Assembly: GCF_015070875.1 (NCBI RefSeq)
Contig: NZ_JADDIV010000002.1
Span: 124,001-188,000 of the forward strand
Reading direction: 5' to 3'
DNA length: 64,000 bases
Source of the DNA: Ramlibacter pallidus
GTDB taxonomy: Bacteria; Pseudomonadota; Gammaproteobacteria; Burkholderiales; Burkholderiaceae_C
Shown: piece after piece, positions 1-64,000 of the stretch
Numbering within the stretch: position 1 is the stretch's first letter
Layout of the letters: each line of letters starts with the position of its first letter
Position numbers and translations under genes: made by a program
Notes under the pieces: generated by a model
What the model was told of the DNA's origin: nothing
The model's database searches: none
What the model saw: the letters and a program-made list of their open reading frames with translations, nothing else

Positions 1-1105
1 CGATCACGCCGGTGATGTCGGCGATGCGGCGCGATGCTTCATGGATGCCCTGCATCGTGGCGACCACGCCGCGCACGGCTTCGCCGCCGCGCCGGGCCAC
101 GCCCGTCGTGTCGCGCGCCAGCTGGCTGGCGCGGCCGGCACCGTCCGCGTTCTGCTTGACCGTCGCCGTGAGCTCCTCGATGCTGGACGCCGTCTCCTCC
201 AGGTTGGCGGCCTGCGTTTCGGTGCGTGCCGAGAGGCTGGCGTTGCCATGCTCGATCTCGCGCGACCCGGACTGCACGCCGTCGGCCGCCTGGCGGATGT
301 CGCCCACCGCTTCGGCCAGCGACATGCGCATCCATTCCAGCGAACCGACCAGCTGCGCGATCTCGTCCGAACCTTTCCAGCGGATCTCGTGGGACAGGTC
401 GCCCTGCGCCACCTGCAAGGCGGCCCCACGCGCCGCCGCCAGCGGCCGGACCACGCCGCGCGTGATGAAGTACGCGACCAGCACGCCGAACAGCACGGCG
501 CCGCCCGCCAGCCCCGCCAGCGCCTTGAGCAGGCGTTGGTGGTCGGCGCGCGTGTCGGCGACGGAGAGGTCGGCGTCGGCCTTGGTGGAGCTGAAGAAGG
601 CCCGGAGCATCCCCTGCAGTTCGGCGTAGTGCGGGGTGACCTGCTGCGCCAGGGCGCGCGCGGCCTCGGCGGTGCCGGGCGTCGCCTGCTCACCCAGGAC
701 GGGCTTCTCCAATGCCGTTACCTTCGCCGCCACGCCGAGGACGACGCGGCTGGCCTCGCGCGCGCGTTCGTTGCGGGCGAGTTCGGAAACGGTCACCAGG
801 CGACGCGCCACCCCTTCCCACCGGATGCCGTTGGCCTGCAGCTTGCGCAAGGTCTCTTCCTGCGCCGCAGGATCGCCGTTGAAGGCGAGTTCGCGCACCA
901 GCATCTCGCGCTGGAGCGCGATGTCCTGCATCAGGCCGACCGCATCGAGCAGGCCGATGTGCTCTTCCACCAGGTTTTCGGCCTGCAGCTGCTGCCTTTG
1001 CAGCTGGTAGGCACTGAAGCCCGCGACCCCGACCAGCAGGGCGAGCAGGACACCGAAGCCCACGCCCATCCGGACGGCAATGCCGCGGCTACGGAAGAAT
1101 CCCAT
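1..1105 (-). CDS. Methyl-accepting chemotaxis protein (3' end cut off by window edge)
   Basis: Membrane chemoreceptor that would relay a ligand signal to CheA/CheW. The ATG at 1105 is followed by a hydrophobic segment (around residues 10-30), a periplasmic helical stretch of about 160 residues, a second hydrophobic segment near residue 190, and a HAMP-like linker. The start of the coiled-coil signalling domain follows (LEETASSIEELTATV, then EASRRIADITGVI). A GAGG sequence precedes the ATG. The conserved signalling tip lies beyond the window edge, so CheA/CheW binding residues cannot be checked. The layout resembles the Tar/Tsr-like receptors common in Comamonadaceae and the second receptor at 60.5 kb. 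The ligand is unknown. Confidence 0.9.
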   Translation of the reverse strand, partial: MGFFRSRGIAVRMGVGFGVLLALLVGVAGFSAYQLQRQQLQAENLVEEHIGLLDAVGLMQDIALQREMLVRELAFNGDPAAQEETLRKLQANGIRWEGVARRLVTVSELARNERAREASRVVLGVAAKVTALEKPVLGEQATPGTAEAARALAQQVTPHYAELQGMLRAFFSSTKADADLSVADTRADHQRLLKALAGLAGGAVLFGVLVAYFITRGVVRPLAAARGAALQVAQGDLSHEIRWKGSDEIAQLVGSLEWMRMSLAEAVGDIRQAADGVQSGSREIEHGNASLSARTETQAANLEETASSIEELTATVKQNADGAGRASQLARDTTGVARRGGEAVRGVVATMQGIHEASRRIADITGVI

Positions 1106-1139
1106 CGCGTCCCCTCGTTTGCCGCAAGGCGGCTGTTTG

Positions 1140-1161
1140 TTGCAATTTGCATCAATTGCAA
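1140..1161. promoter_or_regulatory. Perfect 8-bp inverted repeat upstream of the chemoreceptor gene
   Basis: Arms TTGCAATT (1140-1147) and AATTGCAA (1154-1161) are exact reverse complements separated by 6 bases. They lie about 35 bases upstream of the chemoreceptor start codon, in an unusually AT-rich patch. It could be an operator for a dimeric regulator or part of the promoter. No regulator is assigned. Confidence 0.35.
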
Positions 1162-1262
1162 GCTTCAGGCAAGCCGGAAGCGAGGGGGCGTTGCCCGCAT
1201 CGAACGGGCAACGGGAGGAGTTGCGCAAAAGTGCGCAGGCGGGCGGCCGCGCCCGCCGGGGT

Positions 1263-1523
1263 TCAGCCCCTGAGCAGGTTCTGCGCGACGCGCTGCTTCA
1301 CCGGGTCGCCGAGGAGTTCGGTCGCACTCGGCAGCCGGCCGTCGTAGGCACCGAGCACTTCCTGCAACGCGGCCAGCGTGCGCTGGAGCGGCTCCGCATC
1401 GTCGCCGCGGCCGACGAGGTCGGCGCGCAAGTCTTCCAGCGCACGGAACAGCAGCGCGCGGCTGTTGCCGCGGATCACGAGGTTGCCGTCGGATTGCCAG
1501 ATGGCCTTGTGCATGTATTTCAT
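1263..1523 (-). CDS. Small conserved-looking protein, function unknown
   Basis: An 86-residue soluble protein starting MKYMHKAIWQSDGN and ending in QNLLRG. The ATG at 1523 is preceded by GGGAG with a 7-base spacer. That supports this start over a longer in-frame extension to 1610, which has no ribosome site and an arginine-rich composition typical of non-coding GC-rich DNA. No catalytic motif, signal peptide or membrane segment is visible. It stands alone between the chemoreceptor and the acyl-CoA ligase, on the same strand. I do not recognise the family. Confidence 0.6.
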   Translation of the reverse strand: MKYMHKAIWQSDGNLVIRGNSRALLFRALEDLRADLVGRGDDAEPLQRTLAALQEVLGAYDGRLPSATELLGDPVKQRVAQNLLRG

Positions 1524-1692
1524 GGAGCATCTCCCTGGTACCGCGCCAGCATGCGCCCGTGCCAGGCGCATCCCTGTGGTCCATGCGTGGGTGTCCCGGA
1601 CGGCGCGCATTGTCTTGCCGCGTCAGCGGCAAGCACGGCCATAGCCGTCGAAAGGGCGGCAATGCCCTGTCAGCCGCCGCCCCGTCGCGGGC

Positions 1693-3234
1693 TCAGCCAG
1701 CCGTCCAGGTGTCGCGCAACTGCCGCTTGAGCACCTTGCCGATGTCGCTGCGGGGCAGCTCCGCGAGGTAGCGCACGCCGGCCAGGCGCTGCGTCTTGCC
1801 GAGGCGCTCGTTCGCCCACGCCCGCAGGTCGGCTTCCGACGGGGCGCCGGCCGCCGGGACCACGAACGCCACGGGCGATTCCCCCCACTCCGCGGAAGAA
1901 ACGCCCACCACGGCGGCCTCGGCCACGCCAGGGTGCTGCCGCAGCACGGCTTCCAGGTCGCTCGGGTAGATGTTGAAGCCGCCGCTGATCACCATGTCCT
2001 TGCGGCGGTCCATCAGCGTGAGGAAGCCGTCGGCGTCGAAACGGCCGACGTCGCCGGTGCGGATGAACCGGTTGCCTTGCGCGTCGTACCACTCGGCCTC
2101 GCGCGTCTTCGCCGGCTGGTTGTGGTACGCCGTCATCATCGAGCCGGACCGTCCCACCACCTCGCCCAGTTCTCCCGCCGGCACTTCGCGCCCGTCCTCG
2201 TCGATCAGGCGGATGTCGTGGCCGTCGGCCGGCCGCCCCACCGTGTGCAGCTTGTCGGGATGGTCGTGCGCTTCGAGGATGCAGGTGCCGCCGCCCTCGG
2301 TCATGCCGTAGTACTCGACCAGGCCGCCCGGCCAGCGGGCCAGCACGTCCGCCTTCAGCTGCGCGGAGAACGGCGCGCTGGTGCAGAACTTCATGTGGAA
2401 GGACGACAAGTCGTAGGCGTCGAACTCCGGCACCGCCATCAGGCGCTGGTATTGCACGGGCACCAGCATGGCATGCGTGGCGCGCGCTTCCTGCGCCAGC
2501 GCCAGGTATGCGCGCGGGTCGAAGCGTCCCTCGGTCATCACGACCGCGCCGCCCTTGGCCAGGCAGGGGAACACCGCGACCAGCGTGGTGTTGGAACACA
2601 GCGAGGTGGCGACGAGGGCGACGGCGTCCGGCCCGTAGCCGTAGTTGTCGGCCCGCGCCACGTGGGCCCAGCGCATCGCGTGCGGCTGCACGATGCCCTT
2701 GGGGGTGCCGGTCGTGCCGGACGAATAGATGATGTTGAAGGGCCACTCCGGCTGGATCGCGACCGGCTCGGGACGTGCACCTTCCGGTGCCAGCCATTCC
2801 TGCAGACTACGGGCGCCGGTGGCGAGGTCCATGCGGATCCGTGGCACCACGGTGTCGAGTTCCGGCACGTGCGCGTCGGTGAAGAAGAAGCGCGCGCCGC
2901 TGTCGCGCACCATCCCGGCCAGCTGGTCGTTCGTGGTGCCCGTGGGCAGCGGCGCCACCGCGCAGCCGGCGCGCAGGCCGCCGAGGAACAAGGCCAGGTA
3001 GGCGATCGAATTCAGGCCGCAGATCGCGATGCTCTGCCGCGGCTGCACGCCATGCCGCTGCAACGTGGCGGCCACGCGGTCGGCGAAGGCGTCGAGCGCG
3101 CCCCAGGGCATGCGCGCCGTGCCCTGGCGCAGGGCCGTGCGGTCCGGATGCGCCTGCGCGTGCTCGCGGATGAGGTCGGGCAGCGCGCGGAACGGCGGCA
3201 GGCCCGCAGGGGCGGGAGCGGGGGCAGCAGGCAC
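1693..3234 (-). CDS. AMP-dependent acyl-CoA synthetase/ligase
   Basis: Activates a carboxylic acid to its CoA thioester through an acyl-adenylate (ANL superfamily). The P-loop-like motif YSSGTTGTPKG is at about residues 170-180. YGMTEGGG follows, then the hinge region RTGDVGRFDADGFL with DRRKDMVISGGFNIYPSDLE, and a C-terminal catalytic lysine in SDIGKVLKRQL. The length of 513 residues is normal. A GTG at 3234, six bases after GGAG, is chosen as start. Upstream in-frame sequence is arginine-rich and looks untranslated. Similarity in layout to 4-coumarate- and long-chain-type ligases suggests an aromatic or medium/long-chain acid, but the substrate cannot be read from sequence. Confidence 0.9.
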   Translation of the reverse strand: MPAAPAPAPAGLPPFRALPDLIREHAQAHPDRTALRQGTARMPWGALDAFADRVAATLQRHGVQPRQSIAICGLNSIAYLALFLGGLRAGCAVAPLPTGTTNDQLAGMVRDSGARFFFTDAHVPELDTVVPRIRMDLATGARSLQEWLAPEGARPEPVAIQPEWPFNIIYSSGTTGTPKGIVQPHAMRWAHVARADNYGYGPDAVALVATSLCSNTTLVAVFPCLAKGGAVVMTEGRFDPRAYLALAQEARATHAMLVPVQYQRLMAVPEFDAYDLSSFHMKFCTSAPFSAQLKADVLARWPGGLVEYYGMTEGGGTCILEAHDHPDKLHTVGRPADGHDIRLIDEDGREVPAGELGEVVGRSGSMMTAYHNQPAKTREAEWYDAQGNRFIRTGDVGRFDADGFLTLMDRRKDMVISGGFNIYPSDLEAVLRQHPGVAEAAVVGVSSAEWGESPVAFVVPAAGAPSEADLRAWANERLGKTQRLAGVRYLAELPRSDIGKVLKRQLRDTWTAG

Positions 3235-3392
3235 GGAAGTCTCCTTTGCGCCGCACTGTACGTGAGGCGCGGCGCGAACGATGTTGCCAGGGCGACGGCT
3301 GCGTCCGACAGCGCGCGGGCGCGGGTGCCGACGCTGCGCTGGCGGGGCCCGGGCCAGACTGGCCGCATCCAGTTTCCCCAGAGGAGAACCCC

Positions 3393-3734
3393 ATGGCATA
3401 CAGCAGCATCCTCGGCGCCGATTCGGCGCCTGCCCAGCCGAGCGGCCGGGACGCGGAATTGCTGGGCCCGAGCGACAACTCGGACAGCGGCAGCGACGCG
3501 ATCGGCACCACCGAAGTCCACGAGGACAGCGATTCGGTCGGGACCGGCTCGCGGGGTGCCGTGGCGGGACGCGACGCGCGCGAAGGCGGCGACATCCTGC
3601 CGGACCGCGTGGTCAACCTGGCCGAAGGCGAAGGCTTCCCCGAAGCCGACCCGGACGGCATGGAGATGACCGACCTCGATGCGGACGACGTGCAGGCGAT
3701 GGCCGACGACGACGCTTCGGACACCGAGAAGTAG
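3393..3734 (+). CDS. Very acidic, probably disordered small protein
   Basis: A 113-residue protein starting MAYSSILGADSAP after a clear GAGGAG ribosome site. It is dominated by Asp, Glu, Ser, Gly and Ala with very few hydrophobic residues, and runs of acidic residues fill the C-terminus (DADDVQAMADDDASDTEK). No fold, signal peptide or metal motif can be seen, and it is probably intrinsically disordered. It ends 5 bases before the recQ start, so the two are likely co-transcribed. Unknown function; an acidic mimic or chaperone-like role would be speculation. Confidence 0.75.
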   Translation: MAYSSILGADSAPAQPSGRDAELLGPSDNSDSGSDAIGTTEVHEDSDSVGTGSRGAVAGRDAREGGDILPDRVVNLAEGEGFPEADPDGMEMTDLDADDVQAMADDDASDTEK

Positions 3735-3739
3735 GCCGC

Positions 3740-5485
3740 ATGACCCGACGCGCATCGAACGCCGCCGACCTGCGGCGCGTGCGCACCGTGCTGCGCGAAA
3801 CCTTCGGCCTGCCACGGCTGCGCCCCGGCCAGTCCGCCGTCATCGAACGGATCCTTTCGGGCCGCCCCACCCTGGCCGTGATGCCCACCGGGGCCGGCAA
3901 GTCGCTGTGCTACCAGCTGCCGGCGCTGCTGCTGGAAGGCCGCACGGTCGTGATCTCGCCCCTGATCGCGTTGATGAAGGACCAGTGCGAGTCGCTGCGC
4001 GCGCTCGGCATCGCCGCGGTGCAGGTGAACAGCGCGGTGGAAGGCGACGAGGCCAGGGCGGCCGAGGAAGCCGTGGCCGACGGCAGCGCCCGCATCGTGA
4101 TGACCACGCCGGAGCGCATGGCCGACCCCGCCTTCCTTGAGAAGCTGCGGGCGCATCCCATCAGCCTGCTGGCGGTGGACGAGGCGCACTGCATCTCGCA
4201 CTGGGGCCACGATTTTCGTCCGGCCTTCCTCGAGATCGGCCCGGCCGTGCAGCGCCTGGGCAAGCCGGTGGTGCTGGCGCTCACCGCCACCGCCACGGAC
4301 GAGATCGCCCAGGACATCTGCAAGCAGCTCGGCATCCCGCGAGACGGCCTCGTCAACACCAGCGCCTACCGCCGCAACCTCGACCTGCGTGTCCTGCCGG
4401 TCGCGAAGGAGGCGGACAAGCTGGCGCAGGTGGTCAAGCTCGTGCACGGCACGCCGGGCAGCGGCATCGTCTACACGGCCACGGTGAAGGCCGCGCAGGC
4501 GGTGTACGAGGCCCTGCTGGCCGCCGGCGAGTCGGTGGGCCTCTACCACGGCAAGCTGCCCTCCGCGGAACGCACGGCGGCGCAGGAGGCCTTCATGGGC
4601 GGCGAGCGGCGGGTGATGGTCGCCACCAACGCCTTCGGCCTCGGCATCGACAAGGCGGACATCCGGTTCGTCGTCCACTACCAGCTGCCGGCCACGCTCG
4701 AGGCCTACTACCAGGAGGCGGGGCGCGCCGGGCGCGACGGCGACACGGCGCGCTGCACGCTGCTGTTCCTGCGCGGCGACAAGGCGATCCAGCAGTTCTT
4801 CATGGCGGGCCGGTACCCGAGTGAGGAGGACGCCCAGGCCATCATGCGCGCGCTGCAGGACACGCCGGTGGAGGGTGGAGCCTGGACCTTGCCGCTGCTG
4901 CAGGCGAAGGTCGGCCGGCCGAAATCCAAGCTGCAGGTGGCGCTCGGCCTGTTGCGCAAGGACAAGCTGGTCGTGCAGGCGCGGGACGGCACGCTGAAGC
5001 TCGCCGGCAAGCACGCGACGGGCGAACGCATGCGGGAACTCACCGAAGGCTACGGCCGCAAGCGCGACCTGGACCGCGAAGCCCTCGAACGCATGGTCTT
5101 CTACGCCCAGACCGGGCAGTGCCGCTGGCGGGTGCTGCTCGAGCACCTGGAGGGCGACGCTTCGCTGGAGCGCTGCGAGCATTGCGACAACTGCCGCCGC
5201 ATCAAGGCGCACGAGGCGGTGGTGGAGGAATTGCTGCGCAACGCCCCGGCGCCCGCCGCGCCCGCCGAAGCGGAACACGAGGAGGCGGCGACCTTTACCC
5301 GCGGCGACCTGGTGGAGGTGCGGCGCTACGGCCGTGGCGTCGTGGAAGAAGCCAGCGCGACCCAGGTGACCGTCGTCTTCGCGGACCGCAGCCGGCGCAG
5401 CTTCCTGCCGGAATACGTGCGCCGCGCCCGCGCGCGGCGCGCCGAAGGCAGCACCGGGGCCACCGCCGCCAGCAGCCCGGGCTAG
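3740..5485 (+). CDS. recQ: ATP-dependent DNA helicase RecQ
   Basis: 3'-5' DNA helicase of recombination and repair. Walker A PTGAGKS is at residues 49-55 and the DEAH box at 147-150, followed by the helicase C domain with the GIDKADIRFVVHY and EAGRAGRDG motifs. A zinc-binding cysteine set follows (Cys461, 479, 482 and 485). At 581 residues it is near normal length, but the usual C-terminal HRDC domain is not recognisable. Instead there is a short basic beta-rich region (TRGDLVEVRRYGRGVVEE) of about 50 residues resembling an SH3-like fold. The ATG at 3740 follows the acidic protein gene by 5 bases. Confidence 0.95.
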   Translation: MTRRASNAADLRRVRTVLRETFGLPRLRPGQSAVIERILSGRPTLAVMPTGAGKSLCYQLPALLLEGRTVVISPLIALMKDQCESLRALGIAAVQVNSAVEGDEARAAEEAVADGSARIVMTTPERMADPAFLEKLRAHPISLLAVDEAHCISHWGHDFRPAFLEIGPAVQRLGKPVVLALTATATDEIAQDICKQLGIPRDGLVNTSAYRRNLDLRVLPVAKEADKLAQVVKLVHGTPGSGIVYTATVKAAQAVYEALLAAGESVGLYHGKLPSAERTAAQEAFMGGERRVMVATNAFGLGIDKADIRFVVHYQLPATLEAYYQEAGRAGRDGDTARCTLLFLRGDKAIQQFFMAGRYPSEEDAQAIMRALQDTPVEGGAWTLPLLQAKVGRPKSKLQVALGLLRKDKLVVQARDGTLKLAGKHATGERMRELTEGYGRKRDLDREALERMVFYAQTGQCRWRVLLEHLEGDASLERCEHCDNCRRIKAHEAVVEELLRNAPAPAAPAEAEHEEAATFTRGDLVEVRRYGRGVVEEASATQVTVVFADRSRRSFLPEYVRRARARRAEGSTGATAASSPG

Positions 5486-5495
5486 GAGCCGTCGC

Positions 5496-6197
5496 GTGCG
5501 GCGCAGACTGCGATCCGGCTTCTGGCTGGCCCCGCTGCTGGCCGCCGCCGTGGCCTGCACGCCGCGCCCCGTGAGTCCACCGGCACCGCCGCCTGCACCC
5601 CCCGCGCCGGCGCCCTCGGCGCCGGCCGTCCCGTCCGCGCCGGAACCTTCTCCCGTCACGCCCCGCGTGCTGACCGACGACGAGCGCGACGCCGTGCTCT
5701 TCACCCGCTGGCGCAGCGGCCGCGAGGCGGAGGTGGAGGCCTTCGAGGCCTTCCTGGTGTACGAGAAGGTGGCGCGCGTTGCACCGACCTACCAGTTGCT
5801 GCGCAGCGCATCGATGTGGAAGGAATGCCGCGCGGAACCCTTCCAGCTGCCGCCGCCGGAGCTCTGGCCCGAGGTGCGCGACGTGCTGAGCCTGCTGCAG
5901 GAGCTGCACACGCGCGGCGTGCTGCCGGAGTTCGAAGTGGTGTCGGCGTATCGGCCCGCCGGCCTGAACCGTTGTGCCGGCGGCGCGGCGCGCAGTTCGC
6001 ACCTGCGCTTCGCCGTCGACATCGCCCCGCTCGACGCGGCGACCGCGGACCGCCTGTGCCGGTTCTGGCGCGAGGAAGGCGCGGCCTGGAACATGGGTGT
6101 GAGCCGCTATCCCACCGGCCGCATCCACATCGACCGCAACGGCTACCGCACCTGGGGCGCGAGCCACGGCCGGGGCAGCAGCTACTGCCTGCGCTGA
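5496..6197 (+). CDS. Peptidase M15-type (D-Ala-D-Ala carboxypeptidase-like) lipoprotein
   Basis: Probably an envelope zinc peptidase that acts on peptidoglycan. The N-terminus has a hydrophobic signal ending in an AVACT lipobox, then a Pro/Ala linker (residues about 28-55). The C-terminal half carries the M15A pattern: SSHLRFAVDIAP (the SxHxxxxAxD zinc motif) and RIHIDRNGYRTW (second zinc histidine). The GTG start at 5496 follows GGAG and lies 10 bases after the recQ stop. It could instead bind peptidoglycan without cutting, but the metal ligands appear present. Confidence 0.8.
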   Translation: MRRRLRSGFWLAPLLAAAVACTPRPVSPPAPPPAPPAPAPSAPAVPSAPEPSPVTPRVLTDDERDAVLFTRWRSGREAEVEAFEAFLVYEKVARVAPTYQLLRSASMWKECRAEPFQLPPPELWPEVRDVLSLLQELHTRGVLPEFEVVSAYRPAGLNRCAGGAARSSHLRFAVDIAPLDAATADRLCRFWREEGAAWNMGVSRYPTGRIHIDRNGYRTWGASHGRGSSYCLR

Positions 6198-6305
6198 GCG
6201 CGCTGCTGCATTGCAGCAAGCCGGCACCTCTGCCCAGACTGCGCGCGGGCCCGACGGCCGGTGCGCAATCTCCCCTGAACGGTCGCCGCCGGGGCCGCAT
6301 GGCCG

Positions 6306-6341
6306 TTGCATTCTGTAGCAAGTGTGTCCTAGAGTGACACA
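6306..6341 (+). promoter_or_regulatory. Candidate promoter with overlapping inverted repeat ahead of the redox operon
   Basis: A -35-like TTGCAT (6306-6311) and a -10-like TAGAGT (6330-6335), 18 bases apart, precede the diheme gene start at 6369. An exact 6-bp inverted repeat, TGTGTC (6323-6328) and GACACA (6336-6341) with a 7-base spacer, straddles the -10 box, as expected of a repressor site. The assignment is by eye only. Confidence 0.35.
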
Positions 6342-6368
6342 GATCAAGAATTTGTCACGAGGAGCACC

Positions 6369-7406
6369 ATGACCCACAAGTCACGCATCGCCTTCGGTAT
6401 GGCCGCCGCCGCCCTCCTGGCCGCGGGCTGCGCCACCCTCACCGGCAACGTCCCGGCGCCGACGGCCGCCGACCAGGCCTGGCGCCTGCCGGCCACGTAT
6501 CCGATGCCCGCCGACAACGTCACGACGCCGGCGCGCGTCGAACTCGGCAAGGTCCTGTTCTTCGACCACCGCATCTCCGACAGCGGCGCGATGTCGTGCG
6601 CGTCCTGCCACCTGCCGCACATGCAATGGACCGACGGCCGCAAGCTGCCGATCCTGCCCAACGGCGACGTGCTCCCACGCCATTCCCCCACCATCGTCAA
6701 CATCGCCTACAACACCCAGTTCATGTGGGACGGCCGCAAGAAGTCGCTGGAAGACCAGGCGATCGGGCCGCACCGCCACCTGAGCAAGGCGGCGTTCGCG
6801 GCAGCCGCCCAGCGCGTCGCCGGCATGCGGGAGTACCAGGACCTCTTCGCCGAGGCCTACCCCGGCGAACCGGTGAACGAGGAGACGATCGCCAAGGCGA
6901 TGTCGGTGTTCCAGCGCAGCGTGATCTCCAACGACTCGCCGTTCGACCGCTGGGTCGCCGGCGACACCAGCGCGATCACGCCGCAGCAGTACCGCGGCTA
7001 CAAGGTCTTCCTGGACCCGGCGAAAGGCAACTGCGCCTCGTGCCACAACGGCCCGAATTTCACGGACAACGGTTTCCACAACATCGGCATCAAGACCGCC
7101 GACGGCGCGAAGCCGGACCTCGGCCGCTTCAACATCCGCCAGGTCGCCGCGATGAAGGGCGCGTTCAAGACGCCGACGCTGCGCGACGTCGAGTTCGGGG
7201 CGCCCTACTACCACGACGGCTCGGCCGAAACGCTGCGCGACGTGGTGGACCACTACGCGCGCGGCGGCGACGACCGTTCCAACGTCTCGCCGGAAGTGCG
7301 CAAGCTGGACCTCACCGAGCAGGACAAGGAAGACCTGATCGCCTTCATGCGCGCGCTGTCCGGCCGCCAGTCCGCCTTCGTGCCGCCGAAGTTGCCGCTG
7401 CGATAG
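6369..7406 (+). CDS. Diheme cytochrome c peroxidase / MauG-family lipoprotein
   Basis: Periplasmic diheme protein of the CcpA/MauG superfamily, reducing peroxide or oxidising a partner protein. A lipobox (LLAAGC, Cys21) predicts anchoring to a membrane. Two heme c motifs, CASCH at residues 77-81 and 222-226, are spaced as in the family, and the protein has the family length (345 residues). A GAGGAG ribosome site precedes the ATG. It leads a four-gene operon (next gene 9 bases downstream) with an MCP-like sensor, an amicyanin-like cupredoxin and a monoheme cytochrome. That suggests the copper protein and cytochrome are electron partners. True peroxidase activity versus MauG-like oxidation cannot be decided here. 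Confidence 0.88.
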   Translation: MTHKSRIAFGMAAAALLAAGCATLTGNVPAPTAADQAWRLPATYPMPADNVTTPARVELGKVLFFDHRISDSGAMSCASCHLPHMQWTDGRKLPILPNGDVLPRHSPTIVNIAYNTQFMWDGRKKSLEDQAIGPHRHLSKAAFAAAAQRVAGMREYQDLFAEAYPGEPVNEETIAKAMSVFQRSVISNDSPFDRWVAGDTSAITPQQYRGYKVFLDPAKGNCASCHNGPNFTDNGFHNIGIKTADGAKPDLGRFNIRQVAAMKGAFKTPTLRDVEFGAPYYHDGSAETLRDVVDHYARGGDDRSNVSPEVRKLDLTEQDKEDLIAFMRALSGRQSAFVPPKLPLR

Positions 7407-7415
7407 GAAAGGTGG

Positions 7416-8999
7416 ATGAGCGAACCCGCGGTCCTCGTCGCGCCGCTCGCCGCGCCGCCCCCCTTCACCGGCACCGAACGCCGGGCCGCCGCTTCCCCGC
7501 GGCGGAACACGTCGGGCAGTGCCGTCGCGCAGTGGAAGCGCCAGCTGGCCTGGTTCGCGACGACCGTCACCGGCCTGGTGGTGGTCGTCGCGGTCCTGTC
7601 GGGCCTGGCGATGTGGCACGTCATCCGCGAAGTCGCGCTGGCCGAGGCGACCAACGAGCTGCGCACCCGCGCCGCCGCCGATGCACGCATCGCGGTCGTC
7701 GACGTCGAACGCCATCTTGCGCAGGCGATGGTGGAGGACGACGCGGCCCGCGTGCGCGCCGCGGCCGTCGCCTCGATCGCCGCGGCATCGCGCCTGGAAG
7801 ACGCCGTCACGGCCCTGCGCACCGCGCTGCCGGACGACGGCGGCGTCGTGGAGATGAGCCGCCTGGTCGACGGCGTCAAGGCGCCGCGCGTCAACGTCAT
7901 CGTGCTCGCCCGCAAGGGCCAGCGGCAGGAGGCGGTGTCGGCGCAGCAGGCGATCGCCGAACCGCTCAGGCGCATCGACGCCGTGTCGGCCCGCATCCTG
8001 GAGGAGCAGGTGGCGCAGCGCGCCCGCGCCTCCACCGAGCGCAGCGCCTTGTTCACGCGGATCCTCTACGCCCTGGCCGGCGCCGCGGCGGCGAGCACCG
8101 CGCTGGGCCTGGCGTTCTACCGCCGGCTGATGCGCCGCTTCAGCCCCGTGGAACAGCTGCTGGACGAGGTGGCCCACAGCGCCCGCGAACTCGACACGGG
8201 CGGACGCCAGCTGGACACGCTCAACGCCGACGTCCAGCAGGCGAACCACCGCCTGCGCGTGCTGCTGGAGCGCTTCCAGGGCTCCTCCCAGGCCATGACG
8301 CAGGAAGCCGAGCGCTGCCTGCGCGACGTGGAGCAGATCAGCGACACGTGCAAGTCCTCCGCCGGCATGTCGCGGCTGCACGCGGACGAAGCGTCTTCCG
8401 TGGCGGGCCAGATCCACGCGATGACCGCGCGCCTGCACCAGTTGCTGGAGGCGACGCAGTCCCTGAGCCGCAGCCGCAGCGAGATCACGCGCTTCGCCGA
8501 CCAGATCGACGGCATCGCCTCCACCACCCGGCTGCTGTCGCTGAACGCAGCGGTGGAGGCCGCGCGCGCGGGCACGGCCGGCCGGGGCTTCTCCGTGATC
8601 GCCAATTCGGTGCGGCGGCTGTCCGAGGACACGCAGGAAGCCGCGCTGCAGATCCGGCGCGCCAGCGAAGACATCACGCGCCAGCTGGGCGCGACCACCC
8701 GGGCGGTGCAGGAGACCAGCGCGCTCATGGACCAGGGCGCCGGCCGCATCGCCGCGCTGGACAGCTCCGCGCGCTCCAACCAGGCGCTGCTCGACGGGAT
8801 GCACAACGAGGTGCAGGGCTTCCGCGGCAGCTTCCAGCGCCAGGTCGACCGGGTGCAGGCGATGGACGCCGAATCGGGCGCGCTCGCCGGTGCGCTGGAG
8901 GACGGCCTGCGCCATGCGCGCCTGCTCGACGAGACCGCCGCTTCGCTGACCCACACCTCCACCGCGCTGCTGCAGCGCCTGTCCAACCTCCAGAACTGA
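7416..8999 (+). CDS. MCP-like membrane sensor with diverged signalling tip
   Basis: Two membrane segments (about residues 44-69 and 218-234) flank a periplasmic helical domain of about 145 residues. A cytoplasmic coiled coil of nearly 300 residues follows. Its hairpin tip reads [20 protein letters not shown], where canonical receptors have a Glu in place of that Thr. After it comes SVIANSVRRLS instead of the usual AVVAxEVRxLA. No obvious HAMP domain is seen. This looks like a chemoreceptor relative whose CheA/CheW contact surface has drifted. It sits between the diheme gene and the cupredoxin gene, so it may sense the redox state or substrate of that system. Confidence 0.8.
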   Translation: MSEPAVLVAPLAAPPPFTGTERRAAASPRRNTSGSAVAQWKRQLAWFATTVTGLVVVVAVLSGLAMWHVIREVALAEATNELRTRAAADARIAVVDVERHLAQAMVEDDAARVRAAAVASIAAASRLEDAVTALRTALPDDGGVVEMSRLVDGVKAPRVNVIVLARKGQRQEAVSAQQAIAEPLRRIDAVSARILEEQVAQRARASTERSALFTRILYALAGAAAASTALGLAFYRRLMRRFSPVEQLLDEVAHSARELDTGGRQLDTLNADVQQANHRLRVLLERFQGSSQAMTQEAERCLRDVEQISDTCKSSAGMSRLHADEASSVAGQIHAMTARLHQLLEATQSLSRSRSEITRFADQIDGIASTTRLLSLNAAVEAARAGTAGRGFSVIANSVRRLSEDTQEAALQIRRASEDITRQLGATTRAVQETSALMDQGAGRIAALDSSARSNQALLDGMHNEVQGFRGSFQRQVDRVQAMDAESGALAGALEDGLRHARLLDETAASLTHTSTALLQRLSNLQN

Positions 9000-9022
9000 A
9001 CGGTACTTCCCGGGAGAACACC

Positions 9023-9349
9023 ATGCAGAACATCCGTCCCACCCTCGCCAGCGTGCTCCTGCTCGCCGCCGCCGCCGCGTACGCGCAGGCGGGGGAACAT
9101 GTCGTCAGCCAGAAAGGCAAGGCCTTCTCGACGCAGAAGATGGCCGTGAAGGTCGGCGACAGCGTCAAGTTCGTCAACGATGACCCGTTCGCGCACAACG
9201 TCTTCTCGCTCTCGGACACCAAGAGCTTCGACCTCGGCTCCTACGGCCAGGGCCTCGCCAAGTCCGTGGTCATGGACAAGCCCGGCCTGGTGGACGTCGA
9301 ATGCGCGGTGCACCCGGACATGAAGATGGTGATCGAGGTCCGCAAGTGA
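9023..9349 (+). CDS. Amicyanin-like type 1 copper protein (cupredoxin)
   Basis: A 108-residue secreted blue-copper protein, predicted to carry single electrons in the periplasm. A signal peptide ends near AYAQA (residues 19-23). Copper ligands are visible: His58 in AHNVF, and a ligand loop with Cys94, His97 and Met100. The C-x2-H-x2-M spacing is that of amicyanin. A GGGAG ribosome site precedes the ATG. The gene lies 23 bases after the MCP-like gene, and its stop overlaps the start of the next cytochrome gene. Amicyanin normally serves methylamine dehydrogenase, but no mau dehydrogenase subunit is in this window. Confidence 0.85.
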   Translation: MQNIRPTLASVLLLAAAAAYAQAGEHVVSQKGKAFSTQKMAVKVGDSVKFVNDDPFAHNVFSLSDTKSFDLGSYGQGLAKSVVMDKPGLVDVECAVHPDMKMVIEVRK

Positions 9350-9756
9350 ACCTGCGCCTGCTGGCGGCCCTGGCGTTCTCGTGCCTGGGCGCCTCCGCGC
9401 AGGCGCAGCTGAGCGGCGCGTATGCGCAGGTGGTCTCGGCCACGGCCAAGCCCCTGCTGGCACGCGATGGCCCCGACGCCGCGGTCTTCCGCGGCAGCCT
9501 GGTGTTCTTCAACTACTGCGTCACCTGCCACGGCCCGAATGCCGACGGCGCCGGCCGCGCGGCCCGGCTGTACGACCCGAAGCCGGCCAACCTGCGGGCG
9601 AGCGAGAAGAACGCGCAGTACCTGCAGCAGATCATCCGCCGCGGCGGCAAGGCCATGGCGCGTTCCGAGTACATGCCACCGTGGGGCGAGGAACTCACCG
9701 ACGAGCAGATCGCCGACGTGACCACCTACCTGGTCTCGCTGCGCGAACAGCGCTGA
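9346..9756 (+). CDS. Monoheme cytochrome c
   Basis: A 136-residue periplasmic c-type cytochrome. An N-terminal signal peptide (cleavage near AQAQ) is followed by one CVTCH heme site at residues 58-62. A likely axial methionine lies in YMPPWGEELTDEQIADV, the normal class I ending. The GTG start overlaps the cupredoxin stop (GTGA), indicating translational coupling. It is the last gene of the four-gene redox operon and likely accepts electrons from, or gives them to, the cupredoxin or diheme protein. Confidence 0.88.
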   Translation: MNLRLLAALAFSCLGASAQAQLSGAYAQVVSATAKPLLARDGPDAAVFRGSLVFFNYCVTCHGPNADGAGRAARLYDPKPANLRASEKNAQYLQQIIRRGGKAMARSEYMPPWGEELTDEQIADVTTYLVSLREQR

Positions 9757-9784
9757 CGAAGAAGGGCCCAGGGGCCCCTCCCGG

Positions 9785-10285
9785 TCAGTTGTTGAAGTGG
9801 ATTTCCTTGTGCTCGCCCATCTTGGGCCGGTTGCCGGTGACGGCGGCCGTGCCCATCTTCAGCAGCTGCAGCAGCTTGTTTTCCTTGACGTTCCAGAATT
9901 CCGCTTCCTCGATGCGGACGCCGACCAGTTCCAGGTTCGGGTCTTCCGGGCCGTCGAACCAGGCCTTGGCGATCGGGTTGAACAGGTCCTTCTTCTTCTG
10001 CAGGTCCTCGATCACGCTCGCGGTGCCCGTGATCGACACCCAGGTGTCGTCCTTGACGTTGGCGAAGGAGAGGTTGACGTTGCCGTCCTGCCGCAGCCGC
10101 TGGCCCACTTCGGTGGTGCGGCTGACGAAGAACCAGACCATGTCGCCTTCGTCCAGCGCCTTGTTCTGCATGGTCAGCGGATGCGAGTGGAGCGAGCCGT
10201 CGGCATGCCGGTGCGACAGCATGCAGAAGCGGGTGTCCTTGATCAGGTCCCAGAGGACCTCGTGGTTGTGCTTGGTTTCGTTCAT
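9785..10285 (-). CDS. Pyridoxamine 5'-phosphate oxidase-fold (general stress protein 26-like) protein
   Basis: A 166-residue flavin-binding split-barrel protein. It has the family order: an N-terminal helix (NHEVLWDLIKDTRFCMLSHR), HSHPLTMQNKALDEGDMVWFFV, then VNLSFANVKDDTWVSITGTASV. The C-terminal EAEFWNVKENKLLQLLKM ending is typical of the stress-protein branch. The ATG at 10285 has GGAG upstream; the longer frame to 10480 is arginine-rich and unlikely. It is convergent with the cytochrome gene. The family binds FMN or F420, and substrate and role are uncertain. Confidence 0.88.
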   Translation of the reverse strand: MNETKHNHEVLWDLIKDTRFCMLSHRHADGSLHSHPLTMQNKALDEGDMVWFFVSRTTEVGQRLRQDGNVNLSFANVKDDTWVSITGTASVIEDLQKKKDLFNPIAKAWFDGPEDPNLELVGVRIEEAEFWNVKENKLLQLLKMGTAAVTGNRPKMGEHKEIHFNN

Positions 10286-10478
10286 CGGGGCTCCTTTGTC
10301 ACATGACATGTTGCGGCGCCCACGGCCGCGCCACCGTCGGGGGCGGCGTGGTCCGCGTGTACGCCCGCGACTACACGATGGCGCCCCGACGGATCGCCTG
10401 CAGGGCCGCCGCCGAGGGGACGACCCGGTTTGGCGCGCCGCGACCGCGGCCGCATACTGCGCGCTTCCAGGAGCACGC

Positions 10479-11300
10479 ATGACAGAACCCCAGGTGACGT
10501 CGGCCTACGCATCGCCGACCGGACGCGTGCAGGCGTGGACCGAGGCGTCCACCCTGCACATCCGCTTCGACCACCCGGCGCGGCACAACGCGCTGTCGGT
10601 CGACATGTGGCAGGCGATCCCGCCGCTGCTGGCGCAGGCCGAGCGCGACGATGCGATCCGCCTCGTCGTCTTCTCCGGCGCCGGCGAGACGGCTTTCGCC
10701 TCCGGTGCCGACATCTCGCAGTTCGAGGACATGCGCGCCGCCCGAGAGGCCGTGGCGCACTACGAGACGATCGCCGAGGACGCCCTGGCAGCCATCTACC
10801 GCTGCGCCAAGCCGACGCTCGCCTGCATCCGCGGCTACTGCATCGGCGGCGGCTTGAACGTCGCGATCAGCTGCGACATCCGCATTGCCGCCGACGATGC
10901 CGCGTTCGCCATCCCGGCGGCGCGGCTCGGCCTGGGCTATCGCCTGTCGGCCCTGAAGAACCTGGTGCACCTGGTCGGCGTGGGCGTGGCCAAGGACCTG
11001 TTCTTCACCGGCCGCCGCATCGGCGCGCAGGAGGCGAAGGAAGTGGGGCTGGTTTCGCGGGCGTGCCCCGCCGCCGACCTGCCGGCGCTGCTGGGCGAGT
11101 ACACGCTCGCGATGTCCGAGAATGCACCGCTCACGGTCCACGCGGGCAAGCGCATCCTGCAGGAACTCCTGAAGGACGATGCCGGCCTGGACCGCACGTT
11201 GTGCCAGCAGCTCATCCGCCAATGCTTCGACAGCGAAGACTACGCCGAGGGCCGCCGCGCCTTCATGGAAAAACGCAAGCCGGTGTTCCGGGGGAAATGA
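10479..11300 (+). CDS. Crotonase-fold (enoyl-CoA hydratase/isomerase family) protein
   Basis: A 273-residue member of the crotonase superfamily. The oxyanion-hole segments are FASGADISQFEDM and CIGGGLNVAISCDIRIAADDAAF. The two glutamates of true enoyl-CoA hydratases are absent: the GGG segment continues LNVA rather than CELA, and the second site reads FAIPAARLGLGY. It may therefore be an isomerase, decarboxylase or other crotonase-fold enzyme. The ATG at 10479 follows CAGGAG. The stop is one base from the next gene, so it is co-transcribed with the MDR and HAD genes. Confidence 0.85.
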   Translation: MTEPQVTSAYASPTGRVQAWTEASTLHIRFDHPARHNALSVDMWQAIPPLLAQAERDDAIRLVVFSGAGETAFASGADISQFEDMRAAREAVAHYETIAEDALAAIYRCAKPTLACIRGYCIGGGLNVAISCDIRIAADDAAFAIPAARLGLGYRLSALKNLVHLVGVGVAKDLFFTGRRIGAQEAKEVGLVSRACPAADLPALLGEYTLAMSENAPLTVHAGKRILQELLKDDAGLDRTLCQQLIRQCFDSEDYAEGRRAFMEKRKPVFRGK

Positions 11301-11301
11301 G

Positions 11302-12270
11302 ATGCACGCCTGGTGGATGAACGTGACGGAGAGCGAGGCGAAGCTCGAACTGCGCGATGTGCCGGTGCCGCGGCCGGGTCCCGGCCAGCTGCTGGTGCGG
11401 GTGCGCGCCGCCGGCCTGAACCGGGGCGAATTCATCATCGGCGGCCTGGTGAAGCCGGGCACCTCCAAGGCGCTCGGCATCGAGGCGGCCGGCGAAGTGG
11501 TGGAAGCGGGCGCCGGCTGCCGGCGCTTCCAGCCCGGCGCACGGGTGATGGGCAGGTTCCCCGGCGGCCTGGCGGAGTTCGTGCTGGCCAACGAAGCGGA
11601 AGCCCTGCCCGTGCCCGAAGGCCTGACCTGGGAGGAAGCCGGCGCGCTGCCGACGACGTACATGGTGGCGCAGGACATGCTGACGCTGCAGGGCGGCTTG
11701 GCCGCCGGCGGCTGGCTGCTGGTGACGGGGGTGAGCTCCGGCGTCGGCGTCGCCGCGCTGCAGGTCGCCCAGGCGATCGGCGCCCGGGTGATCGGCACCT
11801 CCGGTTCGCCTGGGAAGCTGGCGAAGCTGCAGGCGCTGGGCCTCGATGTCGCGGTGTGCACCCGCGCCCCCGACTTCCATTCGAAGGTGATGGACGCCAC
11901 CGGTGGCGTCGGCGTGAACCTGGTCGTCAACAATGTCGGCGGCAGCATGTTCGCGGAATGCGTGCGCTGCCTGGCCTTCCAGGGCCGGCTGGCGACCGTC
12001 GGCTACGTCGACGGCGTGCTGAAGGCCGAGATCGACCTGCAGGCGCTGCATGCCAAGCGCCTGGTGCTGTTCGGCGTGTCGAACAAGATGACGACGCCGG
12101 CTCACAAGGCCGAGGCGACCGCGCAGTTCGAGCGCGAGCTGCTGCCGCTGGTGGCCACGGGCAAGCTGCGGCCCCTCGTCGACCGCGTGTTCCCGCTGGC
12201 GGAGCTGCCGGCGGCCCGCGGGTACATGGAAGCGGATGCCCACGTAGGGAAGATCGTCGTCACGGCCTGA
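11302..12270 (+). CDS. Zinc-free medium-chain dehydrogenase (quinone oxidoreductase-like)
   Basis: A 322-residue NADPH-dependent MDR protein. The GroES-like half carries LLVRVRAAGLNRGEFIIGG, and the Rossmann half has the nucleotide motif VTGVSSGVGVAALQVAQAIGARVIG. The cysteine sets of zinc alcohol dehydrogenases are missing, placing it with quinone oxidoreductases and enoyl reductases. It starts one base after the crotonase stop and is followed by a HAD gene after 12 bases. The cluster suggests breakdown of an acyl-CoA or enone compound, but no specific substrate is visible. Confidence 0.85.
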   Translation: MHAWWMNVTESEAKLELRDVPVPRPGPGQLLVRVRAAGLNRGEFIIGGLVKPGTSKALGIEAAGEVVEAGAGCRRFQPGARVMGRFPGGLAEFVLANEAEALPVPEGLTWEEAGALPTTYMVAQDMLTLQGGLAAGGWLLVTGVSSGVGVAALQVAQAIGARVIGTSGSPGKLAKLQALGLDVAVCTRAPDFHSKVMDATGGVGVNLVVNNVGGSMFAECVRCLAFQGRLATVGYVDGVLKAEIDLQALHAKRLVLFGVSNKMTTPAHKAEATAQFERELLPLVATGKLRPLVDRVFPLAELPAARGYMEADAHVGKIVVTA

Positions 12271-12282
12271 GGCGGGACCGGC

Positions 12283-12904
12283 ATGCCCCCACCGCCCGTT
12301 CCCGCCCGCGCCGTCCTGTTCGACCTGGGCGGCGTCGTCCTCGACATCGATTTCGGGCGCGCGCTGGCCGCCTGGCAGCGGCACTCGCGGCTGGCGCCGG
12401 ATGCGCTGCGCGAGCGCTTCGGCTTCGACGAACCGTACGAGCGGCACGAGACCGGCGCCCTGCCCGCCGAAGGCTACTTCGCGCACCTGCGCGAGCTGCT
12501 GGAGCTGGATTGCGACGCGGCCGCCGTGCAGGCCGGCTTCAACGCCATCCTCGTCGGGGAGATCGCCGAAACCGCGGGGCTGCTCGAGCGGGTGCGCGTG
12601 CCCTGCTACGCCATCAGCAACACGAACGCCGTGCACCTCGCGGAGATGGAACGCATCGTGCCGCAACTGCTGCGCCGCTTCACGCGCGTCTTCGCCTCGC
12701 ACGAGATCGGCCACCGCAAGCCGCACCCGGAATCCTTCCGGCATGTCCTGCACGAGATCGGGTTGCCGCCGCCGGAGGTGCTGCTGTTCGACGACCTGCG
12801 GGCGAACGTCGACGGCGCGCGCGCCGGCGGCCTGCAGGCCGTGCTGGTGACCACGCCGGCGGACGTGCGGGCGGCACTGGAGGAGCGCGGGCTGCTGGGC
12901 GCGG

Positions 12905-12918
<14 letters not shown>
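12283..12918 (+). CDS. HAD-superfamily phosphatase, YihX-like
   Basis: A 211-residue haloacid-dehalogenase hydrolase. The nucleophile motif reads FDLGGVVLDIDF, very like YihX (alpha-glucose-1-phosphatase), which has FDLGNVIVDIDF. Further shared blocks are SNTNAVHL, the lysine block GHRKPHPESF and the acidic loop FDDLRANVDGA. The cap region is small. It is the third gene of the crotonase-MDR-HAD run, and its 3' end overlaps the end of the opposite-strand histidine kinase gene by 14 bases. A sugar-phosphate substrate is an inference from YihX. Confidence 0.85.
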
Positions 12919-15682
<2,764 letters not shown>

Positions 15683-15690
15683 GCGCAACT

Positions 15691-16599
15691 CTACCGCGCG
15701 AGCGTCGAGGCGCCAAACAGGCTCTGGATGAAGTCCACGGCCAGTTCCGCCGTGCGGTTGCGAACGTCCAGCGCCGGATTGATCTCCACCACGTCGAGCG
15801 ACCGGAGCCGGCCGGTGTCCGCCACCATTTCCATGCAAAGCTGCATCTCGCGGTAGGTGGGCCCGCCGCGCACCCCGGTGCCCACGCCGGGCGCGTCCAG
15901 CGGGTCCAGGCAATCCAGGTCGAAGCTCACGTGGATGTGCGTGTCCTCGTCGACGTCCTGCAGCACCTCGGTCATGGTGTTGCGCATGCCGTGCTCGTCG
16001 ATGTGTCGCATGTCGAAGACCTGCAGGCCGAGCGCGCGGATCGCCTGCTTCTCGTCGGCGTCGACGCTGCGGATGCCGATGAAGTCGATCTCGCCCGGCT
16101 GCAGCGCGGCGCGTTCACCGCTCCAGCCCACCAGGTCCGGCGGACCGTGCCCGAGCAGGCAGGCGACCGGCATGCCGTGGAGGTTGCCGCTGGGGCTGAT
16201 GGCTTCCGTGTTCACGTCGGTGTGCGCGTCGAGCCAGACCACGCGCAGGTTCCTGCGGTGCTGGCGGCAGTGGCGCGCCACGGCGCTGATCGAGCCGATC
16301 GCGAGGCAATGGTCGCCGCCCATGAGCAGCGGCACGTGCTCCATCGCGAGGGCGGTGGAGACCGCCTCGAACACCGAGCGGTTCCACGCGACGACTTCGG
16401 GCAGGTGCCGCATGCCGTTCACCGGCGCGCGCCAGGGGTTCGGCGGCCCCGCGAGGTTGCCGCGATCGATGACATCGAAGCGGTGCGCGCGCAGCGCCTC
16501 GCCGATGCCGGCGACGCGCAAGGCGTCCGGCCCCATCCCGGCGCCGCGCACGCTGGCCCCGACGTCCGTCGGGGCACCGATGAGGCTCACTGTCGTCAT
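15691..16599 (-). CDS. rocF: Arginase
   Basis: Hydrolyses L-arginine to ornithine and urea using two Mn ions. Ureohydrolase metal ligands are visible: His97 (GGDHC), Asp124, His126 and Asp128 (DAHTD), Asp227 and Asp229 (SFDLDCLDP). The 302-residue length and SPSGNLHGMP substrate loop (residues about 135-143) fit arginase rather than agmatinase. The ATG at 16599 has GGAG 11 bases upstream. The hybrid kinase follows 8 bases downstream on the same strand, and a zinc dehydrogenase is divergent. Confidence 0.93.
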   Translation of the reverse strand: MTTVSLIGAPTDVGASVRGAGMGPDALRVAGIGEALRAHRFDVIDRGNLAGPPNPWRAPVNGMRHLPEVVAWNRSVFEAVSTALAMEHVPLLMGGDHCLAIGSISAVARHCRQHRRNLRVVWLDAHTDVNTEAISPSGNLHGMPVACLLGHGPPDLVGWSGERAALQPGEIDFIGIRSVDADEKQAIRALGLQVFDMRHIDEHGMRNTMTEVLQDVDEDTHIHVSFDLDCLDPLDAPGVGTGVRGGPTYREMQLCMEMVADTGRLRSLDVVEINPALDVRNRTAELAVDFIQSLFGASTLAR

Positions 16600-16746
16600 G
16601 CGCGCGTCGTTTCTCCTGCCGGGCTGCTGCGTGCATTCTGTCGCAAGCGCCGTCCCACAGGGAGGATTGCTACAGGATGCATCGCCGACACCCAAGGCTG
16701 GGTTCGAATCCAGAGAATGGTCCTTCACAGAAACAGGGAGTCACGA

Positions 16747-17895
16747 ATGCTGGCGATGGACTACCGCGGGCCGTACCGCGTGCGCGCTGCCGAGAAGGCG
16801 GAGCCGAAGATCGAACACCCCAACGATGCCATCGTGCGCGTGACGCGCTCGTGCATCTGCGGTTCCGACTTGCACCTCTACCATGGCCTGGTGCCGGACA
16901 CGCGCGTCGGCATGACCTTCGGCCACGAGTTCTGCGGCATCGTCGAGGAGGTCGGCCCCTCGGTGCAGAACCTGAAGAAGGGCGACAAGGTCCTGGTGCC
17001 GTTCAACATCTTCTGCGGCACCTGCTACTTCTGCAAGAAGGAGCTGTTCTCCAACTGCCACAACACCAACCCGTCGGCCACGGCCGTCGGCGGCATCTTC
17101 GGCTATTCGCACACCACCGGCGGCTACGACGGCGGGCAGGCCGAGCTGGTCCGCGTGCCGATGGCCGACGTCGGGCCGACGGTGCTGCCGCCGGACATGG
17201 ACGAGGACGATGCCGTGCTGCTGACCGACGCTTTCCCGACCGGCTACCAGGCCGCCGAGATGGGCGGCATCCGCGAAGGCGACACCGTGGTGGTGTTCGG
17301 CGCCGGGCCGGTCGGCATCTTCGCCGCCAAGTCGGCCTGGCTGATGGGAGCCGGCCGCGTGATCGTGGTGGACCATGTGGAGTACCGGCTGGAGTTCGTG
17401 CGCAACTTCGCCCAGTGCGAGATCGTCAACTTCAAGGAAGTCGACGACATGGCCATCCACATCAAGAAGATGACGGACTGGCTGGGTGCGGACGTGTGCA
17501 TCGACGCCGTCGGCGCCGAGGCCACCGGCAACGCGCTGCAGCATCTGACAGGCGTCAAGCTGAAACTCCAGGCCGGAGCGGCGACCGTCCTGCACTGGTG
17601 CATCAACTCCGTGCGCAAGGGCGGCACGGTGTCCATCGTCGGCGTGTACGGCCCGACCTTCAACATGGTCCCGATCGGAAACGTCGTGAACAAGGGGCTG
17701 ACGCTGCGCGCGAACCAGGCCAGCGTCAAGCGCCACCTGCCGCGCCTGATCGAGCACATCCAGGCCGGCCGCATCAAGCCGAGCGAGGTGATCACGCACC
17801 GGTTCCCGCTGGAGGCCGTGGCGGACGCGTACCACATCTTCTCCAGCAAGCTGGACAACTGCATCAAGCCCGTGCTGCTGCCGGCCATGCACTGA
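16747..17895 (+). CDS. Zinc-dependent alcohol/formaldehyde-type dehydrogenase
   Basis: A 382-residue medium-chain dehydrogenase. Catalytic zinc ligands lie in CICGSDLHLYHG and GHEFCG. The structural zinc lobe has four cysteines in CGTCYFCKKELFSNC. The nucleotide site reads VVVFGAGPVGIFAA. An inserted segment (DAVGAEATGNALQHLTGVKLK) resembles glutathione-independent formaldehyde dehydrogenase relatives. The ATG follows a GGGAG site. A small membrane protein gene follows 11 bases later. The substrate is not certain and could be a longer alcohol. Confidence 0.88.
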   Translation: MLAMDYRGPYRVRAAEKAEPKIEHPNDAIVRVTRSCICGSDLHLYHGLVPDTRVGMTFGHEFCGIVEEVGPSVQNLKKGDKVLVPFNIFCGTCYFCKKELFSNCHNTNPSATAVGGIFGYSHTTGGYDGGQAELVRVPMADVGPTVLPPDMDEDDAVLLTDAFPTGYQAAEMGGIREGDTVVVFGAGPVGIFAAKSAWLMGAGRVIVVDHVEYRLEFVRNFAQCEIVNFKEVDDMAIHIKKMTDWLGADVCIDAVGAEATGNALQHLTGVKLKLQAGAATVLHWCINSVRKGGTVSIVGVYGPTFNMVPIGNVVNKGLTLRANQASVKRHLPRLIEHIQAGRIKPSEVITHRFPLEAVADAYHIFSSKLDNCIKPVLLPAMH

Positions 17896-17906
17896 TCGGA
17901 GCCGCG

Positions 17907-18443
17907 ATGAGCAACCACCCCGAAGACACCGCCGTCTACGTCGAGAACACCGACCCCGAGGCGCGCCAGAAGCAGCCGCCGTCCAACATCCACGGCTGGG
18001 GCGCGGACCTCGATCCGCGGGCGCGGCCCGCGGTGCCGATGGAGCGCACGCCCCCGCGCTTCATCGAGCCCCATTACGAGCAGCCCGAGCAGCAACCCGT
18101 GACCGTCAAGGTGTTCCATTCGACCGAGCGCCCCGGCCTCACGCCCGTGTTCGGCACGAGCTCGCCGCCCTCCGGCGTCTCGGGCCTGATCCGCGCCGGC
18201 GCCTTCCGGTTCAGCGAGAACGACATCCGGCGCTGGCTGATGCTGCTGTTCGCCGACCGCGTGAACGTCGTGGAGGGCATCCTCCAGGACCTGTCGCACG
18301 GCCACGTCCCGGACATCTTCCGCGAGATGGGCGGCCCCGCGGAATGGAAATACAACCGCGCGGGCTTTTATCGCAAGGCGGCGATCGCGGGCGCGGTCGT
18401 GGCCATCCTGCTCTACGCCAACAGCCGGCGCCGCCGGCACTGA
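17907..18443 (+). CDS. Uncharacterised protein with C-terminal membrane anchor
   Basis: A 178-residue protein with a polar, Pro/Glu-rich N-terminal half (YEQPEQQPVTVKVFHS), a middle region with FRFSENDIRRWLMLLFADR, and one hydrophobic segment near the C-terminus (AAIAGAVVAILLYA). A basic RRRRH tail would stay in the cytoplasm. It starts 11 bases after the zinc dehydrogenase and is probably co-transcribed. I do not recognise the family. Confidence 0.7.
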   Translation: MSNHPEDTAVYVENTDPEARQKQPPSNIHGWGADLDPRARPAVPMERTPPRFIEPHYEQPEQQPVTVKVFHSTERPGLTPVFGTSSPPSGVSGLIRAGAFRFSENDIRRWLMLLFADRVNVVEGILQDLSHGHVPDIFREMGGPAEWKYNRAGFYRKAAIAGAVVAILLYANSRRRRH

Positions 18444-18515
18444 CTCCACCCGCGGCGTCCAGCACTGGACACCGGCCACCGAGCTGAGGCGCCGGCGAAG
18501 GTCGCCGCCTGAAGC

Positions 18516-19523
18516 TCAGGGCGCCAGCTTGAACACGGCGCGTCGCTCGCCGACCGGCGCGCCCTTCACGCTGGCGATCACGGCCTGCCGCCAGGGCTGC
18601 AGCGCGGCGCGCTGCGCCGCGTCCAGCCACCCGAGCTGGTCGAGCGCTTCCACCGTGGCCGCGTACAGGGCCGGCTTGCTGCCGTCGCTGATCTTCACCG
18701 CCAGCGCCTGGCCGCGCGAGCGGCTGGCCACCACCTGCACGCCGTCGGCGCCGACCTTGGTCACCCAGTCGCCGCCGCCGGCGCGCATGAAGGCCGCGTC
18801 ATTGCGGGCGGTGCCCGAGACGAGTTCGGGGTGCGCGGTCATCGCATCGGCGAGCTGCGCGAAACTCTCCGCGTACGGCGTGTCCTCGCTGGCCGCCGCG
18901 AGCCGCGCGAAGCCGCGGGCCAGGGACGCGAGCGGCATCGCATAGTTCGGCGCCGAGCAGCCATCGATGCCCATGGGCATCTGCTCCTCCTCGAGCCCGG
19001 CCGCTTCGGCGACGGTGGCGCGGACTGCCCGCTGCAGCGGATGCGCCGGGTCGACGTAGTCGTCCAGCGGCTGCCCGTGCTGCACGCACCAGGCGAGGAA
19101 ACCGGCGTGCTTGCCGCTGCAGTTGTGGTGGCGTTCGTCGTACGTGCCCGGGGCCGGTGCCGGGGCCAGGCCCACGTCCACGTACATGGGCACATGGCAG
19201 CCGCAGCGCAGCCGCTGGGGCCCGACGCGCGCCTTGGCGAGGATCTGCTCGACCTGCTCCACGTGCATGGCTTCGCCGTTGTGGCTGGCGCACAGCATCG
19301 CGAGGTTGGAGGACGTCAGGCCGAAGTGCCGCACGCCGCCCGCGTGCACGAAGGGCAGCGCCTGCAGCGGTTTGAGCGTGGAGCGGGTGAAGGTGAGCCA
19401 GTGCGGGTCGCCCGCCTGCGCGACGACCTGGCCGCGGGTGTCCGCGACGGCGATCGCGCCGAAGTGCAGGTTCTCGCGCGTGCTGCCGCGGGTGGTCTCG
19501 ACCAGGGGTGCCAGGGACGCCAT
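18516..19523 (-). CDS. L-asparaginase, Rhizobium etli (ReAV) class 3 type
   Basis: Predicted to hydrolyse L-asparagine to aspartate and ammonia. The 335-residue protein matches the residues described for ReAV at nearly identical numbers: Ser48 and Lys51 (STLK), Ser80 (SHNGE), and zinc ligands Cys135 and Lys138 (NCSGK) and Cys189 (IDGCS). A further candidate lysine is at 256. This serine/lysine class is unrelated to the threonine-based EcAI/EcAII enzymes. The ATG at 19523 is the best start because the N-terminus then aligns with the family. No strong ribosome site is seen. Divergent from the carboxyltransferase gene. Confidence 0.88.
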   Translation of the reverse strand: MASLAPLVETTRGSTRENLHFGAIAVADTRGQVVAQAGDPHWLTFTRSTLKPLQALPFVHAGGVRHFGLTSSNLAMLCASHNGEAMHVEQVEQILAKARVGPQRLRCGCHVPMYVDVGLAPAPAPGTYDERHHNCSGKHAGFLAWCVQHGQPLDDYVDPAHPLQRAVRATVAEAAGLEEEQMPMGIDGCSAPNYAMPLASLARGFARLAAASEDTPYAESFAQLADAMTAHPELVSGTARNDAAFMRAGGGDWVTKVGADGVQVVASRSRGQALAVKISDGSKPALYAATVEALDQLGWLDAAQRAALQPWRQAVIASVKGAPVGERRAVFKLAP

Positions 19524-19590
19524 GCGGCCGATTCTGCCCTGTCGCTCGCTTGACGCACGGTCGCGCGCCGGGCGCCGCACAATCCGCCGC

Positions 19591-21411
19591 ATGACTCCCG
19601 TCCGCTCCCCCTTGCAGGCCCAGGTCGTCCAGTGGCTCGTCGCCCCCGGCGGCGCCGTCGCCGCGGGCGAGGTGGTGGTGATCCTCGAGGCGATGAAGAT
19701 GGAGCACGAGGTCCGCTCGCCGGTGGCCGGGCGCGTGCGCGAATGCCGGTTCGCCGAAGGCGAGACGGTGGGGGAGAAGGACGTCCTGCTGGTCGTCGAC
19801 GGCGCTGCAGCAGCGCCGAGCGAGGCTGCGCCGGCGGTCCAGCCCGCCAGCGCAGCTCCGGCCATCCGTCCCGACCTGCAGCGCGTGCGCGAGCGCCATG
19901 CGCTCACGGAGGATGCCGCGCGCCCGGAAGCGGTGGCGAAACGCCACGCCCTGGGCCTGCGCACCGCGCGCGAGAACATCGCCGACCTGTGCGACCCCGG
20001 ATCGTTCAGCGAGTACGGTGCGCTCGCGGTGGCCGCGCAGCGCAGCCGGCGCAGCGAGGACGACCTCGTGCGCAACACGCCGGCCGACGGCATGGTCACG
20101 GGCATCGGCCGCATCAACGGCGCGCTGTTCCCGCCAGAGCTCTCGCAAGCCGCCGTGCTCGCCTATGACGCCACCGTGCTCGCCGGGACGCAAGGGTTCC
20201 GCAACCACCAGAAGACCGACCGCCTGCTCGGCGTCGCGCTCCGCAACCGCCTCCCGGTGGTGTTGTTCGCGGAAGGCGGCGGGGGCCGGCCCGGGGACGT
20301 CGACATGCCCATCGTGGCCGGGCTGCACGTCCCGACCTTCGCCAGCTTCGCACGGCTGAACGGGCAGGTGCCCGTCGTCGGCGTCGTGGCCGGGCGCTGC
20401 TTCGCCGGCAACGCGGCCCTGCTCGGATGCTGCGACGCCATCATCGCCACGCGCGGCAGCAACATCGGGATGGGCGGGCCCGCGATGGTCGAGGGCGGCG
20501 GCCTCGGCGTGTTCCGGCCGGAGGAGATCGGGCCGGCCGCCGTGCAGCATGGCAACGGCGTGATCGACGTGCTCGTGGACGACGAAGCGCAGGCCGTGGA
20601 GGCGGCCCGTCGCTACCTCTCCTTCTTCCAGGGACCGCTCGCCGCCTTCACCGAACCGGACGCCACGGCCCTGCGCGACGTGGTGCCCGAGAACCGCCTG
20701 CGCGCGTACGACAGCCGCGCCGCGCTGCGGGGGCTCGTCGACGCCGGGTCCCTGCTGGAACTGCGCACCGGCTTCGGCGCCGGCATCCACACCGCGCTGG
20801 CGCGCATCGGGGGCCGGCCGATCGGGCTGATGGCCAACAACCCCCTGCATCTCGGCGGCGCCATCGACGCCGACGCGGCCGACAAGGCCGCGCGCTTCAT
20901 GCAGCTGTGCAACGCGCACGGCCTGCCGCTCGTGAGCCTGGTGGACACGCCGGGGTTCATGGTCGGCCCCGCGATCGAGGAGCAGGCGCAGGTGCGGCAC
21001 GTCAGCCGCATGTTCATCGCCGCCGCCCACCTGCGGGTGCCGTTCTTCAGCGTCGTCCTGCGCAAGGGCTACGGCCTGGGGGCGATGGCCATGGCCGCCG
21101 GCGGCTTCCATGCCCCCGAATTCACGGTCGCCTGGCCGACGGGCGAGTTCGGCGGCATGGGGCTGGAGGGCGCCGTGCGGCTGGGCTACCGCAAGGAACT
21201 CGATGCCGCGCCGGAAGGACCGCAGCGCGAGCAGCTCTACAACGAACTCGTCGCCCGGCAGTACGAACGTGGACAGGCGATGCACATGGCGGCCACGCTG
21301 GAGATCGACGCCGTCATCGACCCTGCGCAGACCCGCGCCTGGCTGTCGCGCGGGCTGCACTCTTCCCGCCCGGCGCCAACTTTACCCGCCCCTGCCGTGG
21401 ACAGCTGGTAA
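19591..21411 (+). CDS. Biotin-carrier domain fused to acyl-CoA carboxyltransferase
   Basis: A 606-residue fusion. Residues 1-72 form a biotinyl domain with the biotin-attachment sequence EAMKMEHE. A short Ala/Pro linker is followed by a complete carboxyltransferase with N-terminal (AEGGGGRPGDVD, CFAGNAALLG, GMGGPAMVEGGG) and C-terminal (DTPGFMVGP, KGYGLGAMAMAAGG, PTGEFGGMGLEGAV) halves. The family transfers CO2 from biotin to an acyl-CoA. In most organisms biotin carrier and biotin carboxylase sit on the alpha subunit. Here the carrier is on the CT subunit and no biotin carboxylase gene is in the window. Confidence 0.88.
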   Translation: MTPVRSPLQAQVVQWLVAPGGAVAAGEVVVILEAMKMEHEVRSPVAGRVRECRFAEGETVGEKDVLLVVDGAAAAPSEAAPAVQPASAAPAIRPDLQRVRERHALTEDAARPEAVAKRHALGLRTARENIADLCDPGSFSEYGALAVAAQRSRRSEDDLVRNTPADGMVTGIGRINGALFPPELSQAAVLAYDATVLAGTQGFRNHQKTDRLLGVALRNRLPVVLFAEGGGGRPGDVDMPIVAGLHVPTFASFARLNGQVPVVGVVAGRCFAGNAALLGCCDAIIATRGSNIGMGGPAMVEGGGLGVFRPEEIGPAAVQHGNGVIDVLVDDEAQAVEAARRYLSFFQGPLAAFTEPDATALRDVVPENRLRAYDSRAALRGLVDAGSLLELRTGFGAGIHTALARIGGRPIGLMANNPLHLGGAIDADAADKAARFMQLCNAHGLPLVSLVDTPGFMVGPAIEEQAQVRHVSRMFIAAAHLRVPFFSVVLRKGYGLGAMAMAAGGFHAPEFTVAWPTGEFGGMGLEGAVRLGYRKELDAAPEGPQREQLYNELVARQYERGQAMHMAATLEIDAVIDPAQTRAWLSRGLHSSRPAPTLPAPAVDSW

Positions 21412-21476
21412 CCGCCGGCCCCCAGCCGGGCCGTGCTTGCGTAGGATCGCCTCTTTTGGCTCTGCCACAGGCTCCC

Positions 21477-22736
21477 ATGCTCGTTTTCGCCAGCGTCGTC
21501 ATCGCGCTGATCGTCGCCCTGCTCTACCTGAACCTGAGCGCGGGCGAAAAGCGCGTGTCGCACGAGATCCAGCACCTGTATCGCGTCGAGGACCCGCAAT
21601 TCTGCCGGGCCATGGGCATGCTGCTCGGGCCTGACATCGTGCGGGGCAACCGGGTGACGGCGCTCATGAACGGCGACGAGATCTTCCCCGCCATGCTGGA
21701 GGCCATCCGCGGCGCGGAGAAGACGGTGCTGTTCGAGACCTTCATCTACTGGTCGGGCGAGATCGGCGACGAGTTCGCCGAGGCGCTGTCGGAACGTGCC
21801 CGCGCCGGGGTCAAGGTCAACGTCCTCCTCGACTGGGTGGGCAGCATCAAGGTCGACCGCGGCCTGCTGGACAAGATGAAGGAAGCCGGGGTCGAGGCGC
21901 ACATGTTCCACCCGCTGCGCTGGTACAACCTGGGCCGCATCAACAACCGCACCCACCGCAAGCTGCTGATCGTCGACGGCTGCGTCGGCTTCACCGGCGG
22001 CGTCGGGATCGCCTCGCCCTGGACGGGACATGCGCAGGACGCCGACCACTGGCGCGATTGCCACTTCCGCGTGGAAGGCCCGGTGGTCGCGCAGATGCAG
22101 AGCGTGATGCTGTCCAACTGGAGCAAGACGACCGGCTACATCCTGCACGGCCCGGACTACTTCCCGGTGCTGCCGCCGCGCGGCGAGGTCGACGCGCAGA
22201 TGTTCCACAGCTCGCCCAGCGGCGGCAGCGAGAGCATGCAGCTGATGTACCTGATCGCCATCACCGCGGCGGTGAAGACGATCGACATCGCCAGCGCGTA
22301 TTTCGTGCCGGACGAGATGGCGCGGGTGGCCCTGGTGGCCGCGTTGAAGCGCGGGGTGCGCGTGCGGGTGATCACGCCGGGCAAGCACACCGACCAGCAG
22401 GCGGTGCGGCACGCCTCGCGCGCGCTGTGGGGCGACCTGCTCAAGGCGGGCGCCGAGATCTACGTGTACCAGCCGACCATGTACCACTGCAAGATGGTGC
22501 TGGTCGACGGGCTGCTGTCCTCGGTCGGCTCGACCAACTTCGACCCGCGGTCCTTCCACCTGAATGACGAGGCGAACCTGAACGTGTACGACCGCGCCTT
22601 CACGCAGTCGCTGACGGAAGTGTTCGAGCGCGACCTGCAGCGCTGCAAGCACGTGACGCTGCAGGACTGGGAGGCGCGGCCGGCGCTGGAGAAGGCGCGC
22701 GAGCGGCTGACCGCGCTGCTCGCGCCGGTGCTCTAG
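21477..22736 (+). CDS. Phospholipase D-family cardiolipin synthase-like protein
   Basis: A 419-residue protein with one N-terminal membrane helix (residues 2-19) and two PLD active-site motifs, HRKLLIVD and HCKMVLVD, each followed by the GG or GSTN element. This is the arrangement of bacterial cardiolipin synthases, which join phospholipid head groups at the inner membrane. The ATG at 21477 fits the N-terminal helix. The 3' end overlaps the opposite-strand DUF1877-like gene by 4 bases (CTAG). It could be a phosphatidyltransferase of other specificity. Confidence 0.88.
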   Translation: MLVFASVVIALIVALLYLNLSAGEKRVSHEIQHLYRVEDPQFCRAMGMLLGPDIVRGNRVTALMNGDEIFPAMLEAIRGAEKTVLFETFIYWSGEIGDEFAEALSERARAGVKVNVLLDWVGSIKVDRGLLDKMKEAGVEAHMFHPLRWYNLGRINNRTHRKLLIVDGCVGFTGGVGIASPWTGHAQDADHWRDCHFRVEGPVVAQMQSVMLSNWSKTTGYILHGPDYFPVLPPRGEVDAQMFHSSPSGGSESMQLMYLIAITAAVKTIDIASAYFVPDEMARVALVAALKRGVRVRVITPGKHTDQQAVRHASRALWGDLLKAGAEIYVYQPTMYHCKMVLVDGLLSSVGSTNFDPRSFHLNDEANLNVYDRAFTQSLTEVFERDLQRCKHVTLQDWEARPALEKARERLTALLAPVL

Positions 22737-23146
22737 CTCACGCGGAACAGCACCGCGTCGCCGTTCGCCGCCGCGCGCTGGTAGAAGGCCCGCAGTTCGG
22801 CGACCGCCGCGATCACCTCTTCCGGGGTCGCTTCCATCAACGCGCCTTCGCAGCGCGCGCGGACTTCGGCGTCACCCAGCGCGGCGAGCTTGCGCGCCGT
22901 GGCCTGCACCTGCGCGGCCGACGAATAGCCGACCATCTCGGGGATCCGGTCGGTCTGCTCCGCGCCGCACGCGGCCTCGGCCTGCAGGACCTGGCTCAGC
23001 TCGTACCAGACCTGTTCCACCTTCGAACAGGTCTCGCGCGGCTGCTCGGCGCCTCCGGGGTCCAGGAACCCCCCGTGCGCCAGCTCGCCCGCCAGCAGGC
23101 GCTTCAGCTGGTCGTCGCTGAGCGCGTGGAACCGGCCTCCCGTCAT
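22733..23146 (-). CDS. DUF1877-like protein
   Basis: A 137-residue cytoplasmic protein. The N-terminal FHALSDDQLKRLLAGEL, a WYELSQVL segment and the C-terminal AFYQRAAANGDAVLFRVS ending resemble YfbM/DUF1877 proteins, whose function is unknown. GGAGGG precedes the ATG at 23146. No membrane segments or catalytic motifs are seen. Family assignment is by eye and moderate. Confidence 0.7.
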   Translation of the reverse strand: MTGGRFHALSDDQLKRLLAGELAHGGFLDPGGAEQPRETCSKVEQVWYELSQVLQAEAACGAEQTDRIPEMVGYSSAAQVQATARKLAALGDAEVRARCEGALMEATPEEVIAAVAELRAFYQRAAANGDAVLFRVS

Positions 23147-23299
23147 GACGTCCCTCCTCCGGGGCTGCGACCCCTCTTCTTGCGAAGCAATATAGGAGGG
23201 CCGGCACCACGCTGTCCATGCGCGAAATGCTGGCGCGTTGGGGCTCGCCCACAGCGGCGCCGCTCGTCGGCGCCCGGGCGCCGCCCACGGGGCGGCGGT

Positions 23300-24067
23300 T
23301 CAGGCGGCCTGCGTGGCGCGCTCGGCGAGTTCGCGCGCCGCGCGCAGGCGGCGCTCCGACGCCTCGTTCAGCTCTCGCGTCATGGGGTTCCAGCGCGCGG
23401 CGATCTTCTCGAGTTCGCCGCGCAGCCCCTCCGCCGTGCGGAGGTCCCCCACGGCATAAGCCCAGATGGCGTACTCGGCTTTCGCTTCCCAGGTGTTGAA
23501 GCGCGCGATCGCGGACTCGTATTCACGGCGGGCGTCAGCGGCGCGTGAGCTGCCCGCCAGCGAGCGCGCCAGCAGCAGCGACACGGGCTCGGGGCGGTAG
23601 TCCGGATGGTCCGCCTTCAGCGGTTCGAGCTGCCGCAGCGCATCGCCATGCCGCTGGCACTCGACGTAAGCGCGGGCGAGGCCGTAGCGGATCTCCGGAT
23701 CGTGCGCGAACGGGCCCTTCAGGCAGGCTTCGTAGCACTGCACCGCGTCCTCGGGCTGGCCCACCTCGAGCAGGGCGGCGGCCAGCCGCATCTGGTTCTG
23801 CGCGGTCGGGGTCTCCTCGAACAGCAGGCGGGCCTCGCGCACTTCGCGCTGCGGGTCGATCGCCTTCGCGGCCGCCGCGACGGTCTTCATGGCCTGCCGC
23901 CGCAGGCGCGAGTTGGGGAAGTAGACCGCGAAGAAGTACACGAGGCTCCCGAGCAGCGGGAAGCCGAACAGGATCAGCAGCCAGTAAAGGTTCTGGCGCG
24001 TGCGCACGACGTGCACCGCGCAGAAGATGGCCAGCGCGAAGTACAGGCCTCCGGCGACGATGGGCAT
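23300..24067 (-). CDS. Membrane-anchored TPR protein
   Basis: A 255-residue protein. Two N-terminal hydrophobic segments (about 4-22 and 27-48) are followed by a helical region with tetratricopeptide-like repeats: LAAALLEVGQPEDAVQCYEACL, then IRYGLARAYVECQRHGDALRQL and a third unit. Such proteins usually hold complexes together. GAGGAGG precedes the ATG at 24067, so the longer frame to 24121 is not used. It stands alone between two other membrane-protein genes. Confidence 0.8.
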   Translation of the reverse strand: MPIVAGGLYFALAIFCAVHVVRTRQNLYWLLILFGFPLLGSLVYFFAVYFPNSRLRRQAMKTVAAAAKAIDPQREVREARLLFEETPTAQNQMRLAAALLEVGQPEDAVQCYEACLKGPFAHDPEIRYGLARAYVECQRHGDALRQLEPLKADHPDYRPEPVSLLLARSLAGSSRAADARREYESAIARFNTWEAKAEYAIWAYAVGDLRTAEGLRGELEKIAARWNPMTRELNEASERRLRAARELAERATQAA

Positions 24068-24158
24068 GGTTCCTCCTCCTCTTTGGGCGCGGACTATAGG
24101 TTTGCCGCGTCCCGCGGGCAAGGAACTCGGTCACGCGCGGATGGCCGCGGGACCGCGG

Positions 24159-24908
24159 TCACGCCCGGGACGGCTGCAGCACGCGCGCCAGCCACAGGGC
24201 GCCGGCCGTCCCCAGGACGAGCGCGATGCTCCAGCCGACCAGCGGGGATTCCCCCAGCGGCTGGCCACCGCTGCCGCGCGCCTGCACCTCGAGCCAGGTG
24301 ACCGCGACGTTGTAGGCTGCATGCAGCGCGATGCAGGGCAGCAGCGAGCGGGTGCGCTCGTACAGCCAGCCGAGCGGCACGCCGATCACGATGCCGACGA
24401 TGAACTGGTAGATGTTCAGGTGCGCCGCCCCGAACAGGAGCGCCGACAGCACGATCGCGGGCCAGCGCGGATAGCGCGCGAGGAAGCCGCGCAGGATCAG
24501 GCCGCGGAACAGCATCTCCTCCAGCACCGGCGCCAGCACGCACACCAGCACGATGGCCGCCAGGGAGTCCGGGGCCATGCCGGCGAACAGTTCCTCCTCC
24601 CAGCGCGAGAGCGGCAGGATCGCGACCAGCCAGTCCGTGAGGCCGGTCGCCACCAGCACCAGCAGCGGCACCAGCGCGAACACGGCCGGCAGCAGCAGCA
24701 CCGCGGTCGCGGCGAGCGAGGCACTCGAAGCGTGGAACAGCTCGCCATACCCGGTGCGCGTGAAGCGCATCGCCAGCGAGAAGACGATGGCGCTGGCGAG
24801 CAGGAGCGTCAGCGCGGACAGCGCGGGCGCGTCGAGCCCGAGGCGGCCGCGGAAGTCGTACAGCACCGAGCCCACGACCGTCTCCGCCAGGTGCAGCCCC
24901 AGCAGCAT
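24159..24908 (-). CDS. CPBP-family intramembrane glutamic endopeptidase
   Basis: Multi-pass membrane protein of the CPBP/Abi family (RCE1-like, formerly CAAX protease). The catalytic EEMLFRG motif, the FGAAHLN motif and a third element with HAAYN are all present in the C-terminal half, with six or more hydrophobic segments. In-frame sequence continues upstream of the ATG at 24908 for about 20 codons (KPGRHAFLSGWDALF) without an ATG, GTG or TTG, up to the stop of the preceding gene. The true start could be a rare codon there. Substrate unknown. Confidence 0.8.
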   Translation of the reverse strand: MLLGLHLAETVVGSVLYDFRGRLGLDAPALSALTLLLASAIVFSLAMRFTRTGYGELFHASSASLAATAVLLLPAVFALVPLLVLVATGLTDWLVAILPLSRWEEELFAGMAPDSLAAIVLVCVLAPVLEEMLFRGLILRGFLARYPRWPAIVLSALLFGAAHLNIYQFIVGIVIGVPLGWLYERTRSLLPCIALHAAYNVAVTWLEVQARGSGGQPLGESPLVGWSIALVLGTAGALWLARVLQPSRA

Positions 24909-24964
24909 GAACAGCGCGTCCCACCCCGAAAGGAAGGCGTGGCGCCCCGGCTTGGCGGCGCGGT

Positions 24965-25507
24965 TCAGAGCTGGGTGTCCCCGGACAGCGTGGCGTAGGC
25001 GGACTCGCGCTCCCGCTCGGGCGCGGGCAGCACGTGGCGGCTGATGGCGTCCGCCTTGAACATGCAGGCGAGGCCGGCCGCCAGCTCGATCGCGCCGACC
25101 AGCAGGCCGGCCTTGCGGTCGGCGTCCATGGCGGCAAGCGGCTGGCCGGCGCCGAGCCAGAACGCCGCGGCGGCGACATAGTCGGCCAGCGCGGGCAGCG
25201 CACGGAGCAGGACGACCGCCAGCCCGAGGACCACGCAGGCCACGGTGACGAGCTGCTGCACCGGCAGCACCATGCGGTCCTCGTAGCGGGTGCGCGGCAC
25301 GAGGCGGTGGGCGATCGACAGCGGGAAGAACCAGAGCAGCACCGCGGCGAGCCAGTACACCGCCGGCACCGAGTACTGCAGCCAGTGCGCATCGGGCAGG
25401 CCTTCGGCCTGCACGGCGCGCGCCGCCAACCAGGACTGCAGGGCGCCCAGCGCGAGCCAGATGGCGAAGAGTCGGCCGGCCAGTCCGACGGCCTGTTGGG
25501 GAGTCAT
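24965..25507 (-). CDS. Uncharacterised four-helix membrane protein
   Basis: A 180-residue protein with hydrophobic segments near residues 12-28, 48-65, 90-112 and 138-158, ending in a polar tail. It starts MTPQQAVGLAGRLF. The gene lies directly upstream of the CPBP protease gene on the same strand with about 56 bases between, or less if the protease starts earlier, so the two may form an operon. I do not recognise a family. Confidence 0.7.
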   Translation of the reverse strand: MTPQQAVGLAGRLFAIWLALGALQSWLAARAVQAEGLPDAHWLQYSVPAVYWLAAVLLWFFPLSIAHRLVPRTRYEDRMVLPVQQLVTVACVVLGLAVVLLRALPALADYVAAAAFWLGAGQPLAAMDADRKAGLLVGAIELAAGLACMFKADAISRHVLPAPERERESAYATLSGDTQL

Positions 25508-25555
25508 CCGGGCTTTATACGGGCCGGGCCACGCCAAGACAAGCGAGCGGGCACT

Positions 25556-26521
25556 TCAGCGAAGCAGCGCCACCACACCCGAGAACGTGAGGAAAGCCGC
25601 GGCCGTGGTGAGCAGGATGATGCGGGCGATGCGGCCGGTGTCGGCGCCGAAGCGCTCGGCCAGCAGCGACACGTTGCTGGCGCTGGGCAGGGCCGCCACC
25701 AGCACCATCACGTGCAGCGTGAAGGCATCCAGCGGCACGCCGGCGGCGCGCATCGCGCTGCCCGCCAGCCACACCAGCAGCGGGTGCACGAGCAGCTTGA
25801 TGACGGCCACCGGCACGAAGTCGCGCGCCGGCATGGGCCCGTGCTCCTCCGCCGCCGCCAGGAACTGCGAGCGCGCCAGCACGGCGCCGATGGTGAACAG
25901 CGCCACCGGCGACGCCGCATCGGCCAGCAGCCCGATGGTGTTCATCACCGGCGCGACCGGCTTCCACCCGGTCGCCGACGACAGGCCGCCCAGCAGGATC
26001 GCCCACGGCATCGGGTTCAGCGCCACGCCGCGCAGCGCCTTCTTCGCCGCTTCCGTCGCGCCGTGTTCGCCGGCGGTGTCCAGGCGCGACAGCGCGATGC
26101 ACAGCGAACTGGTGACGACCAGGTCCACCAGGATCGTGAGGATCGCCGGGCCCGCCGCCTGCGCGCCGAGCAGCGCCACCAGCAGCGGCACGCCCATGAA
26201 GCCGGTGTTGGGGAAGGCGGCGACGAGTGCGCCGAACGAGGCGTCGTTCCAGCGGATGCGCGCGTTCATGCTGGATTTCACGGTGCCGGCCACCACGAGC
26301 AACGCGCACAGCAGCCACAGGCCGAAGCCCGCCGGGTCCAGCAGCTGCGCGATCGGGGTGCTGGCGCCGAAGCGGTACAGCATGCACGGCAGCGCGAAGA
26401 ACAGCACGAAGGTGTTCAGCCCGCCGATCGCGTCCAGCGGCAGCATGCGCCGGCGCGCGGCAAGGTAGCCGGCGAGCACGAGCGCGAAGAAGGGGAAGGT
26501 GACCAGGAGGACTCTTGCCAC
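25556..26521 (-). CDS. AEC-family (auxin efflux carrier-like) transporter
   Basis: A 321-residue inner-membrane protein with about ten hydrophobic segments. It has the family features ALPCMLYRFGAS and AAFPNTGFMGVPLLVALLG in the N-half, and ALPSASNVSLLAERFG in the C-half. Bacterial members export or import small carboxylates such as malate, or are of unknown substrate. The GTG at 26521 gives VARVLLVTFPFF and is the only plausible start. No clear ribosome site is visible. Divergent from rep. Confidence 0.85.
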   Translation of the reverse strand: MARVLLVTFPFFALVLAGYLAARRRMLPLDAIGGLNTFVLFFALPCMLYRFGASTPIAQLLDPAGFGLWLLCALLVVAGTVKSSMNARIRWNDASFGALVAAFPNTGFMGVPLLVALLGAQAAGPAILTILVDLVVTSSLCIALSRLDTAGEHGATEAAKKALRGVALNPMPWAILLGGLSSATGWKPVAPVMNTIGLLADAASPVALFTIGAVLARSQFLAAAEEHGPMPARDFVPVAVIKLLVHPLLVWLAGSAMRAAGVPLDAFTLHVMVLVAALPSASNVSLLAERFGADTGRIARIILLTTAAAFLTFSGVVALLR

Positions 26522-26647
26522 GCCGGTATTGTCGTTGCAACGGATGGGCAGTGCGGCGGGCGGGAATCGGCGATGGCGCGAGGGGCGCGCGGGCAAGCCG
26601 CTTATGATTTGCCGCTCCCCGTCCCCGCAGTACCTGTTCCCCCTCCG

Positions 26648-28714
26648 ATGTCCGGCCTGAACCTCGCCCAGCAAGAAGCCGTCAACTACCTGCATGGGCC
26701 TTGCCTGGTTCTCGCCGGCGCCGGCTCGGGCAAGACGCGCGTCATCACGCACAAGATCGCGCGCCTGATCCAGGCAGGCCTCGAGGCGAAGCGCATCGCC
26801 GCCATCACCTTCACGAACAAGGCGGCCGCGGAGATGCGCGAGCGGGCGAAGTCGCTGGTCGGACGCGAGGCGAAGGACGTGCTGATCTGCACGTTCCATG
26901 CGCTGGGGGTGCGGATGATGCGGCAGGACGGCAGCGTCCTCGGGCTCAAGCCCCAGTTCTCCATCCTCGATTCCGACGACGTGACGGGCATCCTGAAGGA
27001 CGCCGGCGGCACCACCGATGCGGCCACCGCGCGCCAGTGGCAGTGGACGATCAGCGCCTGGAAGAATGCCGGCCTGAACGCCGCGCAGGCCGAGGCCCAG
27101 GCGAAGGACGACCTGGAGCGCGGCACCGCGCGCATCATGGCACGCTACGAGGAGCGGCTGGCCGCCTACCAGAGCGTGGACTTCGACGACCTGATCGGCC
27201 TGCCGCTGAAGCTGCTGCGCGACTTCCCCGAAGTGCGCGAGAAGTGGCAGAAGCAGCTGGGACACGTGCTCGTCGACGAGTACCAGGACACCAACGCCAC
27301 GCAGTACGAACTGCTCAAGCTGCTGGTCGGCGAGCGCGGCCGCTTCACGGCGGTGGGCGACGACGACCAGTCGATCTACGGCTGGCGCGGCGCGACCCTC
27401 GACAACCTGCGCAAGCTGCCGCAGGACTACCCCGACCTGAAGGTCGTGAAGCTGGAGCAGAACTACCGCTCCACCAGCGCGATCCTGCGCGCCGCCAACA
27501 ACGTGATCCAGCCCAACCCCAAGCTGTTCCCGAAGACGCTGTTCTCGGAACTCGGCGAAGGCGAGCCGGTGCGCGTGGTGGACTGCGACAACGAGGAGCA
27601 CGAGGCGGAGCGCATGGTGGCGCGCATCCAGTCGATCCGCGCCAACGGCCTGGGCAAGGACTGGAAGGACTTCGCCGTGCTTTACCGCGCCAACCACCAG
27701 GCGCGCGTGTTCGAGCAGGCCCTGCGCAAGGCGCAGATCCCGTACAAGGTCTCGGGCGGCCAGAGCTTCTTCGACCGCGCCGAGATCCGCGACCTGTGCG
27801 CGTGGCTGCGCCTGTGGGTGAACAACGACGACGACCCGGCCTTCCTGCGCGCGGTGACCACGCCCAAGCGGGGCATCGGGCACCAGACGCTGCAGTCGCT
27901 GGGCGTGTTCGCCAGCCAGTACAAGCTGTCGCTGTTCGAGGCGCTGTTCTCGTCGTCGCTGTCCAGCGTGCTGAACGCGCGCGCCGTCGGCAGCCTGCAC
28001 GAGTTCGGCCGCTACGTGAACGACCTGGAGTTCCGGGCCCGGCACACGGTCGGGGCGGAGGACGCCCGCACCTTCATCGCCGACTGGCTGAAGGACATCG
28101 GCTACGAGAAGCACCTGTACGACGGCGAGGACAACGAGAAGGTCGCCGCCGCGCGCTGGACCAACGTGCTGGAGTTCTGCGACTGGATGGCGGCGCGCTG
28201 CGGCGGCGAGATCGACGACGCCTCCGGAGCCACCATCGCCAGCGAGCGCAAGAACCTGCTGGAAGTGGCGCAGACCATTTCGCTGCTGTCCACCATCAGC
28301 GAACGCGAGAAGGACCAGAACGTGGTGACCCTGTCCACGCTGCATGCCTCCAAGGGGCTGGAGTGGCCGCACGTGGTGCTGGCCGGCTGCGTGGAGGGCA
28401 TGCTGCCCTTCAAGCCGGAGGATGCCGATGGCGCGGTGGCCAGCGATTCGTTCGCGGCGCGCCTGCAGGAAGAGCGCAGGCTGATGTACGTCGGCATCAC
28501 GCGCGCCCAGCGCTCGCTGGCCGTGAGCTGGAGCCGCAAGCGCAAGAAGGGCCGCGAGCTGGTGGCCGCGCAGCCCAGCCGCTTCATCGCCGAGATGGCG
28601 CTGGACAAGACGACGGTGAAGGAAGACCCGCGCGAGAAGCTCAAGGCCTTGCGGGCGGAGTTCGCGCGCAAGAGCGCGGATGCGGCGGCAGCGGCCGCGG
28701 CGGGCCCGCAATGA
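26648..28714 (+). CDS. rep: ATP-dependent DNA helicase Rep (UvrD family)
   Basis: Superfamily 1A 3'-5' helicase that helps replication forks pass obstacles. At 688 residues it carries Walker A LAGAGSGKT, motif Ia ITFTNKAAAEM, motif II LVDEYQDTN, motif III GDDDQSIYGWRGA, motif IV LEQNYRST, motif V LSTLHASKGLEW and motif VI VGITRAQRSL. Length and the FKPEDADG region fit Rep better than UvrD or PcrA. The ATG at 26648 starts MSGLNLAQQEAV. The stop overlaps the next gene's start (ATGA). Confidence 0.93.
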   Translation: MSGLNLAQQEAVNYLHGPCLVLAGAGSGKTRVITHKIARLIQAGLEAKRIAAITFTNKAAAEMRERAKSLVGREAKDVLICTFHALGVRMMRQDGSVLGLKPQFSILDSDDVTGILKDAGGTTDAATARQWQWTISAWKNAGLNAAQAEAQAKDDLERGTARIMARYEERLAAYQSVDFDDLIGLPLKLLRDFPEVREKWQKQLGHVLVDEYQDTNATQYELLKLLVGERGRFTAVGDDDQSIYGWRGATLDNLRKLPQDYPDLKVVKLEQNYRSTSAILRAANNVIQPNPKLFPKTLFSELGEGEPVRVVDCDNEEHEAERMVARIQSIRANGLGKDWKDFAVLYRANHQARVFEQALRKAQIPYKVSGGQSFFDRAEIRDLCAWLRLWVNNDDDPAFLRAVTTPKRGIGHQTLQSLGVFASQYKLSLFEALFSSSLSSVLNARAVGSLHEFGRYVNDLEFRARHTVGAEDARTFIADWLKDIGYEKHLYDGEDNEKVAAARWTNVLEFCDWMAARCGGEIDDASGATIASERKNLLEVAQTISLLSTISEREKDQNVVTLSTLHASKGLEWPHVVLAGCVEGMLPFKPEDADGAVASDSFAARLQEERRLMYVGITRAQRSLAVSWSRKRKKGRELVAAQPSRFIAEMALDKTTVKEDPREKLKALRAEFARKSADAAAAAAAGPQ

Positions 28715-29112
28715 AGGCGCTCGCCGCCCTCCTGCTGGCCGGGTGTGCTGCGGCCTCGTCCGCGCAGCAAGCCGCCTGCCCGCAACCCGCCGACCTGGGG
28801 CAGCTGCACATGGTCGGCCTCTGGCGCGTGGAGTTCGAGGGCCTCGCGCAGGGCGCGACACTGCTGCTGGAGAAGCACCCCGAATACGAAGGCAGCCTGG
28901 CCGGCGCCATCAACCGCAACGGCGTGCGGGGGCAGCTCGCCGGCGACATCGAGGACGGCGAGTTCACGCTGGAGGAGTCGGCCGACGGCAAGCGCATCTC
29001 CGGCACCTTCCTCGGCGACGTCGTGGCGGGCTCCTGCGGCCGGGAGATCCGCGGTACCTGGCAGGACGAGGAAGACAATCCGCCGCGGAATTTCGTGATG
29101 CGCAAGCTCTGA
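28711..29112 (+). CDS. Small secreted or lipoprotein-type protein, function unknown
   Basis: A 133-residue exported protein. The N-terminal signal MKALAALLLAGCAAA contains a lipobox-like LLAGC, though signal peptidase I cleavage after SSAQQ is also possible. The mature part has an alternating beta pattern (WRVEFEGLAQGATLLLEKH, ISGTFLGDVVAGSCGREIRGTW) with two or three cysteines, like a small beta-barrel. Start and rep stop overlap (ATGA), so translation is coupled to rep, an odd partner for an envelope protein. No known family recognised. Confidence 0.72.
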   Translation: MKALAALLLAGCAAASSAQQAACPQPADLGQLHMVGLWRVEFEGLAQGATLLLEKHPEYEGSLAGAINRNGVRGQLAGDIEDGEFTLEESADGKRISGTFLGDVVAGSCGREIRGTWQDEEDNPPRNFVMRKL

Positions 29113-29178
29113 GGCGAGGATGCAACCCGGCCGTGGGCTTGGGGCCCCGGTCCCGCCGCGCGCAGCTACGATGCCACG

Positions 29179-30291
29179 ATGCTTCCGCGCCCGGCACTTG
29201 CCGCCCTCCTCCTCGCGTTCGCCTCCCTCACCGCCGCCGCACAGGATGCCGCCGGCTGGCAGGCCTGCGCGGCGCTGACGGAACCCGAGAAGCGCCTGTC
29301 CTGTTTCGATCGCTGGGCCGAAGGCCAGCGCGCGCCCGCCACGACGCCGGCGGCCGTGACGGCGGCGGAGCCGAGCGATGCGCCCGTGCGCTCCGCCCCC
29401 GGCGCGCGCCTGGGCATGCGCCTGACCGCCAAGGAAGGCTGCCGCGACCCGCGCTACTCCGAACTCTCCCGCTTCTGGGAGCTGGTGCCCGGCGCCGATT
29501 GCGGCAACTTCGGCATCCGCGGCTTCCGGCCCATCTCGCTCGATGTCGTCACGGCCGACGTGGTGAACCGGTTGCCGACCTCCGGCAACCCGACCAACAA
29601 TGCGACCGTCGCCCAGGACTACCGGCACACCGAGCTGCGGCTGCAGCTGTCGGTGCGCACGAAGATCGCGCAGGGCCTGCTGGTGAGCGACAGCGAGCGG
29701 TCGGATTCGCTGTGGCTCGCCTATTCGCAGCAGTCGTACTGGCAGCTGTTCACGCCGCAGCTGTCGCGCCCCTTCCGCAGCACCGACCACGAGCCGGAGA
29801 TCATCTACGTCGCCCCGCTGCAGTCGCCCGATCCGGAACGCTGGCGCCTGCGCTTCGGCGGCGCGGGCCTGGTGCACCAGTCGAACGGCCAGGCCCTGCC
29901 CCTGTCGCGCAGCTGGAACCGCTTCTACCTGATGGCCGGCGCCGAGCGCGGCCCGCTGCAACTGCACGCGCGCCTGTGGACGCGCATCGGCGAAGGCGGC
30001 ACCGACGACAACCCGGGCATCAGCAATTTCATCGGCCGCGGCGAGCTGCGCGCGGTCTGGCATGCGGACCGCCGCAACCTCTGGTCGGCCACCGTCCGCC
30101 ACGCGCTCAAGAGCGACGGCAAGGGCTCGGTGCGGCTGGAATGGTTCCGCTCGCTCGGCGACGACGGCGTCGGCCCGCCCGGCGGCCTGCAACTGCACAC
30201 GCAGCTGTTCCACGGCTACGGCGACAGCCTGATCGACTACAACCGCCGCCGCACCGTCCTCAGCGTGGGGCTGGCGCTGGTGGAGTGGTAG
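29179..30291 (+). CDS. pldA: Outer-membrane phospholipase A (OMPLA)
   Basis: A 370-residue outer-membrane phospholipase A1/A2 that removes misplaced phospholipids from the outer leaflet. A signal peptide (cleavage near TAAAQ) is followed by a periplasmic linker of about 70 residues and a 12-strand barrel pattern. The catalytic His233 and Ser235 lie in HQSNGQ, with a conserved Asn in SWNRFYL. The N-terminal region is longer than in E. coli PldA, with a cysteine-containing CAALTEPEKRLSCFDRWAEGQ-like segment seen in proteobacterial homologues. Confidence 0.88.
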   Translation: MLPRPALAALLLAFASLTAAAQDAAGWQACAALTEPEKRLSCFDRWAEGQRAPATTPAAVTAAEPSDAPVRSAPGARLGMRLTAKEGCRDPRYSELSRFWELVPGADCGNFGIRGFRPISLDVVTADVVNRLPTSGNPTNNATVAQDYRHTELRLQLSVRTKIAQGLLVSDSERSDSLWLAYSQQSYWQLFTPQLSRPFRSTDHEPEIIYVAPLQSPDPERWRLRFGGAGLVHQSNGQALPLSRSWNRFYLMAGAERGPLQLHARLWTRIGEGGTDDNPGISNFIGRGELRAVWHADRRNLWSATVRHALKSDGKGSVRLEWFRSLGDDGVGPPGGLQLHTQLFHGYGDSLIDYNRRRTVLSVGLALVEW

Positions 30292-30351
30292 CGTACGGGG
30301 CGCGCCTCCACTAGAGTCGCGGGCGGGGATCCCGCCCGCAGGAGAGTGCCC

Positions 30352-31152
30352 ATGTCCGCGACCGCCGCCGCCTTCACCGGCCCGCGCCACTACGACGAGG
30401 AGCTGGCGCCCGTCACCTTCGGGCCGTTCGCGGCCGACCTCGTGGCGCGCATCCCCCGCGACCTGCCGGGCCCCGTGCTGGAACTCGCCTGCGGCACCGG
30501 CGCGGTGACGAGGCCGTTGCGGCAGCACATCGAGCCCTCCGTCCCGCTGGTGGTCACGGACCTGAGCCCGTCGATGCTGGAGTACGCGCGCGGCCGCTCG
30601 GCGGGCGTCCCCGGGCTGTCCTGGCGGCAGGCGGACGTGCAGAGCCTGCCCTTCGAAGACGCGGGCTTCGCCGCGGTGGTGTGCGGCTTCGGCTTCATGT
30701 TCGCCCCGGACCGGCAGGCCGCCCTGCGCGAAGCACGCCGGGTGCTCGTGCCCGGCGGACGGCTGTTCTTCACCGTCTGGGACCGCATCGAGGACAACCC
30801 GCACGGGCTGGCGAACGCGGAGGTGATCGAGGGCCTGTTCCCCGGCGACGCGCAGATGAAGTTCCGGCTGCCCTACGAAATGCATGACGAGGGCTTGCTG
30901 CACGCGCTGCTCGCCGCCGCGGATTTCCGCGAAGTGCGGATCGAGACCCGCCGCATCGCCATCCACGGCGCCGACCCCCGGGCCATCGCCAGCGGGCAGC
31001 TCCGCGGCACGCCGCGCAGCGCGCTGCTGGTCGAACGCGGGGTCGCGCTCGAGGATGCGATCGACAAGGTGACCGCGGCGCTGGTCGCGCAGGGCGGGCA
31101 GCCGTACGCGGGCTACGGCCAGGCCAAGGTGGTGCAGGCCCTGGCCGCCTGA
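30352..31152 (+). CDS. Class I SAM-dependent methyltransferase
   Basis: A 266-residue soluble methyltransferase of the Methyltransf_11 type. Motif I is VLELACGTGAVTRPL, then VVTDLSPSMLEYAR, WRQADVQSLPFEDAGFAAVVCGFGFMF and VPGGRLFFTVWD. AGGAG precedes the ATG at 30352, which fits better than the GTG two codons earlier. The substrate is unknown; the family includes quinone and small-molecule methylases. It is convergent with ridA. Confidence 0.85.
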   Translation: MSATAAAFTGPRHYDEELAPVTFGPFAADLVARIPRDLPGPVLELACGTGAVTRPLRQHIEPSVPLVVTDLSPSMLEYARGRSAGVPGLSWRQADVQSLPFEDAGFAAVVCGFGFMFAPDRQAALREARRVLVPGGRLFFTVWDRIEDNPHGLANAEVIEGLFPGDAQMKFRLPYEMHDEGLLHALLAAADFREVRIETRRIAIHGADPRAIASGQLRGTPRSALLVERGVALEDAIDKVTAALVAQGGQPYAGYGQAKVVQALAA

Positions 31153-31161
31153 AGTTTCAGG
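31148..31161. repeat. Inverted repeat across two convergent stop codons
   Basis: CCTGAA (31148-31153) and TTCAGG (31156-31161) form an exact inverted repeat with a 2-base centre, between the convergent methyltransferase and ridA genes. It may act as a weak bidirectional terminator, although no T-run follows. Confidence 0.3.
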
Positions 31162-31546
31162 ACCGCGGCTTGTAGGCCACCACGTCCACCTCCACGCGGG
31201 CGTCGACCATCAGCCGCGCCTCGGTGGTCGAACGGGCGGGCTTCCTGTCGCCGAAGTACGTCATGTAGACGCGGTTGAAGCTGCCGAAATCGCGCGCGTC
31301 CTGCAGCCACACCGTCGACTTGCAGACATCGTCGAGCGTGCAGCCGGCCAGCGCCAGCACCGCCTTCAGGTTCTTCATCACCTGGTGCGTCTGGGCCTCG
31401 ATGCCGCCCACGACGATCTCGCCCTTCTCGTCGGCCGGCACCTGGCCGGAGACGTAGACGAAGTCGCCCGCGCGCACGGCCGGCGAGAACGGCCGGGGCA
31501 GATGGTCGGAGGCAACGGGCGGGTTTCCGAGATGTTCCAGCGGCAT
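31157..31546 (-). CDS. RidA-family enamine/imine deaminase
   Basis: A 129-residue RidA/YjgF protein. The family hydrolyses reactive enamines and imines released by PLP enzymes that deaminate amino acids. Visible blocks are FSPAVRAGDFVYVSGQVP, QTHQVMKNLKAVLALAGCTLDDVCKSTVWL and the arginine-containing KPARSTTEARL. It is divergent from an operon with a PLP-dependent D-amino-acid deaminase, a natural source of such intermediates. It shares that operon's repeat-rich control region, so it is probably part of the same regulon. Confidence 0.9.
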   Translation of the reverse strand: MPLEHLGNPPVASDHLPRPFSPAVRAGDFVYVSGQVPADEKGEIVVGGIEAQTHQVMKNLKAVLALAGCTLDDVCKSTVWLQDARDFGSFNRVYMTYFGDRKPARSTTEARLMVDARVEVDVVAYKPRS

Positions 31547-31557
31547 GGCAAGGGTCC

Positions 31558-31603
31558 TTTCAGGGTCTGGTCCGACTGAAAAACTGAAAGTAATTTTCAG
31601 TTT
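31558..31603. promoter_or_regulatory. Cluster of CTGAAA/TTTCAG half-sites with a 9-bp inverted repeat
   Basis: The divergent region between ridA and the ABC operon contains TTTCAG at 31558-31563, CTGAAA at 31576-31581 and 31584-31589, and TTTCAG at 31595-31600. A further CTGAAA is at 31667-31672. Positions 31581-31589 and 31595-31603 are exact reverse complements (AAACTGAAA and TTTCAGTTT) with a 5-base centre. In DNA of about 70 percent GC this is a striking AT-rich palindrome. It is probably the operator for the RpiR regulator encoded at 38304-39215. Confidence 0.6.
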
Positions 31604-31697
31604 CGGGGCAGTTTATGCGGGTTTCTCCTCAATTTAGCCCGTACAACCCCGAATTACCCTTCACGCCTGAAATTCCACTCTCGCCCAGGAGGCGCTC

Positions 31698-33254
31698 ATG
31701 ACCCGTGGCTTTCCTCTCCGTCGCCGCACGGCCCTGTCCTCGCTCGTCGTCCTCGGATCCGCGGCTGCGGGCCTGGGCCCGGCGCTGGCGCAGCCGGCCC
31801 GGTCGGCCCTGAACCTCGCGATGGTGGCCGAGCCGCCGACGCTGGACATCCAGTCCACGCCGGCGGACCTGGTCTGCATCATCATGCAGCACGTCTACGA
31901 GCCGCTCTACACCTTCGACGCGAAGGCGGCCCTGGTGCCGATGCTGGCGGAATCGATGCCGAAGATCTCGCCCGACGGCAAGCTCTACACCATCCCCTTG
32001 CGCAAGGGCGTGAAGCTGCACAACGGCCGCGACCTCCACGCCGAGGACGTCGCCGCCAGCCTGAAGCGCTGGATGGAGGTGTCGCCGCGGGGCAAGTCGA
32101 TCGCCGTGCAGGTGGTAGACGTCCTCGTCAAGGGCCCGCTCACCGTCGACATCGTCATGCGCAACGCGTACGCGCCGCTGCTCTCGCAGCTGGCGATGGC
32201 CTCGGGCATGGCGGCCATCATGGCCAAGGAATCGCTGGCCCAACCCCTGCGCGAATACGTCGGCACCGGCCCCTACCGTTTCAAGGAACGCCGGCCCGAC
32301 CAGTACGTGCGGCTCACCCGCTTCGACGGCTACTCCGCGCGCACGGAAGCGCCGAGCGGCTACGGCGGCAAGCGCCAGGCCCTCGTCGAGGAACTGCGCT
32401 TCGTCCCCGTGCCGAACGCCAACACGCGCGTGGAGGGCGCGCTGGCCGGCCAGTTCCATTACGCCGACCTGCTGCCCATCGAGGCGCTCTCCCGCCTGGA
32501 GAAGGCCAAGGACAAGGTGGTGCCGATGATGACGCCGTCCTTCGGCTTCCCCTACCTGGTGTTCAACACGCGGGAAGGCTCCATGGCGCAGAAGTCCGTG
32601 CGCAAGGCGGTGCAGACGGCGCTCGGCCACGGCGAGATGCTCGCCGCGGGCTTCGGTGACACGCGCTTCTTCATCGCCGAAGGCAACCACTTCCCGAAAG
32701 GCACGCCCTTCTATTCGACCGCCGGAACGGAGAACTACAACGAGCGCGATGCCAAGAAGGCGAAGGCGCAGGCGGAGCAGGCCGGCTACAAGGGCGAGAC
32801 GGTGCGCATCCTCACCAGCCGCCAGTACGACTTCCACTACAACATGGCGCTGATCATGGCGGAACAGCTCAAGCGCGCCGGCTTCAAGGCCGAACTGAAC
32901 GTGGTGGAGTGGGCGACGCTGCTGCAGCGGCGCGCCGACCCGAAGCTGTGGGACATCTACATCACGCATTCCGGGCAGTTCCCCGAGCCCATGCTCTCGC
33001 CGCCGCAGCTCGGCGACGGCGCGCCCGGCTGGTGGAGCTCGCCCGCGAAGCAGGAAGCGCTGGCGGCCCTGAACCAGGAACCCAATCCCGCCAAGCGGGG
33101 CCCGCTGTGGGGCAAGGTGCAACAGGTGGTCTACGACGAGGTGCCCTACGTCAACGTCGGCAAGTTCGCGAGCCTGTCGGCGCGGGCCCCGGCCCTGCAG
33201 AACTACACGCCGCACACCTATCCCTTCTTCTGGAACACCAGCCTGAAGGGTTGA
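31698..33254 (+). CDS. Peptide-type ABC transporter, periplasmic binding protein (family 5)
   Basis: A 518-residue solute-binding protein of the oligopeptide/dipeptide class. The N-terminus has RRRTALSS, a possible Tat-type twin arginine, before a signal ending at ALAQP. Characteristic blocks are AEPPTLDIQSTPADLVCIIMQHVYEPLY and VKLHNGRDLHAEDVAASLKRW. It leads an operon with two permeases, two ATPases, a D-amino-acid deaminase, a regulator and a D-aminoacylase, so it likely captures N-acyl-D-amino acids or D-residue peptides. AGGAGG precedes the ATG. Confidence 0.9.
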   Translation: MTRGFPLRRRTALSSLVVLGSAAAGLGPALAQPARSALNLAMVAEPPTLDIQSTPADLVCIIMQHVYEPLYTFDAKAALVPMLAESMPKISPDGKLYTIPLRKGVKLHNGRDLHAEDVAASLKRWMEVSPRGKSIAVQVVDVLVKGPLTVDIVMRNAYAPLLSQLAMASGMAAIMAKESLAQPLREYVGTGPYRFKERRPDQYVRLTRFDGYSARTEAPSGYGGKRQALVEELRFVPVPNANTRVEGALAGQFHYADLLPIEALSRLEKAKDKVVPMMTPSFGFPYLVFNTREGSMAQKSVRKAVQTALGHGEMLAAGFGDTRFFIAEGNHFPKGTPFYSTAGTENYNERDAKKAKAQAEQAGYKGETVRILTSRQYDFHYNMALIMAEQLKRAGFKAELNVVEWATLLQRRADPKLWDIYITHSGQFPEPMLSPPQLGDGAPGWWSSPAKQEALAALNQEPNPAKRGPLWGKVQQVVYDEVPYVNVGKFASLSARAPALQNYTPHTYPFFWNTSLKG

Positions 33255-33260
33255 GGCCGC

Positions 33261-34199
33261 GTGCGCTACCTGTTGTCCCGCCTCGGCGGCATGGTGGTCG
33301 TGATGGCCATCGTGGCCGTGCTCGTGTTCATTCTCACGCGCGCGGCGTCGGGCGACCCCATCGCGGTGCTGCTGGGGGACCAGGCCACCGCCGAGGACAT
33401 CGCGCGCGTGCAGAAACTCTACGGGCTCGACCAGCCGCTGCCGGTGCAGTTCGCCCTGTGGGTGCGGGAGCTGGCGCACGGCAACCTCGGCGAGTCGATC
33501 TTCCTGCAGCGCCCCGTGACGCAGGCGCTGTGGGAGCGCGCCGAACCGACGGCCCTGCTGTCGCTGATGGCCATCGCCATCGCCGCCGGCATCGGCGTGC
33601 CCTGCGGCATCGTGTCCGCCGTGTTTCGCGGCAAGGCGGTGGACCAGGTCTTCACCGGCTTCGCGATGCTCGGCGCCAGCGTCCCGAGCTTCTGGCTCGG
33701 CCTGGTGCTGATGCAGGCCTTCGCCGTGTCCCTGGGCTGGTTCCCGGTGTCCGGCTACGGCGAACCGGGGGCGCCGCTCGCCGCCCGCCTGCACGCCCTG
33801 GTGCTCCCGGCCACCGTGCTGGGCCTGTTGAACTCGGCCCTGATCATCCGCTTCACGCGCGCCTCGATGCTCGACGTGCTCGGCGAGGACTACGTGCGGA
33901 CCGCGCGCGCCAAGGGCCTGCCGGAGAACACCGTGGTGCTCAAGCACGCGCTGCGCAACGCGCTGGTGCCCATCGTCACGGTGATCGGCCTCACGGTGGC
34001 GCTGATGATCGGCGGTGCGGTCGTGACCGAGACGGTGTTCGGCCTGCCCGGGGTCGGCAACCTGGTGGTCAGCGCGGTGCTGCGGCGCGACTACCCGGTG
34101 ATCCAGGGTGCGCTGCTGGTGGTGGCGGCGATCTACGTCGTCATCAATTTCCTGATCGACCTGCTCTACACCGTGGTCGATCCGCGCGTGAAGTACTGA
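33261..34199 (+). CDS. ABC transporter permease, DppB type
   Basis: A 312-residue inner-membrane permease with six hydrophobic segments. The N-terminus MRYLLSRLGGMVVVMAIVAVLVFIL, the ARAKGLPENTVVLKHALRNALVP cytoplasmic EAA-type loop and a short VDPRVKY tail are those of DppB/OppB. It begins at GTG 33261, six bases after the binding-protein stop. It pairs with the DppC-type permease that follows. Confidence 0.9.
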   Translation: MRYLLSRLGGMVVVMAIVAVLVFILTRAASGDPIAVLLGDQATAEDIARVQKLYGLDQPLPVQFALWVRELAHGNLGESIFLQRPVTQALWERAEPTALLSLMAIAIAAGIGVPCGIVSAVFRGKAVDQVFTGFAMLGASVPSFWLGLVLMQAFAVSLGWFPVSGYGEPGAPLAARLHALVLPATVLGLLNSALIIRFTRASMLDVLGEDYVRTARAKGLPENTVVLKHALRNALVPIVTVIGLTVALMIGGAVVTETVFGLPGVGNLVVSAVLRRDYPVIQGALLVVAAIYVVINFLIDLLYTVVDPRVKY

Positions 34200-34202
34200 G
34201 CG

Positions 34203-35047
34203 ATGCCGATGCCCCGACTTCCCCTCGTCCTGCGCAAGCTCTTCCGGCGGCGCATCGTGCTCGGCGCGACGATCGCGCTGGCCGTGATGGTCGCGGTCTC
34301 CCTGCTCGCCGGCGCCCTGAGCGGCTTCGACCCGAACGAGACGGCGGTGACGAAGCGCCTGTCTGCGCCCTCGGCCGCGCACGTGCTGGGCACCGACGAA
34401 CTCGGACGCGACCTCTTCACGCGCATCGCCTTCGGGGGCCGCTATTCGCTGACCATCGCCCTGCTGACGGCGCTGGGCTCCGTGGCGCTCGGCACGCTGG
34501 CGGGGCTGCTGGCGGGTTTCTTCCGGCGCCTGGACGCGCCGGTGATGCGCGTGGTCGACGCCATGATGTCCTTCCCGGACATCCTGCTGGCCATCGCCCT
34601 GGTGGGCATCCTCGGCCCGTCGCTGCTGAACGTCGTGCTGGCGCTGGTGCTGGTCTACACGCCGCGCGTGGCGCGCGTCGTCCGCGCCTCCACGCTCGTG
34701 GTGCGCGAGCTGCCCTTCGTGGAAGCCGCGCGCGCCGTCGGCGTTTCCAGCTTCCGCATCCTGTGGCGGCACGTGCTGCCGAACCTGATGTCGCCGATCC
34801 TGGTGCAGGCCTCCTTCATCTTCGCGTATGCCATCCTGGCGGAAGCGGCGCTGTCGTTCCTGGGCATCGGCGTGCCGCCCGACATCCCCACCTGGGGCAC
34901 GATGGTGGCGGGCAGCCAGCAGTATGCGCACCAGGCCCTGTGGATCGTGCTGTTCCCCGGCCTGGCGATCATCCTCACCGCGCTGTCGCTGCAACTGCTG
35001 GGCGACGGCATCCGCGACCTGCTGGACCCCCGCCTGAGGAAGTCGAT

Positions 35048-35051
<4 letters not shown>
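34203..35051 (+). CDS. ABC transporter permease, DppC type
   Basis: A 282-residue permease partner. It shows the DppC N-terminal helix, GTDELGRDLFTRIAFGGRYSL, an EAA loop EAARAVGVSSFRILWRHVLPNLM and LSFLGIGVPPDIPTWGTMV. The ATG lies 3 bases after the DppB-type stop, and its last bases overlap the start of the first ATPase gene (ATGTGA). Confidence 0.9.
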
Positions 35052-36048
<997 letters not shown>

Positions 36049-36052
<4 letters not shown>

Positions 36053-37023
36053 CGAACGTCGCGCCGCTGGTGGAGGTCCGCCACCTGCAGAAGTTCTTCG
36101 GGCCCGCGACCCGTCCGGTGCGCGCCGTCGACGACGTGTCCTTCGACATTTACGCCGGCGAGACGCTGGGCCTGGTGGGCGAGTCGGGGTCGGGCAAGAG
36201 CACCATCGGCCGCGCGTTGCTGCGGCTGGTCGACAGCACGGGCGGGCAGGTCCGCTACCGCGGGGAAGACCTGGGCTCCGCGTCCGGCAGCCGCATGCGC
36301 GCGCTGCGCGGCAAGCTGCAGATGATCTTCCAGGACCCGTATGCCAGCCTGAACCCGAAGATGCGCGTGCGCGACATCCTGGGCGAGGCGCTGCAGGTGC
36401 ATGGCCTGGCGCCCGGCAAGGAAGCCCGCGCCCGGCGCATCGCTGAACTGCTGCGGCTGGTGGGCCTGCCCCCCGAACACGCGGCGCGGTTCCCGCACGA
36501 GTTCTCCGGCGGCCAGCGCCAGCGCATCGGCGTCGCGCGCGCGCTGTCGGTGCAACCCGAATTCATCGTGGCCGACGAACCGCTGTCGGCGCTGGACGTC
36601 TCGATCCAGGCCCAGGTGGTGAACCTGCTGTGCGACCTGCGCGACGAGCTCTCGCTCACCATGCTCTTCATCTCGCACGACCTCGACGTCGTCGAGTACC
36701 TGTGCGACCGGGTGGTCGTGCTCTACCTCGGCCGCGTCATGGAAGTCGCGCCGACGGCGGCGCTGTTCGAGCGGCCCCTGCATCCCTACACCCGCGCGCT
36801 GCTGGCGGCCTCGCCCAAGCCCGACCCCACCATCGAGGTGCTGCACGTGCCGCTCAAGGGCGACATGCCCAGCCCCATGGACCCGCCTTCGGGTTGCGTC
36901 TTCCGCACGCGCTGCCCCTATGCGATCGCGGCCTGCGCGCAGGCGCGGCCGGAACCGCGCGACATGGGCGGCGGCCGCCTGAAGGCGTGCATCCGCGACG
37001 ACATCGAGGAACCCGACGCATGA
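36049..37023 (+). CDS. ABC transporter ATP-binding protein, DppF type
   Basis: A 324-residue ATPase with Walker A GESGSGKS at residues 44-51, signature FSGGQRQR, Walker B FIVADEPLSALD, and a C-terminal PPSGCVFRTRCPYA cysteine region. Start and stop overlap neighbouring genes (ATGA on both sides), so translation through the operon is tightly coupled. Confidence 0.9.
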
Positions 37024-38303
37024 CTCTGGACGACCTGCTGGACCCGCTGCTGGACGCCTCCTGGAAAGGCATCCCGCACCACGCCGGCGCGCTGCGCCGC
37101 TCGGCCATCGGCGCGCAAGGCTGGAACGTGCTGCGGGGCGACCTGCCGCTGCCACTGGCCGTGATTCGCCGCGATGCGCTGGCGGGCAACCTGTCGTGGA
37201 TGCAGGAATTCGCCGCGAACCACGGCGTCGGCCTGGCACCGCACGGGAAGACGACGATGTCGCCGCAGCTGTTCCGCCGCCAGCTCGACGCGGGCGCCTG
37301 GGGCATGACCTTCGCCACCGTCGGCCAGTTGCGCGCCGGCGTCGCCGCGGGCGCCCGCCGCTGCATCATCGCCAACCAGGTGTTCCAGGCAGTCGACCTG
37401 CGCGGCATCTCGGAGATGAAGCGCGCCCATCCGGACCTCGCCGTCGCCTTCCTCGTCGATTCGATGGCGCAGCTGGATCTCGTCGAGACCTGGCATGCCG
37501 CCAACGCCGACGCGCCGCCCTTCGACGTGTTGCTGGAGATCGGCGTGGCGGGTGCGCGCACCGGGTGCCGCACGCACGAGGAGGCGCTCGCGGTGGCCCA
37601 GCGCCTGCACGCGTCGGCGGCCACGCGGCTGGTGGGCATCGAATGCTACGAAGGCCTCGGTGCCACCGGCAAGTCGGAGGCCGACATCGCGTACGCGAAC
37701 GCCCTGATGGAGCGCGTGCGCGACGTGGCGCGGGCCTGCGACGCGCAGCAGCTGTTCGAAGGCGGCGAGATCCTGCTGACCGCCGGCGGCTCGGCCATCT
37801 TCGACCTGGTCGCCGACGCGCTGAAGCTCGCACTGTCGCGCCCGGTGCGCGGGCTGCTGCGCTCCGGCTGCTACGTCACCCACGACCACGGCACCTACCA
37901 CCGCTTCCTCGGCGCCGTGTCCGCGCGCATGGGTTGCGGGCACGGACTGCACGCCGCCATGGAAGTCTGGGCGGCCGTGCAGTCCTGCCCCGAGCCCGGG
38001 CTGGCCATCCTCTCGGTGGGCAAGCGCGACATCTCGTACGACCTGGAACTCCCCCAGCCCATCGCCTTCCGGCCGCGGGACGGAAGGGACACCACGCAGG
38101 CGCCCGCGGACTGGAAGATCACCGGCCTGAACGACCAGCACGCCTACCTGCGCGGCACGGGCGCCGAACATGCCGCCCTGCGGGTCGGCGACCTCGTCGC
38201 CCTCGGCATCTCGCACCCGTGCACCACCTTCGACAAATGGCGCTGGATCCCGGTGGTGGACGCGCAATACAACGTGCGTGACGCCATCGTCACCTGCTTC
38301 TAG
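37020..38303 (+). CDS. PLP-dependent D-amino-acid deaminase (DSD1/D-serine dehydratase-like, fold type III)
   Basis: A 427-residue enzyme with an alanine-racemase N-terminal barrel. The PLP lysine is Lys77 in APHGKTTMSP. A zinc pair like that of eukaryotic-type D-serine dehydratase is seen as His399 and Cys401 in SHPCTTFD. The family converts D-serine or D-threonine-like substrates to a keto acid and ammonia through an enamine, which RidA would clear. The ATG overlaps the preceding ATPase stop. Exact substrate unknown; bacterial relatives are often annotated amino acid deaminase. Confidence 0.88.
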   Translation: MTLDDLLDPLLDASWKGIPHHAGALRRSAIGAQGWNVLRGDLPLPLAVIRRDALAGNLSWMQEFAANHGVGLAPHGKTTMSPQLFRRQLDAGAWGMTFATVGQLRAGVAAGARRCIIANQVFQAVDLRGISEMKRAHPDLAVAFLVDSMAQLDLVETWHAANADAPPFDVLLEIGVAGARTGCRTHEEALAVAQRLHASAATRLVGIECYEGLGATGKSEADIAYANALMERVRDVARACDAQQLFEGGEILLTAGGSAIFDLVADALKLALSRPVRGLLRSGCYVTHDHGTYHRFLGAVSARMGCGHGLHAAMEVWAAVQSCPEPGLAILSVGKRDISYDLELPQPIAFRPRDGRDTTQAPADWKITGLNDQHAYLRGTGAEHAALRVGDLVALGISHPCTTFDKWRWIPVVDAQYNVRDAIVTCF

Positions 38304-39215
38304 ATGCCCCCCCGCGTACTCGAGAAGATCGCCGAGATCATGGACCGCGCGCCGACGGCGCGCCGGACGGTACTGGCCCTCATCCTGGAAGACCCGCAGC
38401 GCGTGCTGGACGAGACCTTCGAGATGCTGGCGCAGCGCGCCAACAGCTCGGTGCCCACCATCATGCGCACCTGCCGCGACCTGGGCTACCCGGGCCTGCG
38501 CGAGTTCAAGCTGGCCCTCGCGCAGGAACTCGCCGTCGGTGGCTCGCCGCTGAACCGCCGCGTGCGCATCGACGACGACACGAAGCAGGTGATCGCCAAG
38601 ATCACGCGCGGCTCGGTGTCCGTCATCAACGGCGTGCAGGCGCAGCTGAATCCTGACGCCGTGCAGGCCGCGGCGGACGCCATCGTGCAGGCGACGCGGG
38701 TGGACTGCTACGGCGTCGGCGTGACGTCGAACTTCATGGCCTCGGACATGCAGGCGCGCCTGTACCGCATGGGCGTGGCGTCCAACAGCTACCTCGATCC
38801 GCACCTGCAGCTGATCTCGGCCGCCACCATCGGGCCGCGCGGCGTGGTGATGGCCATCACCCACGTGGGCGGCATGCCCTCGCTGCTGGAAGCGGTGGAC
38901 GTGGCGCGTTCGCAGGGCGCCACCGTGGTCGCCCTCACCCAGCCCGGCTCCAAGCTCGCCGGCATGGCGGACATCGTGCTGAGCGTCGAGGTGGCGCCCG
39001 ACCCCGTGATGCCGGTGGGCCCGGAGGCCTACCTGGCGCACCTGACCGTGATCGAGATCCTGACCGTGCTGGTGGCGCAGCGGCTCGGCGACAAGGCGGT
39101 GGCGCGCCTGGCCAACATCCAGCGCACGCTGGAGACGCGCGGCGTGGACATGCACCAGCACCCGCGGCTGGACTGGGACGAGGCCGCCAACGGCCCCAGC
39201 GGGGACGCGCCTTGA
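38304..39215 (+). CDS. MurR/RpiR-family transcriptional regulator
   Basis: A 303-residue regulator. An N-terminal HTH_6 domain (residues 1-80; FEMLAQRANSSVPTIMRTCRDLGYPGLREFKLALAQEL) is followed by an SIS sugar-isomerase-like sensor domain (about 125-265; VDCYGVGVTSNFMASDMQARLYRMG). The family usually senses phosphosugars. Here the operon is for D-amino-acid compounds, so the effector is open. The ATG directly follows the deaminase TAG, and its stop overlaps the D-aminoacylase start. Likely the regulator of its own operon. Confidence 0.9.
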   Translation: MPPRVLEKIAEIMDRAPTARRTVLALILEDPQRVLDETFEMLAQRANSSVPTIMRTCRDLGYPGLREFKLALAQELAVGGSPLNRRVRIDDDTKQVIAKITRGSVSVINGVQAQLNPDAVQAAADAIVQATRVDCYGVGVTSNFMASDMQARLYRMGVASNSYLDPHLQLISAATIGPRGVVMAITHVGGMPSLLEAVDVARSQGATVVALTQPGSKLAGMADIVLSVEVAPDPVMPVGPEAYLAHLTVIEILTVLVAQRLGDKAVARLANIQRTLETRGVDMHQHPRLDWDEAANGPSGDAP

Positions 39216-40666
39216 CGCGCGCCACGCTGCTCGAGAACGGCCTCGTCGTCGACGGCACCGGCGCGCCCGCGACGGTCGGCGACGTGCTGCTGCAAGATGG
39301 GCGGATCACCGCCGTCGGGCCGCAGCTGCACGGCCGCCTGCCGGCCGGTCTGTCGCCGGCGGACGTCGACCGCCGCGACTGCACCGGCCTGGCCATCGCG
39401 CCCGGCTTCATCGACGTGCACACGCACGACGACGCCGTGGTGCTCGACGCGCCCGGCATGTTCCCCAAGCTGTCGCAGGGCGTCACCACCGTCGTGACGG
39501 GCAACTGCGGACTGTCGGTCGCGCCGTACGTGACCGAGGAACCGGCCGGTGCGCTGACGCTGCTGGGGCGCTCCTTCCGCTACCCGTCGCTGGCCGCGTA
39601 CGCCGGGGCCGTCGAAGCGGCGCAGCCGGCCGTCAACGTCGCGCCGCTGATCGGCCACACCACGCTGCGCTCCGCCTGCGTCGCGGACCTGTCCCGCGCG
39701 GCGGATCCCGACGAACTGGCCGCCATGTGCGCGCTGCTGGCCCGGTGCATGGAGGAAGGCGCCATCGGGCTCTCGTCCGGCTTGTTCTACGCCGAAGCGA
39801 TGCCCGCGCCCGCCAGCGAAGTGACGGAGCTGGCGCGCGTCGTGGCGCGCCATGCCGGCGTCTACGCCACCCACCTGCGTTCCGAGATGGCCGACATCCT
39901 GGAAGCCATGCACGAGGCGGGCGACACCGCGTTCGCCGCCGGGCTGCCGCTGGTCCTTTCCCACCACAAGTGCGCGGGACCCGCCAACTGGGGGCGCACG
40001 CTGGAGACCCTGCCGCTGATCGACCGGCTCGCCCAGAGGCAGAACGTCGCCATGGACGTCTATCCCTACGTCGCCGGGTCCACCGTGCTGCGCGAGGACC
40101 TCGTCGACGGGATCATCGACGTCATGGTGAGCTGGTCGCAGCCCCATCCCGAGATGATGGGCCGGATGCTCGCCTCGATCGCCGAGGAGTGGGGGACCAC
40201 GCAGCGCGAGGCCTGCGTCCGGCTGCAGCCGGGCGGCGCCTGCTACTTCCAGATGGACGAGGACGACGTCCGCCGCGTGATCGCCCATCCGCGCAGCATG
40301 ATCGGCTCGGACGGGCTGCCGCACGACAGGCATCCCCATCCCCGCCTGTGGGGCGCGTTCCCGCGCGTGCTGGCGCGCTACTGGCGCCAGGAGAAGCTGT
40401 TCAGCCTGGAACAGGCCGTCCACAAGATGACAGGGCTGTCCGCCCGCAACTTCCGGCTGCACGAGCGCGGGCAGATCCGGGCTGGCTGGTTCGCCGACGT
40501 CGTCGTCTTCGACCCGCAGCGCATCCGGGACGTGGCGACCTACGACCAGCCCCTGGCGCAGGCCGAAGGGGTGGAGATGGTGTTCGTCAACGGCGCGCTG
40601 AGCTTCGACGCCGGCCACGCGACGCCGCTGCGGGCCGGGCGGCTGCTGCGGCGTCCGGCGCTCTGA
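39212..40666 (+). CDS. N-acyl-D-amino-acid deacylase (D-aminoacylase)
   Basis: A 484-residue amidohydrolase that removes the acyl group from N-acyl-D-amino acids. The metal motif FIDVHTHDD (His70, His72) is followed by the D-aminoacylase-specific cysteine in GNCGLSVAP (Cys99). VYPYVAGST and SDGLPHD follow, then C-terminal RNFRLHERGQIRAGWFADVVVFDP. The TTG start at 39212 overlaps the regulator stop (TTGA). Its product would feed the upstream deaminase. The 3' end contributes half of a 28-base palindrome shared with the opposite-strand xth gene. Confidence 0.9.
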   Translation: MTRATLLENGLVVDGTGAPATVGDVLLQDGRITAVGPQLHGRLPAGLSPADVDRRDCTGLAIAPGFIDVHTHDDAVVLDAPGMFPKLSQGVTTVVTGNCGLSVAPYVTEEPAGALTLLGRSFRYPSLAAYAGAVEAAQPAVNVAPLIGHTTLRSACVADLSRAADPDELAAMCALLARCMEEGAIGLSSGLFYAEAMPAPASEVTELARVVARHAGVYATHLRSEMADILEAMHEAGDTAFAAGLPLVLSHHKCAGPANWGRTLETLPLIDRLAQRQNVAMDVYPYVAGSTVLREDLVDGIIDVMVSWSQPHPEMMGRMLASIAEEWGTTQREACVRLQPGGACYFQMDEDDVRRVIAHPRSMIGSDGLPHDRHPHPRLWGAFPRVLARYWRQEKLFSLEQAVHKMTGLSARNFRLHERGQIRAGWFADVVVFDPQRIRDVATYDQPLAQAEGVEMVFVNGALSFDAGHATPLRAGRLLRRPAL

Positions 40667-40684
40667 GGGCGCCCTCAGAGCGCC
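40657..40684. terminator. Perfect 28-base palindrome spanning convergent stop codons
   Basis: Bases 40657-40670 (GGCGCTCTGAGGGC) are the exact reverse complement of 40671-40684. The palindrome includes the last codons and stops of both the D-aminoacylase and exonuclease III genes, so both proteins end in Ala-Leu. As RNA it would fold into a strong hairpin in either direction, suggesting a bidirectional terminator. No U-tract follows, so termination would be rho-assisted or structural. Confidence 0.55.
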
Positions 40685-41466
40685 AGCTCGTATTCCACGG
40701 TGAAGGGCGCGTGGTCCGAGAACCGCTGGTCCTTGTAGATCGCCTGCTGGCGGGCCAGCCGGGCCACCCCAGGGGTGGCGATCTGGTAGTCCAGCCGCCA
40801 GCCCACGTTCTTGGCCCAGGCCTGGCCGCGGTTGCTCCACCACGTGTAGCAATCGTCGGTGGTGTCCGGATGGAGGTGACGATAAACGTCGACCAGACCC
40901 GTTTCGGATAACAGTTTTGTCATCCAGGCGCGTTCCTCGGGCAGGAATCCGCTGTTCTTGCGGTTGCCCTTCCAGTTCTTCAGGTCCTTTTCGCTGTGGG
41001 CGATGTTCACGTCGCCGCACAGGATGAACTCCCGCTCCTGCTTCAGTTTCACCAGGTGCGGGTCGAACACGTCCAGAAAGCGGAACTTGGCCTGCTGCCG
41101 GTCCTCCCCGGACGAGCCCGAGGGGAAATAGCAGCTGATGATCGACAGCTTGCGCTGGGGCGTGTCGAAGCGCAGTTCGACGTAGCGGCCCTCGTCGTCG
41201 AACTCCGGGCAGCCGAAGCCCGTCACGACGTCGCTCGGCTCGTGCCGTGTGAAGGCGCCCACGCCGGAGTAGCCCTTCTTCACGGCGAAGTGGAAGTGAC
41301 CGCGCAGGCCGGCCATCACGTCGTGCTTGCCCTGCACGTCGGGGGCCTGGGCCTTCACCTCCTGCACGCAAATACAATCCGGGCTGGTTTGCGCGACCCA
41401 GGCCTCCACGCCCTTGCTGGCCGCGGAGCGGATGCCGTTCAGGTTGAGGCTGGTCAGTTTGAACAA
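40675..41466 (-). CDS. xth: Exodeoxyribonuclease III
   Basis: Repair nuclease of the ExoIII/APE family cutting at abasic sites. Blocks present: LTSLNLNGIRSA, CVQEVKAQ (metal Glu), GVGAFTR, CGDVNIAHSE (Asp/Asn), and WRLDYQIATPG with SDHAPFTVEYEL (catalytic Asp-His). TTG 41466 gives MFKLTSLNLNG, matching the family N-terminus, with 263 residues. An in-frame ATG at 41478 would add MGKS. The start region interlocks with that of pyrE on the other strand. Confidence 0.92.
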   Translation of the reverse strand: MFKLTSLNLNGIRSAASKGVEAWVAQTSPDCICVQEVKAQAPDVQGKHDVMAGLRGHFHFAVKKGYSGVGAFTRHEPSDVVTGFGCPEFDDEGRYVELRFDTPQRKLSIISCYFPSGSSGEDRQQAKFRFLDVFDPHLVKLKQEREFILCGDVNIAHSEKDLKNWKGNRKNSGFLPEERAWMTKLLSETGLVDVYRHLHPDTTDDCYTWWSNRGQAWAKNVGWRLDYQIATPGVARLARQQAIYKDQRFSDHAPFTVEYELAL

Positions 41467-41476
41467 GGACTTTCCC

Positions 41477-42157
41477 ATGGTGGCGGTGCGCGGGCAGGAC
41501 TCCCTGGCCCAGGATTTCGTGGAGTTCGCGGTGCAGTCCGGCGTCTTGCGCTTCGGCGAATTCAAGACGAAGGCGGGACGCCTCTCGCCCTACTTCTTCA
41601 ACGCCGGCCTGTTCGACGACGGCGCCAAGCTCGGCCGGCTGGCGCAATTCTATGCAAGGCGCATCCTGGACTCGGGCGTCGAATTCGACATGCTGTTCGG
41701 GCCCGCCTACAAGGGGATCCCACTGGCCGCCGCCGTGGCCATCGAGCTCGCCCGCCTGGGCCGCAATGTTCCGTACGCCTACAACCGCAAGGAAGCCAAG
41801 GACCATGGCGAGGGCGGCTCGCTGGTCGGGGCCCCCGTGCGCGGCAGGGTCCTGATCGTCGACGACGTGATGTCGGCGGGCACGGCGGCCCGCGAGTCGA
41901 TCGCCCTGATCCAGGCGGCCGGCGCCACCCCCCACGCGGTCGCCATCGCGCTGGACCGCCAGGAGAAGGCGACGGAGGGCGGCCAGGACGTCCCGTGGAG
42001 CGCCGTCCAGTACGTTCGTGAAAAATTGGGGCTCCAGGTCGTTGCCATCGCAGAGCTGGCAGACCTTTTGCATTACCTGGGCATCCACGCCGGCGATGAA
42101 CTGGGCGCCCACCATGCCAGGGTGCTTGCTTACAGGGATCGCTACGGCGTCGGCTGA
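41477..42157 (+). CDS. pyrE: Orotate phosphoribosyltransferase
   Basis: Joins orotate to PRPP in pyrimidine synthesis. The 226-residue protein has FGEFKTKAGRLSPYFFNAG near the N-terminus, FGPAYKGIPLA, and the PRPP motif VLIVDDVMSAGTA. AAGGA 7 bases before the ATG at 41477 is a good ribosome site, and it lies over the xth start codon. Its promoter must therefore lie inside xth coding sequence. A DUF4124-like gene follows after 12 bases. Confidence 0.93.
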   Translation: MVAVRGQDSLAQDFVEFAVQSGVLRFGEFKTKAGRLSPYFFNAGLFDDGAKLGRLAQFYARRILDSGVEFDMLFGPAYKGIPLAAAVAIELARLGRNVPYAYNRKEAKDHGEGGSLVGAPVRGRVLIVDDVMSAGTAARESIALIQAAGATPHAVAIALDRQEKATEGGQDVPWSAVQYVREKLGLQVVAIAELADLLHYLGIHAGDELGAHHARVLAYRDRYGVG

Positions 42158-42169
42158 CAGGAGCCCGCC

Positions 42170-42847
42170 ATGGCCCGATCGCTGCCTTTTCCCCTGCTCG
42201 CCTGCGTCCTGGCGGGAGCCATGGGCAGCAGCTGGGCCCAGGGCACGGGCATCTACGTCTGCGTGGATGCCAAGGGGCGCCGGCTGACGTCCGACCGTCC
42301 CATCCTGGAATGCCTGGACCGCGAACAGAAGGAACTGAACGCCAGCGGCACCGTTCGCCGGGTCGTCCCGCCGAGCCTGACCGCGCCCGAACGCGCGGCC
42401 TGGGAAGAGCGCGAGCGGCAGGCCAACGAGGCCCGCATGCGGCAGGAGGAGGAGCGCCGCATCCAGCGCGCGCTGCTCACGCGCTACCCGAACCAGACCG
42501 TGCACGACATGGAACGCGGCAAGGCCCTGCACGCCGCCGACGACGTCATCGCTCTCGCCGAACGGCGGCTCGCTGAACTGGCCGGCGAACGCAAGGCGCT
42601 GGAGGCGGAAGCCGGCTTCTACAAGACGCAGGCCCAGTGGCCGGCCAAGCTCAAGCGGCAGTTCGAGGACCATGACCAGCAGGTCGCGGGCCAGCACCGG
42701 CTCATCGCGACGCAGGCGGAGGAGAAGAAGCGCATCCACGCCCGCTTCGACGCCGAGCTCGCGCGCCTGAAGGTCCTGTGGGCGCGCGCGAACGGCGCCA
42801 CGGTCGCCGCGCCGGCCACGCTGCCGCCGGCGGCGCCGGTGCGCTGA
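42170..42847 (+). CDS. Exported DUF4124-like protein with long coiled coil
   Basis: A 225-residue exported protein. A signal peptide (cleavage near SSWAQG) is followed by a short domain, IYVCVDAKGRRLTSDRPILEC, resembling the DUF4124 motif. About 120 residues of charged helix rich in Glu, Arg and Ala follow, with a Pro/Ala tail. The DUF4124 family is common in Burkholderiales and of unknown function. AGGAG precedes the ATG. It is convergent with gatB, with only 3 bases between stops. Confidence 0.8.
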   Translation: MARSLPFPLLACVLAGAMGSSWAQGTGIYVCVDAKGRRLTSDRPILECLDREQKELNASGTVRRVVPPSLTAPERAAWEERERQANEARMRQEEERRIQRALLTRYPNQTVHDMERGKALHAADDVIALAERRLAELAGERKALEAEAGFYKTQAQWPAKLKRQFEDHDQQVAGQHRLIATQAEEKKRIHARFDAELARLKVLWARANGATVAAPATLPPAAPVR

Positions 42848-42850
42848 GGC

Positions 42851-47289
<4,439 letters not shown>

Positions 47290-47334
47290 TCGTCTGACGC
47301 CCGGCTCAGCGGGGCCGGGGCACAATCGCCGGTT

Positions 47335-48264
47335 ATGCCTTTAGGCACCCTCGACCGCACCCCTCCGCCGTTCTTCAAGCAGGGCCCTTCGGCGCTTTCC
47401 AAGCTGATGGTCTGCAGCGCATTGGCGCTGTTCCTGATGGTGGCGGACGCGCGTTTCAGGATCACGCAGCCGGTGCGCTCCGCCGTCGCCACCGTGCTGT
47501 TCCCGCTGCAGTGGTTCGTGATGCAGCCGGTGCTCGGCTTCCGGCTGGTCAGCGACTACGTCACCACGCTCGAATCGGCCGTCTCCAGCGAGGAGGCCGC
47601 GCGCCGCAAGCTGATCCTGCAATCGCAGCGGGCCAACCAGGTGGAGCAGCTGTCCGCGGAGAACAAGCAGCTGCGGCAGCTGCTCGGCCTGCGTGACCGG
47701 CTCGGCGCGCCGGCCACGGCGGCCGAAGTGCTCTACGACGCCGCCGACCCGTACACGCGCAAGGTGATCATCGACAAGGGCCTGGCGCAGGGCGTGCAGC
47801 CCGGCTCGCCGGTGATCGACGAATCGGGGGTGCTGGGACAGATCACGCGCGTGCACCCGCTGATCAGCGAGGTGACGCTGGTGACCGATCCCGACCAGGC
47901 CATCCCGGTGCTCAACACCCGCACCGGCGTGCGCGGCATCACCTATGGCGACGCCGGCCGCCACGGCAGCGGCGGGCTGGAACTGCGCTACATGGCCGCC
48001 AACGCCGACGTGCAGCAGGGCGACCTGCTCACCACCAGCGGGGTCGACGGCGTCTACCCGCCGGGCATCCCGGTGGCCAAGGTCGCCAGGGTGGAGCGCC
48101 GGCCCGACTCGGCCTTCGCCCGCATCGTGCTGCATCCGCAGGCGCTGGTGGACGGCGCGCGGCACGTGATGGTGCTCACGCCGATGCTCAGCCAGATCCC
48201 GCCGCGGCCGGCGCCGGAAGATGCCGCGCCGGTCGCCAAGCGCCCCGGCGTCGCCCGCAAGTGA
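47335..48264 (+). CDS. mreC: Rod shape-determining protein MreC
   Basis: A 309-residue periplasmic elongasome scaffold. One membrane helix (about 22-40), a coiled coil (SSEEAARRKLILQSQRANQVEQL) and paired beta domains with GLAQGVQPGSPVIDESGVLGQ are present. The C-terminus is Pro/Ala-rich. It follows mreB by 45 bases and precedes mreD by 13. Confidence 0.93.
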   Translation: MPLGTLDRTPPPFFKQGPSALSKLMVCSALALFLMVADARFRITQPVRSAVATVLFPLQWFVMQPVLGFRLVSDYVTTLESAVSSEEAARRKLILQSQRANQVEQLSAENKQLRQLLGLRDRLGAPATAAEVLYDAADPYTRKVIIDKGLAQGVQPGSPVIDESGVLGQITRVHPLISEVTLVTDPDQAIPVLNTRTGVRGITYGDAGRHGSGGLELRYMAANADVQQGDLLTTSGVDGVYPPGIPVAKVARVERRPDSAFARIVLHPQALVDGARHVMVLTPMLSQIPPRPAPEDAAPVAKRPGVARK

Positions 48265-48277
48265 GGAGCCCCGCCGC

Positions 48278-48796
48278 ATGATCATGCGCCCCGGGCAGCC
48301 GCTGCTGCTGCCTGCCAACCCCCTGTTCATCTGGTTCACGCTGATCGTCGCGATGATGATCAGCATGCTGCCGGTGGGCCGCGTGGCGTGGATGCCCGAC
48401 GTGCTGGCCGTCGTGCTGGTGTTCTGGAGCGTGCACCAGCCGCTGCGCTTCGGCGTGATCGCCTCCTTCCTGTTCGGCCTGGCGGTGGACGTCCACCAGG
48501 CCTCGCTGCTGGGCCAGCACGCGCTCGCCTACACCACGCTCAGCTACTTCGCCATCACGATCCACCGGCGCCTGCTCTGGTTCACGGTGCCGTCGCAGGC
48601 GGTGCAGGTGCTGCCGCTGTTCGCCGCCGCCCACGGCATCGAGCTGGCCATCCGCATGCTGGCCGGCGGCGCCTTCCCCGGCCCCTGGTTCCTGCTGGCG
48701 CCCGTGCTGGAAGCCGCACTTTGGCCGGTCGTGAGCGTGCTCTTGCTCCTGCCCCAGCGCAGGGCACCCGATCCGGACGAAAATCGCCCCCTGTAG
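48278..48796 (+). CDS. mreD: Rod shape-determining membrane protein MreD
   Basis: A 172-residue protein with about five hydrophobic segments and the family signature FGLAVDVHQASLLGQHALAYT. ATG at 48278 is preceded by GAGGAG. It bridges MreC and the PBP2 made from the next gene 12 bases downstream. Confidence 0.92.
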   Translation: MIMRPGQPLLLPANPLFIWFTLIVAMMISMLPVGRVAWMPDVLAVVLVFWSVHQPLRFGVIASFLFGLAVDVHQASLLGQHALAYTTLSYFAITIHRRLLWFTVPSQAVQVLPLFAAAHGIELAIRMLAGGAFPGPWFLLAPVLEAALWPVVSVLLLLPQRRAPDPDENRPL

Positions 48797-48808
48797 GAAA
48801 CAGGGGCC

Positions 48809-51187
48809 ATGACCGAACTCCGCAACGTCGAAGCCGAACTCTCGCGCTTCCGCATCCGCATCCTGGTGGCCGTCGGGGTCATCCTGCTGTGCTTCCTGCT
48901 GCTGGTGGCGCGGCTGGTGTGGCTGCAGATCGTCAAGCACGAGCAGTTCGACGACCAGGCCGAGGCCAACCGGACGGCGATCGTCCCGATCGTGCCGAAC
49001 CGGGGGCTGATCCTGGACCGCAACGGCATCGTGCTGGCGACCAACTACTCCGCCTACACGCTGGAGATCACGCCCTCGCGCCTGTCCCAGCCGCTCGACA
49101 CCGTGGTGGACGAACTGGCCGGCGTCATCGAGGTCAGCCCGCGCGACCGCCGCCGCTTCAAGAAGCTGCTGGAGGAAAGCAAGAGCATCGACTCGGTGCC
49201 GCTGCGCACGAAGCTGACCGACGAGGAAGTCGCGCGCTTCACCGTGCAGCGCTTCCGCTTCCCGGGCGTCGACATCAAGGCCCGCCTCTTCCGCAACTAC
49301 CCCTGGGGCGAACTCGCCAGCCACGCCATCGGCTACATCGGGCGCATCAACCAGTCCGAGAAGAAGCAGATGGAGGAGTGGGACGAGGAGGACCAGGCCA
49401 ACTACCGCGGCACCGAATACATCGGCAAGCTGGGCGTGGAGCAGAGCTTCGAGAAGCAGCTGCACGGCGTCACCGGCGTGGAGCAGGTGGAAACCTCCGC
49501 CGGCGGCCGGCCGGTGCGCAAGCTCGCGAGCAGCCCGGCGACGCCCGGCAACACGGTGGTGCTGTCGATCGACATCAAGCTGCAGCGCCTGATCGAGGAC
49601 ATGTACGGCGACCGCCGCGGCGCGCTGGTGGCGATGGACCCGAAGAACGGCGAGGTGCTGGCCTTCGTCAGCAAGCCGACCTTCGACCCGAACCTGTTCG
49701 TCGACGGCATCGACCAGGAGAACTGGTCGATGCTCAACGAGTCGATCGACAAGCCGCTGCTGAACCGCGCGCTGCGCGGCACCTATCCGCCCGGCTCGAC
49801 GTACAAGCCCTTCATGGCCCTGGCCGCGCTGGAGACCGGCAAGCGCACCGCTGGCCAGGTGATCATGGACGGCGGCTCCTGGGCCTTCGGCGGGCACGTG
49901 TTCCGCAGCCACGGCGACCACGGGCTGGGCGCCGTCGACATGCACACCAGCATCGTCAAGTCGAGCAACGTCTACTACTACTCGCTGGCCAACGAGATGG
50001 GCGTGGACTTGATGCACGACTTCATGAAGCCGCTCGGCTTCGGCCAGATCACCGGCATCGACATCTTCGGCGAGGTACGCGGCGTGCTCCCCAGCCAGGA
50101 GTGGAAGCGCAACTACTACCGGCGGCCCGAGCAGAAGAAGTGGTACGCCGGCGAGACCATCTCGCTGGGCATCGGCCAGGGCTACAACAGCTTCACGATG
50201 CTGCAGCTGGCGGGCGCCCTCTCCACGGTGCTCAACAACGGCATCAAGCACAAGCCCCACCTCGCGATCGCGACGCAGGACGCCATGACCAAGCAGCGCA
50301 CGCCGCTGGCCAAGGAGGAGCCGGTGAACCTGGGCTACAAGCCCGAGCACCTGGCCGTCATCCGCAAGGCGATGGTGGGCGTGACGCAGCAGGGCACGTC
50401 GACGCGCGTGTTCCAGGGCGCCGGCTACCTGTCCGGCGGCAAGACCGGCACGGCGCAGGCCGTGGGCGTCGCGCAGGGCGCGAAGTACAACGCCTCCAAG
50501 CTCGAGGAGCACCAGCGCGACCACTCGCTCTACATCGCGTTCGCGCCGGCGGAAGACCCCAAGATCGCCATCGCCATGATCGTGGAGAACGCGGGCTTCG
50601 GCGCGGCCGCCGCGGCGCCGATCGCGCGGCGCGCTTTCGACTACTACCTCATGAACCAGTACCCGAGCGAGGAAGACCTCGCCGCGGTGCGCGAGGGCAA
50701 GGCGGCCAACCCGATCGGCACGCCGCGGGTCGCCAGCGAAGTGGCGTGGCCGCCGCCGTCGGCCGGTGGCGCGGCGGCCGCGGCGGCCAGCGCCGATGCG
50801 CTCGTCGCCTCGGGGGCCTCGCCCCAGTCGGGGTTGCCGCCTTCCGGCCGCGGGCCGGCCCATGCGGCCGCGGTCGCGCCGGCCGCTGCGGGCGCGCAGG
50901 CCGTTCCCACGAATTTCACGCCGTCCCCGGCGGTGCATCCGGCCTTCGCGGCCGCCGCGCCCCCGGCGCCGGTGGCGGCACCGCCGGCGGCGGCGGCTTC
51001 CGCGACCGCTCCCGTGGCGCCGGCGTCAGCGGCGCGCCCCGTGCCGGTGGTCCGGCCGGCACCGGCGCCCGCACCCCGGCCCCCGCGGCCGGTGGCACAG
51101 GCCGCCGTGCCCGCCACGCCCGAGGTCAGAGTGCCGCCGGCACCGTCATCGGCTGCGCCGGCCACGCCTGCGGCACCCGCGGAGTGA
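48809..51187 (+). CDS. mrdA: Peptidoglycan transpeptidase PBP2 with long Ala/Pro tail
   Basis: Elongation-specific class B penicillin-binding protein. One membrane helix (about 20-40) precedes the pedestal domain and the transpeptidase with Ser330 in STYKPF, SSN in KSSNVYYY and KTG in GGKTGTAQA. The conserved protein ends near residue 646. A further 146 residues, almost only Ala, Pro, Val, Ser and Gly, follow, making 792 residues against about 630-650 usually. The tail's last 62 bases overlap the opposite-strand hydrolase gene. rodA, often next, is not here. Confidence 0.94.
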   Translation: MTELRNVEAELSRFRIRILVAVGVILLCFLLLVARLVWLQIVKHEQFDDQAEANRTAIVPIVPNRGLILDRNGIVLATNYSAYTLEITPSRLSQPLDTVVDELAGVIEVSPRDRRRFKKLLEESKSIDSVPLRTKLTDEEVARFTVQRFRFPGVDIKARLFRNYPWGELASHAIGYIGRINQSEKKQMEEWDEEDQANYRGTEYIGKLGVEQSFEKQLHGVTGVEQVETSAGGRPVRKLASSPATPGNTVVLSIDIKLQRLIEDMYGDRRGALVAMDPKNGEVLAFVSKPTFDPNLFVDGIDQENWSMLNESIDKPLLNRALRGTYPPGSTYKPFMALAALETGKRTAGQVIMDGGSWAFGGHVFRSHGDHGLGAVDMHTSIVKSSNVYYYSLANEMGVDLMHDFMKPLGFGQITGIDIFGEVRGVLPSQEWKRNYYRRPEQKKWYAGETISLGIGQGYNSFTMLQLAGALSTVLNNGIKHKPHLAIATQDAMTKQRTPLAKEEPVNLGYKPEHLAVIRKAMVGVTQQGTSTRVFQGAGYLSGGKTGTAQAVGVAQGAKYNASKLEEHQRDHSLYIAFAPAEDPKIAIAMIVENAGFGAAAAAPIARRAFDYYLMNQYPSEEDLAAVREGKAANPIGTPRVASEVAWPPPSAGGAAAAAASADALVASGASPQSGLPPSGRGPAHAAAVAPAAAGAQAVPTNFTPSPAVHPAFAAAAPPAPVAAPPAAAASATAPVAPASAARPVPVVRPAPAPAPRPPRPVAQAAVPATPEVRVPPAPSSAAPATPAAPAE

Positions 51188-52160
51188 TCCCGGAGGCCTC
51201 GAGCAGCCAGCCCGTGACGGCCTCGGGCATCGCCATCACCTGCCCCGGGAAACTGCCCGCTGGAAAGCCGACGTGGCCGCCGTGCGCCGGCTGCCACAGC
51301 GTGACCCAGTCCCCCACCTCGCCCTCGCGCGGCAGGCTTGCCGCCGGGATGAAGGGGTCGTTGCGCGCGTTCAGGGCCAGCGCGGGGATCCGGATGCGGT
51401 GCAGGTGCGGCTTGGCCGAGGCGCGCGCCCAGTAGTCCTCGGTGCCCCGGAAGCCGTGCACGGGCGCGGTGAAGATGTTGTCGAACTCGTAGAGGTCGCG
51501 GGCGCGCAGCAGCGCCTCGCGGTCGAACAGGCCCGGATGCTGCGCCCACTTGCGCAACGCCTTCGGCTTCATGGTCCGCAGGAACATGGTGGTGTAGACC
51601 ATGCGGTTGAAGCCGCGGCCGATGGCATGGCCGCCGGCGGCCAGGTCCAGCGGCGAACACACGGACGCCACGGCGGACGCGACACGGGCGGCCGCTTCGC
51701 CCTGTTCGCCGGCCCAGCGCAGCAGCGCATTGCCGCCCAGCGAGACGCCCACCGCCACGATCGGCCCCTGGTGCAGCTCGCGCAGGCGCCCCAGGATCCA
51801 GCCGATCTCCTCGTGGTCGCCGGAGTGGTAGGCGCGCGGCGCCAGGTTCAGTTCGCCGCTGCAGCCGCGGAAGTGCGGCACGACGAAGGTGAGCTTGCCG
51901 CGCCAGGCGACGTCGGCGAAGGCCTCCGCATAGTGGCTCCGCGACGAGCCCTCGAGACCGTGGAACAGCACGATCAGCGGCCGCCGGGCCGAGGCGTCGT
52001 GGGCCAGGAAGTCGAGGTCGACGAAATCGCCGTCGGGCGTGGCCCAACGCTCGCGCCGGTAGGCGGGCACCGGCCCGCGCGTGCGGCGGGCGTACAGCGC
52101 CGGCCAGATCGTCTGGAGGTTGCCGCCGGGGAGCCACCAGGGCGCGCGGTAACCGCGCAT
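51126..52160 (-). CDS. YheT-like alpha/beta hydrolase
   Basis: A 344-residue hydrolase of the YheT/AB-hydrolase-4 type. N-terminal WWLPGGNLQTIWPAL is diagnostic, followed by LFHGLEGSSRSHY, the nucleophile elbow GVSLGGNALLRW, an acidic DPFIP site and a histidine in PAHGGHVGF. Function in bacteria is poorly known, probably an esterase. It overlaps the tail of mrdA by 62 bases in antiparallel orientation. Confidence 0.9.
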   Translation of the reverse strand: MRGYRAPWWLPGGNLQTIWPALYARRTRGPVPAYRRERWATPDGDFVDLDFLAHDASARRPLIVLFHGLEGSSRSHYAEAFADVAWRGKLTFVVPHFRGCSGELNLAPRAYHSGDHEEIGWILGRLRELHQGPIVAVGVSLGGNALLRWAGEQGEAAARVASAVASVCSPLDLAAGGHAIGRGFNRMVYTTMFLRTMKPKALRKWAQHPGLFDREALLRARDLYEFDNIFTAPVHGFRGTEDYWARASAKPHLHRIRIPALALNARNDPFIPAASLPREGEVGDWVTLWQPAHGGHVGFPAGSFPGQVMAMPEAVTGWLLEASGITPRVPQAWPAQPMTVPAAL

Positions 52161-52176
52161 GTACGCGCCGGGGACG

Positions 52177-52632
52177 CTAGTGGAGGACGGCGGGCGCATT
52201 CGAGACTTCCTGGATCTCGCTCGTCGTCCCGGGGCTGGCGTGGTGCGCCACCAGGCGCCAGCCCTGCGCCGTGCGGTGGTAGACGTTGGTGGCGATGACC
52301 CAGGCGTTGGTCGGGCCCTGCGGCGTGAGCACTTCGACCCGCTCCAGCACGTTGTGCACGCAGCTGCCCATGCAGACCGTCTTGCGCACGCGCTCGGGCC
52401 AGGCCCGCACCGCACCGCCGTCGGCGAACATCGCCTCGAACGTGGCGCGGATCGCCGTCGCGCCCACCACCCGCGGTCCGCCCGGGTGGATGCAGATGAT
52501 CTCGTCCTCGTCGGCCCAGCAGGCCATGAGCTTGTCGATGTCCCCGCGCTGGAGGGCATCGTAGAAAGCGGCTTCGATTTCGTCGGCGTCGCCTTCGAGG
52601 CTGGCGGCCTGGAGCTTGGACTTCTTGCGCAT
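52177..52632 (-). CDS. NTF2-like / SnoaL-type protein
   Basis: A 151-residue protein of the cone-shaped NTF2 fold. Blocks: AFYDALQRGDIDKLMACWADEDEIICIHPGGP, then ATFEAMFADG and NVYHRTAQGWRLVAHHASP, as in calcium/calmodulin-kinase-II-association-like bacterial proteins. The start at 52632 has an AGGA sequence upstream; an ATG at 52656 is possible. Substrate unknown. Confidence 0.82.
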   Translation of the reverse strand: MRKKSKLQAASLEGDADEIEAAFYDALQRGDIDKLMACWADEDEIICIHPGGPRVVGATAIRATFEAMFADGGAVRAWPERVRKTVCMGSCVHNVLERVEVLTPQGPTNAWVIATNVYHRTAQGWRLVAHHASPGTTSEIQEVSNAPAVLH

Positions 52633-52666
52633 GCGAATGGGGATCCTGCCGGGCATTGTGCCCGGA

Positions 52667-53407
52667 TCAGAGGAGCCAGCGGCGGACCGCTTCCGGCAGG
52701 TCGCCCTGGGCTGCCTGCCAGACGGTTTCCGGCGCGGCGACGTGGATGCCCGCGGGCGCGATGCGCAGGGCGACCGCCAGCAGTTCCGCCACCTTGACGG
52801 CCCGCACCGGCTGTTCGCTGGAAGGCACCATGAACTTGAAGATCGACAGCATCCAGTGCGCGAGCCGCGCGAATGCGTTCGCGTGCACCGCGTCGGCCGG
52901 CTTCTGCGCCGAGCGCAGGATCAGCAGGCGCTCGAAACCGAGCGCGGCGACCGCCTGTTCGTCCAGGCTGGACAGGCCGCGCTTGAGCGCTTCGGGCAAC
53001 CGGCCGGGAGCGTGCGGCAGCACGACGGCCAGCGTGCGCACGCCCGACGCCCGCATCCAGCGCGCGACGGCAGGCAGCTGCGGCGGCGACGGCGTCCACA
53101 GCGCGCGCTCGCGTTCGTGGAACATCCGCGGCGGATCGAACAGCACGATGCCGACGTCGGCGGCGGTGAGCGGCCACTCCGTCGGATCGTCCGCGGGGAC
53201 CACCCGGGTGCGGACGCCGCGCAGCCCCTCGCGGATCGCCTCCCGCGCGAGCACCTCGGTGCCGCCGAAGGTGGAGGCGCCGACCAGCCGGCGCAGCACC
53301 TCGTTGCCCAGCGTGCCGGTGGCCCCGGCGATGAGCAGCCGCGGCTTGCCCACGGATGGGATGGCGCGCGACGCCGCCTGCAGCACTTGAAGCGGGTCCT
53401 GGCGCAT
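52667..53407 (-). CDS. NAD(P)-binding Rossmann-fold protein (SDR-like)
   Basis: A 246-residue protein with the nucleotide motif LLIAGATGTLGNEVLRRL, the signature of atypical short-chain dehydrogenases (NmrA/NAD-dependent epimerase-like). The classic YxxxK catalytic pair is not evident, so it may bind cofactor as a sensor or act on an unknown substrate. Divergent from lemA, sharing a 45-base intergenic region. Confidence 0.78.
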   Translation of the reverse strand: MRQDPLQVLQAASRAIPSVGKPRLLIAGATGTLGNEVLRRLVGASTFGGTEVLAREAIREGLRGVRTRVVPADDPTEWPLTAADVGIVLFDPPRMFHERERALWTPSPPQLPAVARWMRASGVRTLAVVLPHAPGRLPEALKRGLSSLDEQAVAALGFERLLILRSAQKPADAVHANAFARLAHWMLSIFKFMVPSSEQPVRAVKVAELLAVALRIAPAGIHVAAPETVWQAAQGDLPEAVRRWLL

Positions 53408-53452
53408 CCCATCTATGCTACCTTCACAGGCCCCCGGCCAAGGAACCGAACG

Positions 53453-54118
53453 ATGAAGAAGCTGCTGCTGATCCTGGCGTCCGTGCTCGCGTTGAGCGGC
53501 TGCGGATACAACGACTTCCAGAGGCTGGACGAACAGACCAAGTCGGCCTGGAGCGAGGTGCTGAACCAGTACCAGCGGCGCGCCGACCTCGTGCCCAACC
53601 TGGTGGCCACGGTGAAGGGCGAGGCGAACTTCGAGCAGGAAACGCTCACGCGCGTGGTCGAGGCGCGGGCGCGCGCGACAGCGGTGCAGGTGACGCCCGA
53701 AACGCTCAACGACCCGCAGGCTTTCCAGCGCTTCCAGCAGGCGCAGGGCGAGCTCTCCAGCGCGCTGTCGCGCCTGCTGGTGGTCAGCGAGCAGTACCCG
53801 ACGCTGCAGTCCAACCAGGGCTTCCGCGACCTGCGCGTCGCGCTCGAAGGCACGGAGAACCGCATCACCGTCGCGCGCAACCGCTACATCCAGTCGGTGC
53901 AGGAGTACAACGTGCTGGCGCGCAGCTTCCCCACCAACCTGACGGCGATGGTCTTCAACTACGACCCGAAGCCGACCTTCACCGTGCAGAACGAGGCGCA
54001 GATCTCCGCCCCGCCGCGCGTGGACTTCGGCGCGCCCGCCACGGCGCCGGCCCGGCCGGGTGCGCCCGCGCCGGCCGCACCCGCCGTTCCCGCCCCTGCG
54101 GCACCCGCATCCCGCTAG
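53453..54118 (+). CDS. lemA: LemA family lipoprotein
   Basis: A 221-residue membrane-anchored protein. The lipobox LALSGC is followed by the LemA core (FQRLDEQTKSAWSEVLNQYQRRADLVPNLVATVKG; NRITVARNRYIQSVQEYN) and FPTNLTAMVFNY. The C-terminal 30 residues are Ala/Pro-rich. LemA genes usually sit with TPM-domain genes, as here. Function is obscure; linked to envelope stress. Confidence 0.92.
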   Translation: MKKLLLILASVLALSGCGYNDFQRLDEQTKSAWSEVLNQYQRRADLVPNLVATVKGEANFEQETLTRVVEARARATAVQVTPETLNDPQAFQRFQQAQGELSSALSRLLVVSEQYPTLQSNQGFRDLRVALEGTENRITVARNRYIQSVQEYNVLARSFPTNLTAMVFNYDPKPTFTVQNEAQISAPPRVDFGAPATAPARPGAPAPAAPAVPAPAAPASR

Positions 54119-54128
54119 GCCCGCCGCC

Positions 54129-55061
54129 TTGCTCCAGCGCGTCCTTTTCCTCGCCTTCGCGCTGTTCGCATGGTGCGCGGCGGCGGCGCAGGGCGTGCTG
54201 CCGGTGCCCGAGCTCACGGCGCGCGTCATCGACCAGACCGGCACGCTCGACCCCATCCAGCGCAAGGGGCTCGAGGACAAGCTGGCCGCCTTCGAGCAGA
54301 AGAAGGGCTCGCAGATGGCCATCCTGCTGGTGCCCACGACCGCGCCCGAGGACATCGCGAGCTACGCCAACCGCGTCGGCAACGCCTGGAAGATCGGCCG
54401 CCGGGACGTCGGCGACGGCATCCTGCTCATCGTCGCCAAGGACGACCGCAAGGTCCGCATCGAAGTCGCGAAGACGCTCGAAGGCGCCGTGCCGGACCTC
54501 GCCGCCAGCCGCATCATCGACGAAGCGATCACGCCGCGCTTCCGCCAGGGCGACTTCGCCGGCGGGCTGAACGCGGCCGCGGACCAGTTGATCGCGCGCG
54601 TCACCGGCGAGGCCCTGCCCGCACCGGCGCCGGCGCGGGACGCCCGCCCGCAGGGCGGCGGCGGCTTCGAGTGGTTCGACCTGGCGATCCTGCTGTTCTT
54701 CGCCGTCCCCATCGCGGGCGCGGTGCTGCGCGGAGTGCTGGGGCGCAAGCTCGGTTCGCTGGCGACCGGCGGCGGCATCGGCTTCCTGGCGCTGCTCTTC
54801 ACCTCCAGCCTGGTGGTGGCGGTGATCGCCGGCATCGTCGCGCTGCTGTTCTCGCTCCTTTCGGGCGGCGGCCCGTTCGGCGGCGGCGGCCTGGGCGGCG
54901 GCGCGATGCGCGGGCGCCGCTCGCGCGGCTACGGCGGCCCCGTGATCTTTCCCGGCGGCGGTTGGGGCGGCGGCGGCGGTGGCAGCTGGGGGGGCGGCGG
55001 CGGCTTCAGCTCCGGCGGCGGCGGCGACTTCGGCGGCGGCGGCGCCTCGGGAGGATGGTGA
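54129..55061 (+). CDS. TPM-domain membrane protein with Gly-rich tail (YgcG-like)
   Basis: A 310-residue protein with a signal peptide (cleavage near AAAAQ). A TPM domain follows (VIDQTGTLDPIQRKGLEDKLAAFEQKKGSQMAILLVP and GDGILLIVAKDDRKVRIEVAKTLEGAVPD), then two hydrophobic segments near residues 195-245. A final 60 residues are almost pure Gly with Ser and Trp. TTG 54129 is the likely start. Partner of LemA and of a second TPM gene. Confidence 0.88.
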   Translation: MLQRVLFLAFALFAWCAAAAQGVLPVPELTARVIDQTGTLDPIQRKGLEDKLAAFEQKKGSQMAILLVPTTAPEDIASYANRVGNAWKIGRRDVGDGILLIVAKDDRKVRIEVAKTLEGAVPDLAASRIIDEAITPRFRQGDFAGGLNAAADQLIARVTGEALPAPAPARDARPQGGGGFEWFDLAILLFFAVPIAGAVLRGVLGRKLGSLATGGGIGFLALLFTSSLVVAVIAGIVALLFSLLSGGGPFGGGGLGGGAMRGRRSRGYGGPVIFPGGGWGGGGGGSWGGGGGFSSGGGGDFGGGGASGGW

Positions 55062-55570
55062 TGCTCCAGCGCCTGCAACGGATCCTGCGCCATCGCTGGC
55101 TCGACGACGCGACCACGCGCCGCGCGATTCCGCCCGCGCTGGCCGACAAGCTGGCGCAGCACGTCGCGGAAAGCGAACGCCGGCACACCGGCGAGGTCCG
55201 CATCTACGTCGAAGCCGGCCTGCCCCTCGGCTACCTCTGGCGCGACGCCGTGCCGCGGGAACGGGCGATCGCCATGTTCGGCAAGCTCGGCGTGTGGGAC
55301 ACCGAGCAGAACAACGGCGTGCTCATCTACCTGCTGCTGGCGGAACACGCGATCGAGGTGGTGGCGGACCGCGGACTGAGCCGCCACGTGCGGCCGGAGC
55401 AATGGCAGGAAGTCGTGCAGCACATGCGCGACGCCTTCCGCGCCGGCCAGTACGAACAGGGCCTGCTGCGCGCCGTCGACGAAGTGACGGCACTGCTGGT
55501 GCAGCACTTCCCGGCGGCGCCCGGCGCACACAACGCGAACGAACTGCCGGATACTCCGATCCTCGGTTGA
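55061..55570 (+). CDS. Second TPM-domain protein
   Basis: A 169-residue TPM-domain protein without signal peptide (HRWLDDATTRRAIPPAL; HTGEVRIYVEAGLPLGYLW; NNGVLIYLLLAEHAIEVVADRG). GGAGG lies six bases before ATG 55061, so this ATG is preferred over one at 55055. Third gene of lemA-TPM-TPM. Its stop overlaps a possible short coupled reading frame. Confidence 0.88.
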   Translation: MLQRLQRILRHRWLDDATTRRAIPPALADKLAQHVAESERRHTGEVRIYVEAGLPLGYLWRDAVPRERAIAMFGKLGVWDTEQNNGVLIYLLLAEHAIEVVADRGLSRHVRPEQWQEVVQHMRDAFRAGQYEQGLLRAVDEVTALLVQHFPAAPGAHNANELPDTPILG

Positions 55571-55725
55571 ACGGGGCGGCGGCACGCCCGCTGGCGCGGC
55601 AGTTCCGCGCGCGCGGCGTGCAGATCGACCTCGTGCCGCTGCCCTTCGCGGTTTGGGCCCTCGGCGGAGACCGCGCCTTCTCGCGCCCGGACAGCAAGCA
55701 CCCGGAGGCGCTGACGCGCACCGAG
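55567..55725 (+). other. Possible gene remnant or small coupled ORF
   Basis: From a TTG overlapping the second TPM stop (TTGA), the reading frame LNGAAARPLARQFRARGVQI... has G or C at nearly every third codon position for about 53 codons. That is the pattern of real genes here. It then runs into the opposite-strand binding-protein gene, where the pattern is lost. It could be a small real protein or the 5' remnant of a truncated gene. No family recognised. Confidence 0.3.
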
Positions 55726-55729
55726 CCCG

Positions 55730-56827
55730 TCAGTCCCGCACTTCGCCGTTCGGCCGCAGCAGCGCCATGCCGACGTAGCTGCCGCCGTGGCGGAAGTTCG
55801 GCTTGAAGTCCACCACGTAGCCGCCCGCGTCATAGCGGCCGAGACCCGAGAGCGAGCGATGCAGCGAGGCCCGCGACAGGTCACGCCCCGCGCGCTTCAT
55901 GCCCTCCACCAGCACCTTGGCCGCGATGCACGCCTCCAGCGCCGTGACGGAGATGGGCGCGGGTTGCGCCGCCGCGGCCCAGGCGTCGTTGCATTCCTTG
56001 ACCACCGGCACGCCGTTGGAACGCGGCGTCGGCACGGTGAGCGCGACCGACACGCCGGCCGCGTGCGGGCCGAGCGCCTTGGCCAGCTGGCTGGCGCCCG
56101 CGAAGGACAGGCTGGTCACCATCACGGCCCGGTTCGCTTCGCGCAGCTTCTTCACCAGCTGCGCCGCCGGCGCGTAGAGCGTCGTGACGACCAGCACGTT
56201 GGGGTCGGCCGCGATCACTTCCTTGACGTTCGCCTCCGTGATGTCGACGTTGCGCTTGATCGCGACGGACACCGGCGTGCGGTTGAACTTCTTCAGCACC
56301 GTGGCCACCGTCTCGAAGTTCTGCTTGCCGACGGTGTCGTCGTAGTGCAGCACCGTCACCTTGGTGTTGCCGAGGTTGCCCCAGAAGGTGATGACCTTCT
56401 CGATCTCGTCCGCATAGGTGGCGCGCACGGTGTAGACGAATTCGTTCTGCTTGCGGATGGTGTCGGCGCCGGTGAACGGCGCGAAGAAGGGCACCTTGTG
56501 CTCCTGCACCATCGGCATGGCCGGGATGCTGAGCGTGGACGACGCGTAGCCGAACAGTGCGACGGCGTTGTGCTCCGTCACCAGCTTCTGCGTGTTCTCG
56601 CCGGAGAGCTTGGTCTCGTTGCGGTCGTCGAGCGTGACCAGCTTCAGCTTGCCCTGCGGCAGCCCGCCGGCGTCATTCACCTTCTTGAAATAGGCCAGCG
56701 CACCGTTGCGGATGTCGTTGCCGAGCTCCGCGTTGCCGCCGGTCAGGGGCGCCGACTGGCCCACGACGATCTCCTGCGCCAGGGCGGGAACGGCCGCGAG
56801 CAGCAGCGGGAGGACGAGGGTACGCAT
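55730..56827 (-). CDS. Branched-chain amino acid-type ABC substrate-binding protein
   Basis: A 365-residue periplasmic binding protein of the LivJ/LivK class. Signal peptide ends at PALAQ. Then VVGQSAPLTGGNAELGNDIRNGALAYFKKVNDAGGLPQG and the ALFGYASSTLSIPAMPMVQEHKVPFFAPFTGAD region. GGAG precedes the ATG at 56827. No permease or ATPase neighbours, so it is an orphan binding protein, as is frequent in this family in Burkholderiales. Ligand unknown. Confidence 0.88.
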   Translation of the reverse strand: MRTLVLPLLLAAVPALAQEIVVGQSAPLTGGNAELGNDIRNGALAYFKKVNDAGGLPQGKLKLVTLDDRNETKLSGENTQKLVTEHNAVALFGYASSTLSIPAMPMVQEHKVPFFAPFTGADTIRKQNEFVYTVRATYADEIEKVITFWGNLGNTKVTVLHYDDTVGKQNFETVATVLKKFNRTPVSVAIKRNVDITEANVKEVIAADPNVLVVTTLYAPAAQLVKKLREANRAVMVTSLSFAGASQLAKALGPHAAGVSVALTVPTPRSNGVPVVKECNDAWAAAAQPAPISVTALEACIAAKVLVEGMKRAGRDLSRASLHRSLSGLGRYDAGGYVVDFKPNFRHGGSYVGMALLRPNGEVRD

Positions 56828-56974
56828 GGGATCTCCGTTGGGAAAGGGCCGCGGCCGCTGCCCTAGCCTAAGCCGGTTGCCCGGCCATGCCACTCCGGTC
56901 CGACCCGGAGTCCTACAGGCCCTGCCGGCGGGCCTGCACAGCCACGTCCGGGATCGCACCGCACACTGGCACCC

Positions 56975-57736
56975 ATGAAGGAACAGTGGCCCCACGTCCT
57001 CTGGATCGTCCGGCACGGACAGAGTGCCGGCAACGTCGCGCGCGATGCCGCCGAGGCGGCCGGCCACGCGTGGATCAACGTCGAGCACCGCGACATCGAC
57101 GTGCCGCTGTCGGACCTGGGCGTGGAGCAGTCCCTCGCGCTCGGGCGCTGGTTCGGCACGCTGCCGCCGCAGGAGCGGCCGCAGGTCGTTCTGACGTCGC
57201 CCTACGTGCGCGCGGCGGAGACCACGCGGCTGCTGCTGCAGGAGGCGGGGCTCAAGGCCGGCAGCGACGTGCGGCTGCGCATCGACGAGCGCCTGCGCGA
57301 GAAGGAGTTCGGCATCCTCGACCGCCTGACGAAGCACGGCATCCGGGAGAAGTATCCGGAGCTGCACGAGCAACGCAGCCACGTCGGCAAGTTCTACTTC
57401 CGTCCACCGGGCGGCGAGAGCTGGTGCGACGTGATCCTGCGGCTGCGCAGCCTGACCGAGATGGTCGCCCGGGAACACGGCGGCCAGCGCGTCCTCGTGG
57501 TGGCGCACCAGGTGATCGTGAACTGCATGCGCTATCTCGTGGAGAACCTCGACGAGGCGCGCATCCTGGAGATCGACCGCATGGCCGACGTGCCCAACTG
57601 CGCGGTCACGTCGTACCGGCTCGACCCCGCCAGCGACGCGCTGGCGCCCGACCTCGTCAACTTCATCGCGCCGCTGTTGCGTGCGGGCGCGCCCGTGACG
57701 GTGGCCCCCGACGCGCAATCGGCGGCCAAGCCATGA
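56975..57736 (+). CDS. Histidine phosphatase family protein
   Basis: A 253-residue phosphoglycerate-mutase-like phosphatase. The catalytic RHG motif is in IVRHGQSAGN, with LTSPYVRAAETTRLL, the acid region RLREKEFGILDRL, and the second histidine in VVAHQVIVNCMRY. Its last bases overlap the nnrD start (ATGA), so the two are coupled. The substrate is unknown. Confidence 0.9.
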   Translation: MKEQWPHVLWIVRHGQSAGNVARDAAEAAGHAWINVEHRDIDVPLSDLGVEQSLALGRWFGTLPPQERPQVVLTSPYVRAAETTRLLLQEAGLKAGSDVRLRIDERLREKEFGILDRLTKHGIREKYPELHEQRSHVGKFYFRPPGGESWCDVILRLRSLTEMVAREHGGQRVLVVAHQVIVNCMRYLVENLDEARILEIDRMADVPNCAVTSYRLDPASDALAPDLVNFIAPLLRAGAPVTVAPDAQSAAKP

Positions 57737-58656
57737 ACGGCGCCACGCCGATCGACGACGCCTGGCTGCATGCATGGCCGTTGCCGGACGCCGAGAAGGA
57801 CGGCGACAAGGAAAGCCGTGGCCGCGTGCTCGTGGTGGCGGGCAGTCGCGAGATGCCGGGCGCGGCCGTGCTCGCGGGCACCGCCGCGCTGCGTGCCGGC
57901 GCCGGCAAGCTGGTGATCGCCACGCCGCAGTCGGCGGCGCAGGCGGTGGCGGGTGCCGTGCCCGAAGCGCGCGTGATCGCGCTGCCCGAAGCCTCCGACG
58001 GCGCCCCCACCCTGTTCGCCCTGCCGCTGCTGCAGCCCATCGCGGCGCAGGCGACAGCGGTGGTGATGGGGCCCGGCATGATCGGGCGCGAGACGACGGT
58101 GGCGCTCGTGCAGTCGCTGCTGCCCTTCCTGAAGGAAGCGACCGTCGTGCTCGACGCGCTCGCGATGGATGCCGTGGCGGCCGTGCGCCGCTTCGGCCAG
58201 CCGCTGATCCTCACGCCGCACGCCGGCGAGATGGCGCACCTGACCGGCCACGGCAAGGAGGACCTGCAGGAGGTTCCGCTGGCGATGGCGACACGCTGGG
58301 CCTCGCAATGGAACGCCTACGTTGCATTGAAGGGACCGGACACCGCCATCGCGGCGCCGGACGGCCGGACCTGGCTGCATTGCGCGCACGCGCCGGGGCT
58401 CGGGACCTCCGGTTCGGGCGACGTGCTGGCCGGCCTCATCGCCGGGCTGGCCGCCCGCGGCGCGGCCCCGGAACTCGCGATCGCGTGGGGCGTGGCACTG
58501 CACGCGCGCGCCGGACAGGCGCTGGCACGGCGGATGGGCACGGTCGGCTACCTGGCGCGCGAGCTTCCCGCGGAAGTGCCCGCGCTCATGCAGGCGCTGC
58601 GGGCCAGTCCAGGCCCAGCAGCTGCGACGGACGCGCCGGATCGTCGGCATCGGTGA
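57733..58656 (+). CDS. nnrD: NAD(P)H-hydrate dehydratase (ADP/ATP-dependent)
   Basis: Repairs hydrated NADH or NADPH. A 307-residue ribokinase-like protein with VVAGSREMPGAAVLAGTAALRAGAGK, GPGMIG, LTPHAGEMAHLTG and GTSGSGDVLAGLIAGLAARG. The NnrE epimerase domain often fused in bacteria is absent. The last 71 bases overlap the opposite-strand gene at 58586. Confidence 0.9.
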   Translation: MNGATPIDDAWLHAWPLPDAEKDGDKESRGRVLVVAGSREMPGAAVLAGTAALRAGAGKLVIATPQSAAQAVAGAVPEARVIALPEASDGAPTLFALPLLQPIAAQATAVVMGPGMIGRETTVALVQSLLPFLKEATVVLDALAMDAVAAVRRFGQPLILTPHAGEMAHLTGHGKEDLQEVPLAMATRWASQWNAYVALKGPDTAIAAPDGRTWLHCAHAPGLGTSGSGDVLAGLIAGLAARGAAPELAIAWGVALHARAGQALARRMGTVGYLARELPAEVPALMQALRASPGPAAATDAPDRRHR

Positions 58657-59500
58657 CGAGCAGCAGGCGGCCGGGCCCGCGCACGGCGACGCCTTCCACC
58701 TTGGGCGCACCGGCCAGCGGCTCCAGCGCGAGCAGGTCGCCGGACGCCGACATGCGCCCCACCATGCTGCCGGCGCAGGCGCCGTCGCGGTAGCTGTCGG
58801 TGGTGGCTTCCGCGACCGCGCTGAACACCCAGCCGCCACCGGGCCAGGCCGCGGCGTCCGTGAAGCCGTAGGGGACGTCGCCCGCGGAGCCGAGGGCGTG
58901 CTCCGTCACGTCGAAGGCCGGCGGTGCCGCCGCACCGGCGAGCCACGCCAGGAAGGCGGGAAGGGGGTAGCGGATGCAGGCATTGCGCGGCGCGCCGGCA
59001 TTGGCGCGCTGCAGCAGGTGCACGGTGGCTCCGGTGGCGAAGGCTCCTTCGATGTTCAGGTCGGCGAAGCGGTCGCGCAGCGGCGCGTAGAGGCGCGCGA
59101 GGTCGACGTCGCGCACGGCTTGCGGCAGGCCTGCCGCGTCCAGCTCCACGAGGAAGCCACGCTCGCGGTTCGGGCGGGACCCGGAGCCCAGGGCGAGCAG
59201 GACCGGCCGCGCCGCCACGGCGCCGGGCCCGAACGCCAGCAGCGCTTCCAGGTCCGGCTTGCGGCGCTTGCGCGCGGCCGGATCGGGCGGCAGGTCGCCC
59301 GCCGCCAGCCGGTGAAGCCCGACTGGCTCGGTCATGGAGGCATCGAGCGGCAGGCACCCGAGATGGTGTTCGTCGTCGGCGACGAAGTACAGGTGCCCGA
59401 GCGCGATCGCCAGCGCGCTGGCGGCACTCAGGTGGTGTTGCCCGCGCGGATGCATGCCGGCGTCGACGCGGAGCTCGCGCAGGAGGACGGGAACCAGCAT
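58586..59500 (-). CDS. Uncharacterised protein, possible beta-propeller-like
   Basis: A 304-residue protein with repeated beta-type segments (LYFVADDEHHLGCLPLDA, RPVLLALGSGSRPNRERGFLVELD, LNIEGAFATGATVHLLQRAN, VEGVAVRGPGRLLLVTDADDP). No signal peptide or catalytic motif is recognised. Repeats suggest a propeller-like fold. The start codon lies directly behind a short hairpin with no visible ribosome site. Overlaps nnrD by 71 bases on the opposite strand. Confidence 0.75.
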   Translation of the reverse strand: MLVPVLLRELRVDAGMHPRGQHHLSAASALAIALGHLYFVADDEHHLGCLPLDASMTEPVGLHRLAAGDLPPDPAARKRRKPDLEALLAFGPGAVAARPVLLALGSGSRPNRERGFLVELDAAGLPQAVRDVDLARLYAPLRDRFADLNIEGAFATGATVHLLQRANAGAPRNACIRYPLPAFLAWLAGAAAPPAFDVTEHALGSAGDVPYGFTDAAAWPGGGWVFSAVAEATTDSYRDGACAGSMVGRMSASGDLLALEPLAGAPKVEGVAVRGPGRLLLVTDADDPARPSQLLGLDWPAAPA

Positions 59501-59517
59501 GGCTGCATTGTGCAGCC
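59501..59517 (-). repeat. 7-bp inverted repeat touching the start codon of the gene at 58586-59500
   Basis: GGCTGCA (59501-59507) and TGCAGCC (59511-59517) with a 3-base centre form an exact inverted repeat immediately before the ATG at 59500. In the mRNA this would place a hairpin where a ribosome site should be. It may limit translation or end the upstream transcript. Confidence 0.35.
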
Positions 59518-59532
59518 GCTGGTCCTGGAGGG

Positions 59533-60456
59533 TCAGCCGCGCTTGGCCGGAGCGGCCGGGGCGGCGGGCGCCGCCTTCGCCACGGCCAGGACGTCGAACG
59601 ACCCGAACTGCTGTTGCGGCGTGCGCGTTTCCGGCAAGACGTACACGAAGGCGCCGTGGCGGTTCACCGTGGGCTTCAGCACCGCGTTGTAGAACCGGGG
59701 CGGGACGTTCACGCAGCCGTTGGAGATGCGGTTGTCGCTGATGTCCTCGGTGGACATCCGTTCCGCACGCCGCTCCTTCGCCGACACGTGCCGCATGCGG
59801 TGCATGGACACCGCGGCGTTGTAGTCGATCCAGATGATGTCCTCGCCCCGCGTGTTCCGCCCGGGCAGCGCCTGGAACCGGCCCGCGGGCGTGGTCTTCT
59901 CCGCCTCGGTCAGCTTCGACAGCGGCTTGGAGCCGACGCCGGGCGCGGAGTCGTCGCCCTGCGCCTTGCCGAGCAGCACCGGCGTGTGGCTCTTGAGCTT
60001 GCCCTGCGGATCGAAGACGTACATGCGCGCCGCCTTCTTGTCGATCACGACGAAGCTCTTCTTCTTGTTGTTGCGCGTGTAGGAGACCCAGTTGGCGACG
60101 TGCACGACGTCGCCGGGCACGGCCTCCTTGCCGAAATCGGCCAACGGACCCGGCTTGGTGTCCTGCGCCTTCTTCGCGGCCGCCGCCTGGCTGTCGCCCT
60201 TCGCGCCCTTCTTCGCGGCTTTCGCGCTCTTCGCGCCCTGGCCCTTGGCCTTCGCTTTCACGGGCGCGGCTTTCGCCCCGTCGGCCTTCTTCCCGTCGGC
60301 GACCCGCACGAACGCGGAGGCGTCGACCACGTGCGCGTCACGGACGGCAGCGAACGCCGGTGCGGCGAGGAGCGCCACGCCGAGGATCAGCGCCTGGTGC
60401 AGCGACGAACCCAGGAGCGAAAACTTCGCGTGCGCGAGCGGAGACCGGTACTGCAT
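59533..60456 (-). CDS. L,D-transpeptidase-like protein with lysine-rich linker
   Basis: A 307-residue exported protein. A long N-terminal signal (cleavage near PAFAA) precedes a Lys/Ala/Gly-rich stretch at residues 56-101 resembling histone H1-like tails. A YkuD-type domain follows with His219 and the active-site region ISNGCVN (Cys248). The usual motif is SHGC(V/I)R; here it reads SNGCVN. It would cross-link or modify peptidoglycan, and the basic linker could bind anionic polymers. GGAG is not obvious before the ATG at 60456. Confidence 0.85.
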   Translation of the reverse strand: MQYRSPLAHAKFSLLGSSLHQALILGVALLAAPAFAAVRDAHVVDASAFVRVADGKKADGAKAAPVKAKAKGQGAKSAKAAKKGAKGDSQAAAAKKAQDTKPGPLADFGKEAVPGDVVHVANWVSYTRNNKKKSFVVIDKKAARMYVFDPQGKLKSHTPVLLGKAQGDDSAPGVGSKPLSKLTEAEKTTPAGRFQALPGRNTRGEDIIWIDYNAAVSMHRMRHVSAKERRAERMSTEDISDNRISNGCVNVPPRFYNAVLKPTVNRHGAFVYVLPETRTPQQQFGSFDVLAVAKAAPAAPAAPAKRG

Positions 60457-60478
60457 GGGACCTCTGTCGGGAATGTCG

Positions 60479-61726
60479 TCACGACAGCTTAGGAAGGGGC
60501 CGGGAGACGCCGAGTGCGACGACGGCGGGACCGTTTGTAGGAGCGGCGCCGGCAGGGCCGGCATCGCGCGCTGGCGCCGCAACCGCCTCGAATGCGTCCT
60601 CCAGGCGGAATCGCGACACCAGCCGGAACAGCATGGCCGCATCGTCCTTCATGGATTCCGTCGCGGCCGCCGCCTCCTCCACCAGCGATGCGTTCTGCTG
60701 CACCACCTGTTCCATCTGCGTGATCGCGCCGTTCACCTGGCCGATGCCGGCGCTCTGTTCCTGGCACGCCTGCGCGATCTCCGCCACCAGCCCGCTGACC
60801 TTCTCCACCGAGACGACGATCTCGCGCATCGTCTCGCCCGCGCCCTGCACGAGCCGCGCGCCGGCTTCCACGCGCCCCGTGGACTCCGCGATCAGCGCGC
60901 GGATCTCGCGCGCCGCCGTGGCGCTGCGCTGCGCCAGGGCGCGCACCTCGCCGGCGACCACCGCGAAGCCGCGGCCCTGGTCGCCGGCCCGTGCCGCTTC
61001 GACGGCGGCATTGAGCGCCAGGATGTTGGTCTGGAAGGCGATGCCGTCGATGACGCCGATGATGTCCTCGATGCGCCGCGAGGCCGCCGAGATGCCGGCC
61101 ATCGTGGAAACCACCTGTTCCACGGCTTCGCCGCCCTTGTGCGCGACGCGCGACGCGCCCGCGGCCAGGCGGCTGGCCTCGCGCGCGTTGTCCGCATTGC
61201 TGGCGACGGTGGACGTGAGCTCCTCCATCGAGCTCGCCGTCTCCTCCAGCGTGGTCGCCTGTTCCTCGGTGCGCTGCGACAGGTCCAGGTTGCCGTGCGA
61301 GATCTGGGCGCTGAAGTCGGTCACGCGGCGAGCCACCGCCTGCACCTCGCCCACCAGCGCGCGCAGGTCGCCGCCCATGCGGTCCAGGCCTTCCAGCATC
61401 TTCTGCATGCCGCCCGAACCCCGCGCGTCCACGCGCGCGGTCAGGTCACCGGCCGCGACCTTGTCGATGAAGTTCGACGCGGCCCGCAGCGAACGCAGGA
61501 TGCCTTCGCGGACGGACAGGCGCAGCCAGACGGCGAGGGCCGCGACGACGACGAAGGCCGATGCGAACAGCGCCAGCATGCCCGCGGCGGGGTCCGCGGC
61601 GCCGGCCGGCGGCGCGCAGGCCGCGGCGTGCGACGCGGCCTGCAGCGACCAGGCCGAGACGCCCAGGACGATGGGGATGGCCAGCGTCAGCACGAGCCAT
61701 GCGTTGAGTTTCTGGATGACGGTCAA
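60479..61726 (-). CDS. Methyl-accepting chemotaxis protein with minimal periplasmic domain
   Basis: A 415-residue receptor. Two membrane segments (about 9-27 and 50-70) enclose only about 20 periplasmic residues. HAMP follows, then a full signalling domain with the canonical tip [34 protein letters not shown]. Without a ligand domain it may sense membrane state or work through partners. The TTG at 61726 has GGAGG six bases upstream and is preferred over the earlier ATG. Confidence 0.9.
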
Positions 61727-61890
61727 GGGAGCCTCCTCGGTGGCGAGCCGCTTGTGCACACTTCGTCGCGGCTGCGCGAGCACCCACTGTCACGGCCGCC
61801 GCACGCGTTGCCCATCGGCGGTGACGAGGCCGCGCGTGAACAAATGCGCGGCCCCGCAGGCGGCGGACGGACATTCCGCGGCACGGAATG

Positions 61891-61921
61891 AAAAAAGCCC
61901 CGTGACTTGCGGCACGGGGCT
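61891..61921 (-). terminator. Rho-independent terminator after atpC
   Basis: Reading on the minus strand, a perfect 9-bp stem AGCCCCGTG/CACGGGGCT with an 8-base loop is followed by six T residues, 26 bases beyond the atpC stop. This is a textbook intrinsic terminator ending the ATP synthase operon. Confidence 0.9.
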
Positions 61922-61946
61922 CAGAGGGCTGGTTTTTCGCCCGTTC

Positions 61947-62375
61947 TTATTTCTTGTCGCGGTACTTGCGCAGCGCGGCGATCTGGGCGGCCATGACCGC
62001 CAGTTCCGACTGGGCCTTCGCGATGTCGATCTCGCTCTTGGCGTTCTTCAGGGCCTCTTCGGCCGCCCGCTTGGCCTCGTTGGCCTTCTCTTCGTCCAGG
62101 TCCTTGCCGCGGATGGCGGTGTCGGACAGCACGGTCACGCGGTTCGGCTGCACTTCCAGGATGCCGCCGGCGACGAAGACGAACTCCTCGCCACCATCGG
62201 CCTTCTCGATGCGCACCGAGCCGGGCTTCACGCGCGTGATCAGCGGCGTGTGGCGCGGGTAGATGCCGAGCTCGCCGGCTTCACCGGGAAGCGCGACGAA
62301 GCGCGCCTCGCCGGAGAAGATGGACTCCTCGGCGCTCACCACGTCGACGTGGATGGTGTGGGTGGGATCTGCCAT
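61947..62375 (-). CDS. atpC: F1F0 ATP synthase subunit epsilon
   Basis: A 142-residue central-stalk subunit with the beta-sandwich ([39 protein letters not shown]) and C-terminal helical hairpin ([22 protein letters not shown]) that can inhibit ATP hydrolysis. Last gene of the operon, 9 bases after atpD. Confidence 0.95.
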
Positions 62376-62384
62376 CGTGGTGCC

Positions 62385-63815
<1,431 letters not shown>

Positions 63816-64000
63816 TTAAACAGCCGCCGCCCCAGACACGATCTCCGAAAGCTCTTTCGTGATCGCGGCCTGGCGCGTCTTGTTGTAGACCAGCTTGAGT
63901 TCGCCGATGAGGTTGCCGGCGTTGTCCGTCGCGGCCTTCATGGCCACCATGCGCGCGGACTGCTCCGAGGCCATGTTCTCGGCCACGGCCTGGTATACCA
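63816..64000 (-). CDS. atpG: F1F0 ATP synthase subunit gamma (C-terminal end only)
   Basis: Only the last 61 codons are inside the window, reading from the edge: [50 protein letters not shown] and a stop at 63816-63818. This is the conserved C-terminal rotor helix of subunit gamma. The rest lies beyond 64000. Confidence 0.95.

Follow-up and report, generated by a model that had tools for sequence, protein, structure and literature searches.

Positions 6369 to 9756 of the window, by which we mean the whole 64,000-nucleotide stretch of Ramlibacter pallidus DNA that was analyzed, hold four genes that probably form one operon. It appears to encode an oxidant-handling cassette of the periplasm, conserved among proteobacteria and altered in the window's line; for this explanation as a whole we see roughly even chances. 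Judged from sequence, its likeliest role is to deal with periplasmic oxidants, with a sensor of its own. The catalytic Glu of the diheme protein has been exchanged within the window's subclade, in a change that arose once, and the receptor of the wider beta line has no detectable HAMP domain and carries an altered tip.

Results

Four genes under purifying selection in a probable operon

As the earlier note had described, all four genes lie on the same strand, with gaps of 9 bases between the diheme and receptor genes and 23 bases between the receptor and cupredoxin genes; the GTG start of the cytochrome c gene overlaps the cupredoxin stop by 4 bases (Table 1). Each of the four proteins matched a Pfam family above cut-off (CCP_MauG 170 bits, MCPsignal 88, Copper-bind 31, and Cytochrome_CBB3 49). 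The spacing of the copper ligands (Cys94-x2-His97-x2-Met100, with His58), the two CASCH sites of the diheme protein, and its lipobox-like LAAGC, all pointed out before, were found in the sequence. Across all four genes dN/dS ranged from 0.18 to 0.56, and the genes are under purifying selection.

Table 1. Features of the operon and its upstream region (window positions)
Feature	Position	Strand	Remarks
Candidate promoter TTGCAT-18-TAGAGT, ahead of diheme gene	6306..6335	+	weak evidence
Inverted repeat GTGACA-13-TGTCAC, between candidate promoter and start codon	6334..6358	.	possible operator
Diheme c protein gene	6369..7406	+	CCP/MauG superfamily; lipobox-like signal peptide
Membrane receptor gene	7416..8999	+	four-helix periplasmic sensor; chemoreceptor signaling hairpin; altered tip STTRLLS; no HAMP match
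Small secreted cupredoxin gene	9023..9349	+	ligands His58, Cys94, His97, Met100
Monoheme cytochrome c gene (CVTCH)	9346..9756	+	GTG start

A by-eye comparison found a promoter-like sequence upstream of the related loci L034, L036, L039, and L033 as well; the upstream region of L038 was not alignable. The inverted repeat was considered as a conserved operator and rejected, since a pattern search of 16 relatives gave no match.

The cassette recurs widely, with and without a receptor

From an input of 78 loci we dropped L118, which has no cupredoxin, and L043 (another Rhizobacter strain), L085, and L086, which share an identical 140-base stretch with L040, L057, and L053, respectively; L002 and L003, which match L041 and L040, were kept out of the count. 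Of the 74 loci left after duplicate removal, ten have no diheme match within 2.6 kb. Two of these retain the sensor, namely L031, which lies at a contig end, and L037, where the cupredoxin and cytochrome are also kept and the diheme gene is absent from its usual place; no receptor lies within reach of the other eight (L066-L069, L094, L116, L117, and L121). The core of the cassette, a cupredoxin and a diheme protein within 2.6 kb, is thus present in 64 non-redundant loci, and in 57 of them it is accompanied by the cytochrome. This gene order recurs far beyond chance, and the cassette is real. Close orthologues of the cupredoxin were found in only two of 149 other genomes of the family, and no description of the cassette turned up in the titles and abstract openings of the papers listed by searches of open-licence PubMed Central.

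The earlier note had proposed a self-contained periplasmic redox module with its own sensor and without mau genes. The module itself is well supported, and so is the sensor (see below), but the sensor is not an obligatory component. A dedicated sensor, meaning one with a domain related to that of the window's sensor, accompanies 34 of the 64 core loci and is missing from 30, a contig end being responsible in some; any chemoreceptor signaling domain within 7 kb could be found for 48. The remaining 16 have no chemoreceptor within that distance, and 10 of them come from the set of 45 loci whose flanks extend 5 kb or more in both directions, so sensing is not essential. Neighborhoods without the sensor, which had been named as the case that would speak against the module, therefore exist; the close relative L036, for instance, has the diheme protein, cupredoxin, and cytochrome but no receptor across 14 kb. 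At some loci the receptor is replaced by other receptor types.

A sensor domain tied to the cassette

The sensor domain forms a sharply separate family, with 23 matches of at least 86 bits among 369 genomes of the class and the next match at 22.9 bits. In 22 of these 23 genomes it lies beside the cassette, with the cupredoxin within about 4 kb and the diheme gene and cytochrome also there, in several gene orders and orientations; since three of the genomes (G000, G360, and G460) were in the query alignment, the independent adjacency is 19 of 20. The only exception is the sensor of G443, with which no cassette was found. The genome searches scored a capped number of first-look candidates per genome (nine for the sensor, out of 37 in G000, the window's genome), which makes the numbers of weak copies a lower bound. 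These adjacencies bear on the simplest alternative, an ordinary cytochrome c peroxidase (CCP) operon with its electron donors and a receptor that is a passenger without functional tie. The many loci where the receptor is missing or swapped fit such an operon, as do the CCP-like fold and profile of the diheme protein. However, an association kept in 22 of 23 genomes through various orders and orientations does not, nor do the axial Tyr in place of Met and the missing Glu of the window protein (see below), and we consider this alternative rather improbable.

That the second gene encodes a chemoreceptor relative with a changed signaling tip, as previously suggested, was borne out by its MCPsignal match (88.4 bits against a cut-off of 34.6, the lowest-scoring of 13 in the genome) and by its tip, which differs from the QTNLLA type and from the tips of other receptors in related loci. 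Like chemoreceptors built from 4HB_MCP_1, HAMP, and MCPsignal, it has a four-helix periplasmic bundle between membrane helices and a long signaling hairpin. Many chemoreceptors, though not all, have a HAMP domain following their second membrane helix. The gamma relatives resemble chemoreceptors in having HAMP and a standard tip, whereas the beta forms lack HAMP and carry an xTR[LI]LS tip in place of QTNLLA. A further difference from chemoreceptors is that the sensor domain is tied to one cassette. HAMP was unmatched in the window receptor and nine beta relatives, which are all 10 of the beta sensors scanned and all have the changed tip; it was matched by 15 of the 25 alignment rows, the same as the number of gamma rows, of which 2 match gammaproteobacterial contigs and 13 are labeled gamma by inference, because their genomes fall within the class but not in the window's order. 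In the receptor model a short linker occupies 241-245. Because HAMP is lost and the tip is changed, the signaling partner of the window receptor is probably a non-standard one.

When compared by sequence with solved structures, the sensor gave one chance-level match only. By fold, chemoreceptor coils came first, followed by weak matches (E of 0.08 at best), among them four-helix sensor domains such as 4k0d and the MCP2201 ligand-binding domain. Binding of heme or metal by the sensor was rejected, since no Cys or His is common to the beta and gamma forms; the single shared Trp column holds in beta only.

The cupredoxin scores below the amicyanin cut-off

The Cx2Hx2M loop is present in all 26 aligned cupredoxins, and the window protein has the same His and Cx2Hx2M copper ligands as amicyanin. 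It falls far below the cut-off of the amicyanin model TIGR02657, however (28.2 against 110.2 bits), and no mau light chain was found, so amicyanin identity was rejected on the cut-off. The light chain of methylamine dehydrogenase (PF02975) was unmatched in the window's genome in a search that matched 12 of 369 genomes, a positive control, and a methylamine role was likewise rejected. The earlier observation that the window has no methylamine dehydrogenase holds genome-wide as far as PF02975 detects. In G461 a light chain lies on contig C25, and another contig has a weak cupredoxin match adjoining a diheme gene (L119).

Methionine-repair genes adjoin some cassettes

An MsrP-type gene lies within 5 kb of 9 of the 64 core loci, and seven of these nine also have MsrQ (formerly YedY and YedZ); the assignment was made from Pfam domains for the L058 pair and from similarity to that pair and sequence reading for the others. 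In the window's genome an MsrP/MsrQ-like pair is located away from the cassette. MsrP restores an H2O2-oxidized copper protein of E. coli, according to an excerpt of PMC9302797. These neighbors in some relatives point to periplasmic oxidation as a common theme.

The diheme protein has lost its catalytic Glu

The previous description of the diheme protein as MauG/CcpA-like stands, given its CCP_MauG match, its CCP-like fold and profile, and a structural match to MbnH (6e1c, Z 30.9, rmsd 2.8, 303 aligned). Its best NCBIfam matches, TTQ_mauG (TIGR03791, 283.2 bits) and MbnH (TIGR04039, 226.3 bits), are both below their equivalog cut-offs of 443.85 and 362.85, and both names were therefore rejected. 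The heme sites are C77-C80-H81 and C222-C225-H226. By alignment, Tyr296 takes the axial position at heme 2 that Met has in CCPs, and Trp120 lies between the hemes. Excerpts of PMC7567364 describe the axial Tyr as conserved in MauGs and Met or His as its counterpart in CCPs. Residues were counted in a 68-row alignment that includes the duplicates L003, L085, and L086, with gapped rows set aside. While Tyr is kept in 65 of 66 rows, the distal Glu at position 140 is kept in 61 of 65; the other four, which form the window's subclade, have Lys or Val, and the window has Lys. In that subclade a new HRH motif stands beside the lost Glu (GPHRHLSK at 133-140 in the window). The change has one origin, with support of 100/99 in a tree that left out L061, L064, L038, L085, L086, and L003 as truncated, broken, or duplicate.

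Excerpts of PMC10094543 state that peroxidase activity needs both Gln and Glu, describe a case in which a small redox protein is the donor, and tie the Glu of MauG to O-O cleavage and bis-Fe(IV) chemistry. The window protein keeps Gln130, which is spaced from position 140 as in the Gln108/Pro112/Glu118 set of those excerpts; L033, another member of the altered subclade, carries His at position 130 instead. The loss of Glu disfavors ordinary peroxidase activity and peroxide as the protein's own substrate. Taken together with the His residues gained in the pocket loop, this suggests that the window diheme protein has probably ceased to be a fast peroxidase and serves instead as an electron-transfer or oxidant-sensing partner. 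The earlier idea that the sensor reports peroxide is accordingly a fair guess for the family and a poorer one for the window's member.

Compared with known systems, the protein shares with MauG the diheme fold, two CxxCH sites, the axial Tyr of heme 2, and, by alignment, the inter-heme Trp, and it differs in its score, in the missing light chain, and in the replaced Glu. Bacterial diheme CCPs, such as the N. gonorrhoeae enzyme, whose donor LAz is an azurin-type cupredoxin, are alike in fold, in Trp-Gln-Pro spacing, and in having a plausible cupredoxin donor; they differ in having Met at heme 2 and Glu where the window has Lys. MbnH, a diheme MauG relative linked to copper biology, has a similar fold, but the window protein is partnered by a cupredoxin, a cytochrome, and a receptor.

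A MauG/MbnH-type enzyme that oxidizes a residue of a partner protein encoded in the operon would account for the axial Tyr, Trp120, the NCBIfam ranking, and the match to 6e1c. Both equivalog cut-offs failed, however, the window has lost the Glu to which the excerpts above link bis-Fe(IV) chemistry, and none of the 26 cupredoxins has a Trp, nor is one common to the beta and gamma sensors. The cytochrome stays a possible target, since its Trp is common (PPW in 29 of 35). We rate this enzyme below the CCP operon in probability. Less probable again is a module for copper sensing or homeostasis, in which the cupredoxin would store or report copper and the receptor would sense it: the operon encodes a copper protein, the window's pocket loop has extra His residues, and a cited title points to MbnH as a precedent, but the sensor domain has no invariant or near-invariant Cys, His, or Met and, as a weak point, no copper gene was among the few neighbors identified.

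The loss of the catalytic Glu, HAMP, and standard tip, together with frameshifts in the diheme and receptor genes of the relative L038, could also mean that both proteins are losing function in the window's subclade as a decaying copy. Yet the diheme gene has a dN/dS of 0.30-0.56 and the receptor gene one of 0.33-0.45, the heme sites, Tyr296, and Trp120 are intact, and the changes are common to several species, which makes decay very improbable and the least probable of the alternatives.

Discussion

The reading we prefer is the oxidant-handling cassette, for which we infer electron flow, substrate, signaling partner, and all function as follows. The cupredoxin and cytochrome c would pass electrons from the respiratory chain to the diheme protein, which is of the MauG/MbnH type and whose reaction partner in most relatives would be peroxide; MsrP and MsrQ, where added, would repair oxidized methionines. 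The four-helix membrane sensor, dedicated to the cassette, would signal a ligand or redox state inward. In the gamma relatives examined, the signal would travel via HAMP of the normal kind and a chemoreceptor tip of standard sequence, i.e. to taxis or a chemosensory array. The receptor of the beta line has lost HAMP and changed its tip, and the diheme protein of the window's subclade no longer has the Glu that splits peroxide but has acquired His residues in that pocket loop. Since the enzyme lost this residue and the receptor was rebuilt, the cassette in the window's organism looks repurposed. A more specific and, in our estimate, unlikely version is that a peroxidase-receptor cassette became a redox receptor complex, in which the diheme protein, lacking its Glu and bearing the new His-rich loop, is sensory rather than catalytic and its redox or ligand state is read via the cupredoxin or cytochrome by the four-helix receptor; the receptor would signal with no HAMP and through a non-standard tip, by an output so far undescribed.

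Chemoreceptor sensor domains rarely reveal what they sense. Because this one is tied to one redox cassette in 22 of 23 genomes, its stimulus is directly testable, the candidates being peroxide, a product, and the cupredoxin or cytochrome in reduced or oxidized form. Cassettes with and without HAMP, and with and without the catalytic Glu, form a natural series of intact and altered versions that can serve as ready controls for the repurposing of a peroxidase and a receptor.

The four-gene cluster and its surroundings

The earlier note had described four same-strand genes with gaps of 9 and 23 bases and one overlap, an arrangement that the gene coordinates confirmed (Table), the overlap being 4 bases between the cupredoxin and cytochrome c genes. 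All four proteins matched a Pfam family above cut-off and none reached an NCBIfam equivalog cut-off: the diheme protein scored 283 bits on TTQ_mauG (cut-off 444) and 226 bits on MbnH (cut-off 363), and the cupredoxin 28 bits on amicyanin (cut-off 110). The M15-peptidase-like and pyridoxamine-oxidase-like genes that flank the four genes adjoin the cassette again in several Ramlibacter-type loci, probably as shared chromosomal context.

Table. Features in the window and in related loci (L, loci fetched from relatives; G, sampled genomes, G000 being the window's own).
Feature	Sequence	Position	Strand	Remark
Chemoreceptor gene	window	1-1228	-	begins at 1228, ~5 kb upstream of cassette; signalling domain G000:C2:123657-124127
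M15-peptidase-like gene	window	5496-6197	+	upstream of cassette
Diheme c protein	window	6369-7406	+	
Receptor-like membrane protein	window	7416-8999	+	
Cupredoxin	window	9023-9349	+	small
Cytochrome c	window	9346-9756	+	monoheme, GTG start
Pyridoxamine-oxidase-like gene	window	9785-10480	-	downstream of cassette
Hybrid histidine kinase	window	12905-15913	-	large; ~3 kb downstream of cassette; GAF, PAS, HisKA, HATPase, receiver, Hpt
Chemoreceptor gene	window	~60701-61171	-	signalling domain C2:184701-185171
Sensor, cupredoxin, cytochrome	L037	608-3941		all three kept
Second receptor type	L040	3548-5722	-	
Partial cupredoxin match	L055	5695-5811	+	second, C-terminal; immediately upstream of diheme gene
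Second receptor type	L050	7704-9650	+	
Sensor	G443 (L118)	6545-8191	-	<1 kb from contig end

Methylamine oxidation was considered as a role and rejected. The absence of a methylamine dehydrogenase subunit, claimed earlier for the window, extends for the light chain to the genome (4.31 Mb, six contigs), in which PF02975 had no match; the same search detected this family in 12 of the 369 genomes sampled. These 12 include none of the 22 genomes that have both sensor and cassette. They do include G461, where a diheme gene has a weak cupredoxin match next to it and the dedicated sensor is absent.

Conservation of the cassette and its receptor

When three cupredoxins were used as queries against genomes, 39 loci were obtained, 33 of them with a diheme match by tblastn; ORF clustering placed the receptor variously between, upstream of, divergent from or downstream of the other genes. 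A class sample of 369 genomes was searched separately with cupredoxin and sensor alignments, the latter search scoring at most nine first-look candidates in each genome. With an E-value limit of 1e-8, the sensor occurred in 23 genomes, with one copy each among the candidates scored, and in 22 of these it lay no more than about 4 kb from the cupredoxin, with the diheme gene and cytochrome also present (in the fetched regions, or the window itself for G000). Three of the 23 genomes were part of the query alignment; of the remaining 20, 19 carried the sensor at the cassette. Since a looser threshold gave no sensor match between 86 and 22.9 bits among the candidates scored in the 369 genomes, the sensor seems to form a family of its own. 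The sole sampled copy for which neither cupredoxin nor diheme gene was found, in G443, is visible on one side only, given the nearby contig end.

Pooling named and sampled loci gave 64 non-redundant core loci with cupredoxin and diheme genes at most 2.6 kb apart. Of these, 57 have a cytochrome and 34 the dedicated sensor; 48 have a chemoreceptor signalling domain of any type within 7 kb, against a chance expectation of ∼0.04 domains per 14 kb, an estimate from the 13 domains of the window's own genome, density differing among genomes. At eight loci with a cupredoxin and no diheme gene, no receptor was in reach. The gene set proposed earlier as a unit recurs, but the sensor is not obligatory: of the 45 core loci with 5 kb or more of sequence on each side, 10 lack a receptor, the close relative L036 being one of them. 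In L037 the diheme gene is missing at its usual place, none lying between the sensor and the gene that in L041 and L046 stands ahead of the diheme gene. Of 149 other family genomes, only 2 had a close orthologue of the cupredoxin (72-74% identity), the next best matches being at most 42% identical.

A gene resembling the Oxidored_molyb gene of L058 lies within 5 kb of the cassette in nine core loci, in three arrangements, and a counterpart of its Ferric_reduct partner accompanies it in seven; the contigs of the other two end there. Pfam was run on the L058 pair and the other loci were assigned by likeness to it. We read these genes as putative MsrP and MsrQ. A passage of PMC9302797 describes restoration of an H2O2-oxidised copper chaperone by Escherichia coli MsrP. 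The window's genome has a similar pair on another contig, away from the cassette.

The receptor

The model of the window receptor (mean pLDDT 83.3, pTM 0.37) has helices at 33-106, 110-137, 142-166 and 170-240, which we read as a predicted bundle of four periplasmic helices with a membrane helix at either end, followed by a short linker (241-245) and a single long signalling segment. HAMP had no match in this receptor or in nine beta relatives; it was matched by 15 of 25 alignment members, equal to the number of gamma rows, of which L086 was checked singly. The two groups have sensor domains related along their length, and the signalling tip reads xTR[LI]LS in 10/10 beta rows versus QTNLLA in 15/15 gamma rows, bearing out the suggestion of a chemoreceptor relative with a changed tip. 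Two of the host's four CheW domains lie within long frames (866 and 2060 residues), which suggests CheA-type proteins, so that standard partners appear to exist in the host.

In 11 loci that lack the dedicated sensor (Rhizobacter, Piscinibacter, Rubrivivax, Sapientia and other relatives), a second, larger receptor type of ∼650-720 residues adjoins the cassette, divergent or downstream. Its tips are standard where seen, and its N-terminal part had no Pfam match in the two scanned. Because receptors have been recruited to the cassette repeatedly, these data support a working tie between its chemistry and chemosensory signalling.

The diheme protein

Bacterial diheme peroxidases, MauG and MbnH align with the window diheme protein and share its fold (AlphaFold model, mean pLDDT 82.8); its nearest relatives are L034 (Comamonadaceae bacterium) and L039 (Ramlibacter cellulosilyticus). 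Tyr296, Tyr in 65 of 66 aligned rows, stands where classical peroxidases have a Met ligand; a passage of PMC7567364 gives Tyr at the axial site as conserved in MauGs, CCPs having Met or His there. Trp120, Gln130 and Pro134 are retained and match in spacing Trp98, Gln108 and Pro112 of the Neisseria enzyme, for which an excerpt of PMC10094543 reports inactive Gln and Glu variants and the small redox protein LAz as electron donor. The Glu of this set, found in 61 of 65 rows, is replaced in the window by Lys140. The four non-Glu rows (window, L033, L034 and L039) have the motif GPHRHLS[KV] in common and group in a single clade (support 100/99). Because the window gene is under purifying selection (dN/dS 0.30-0.56 versus its subclade relatives and L036) and the Glu is replaced, the protein appears to be kept and ordinary peroxide cleavage by it is unlikely. 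His84 (LPHxxW), beside heme 1, occurs within this subclade in the window, L034 and L039. In L038 (Ramlibacter terrae H242), the diheme and sensor genes both appear frameshifted, through decay or sequencing error.

Proposed working of the cassette

Each part belongs to a known superfamily, and assignment to MauG, MbnH, CCP, amicyanin or a standard chemoreceptor fails at least one tested feature in every case. The literature covered, by titles and abstract starts and with subscription journals mostly outside it, listed no description of the combination. From the families we infer that the respiratory chain would feed electrons to the cupredoxin and cytochrome, and these would hand them on to the diheme protein, which would handle an oxidant, while the sensor would report a state or ligand to the cytoplasm. 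We give roughly even credence to this general reading of an oxidant-handling redox cassette with a sensor; a bolder version, with the diheme protein as a receptor subunit, seems improbable. Both catalysis and signalling look rewired in the subclade of the window, as would fit a change of role from detoxification to sensing, or a change of substrate.
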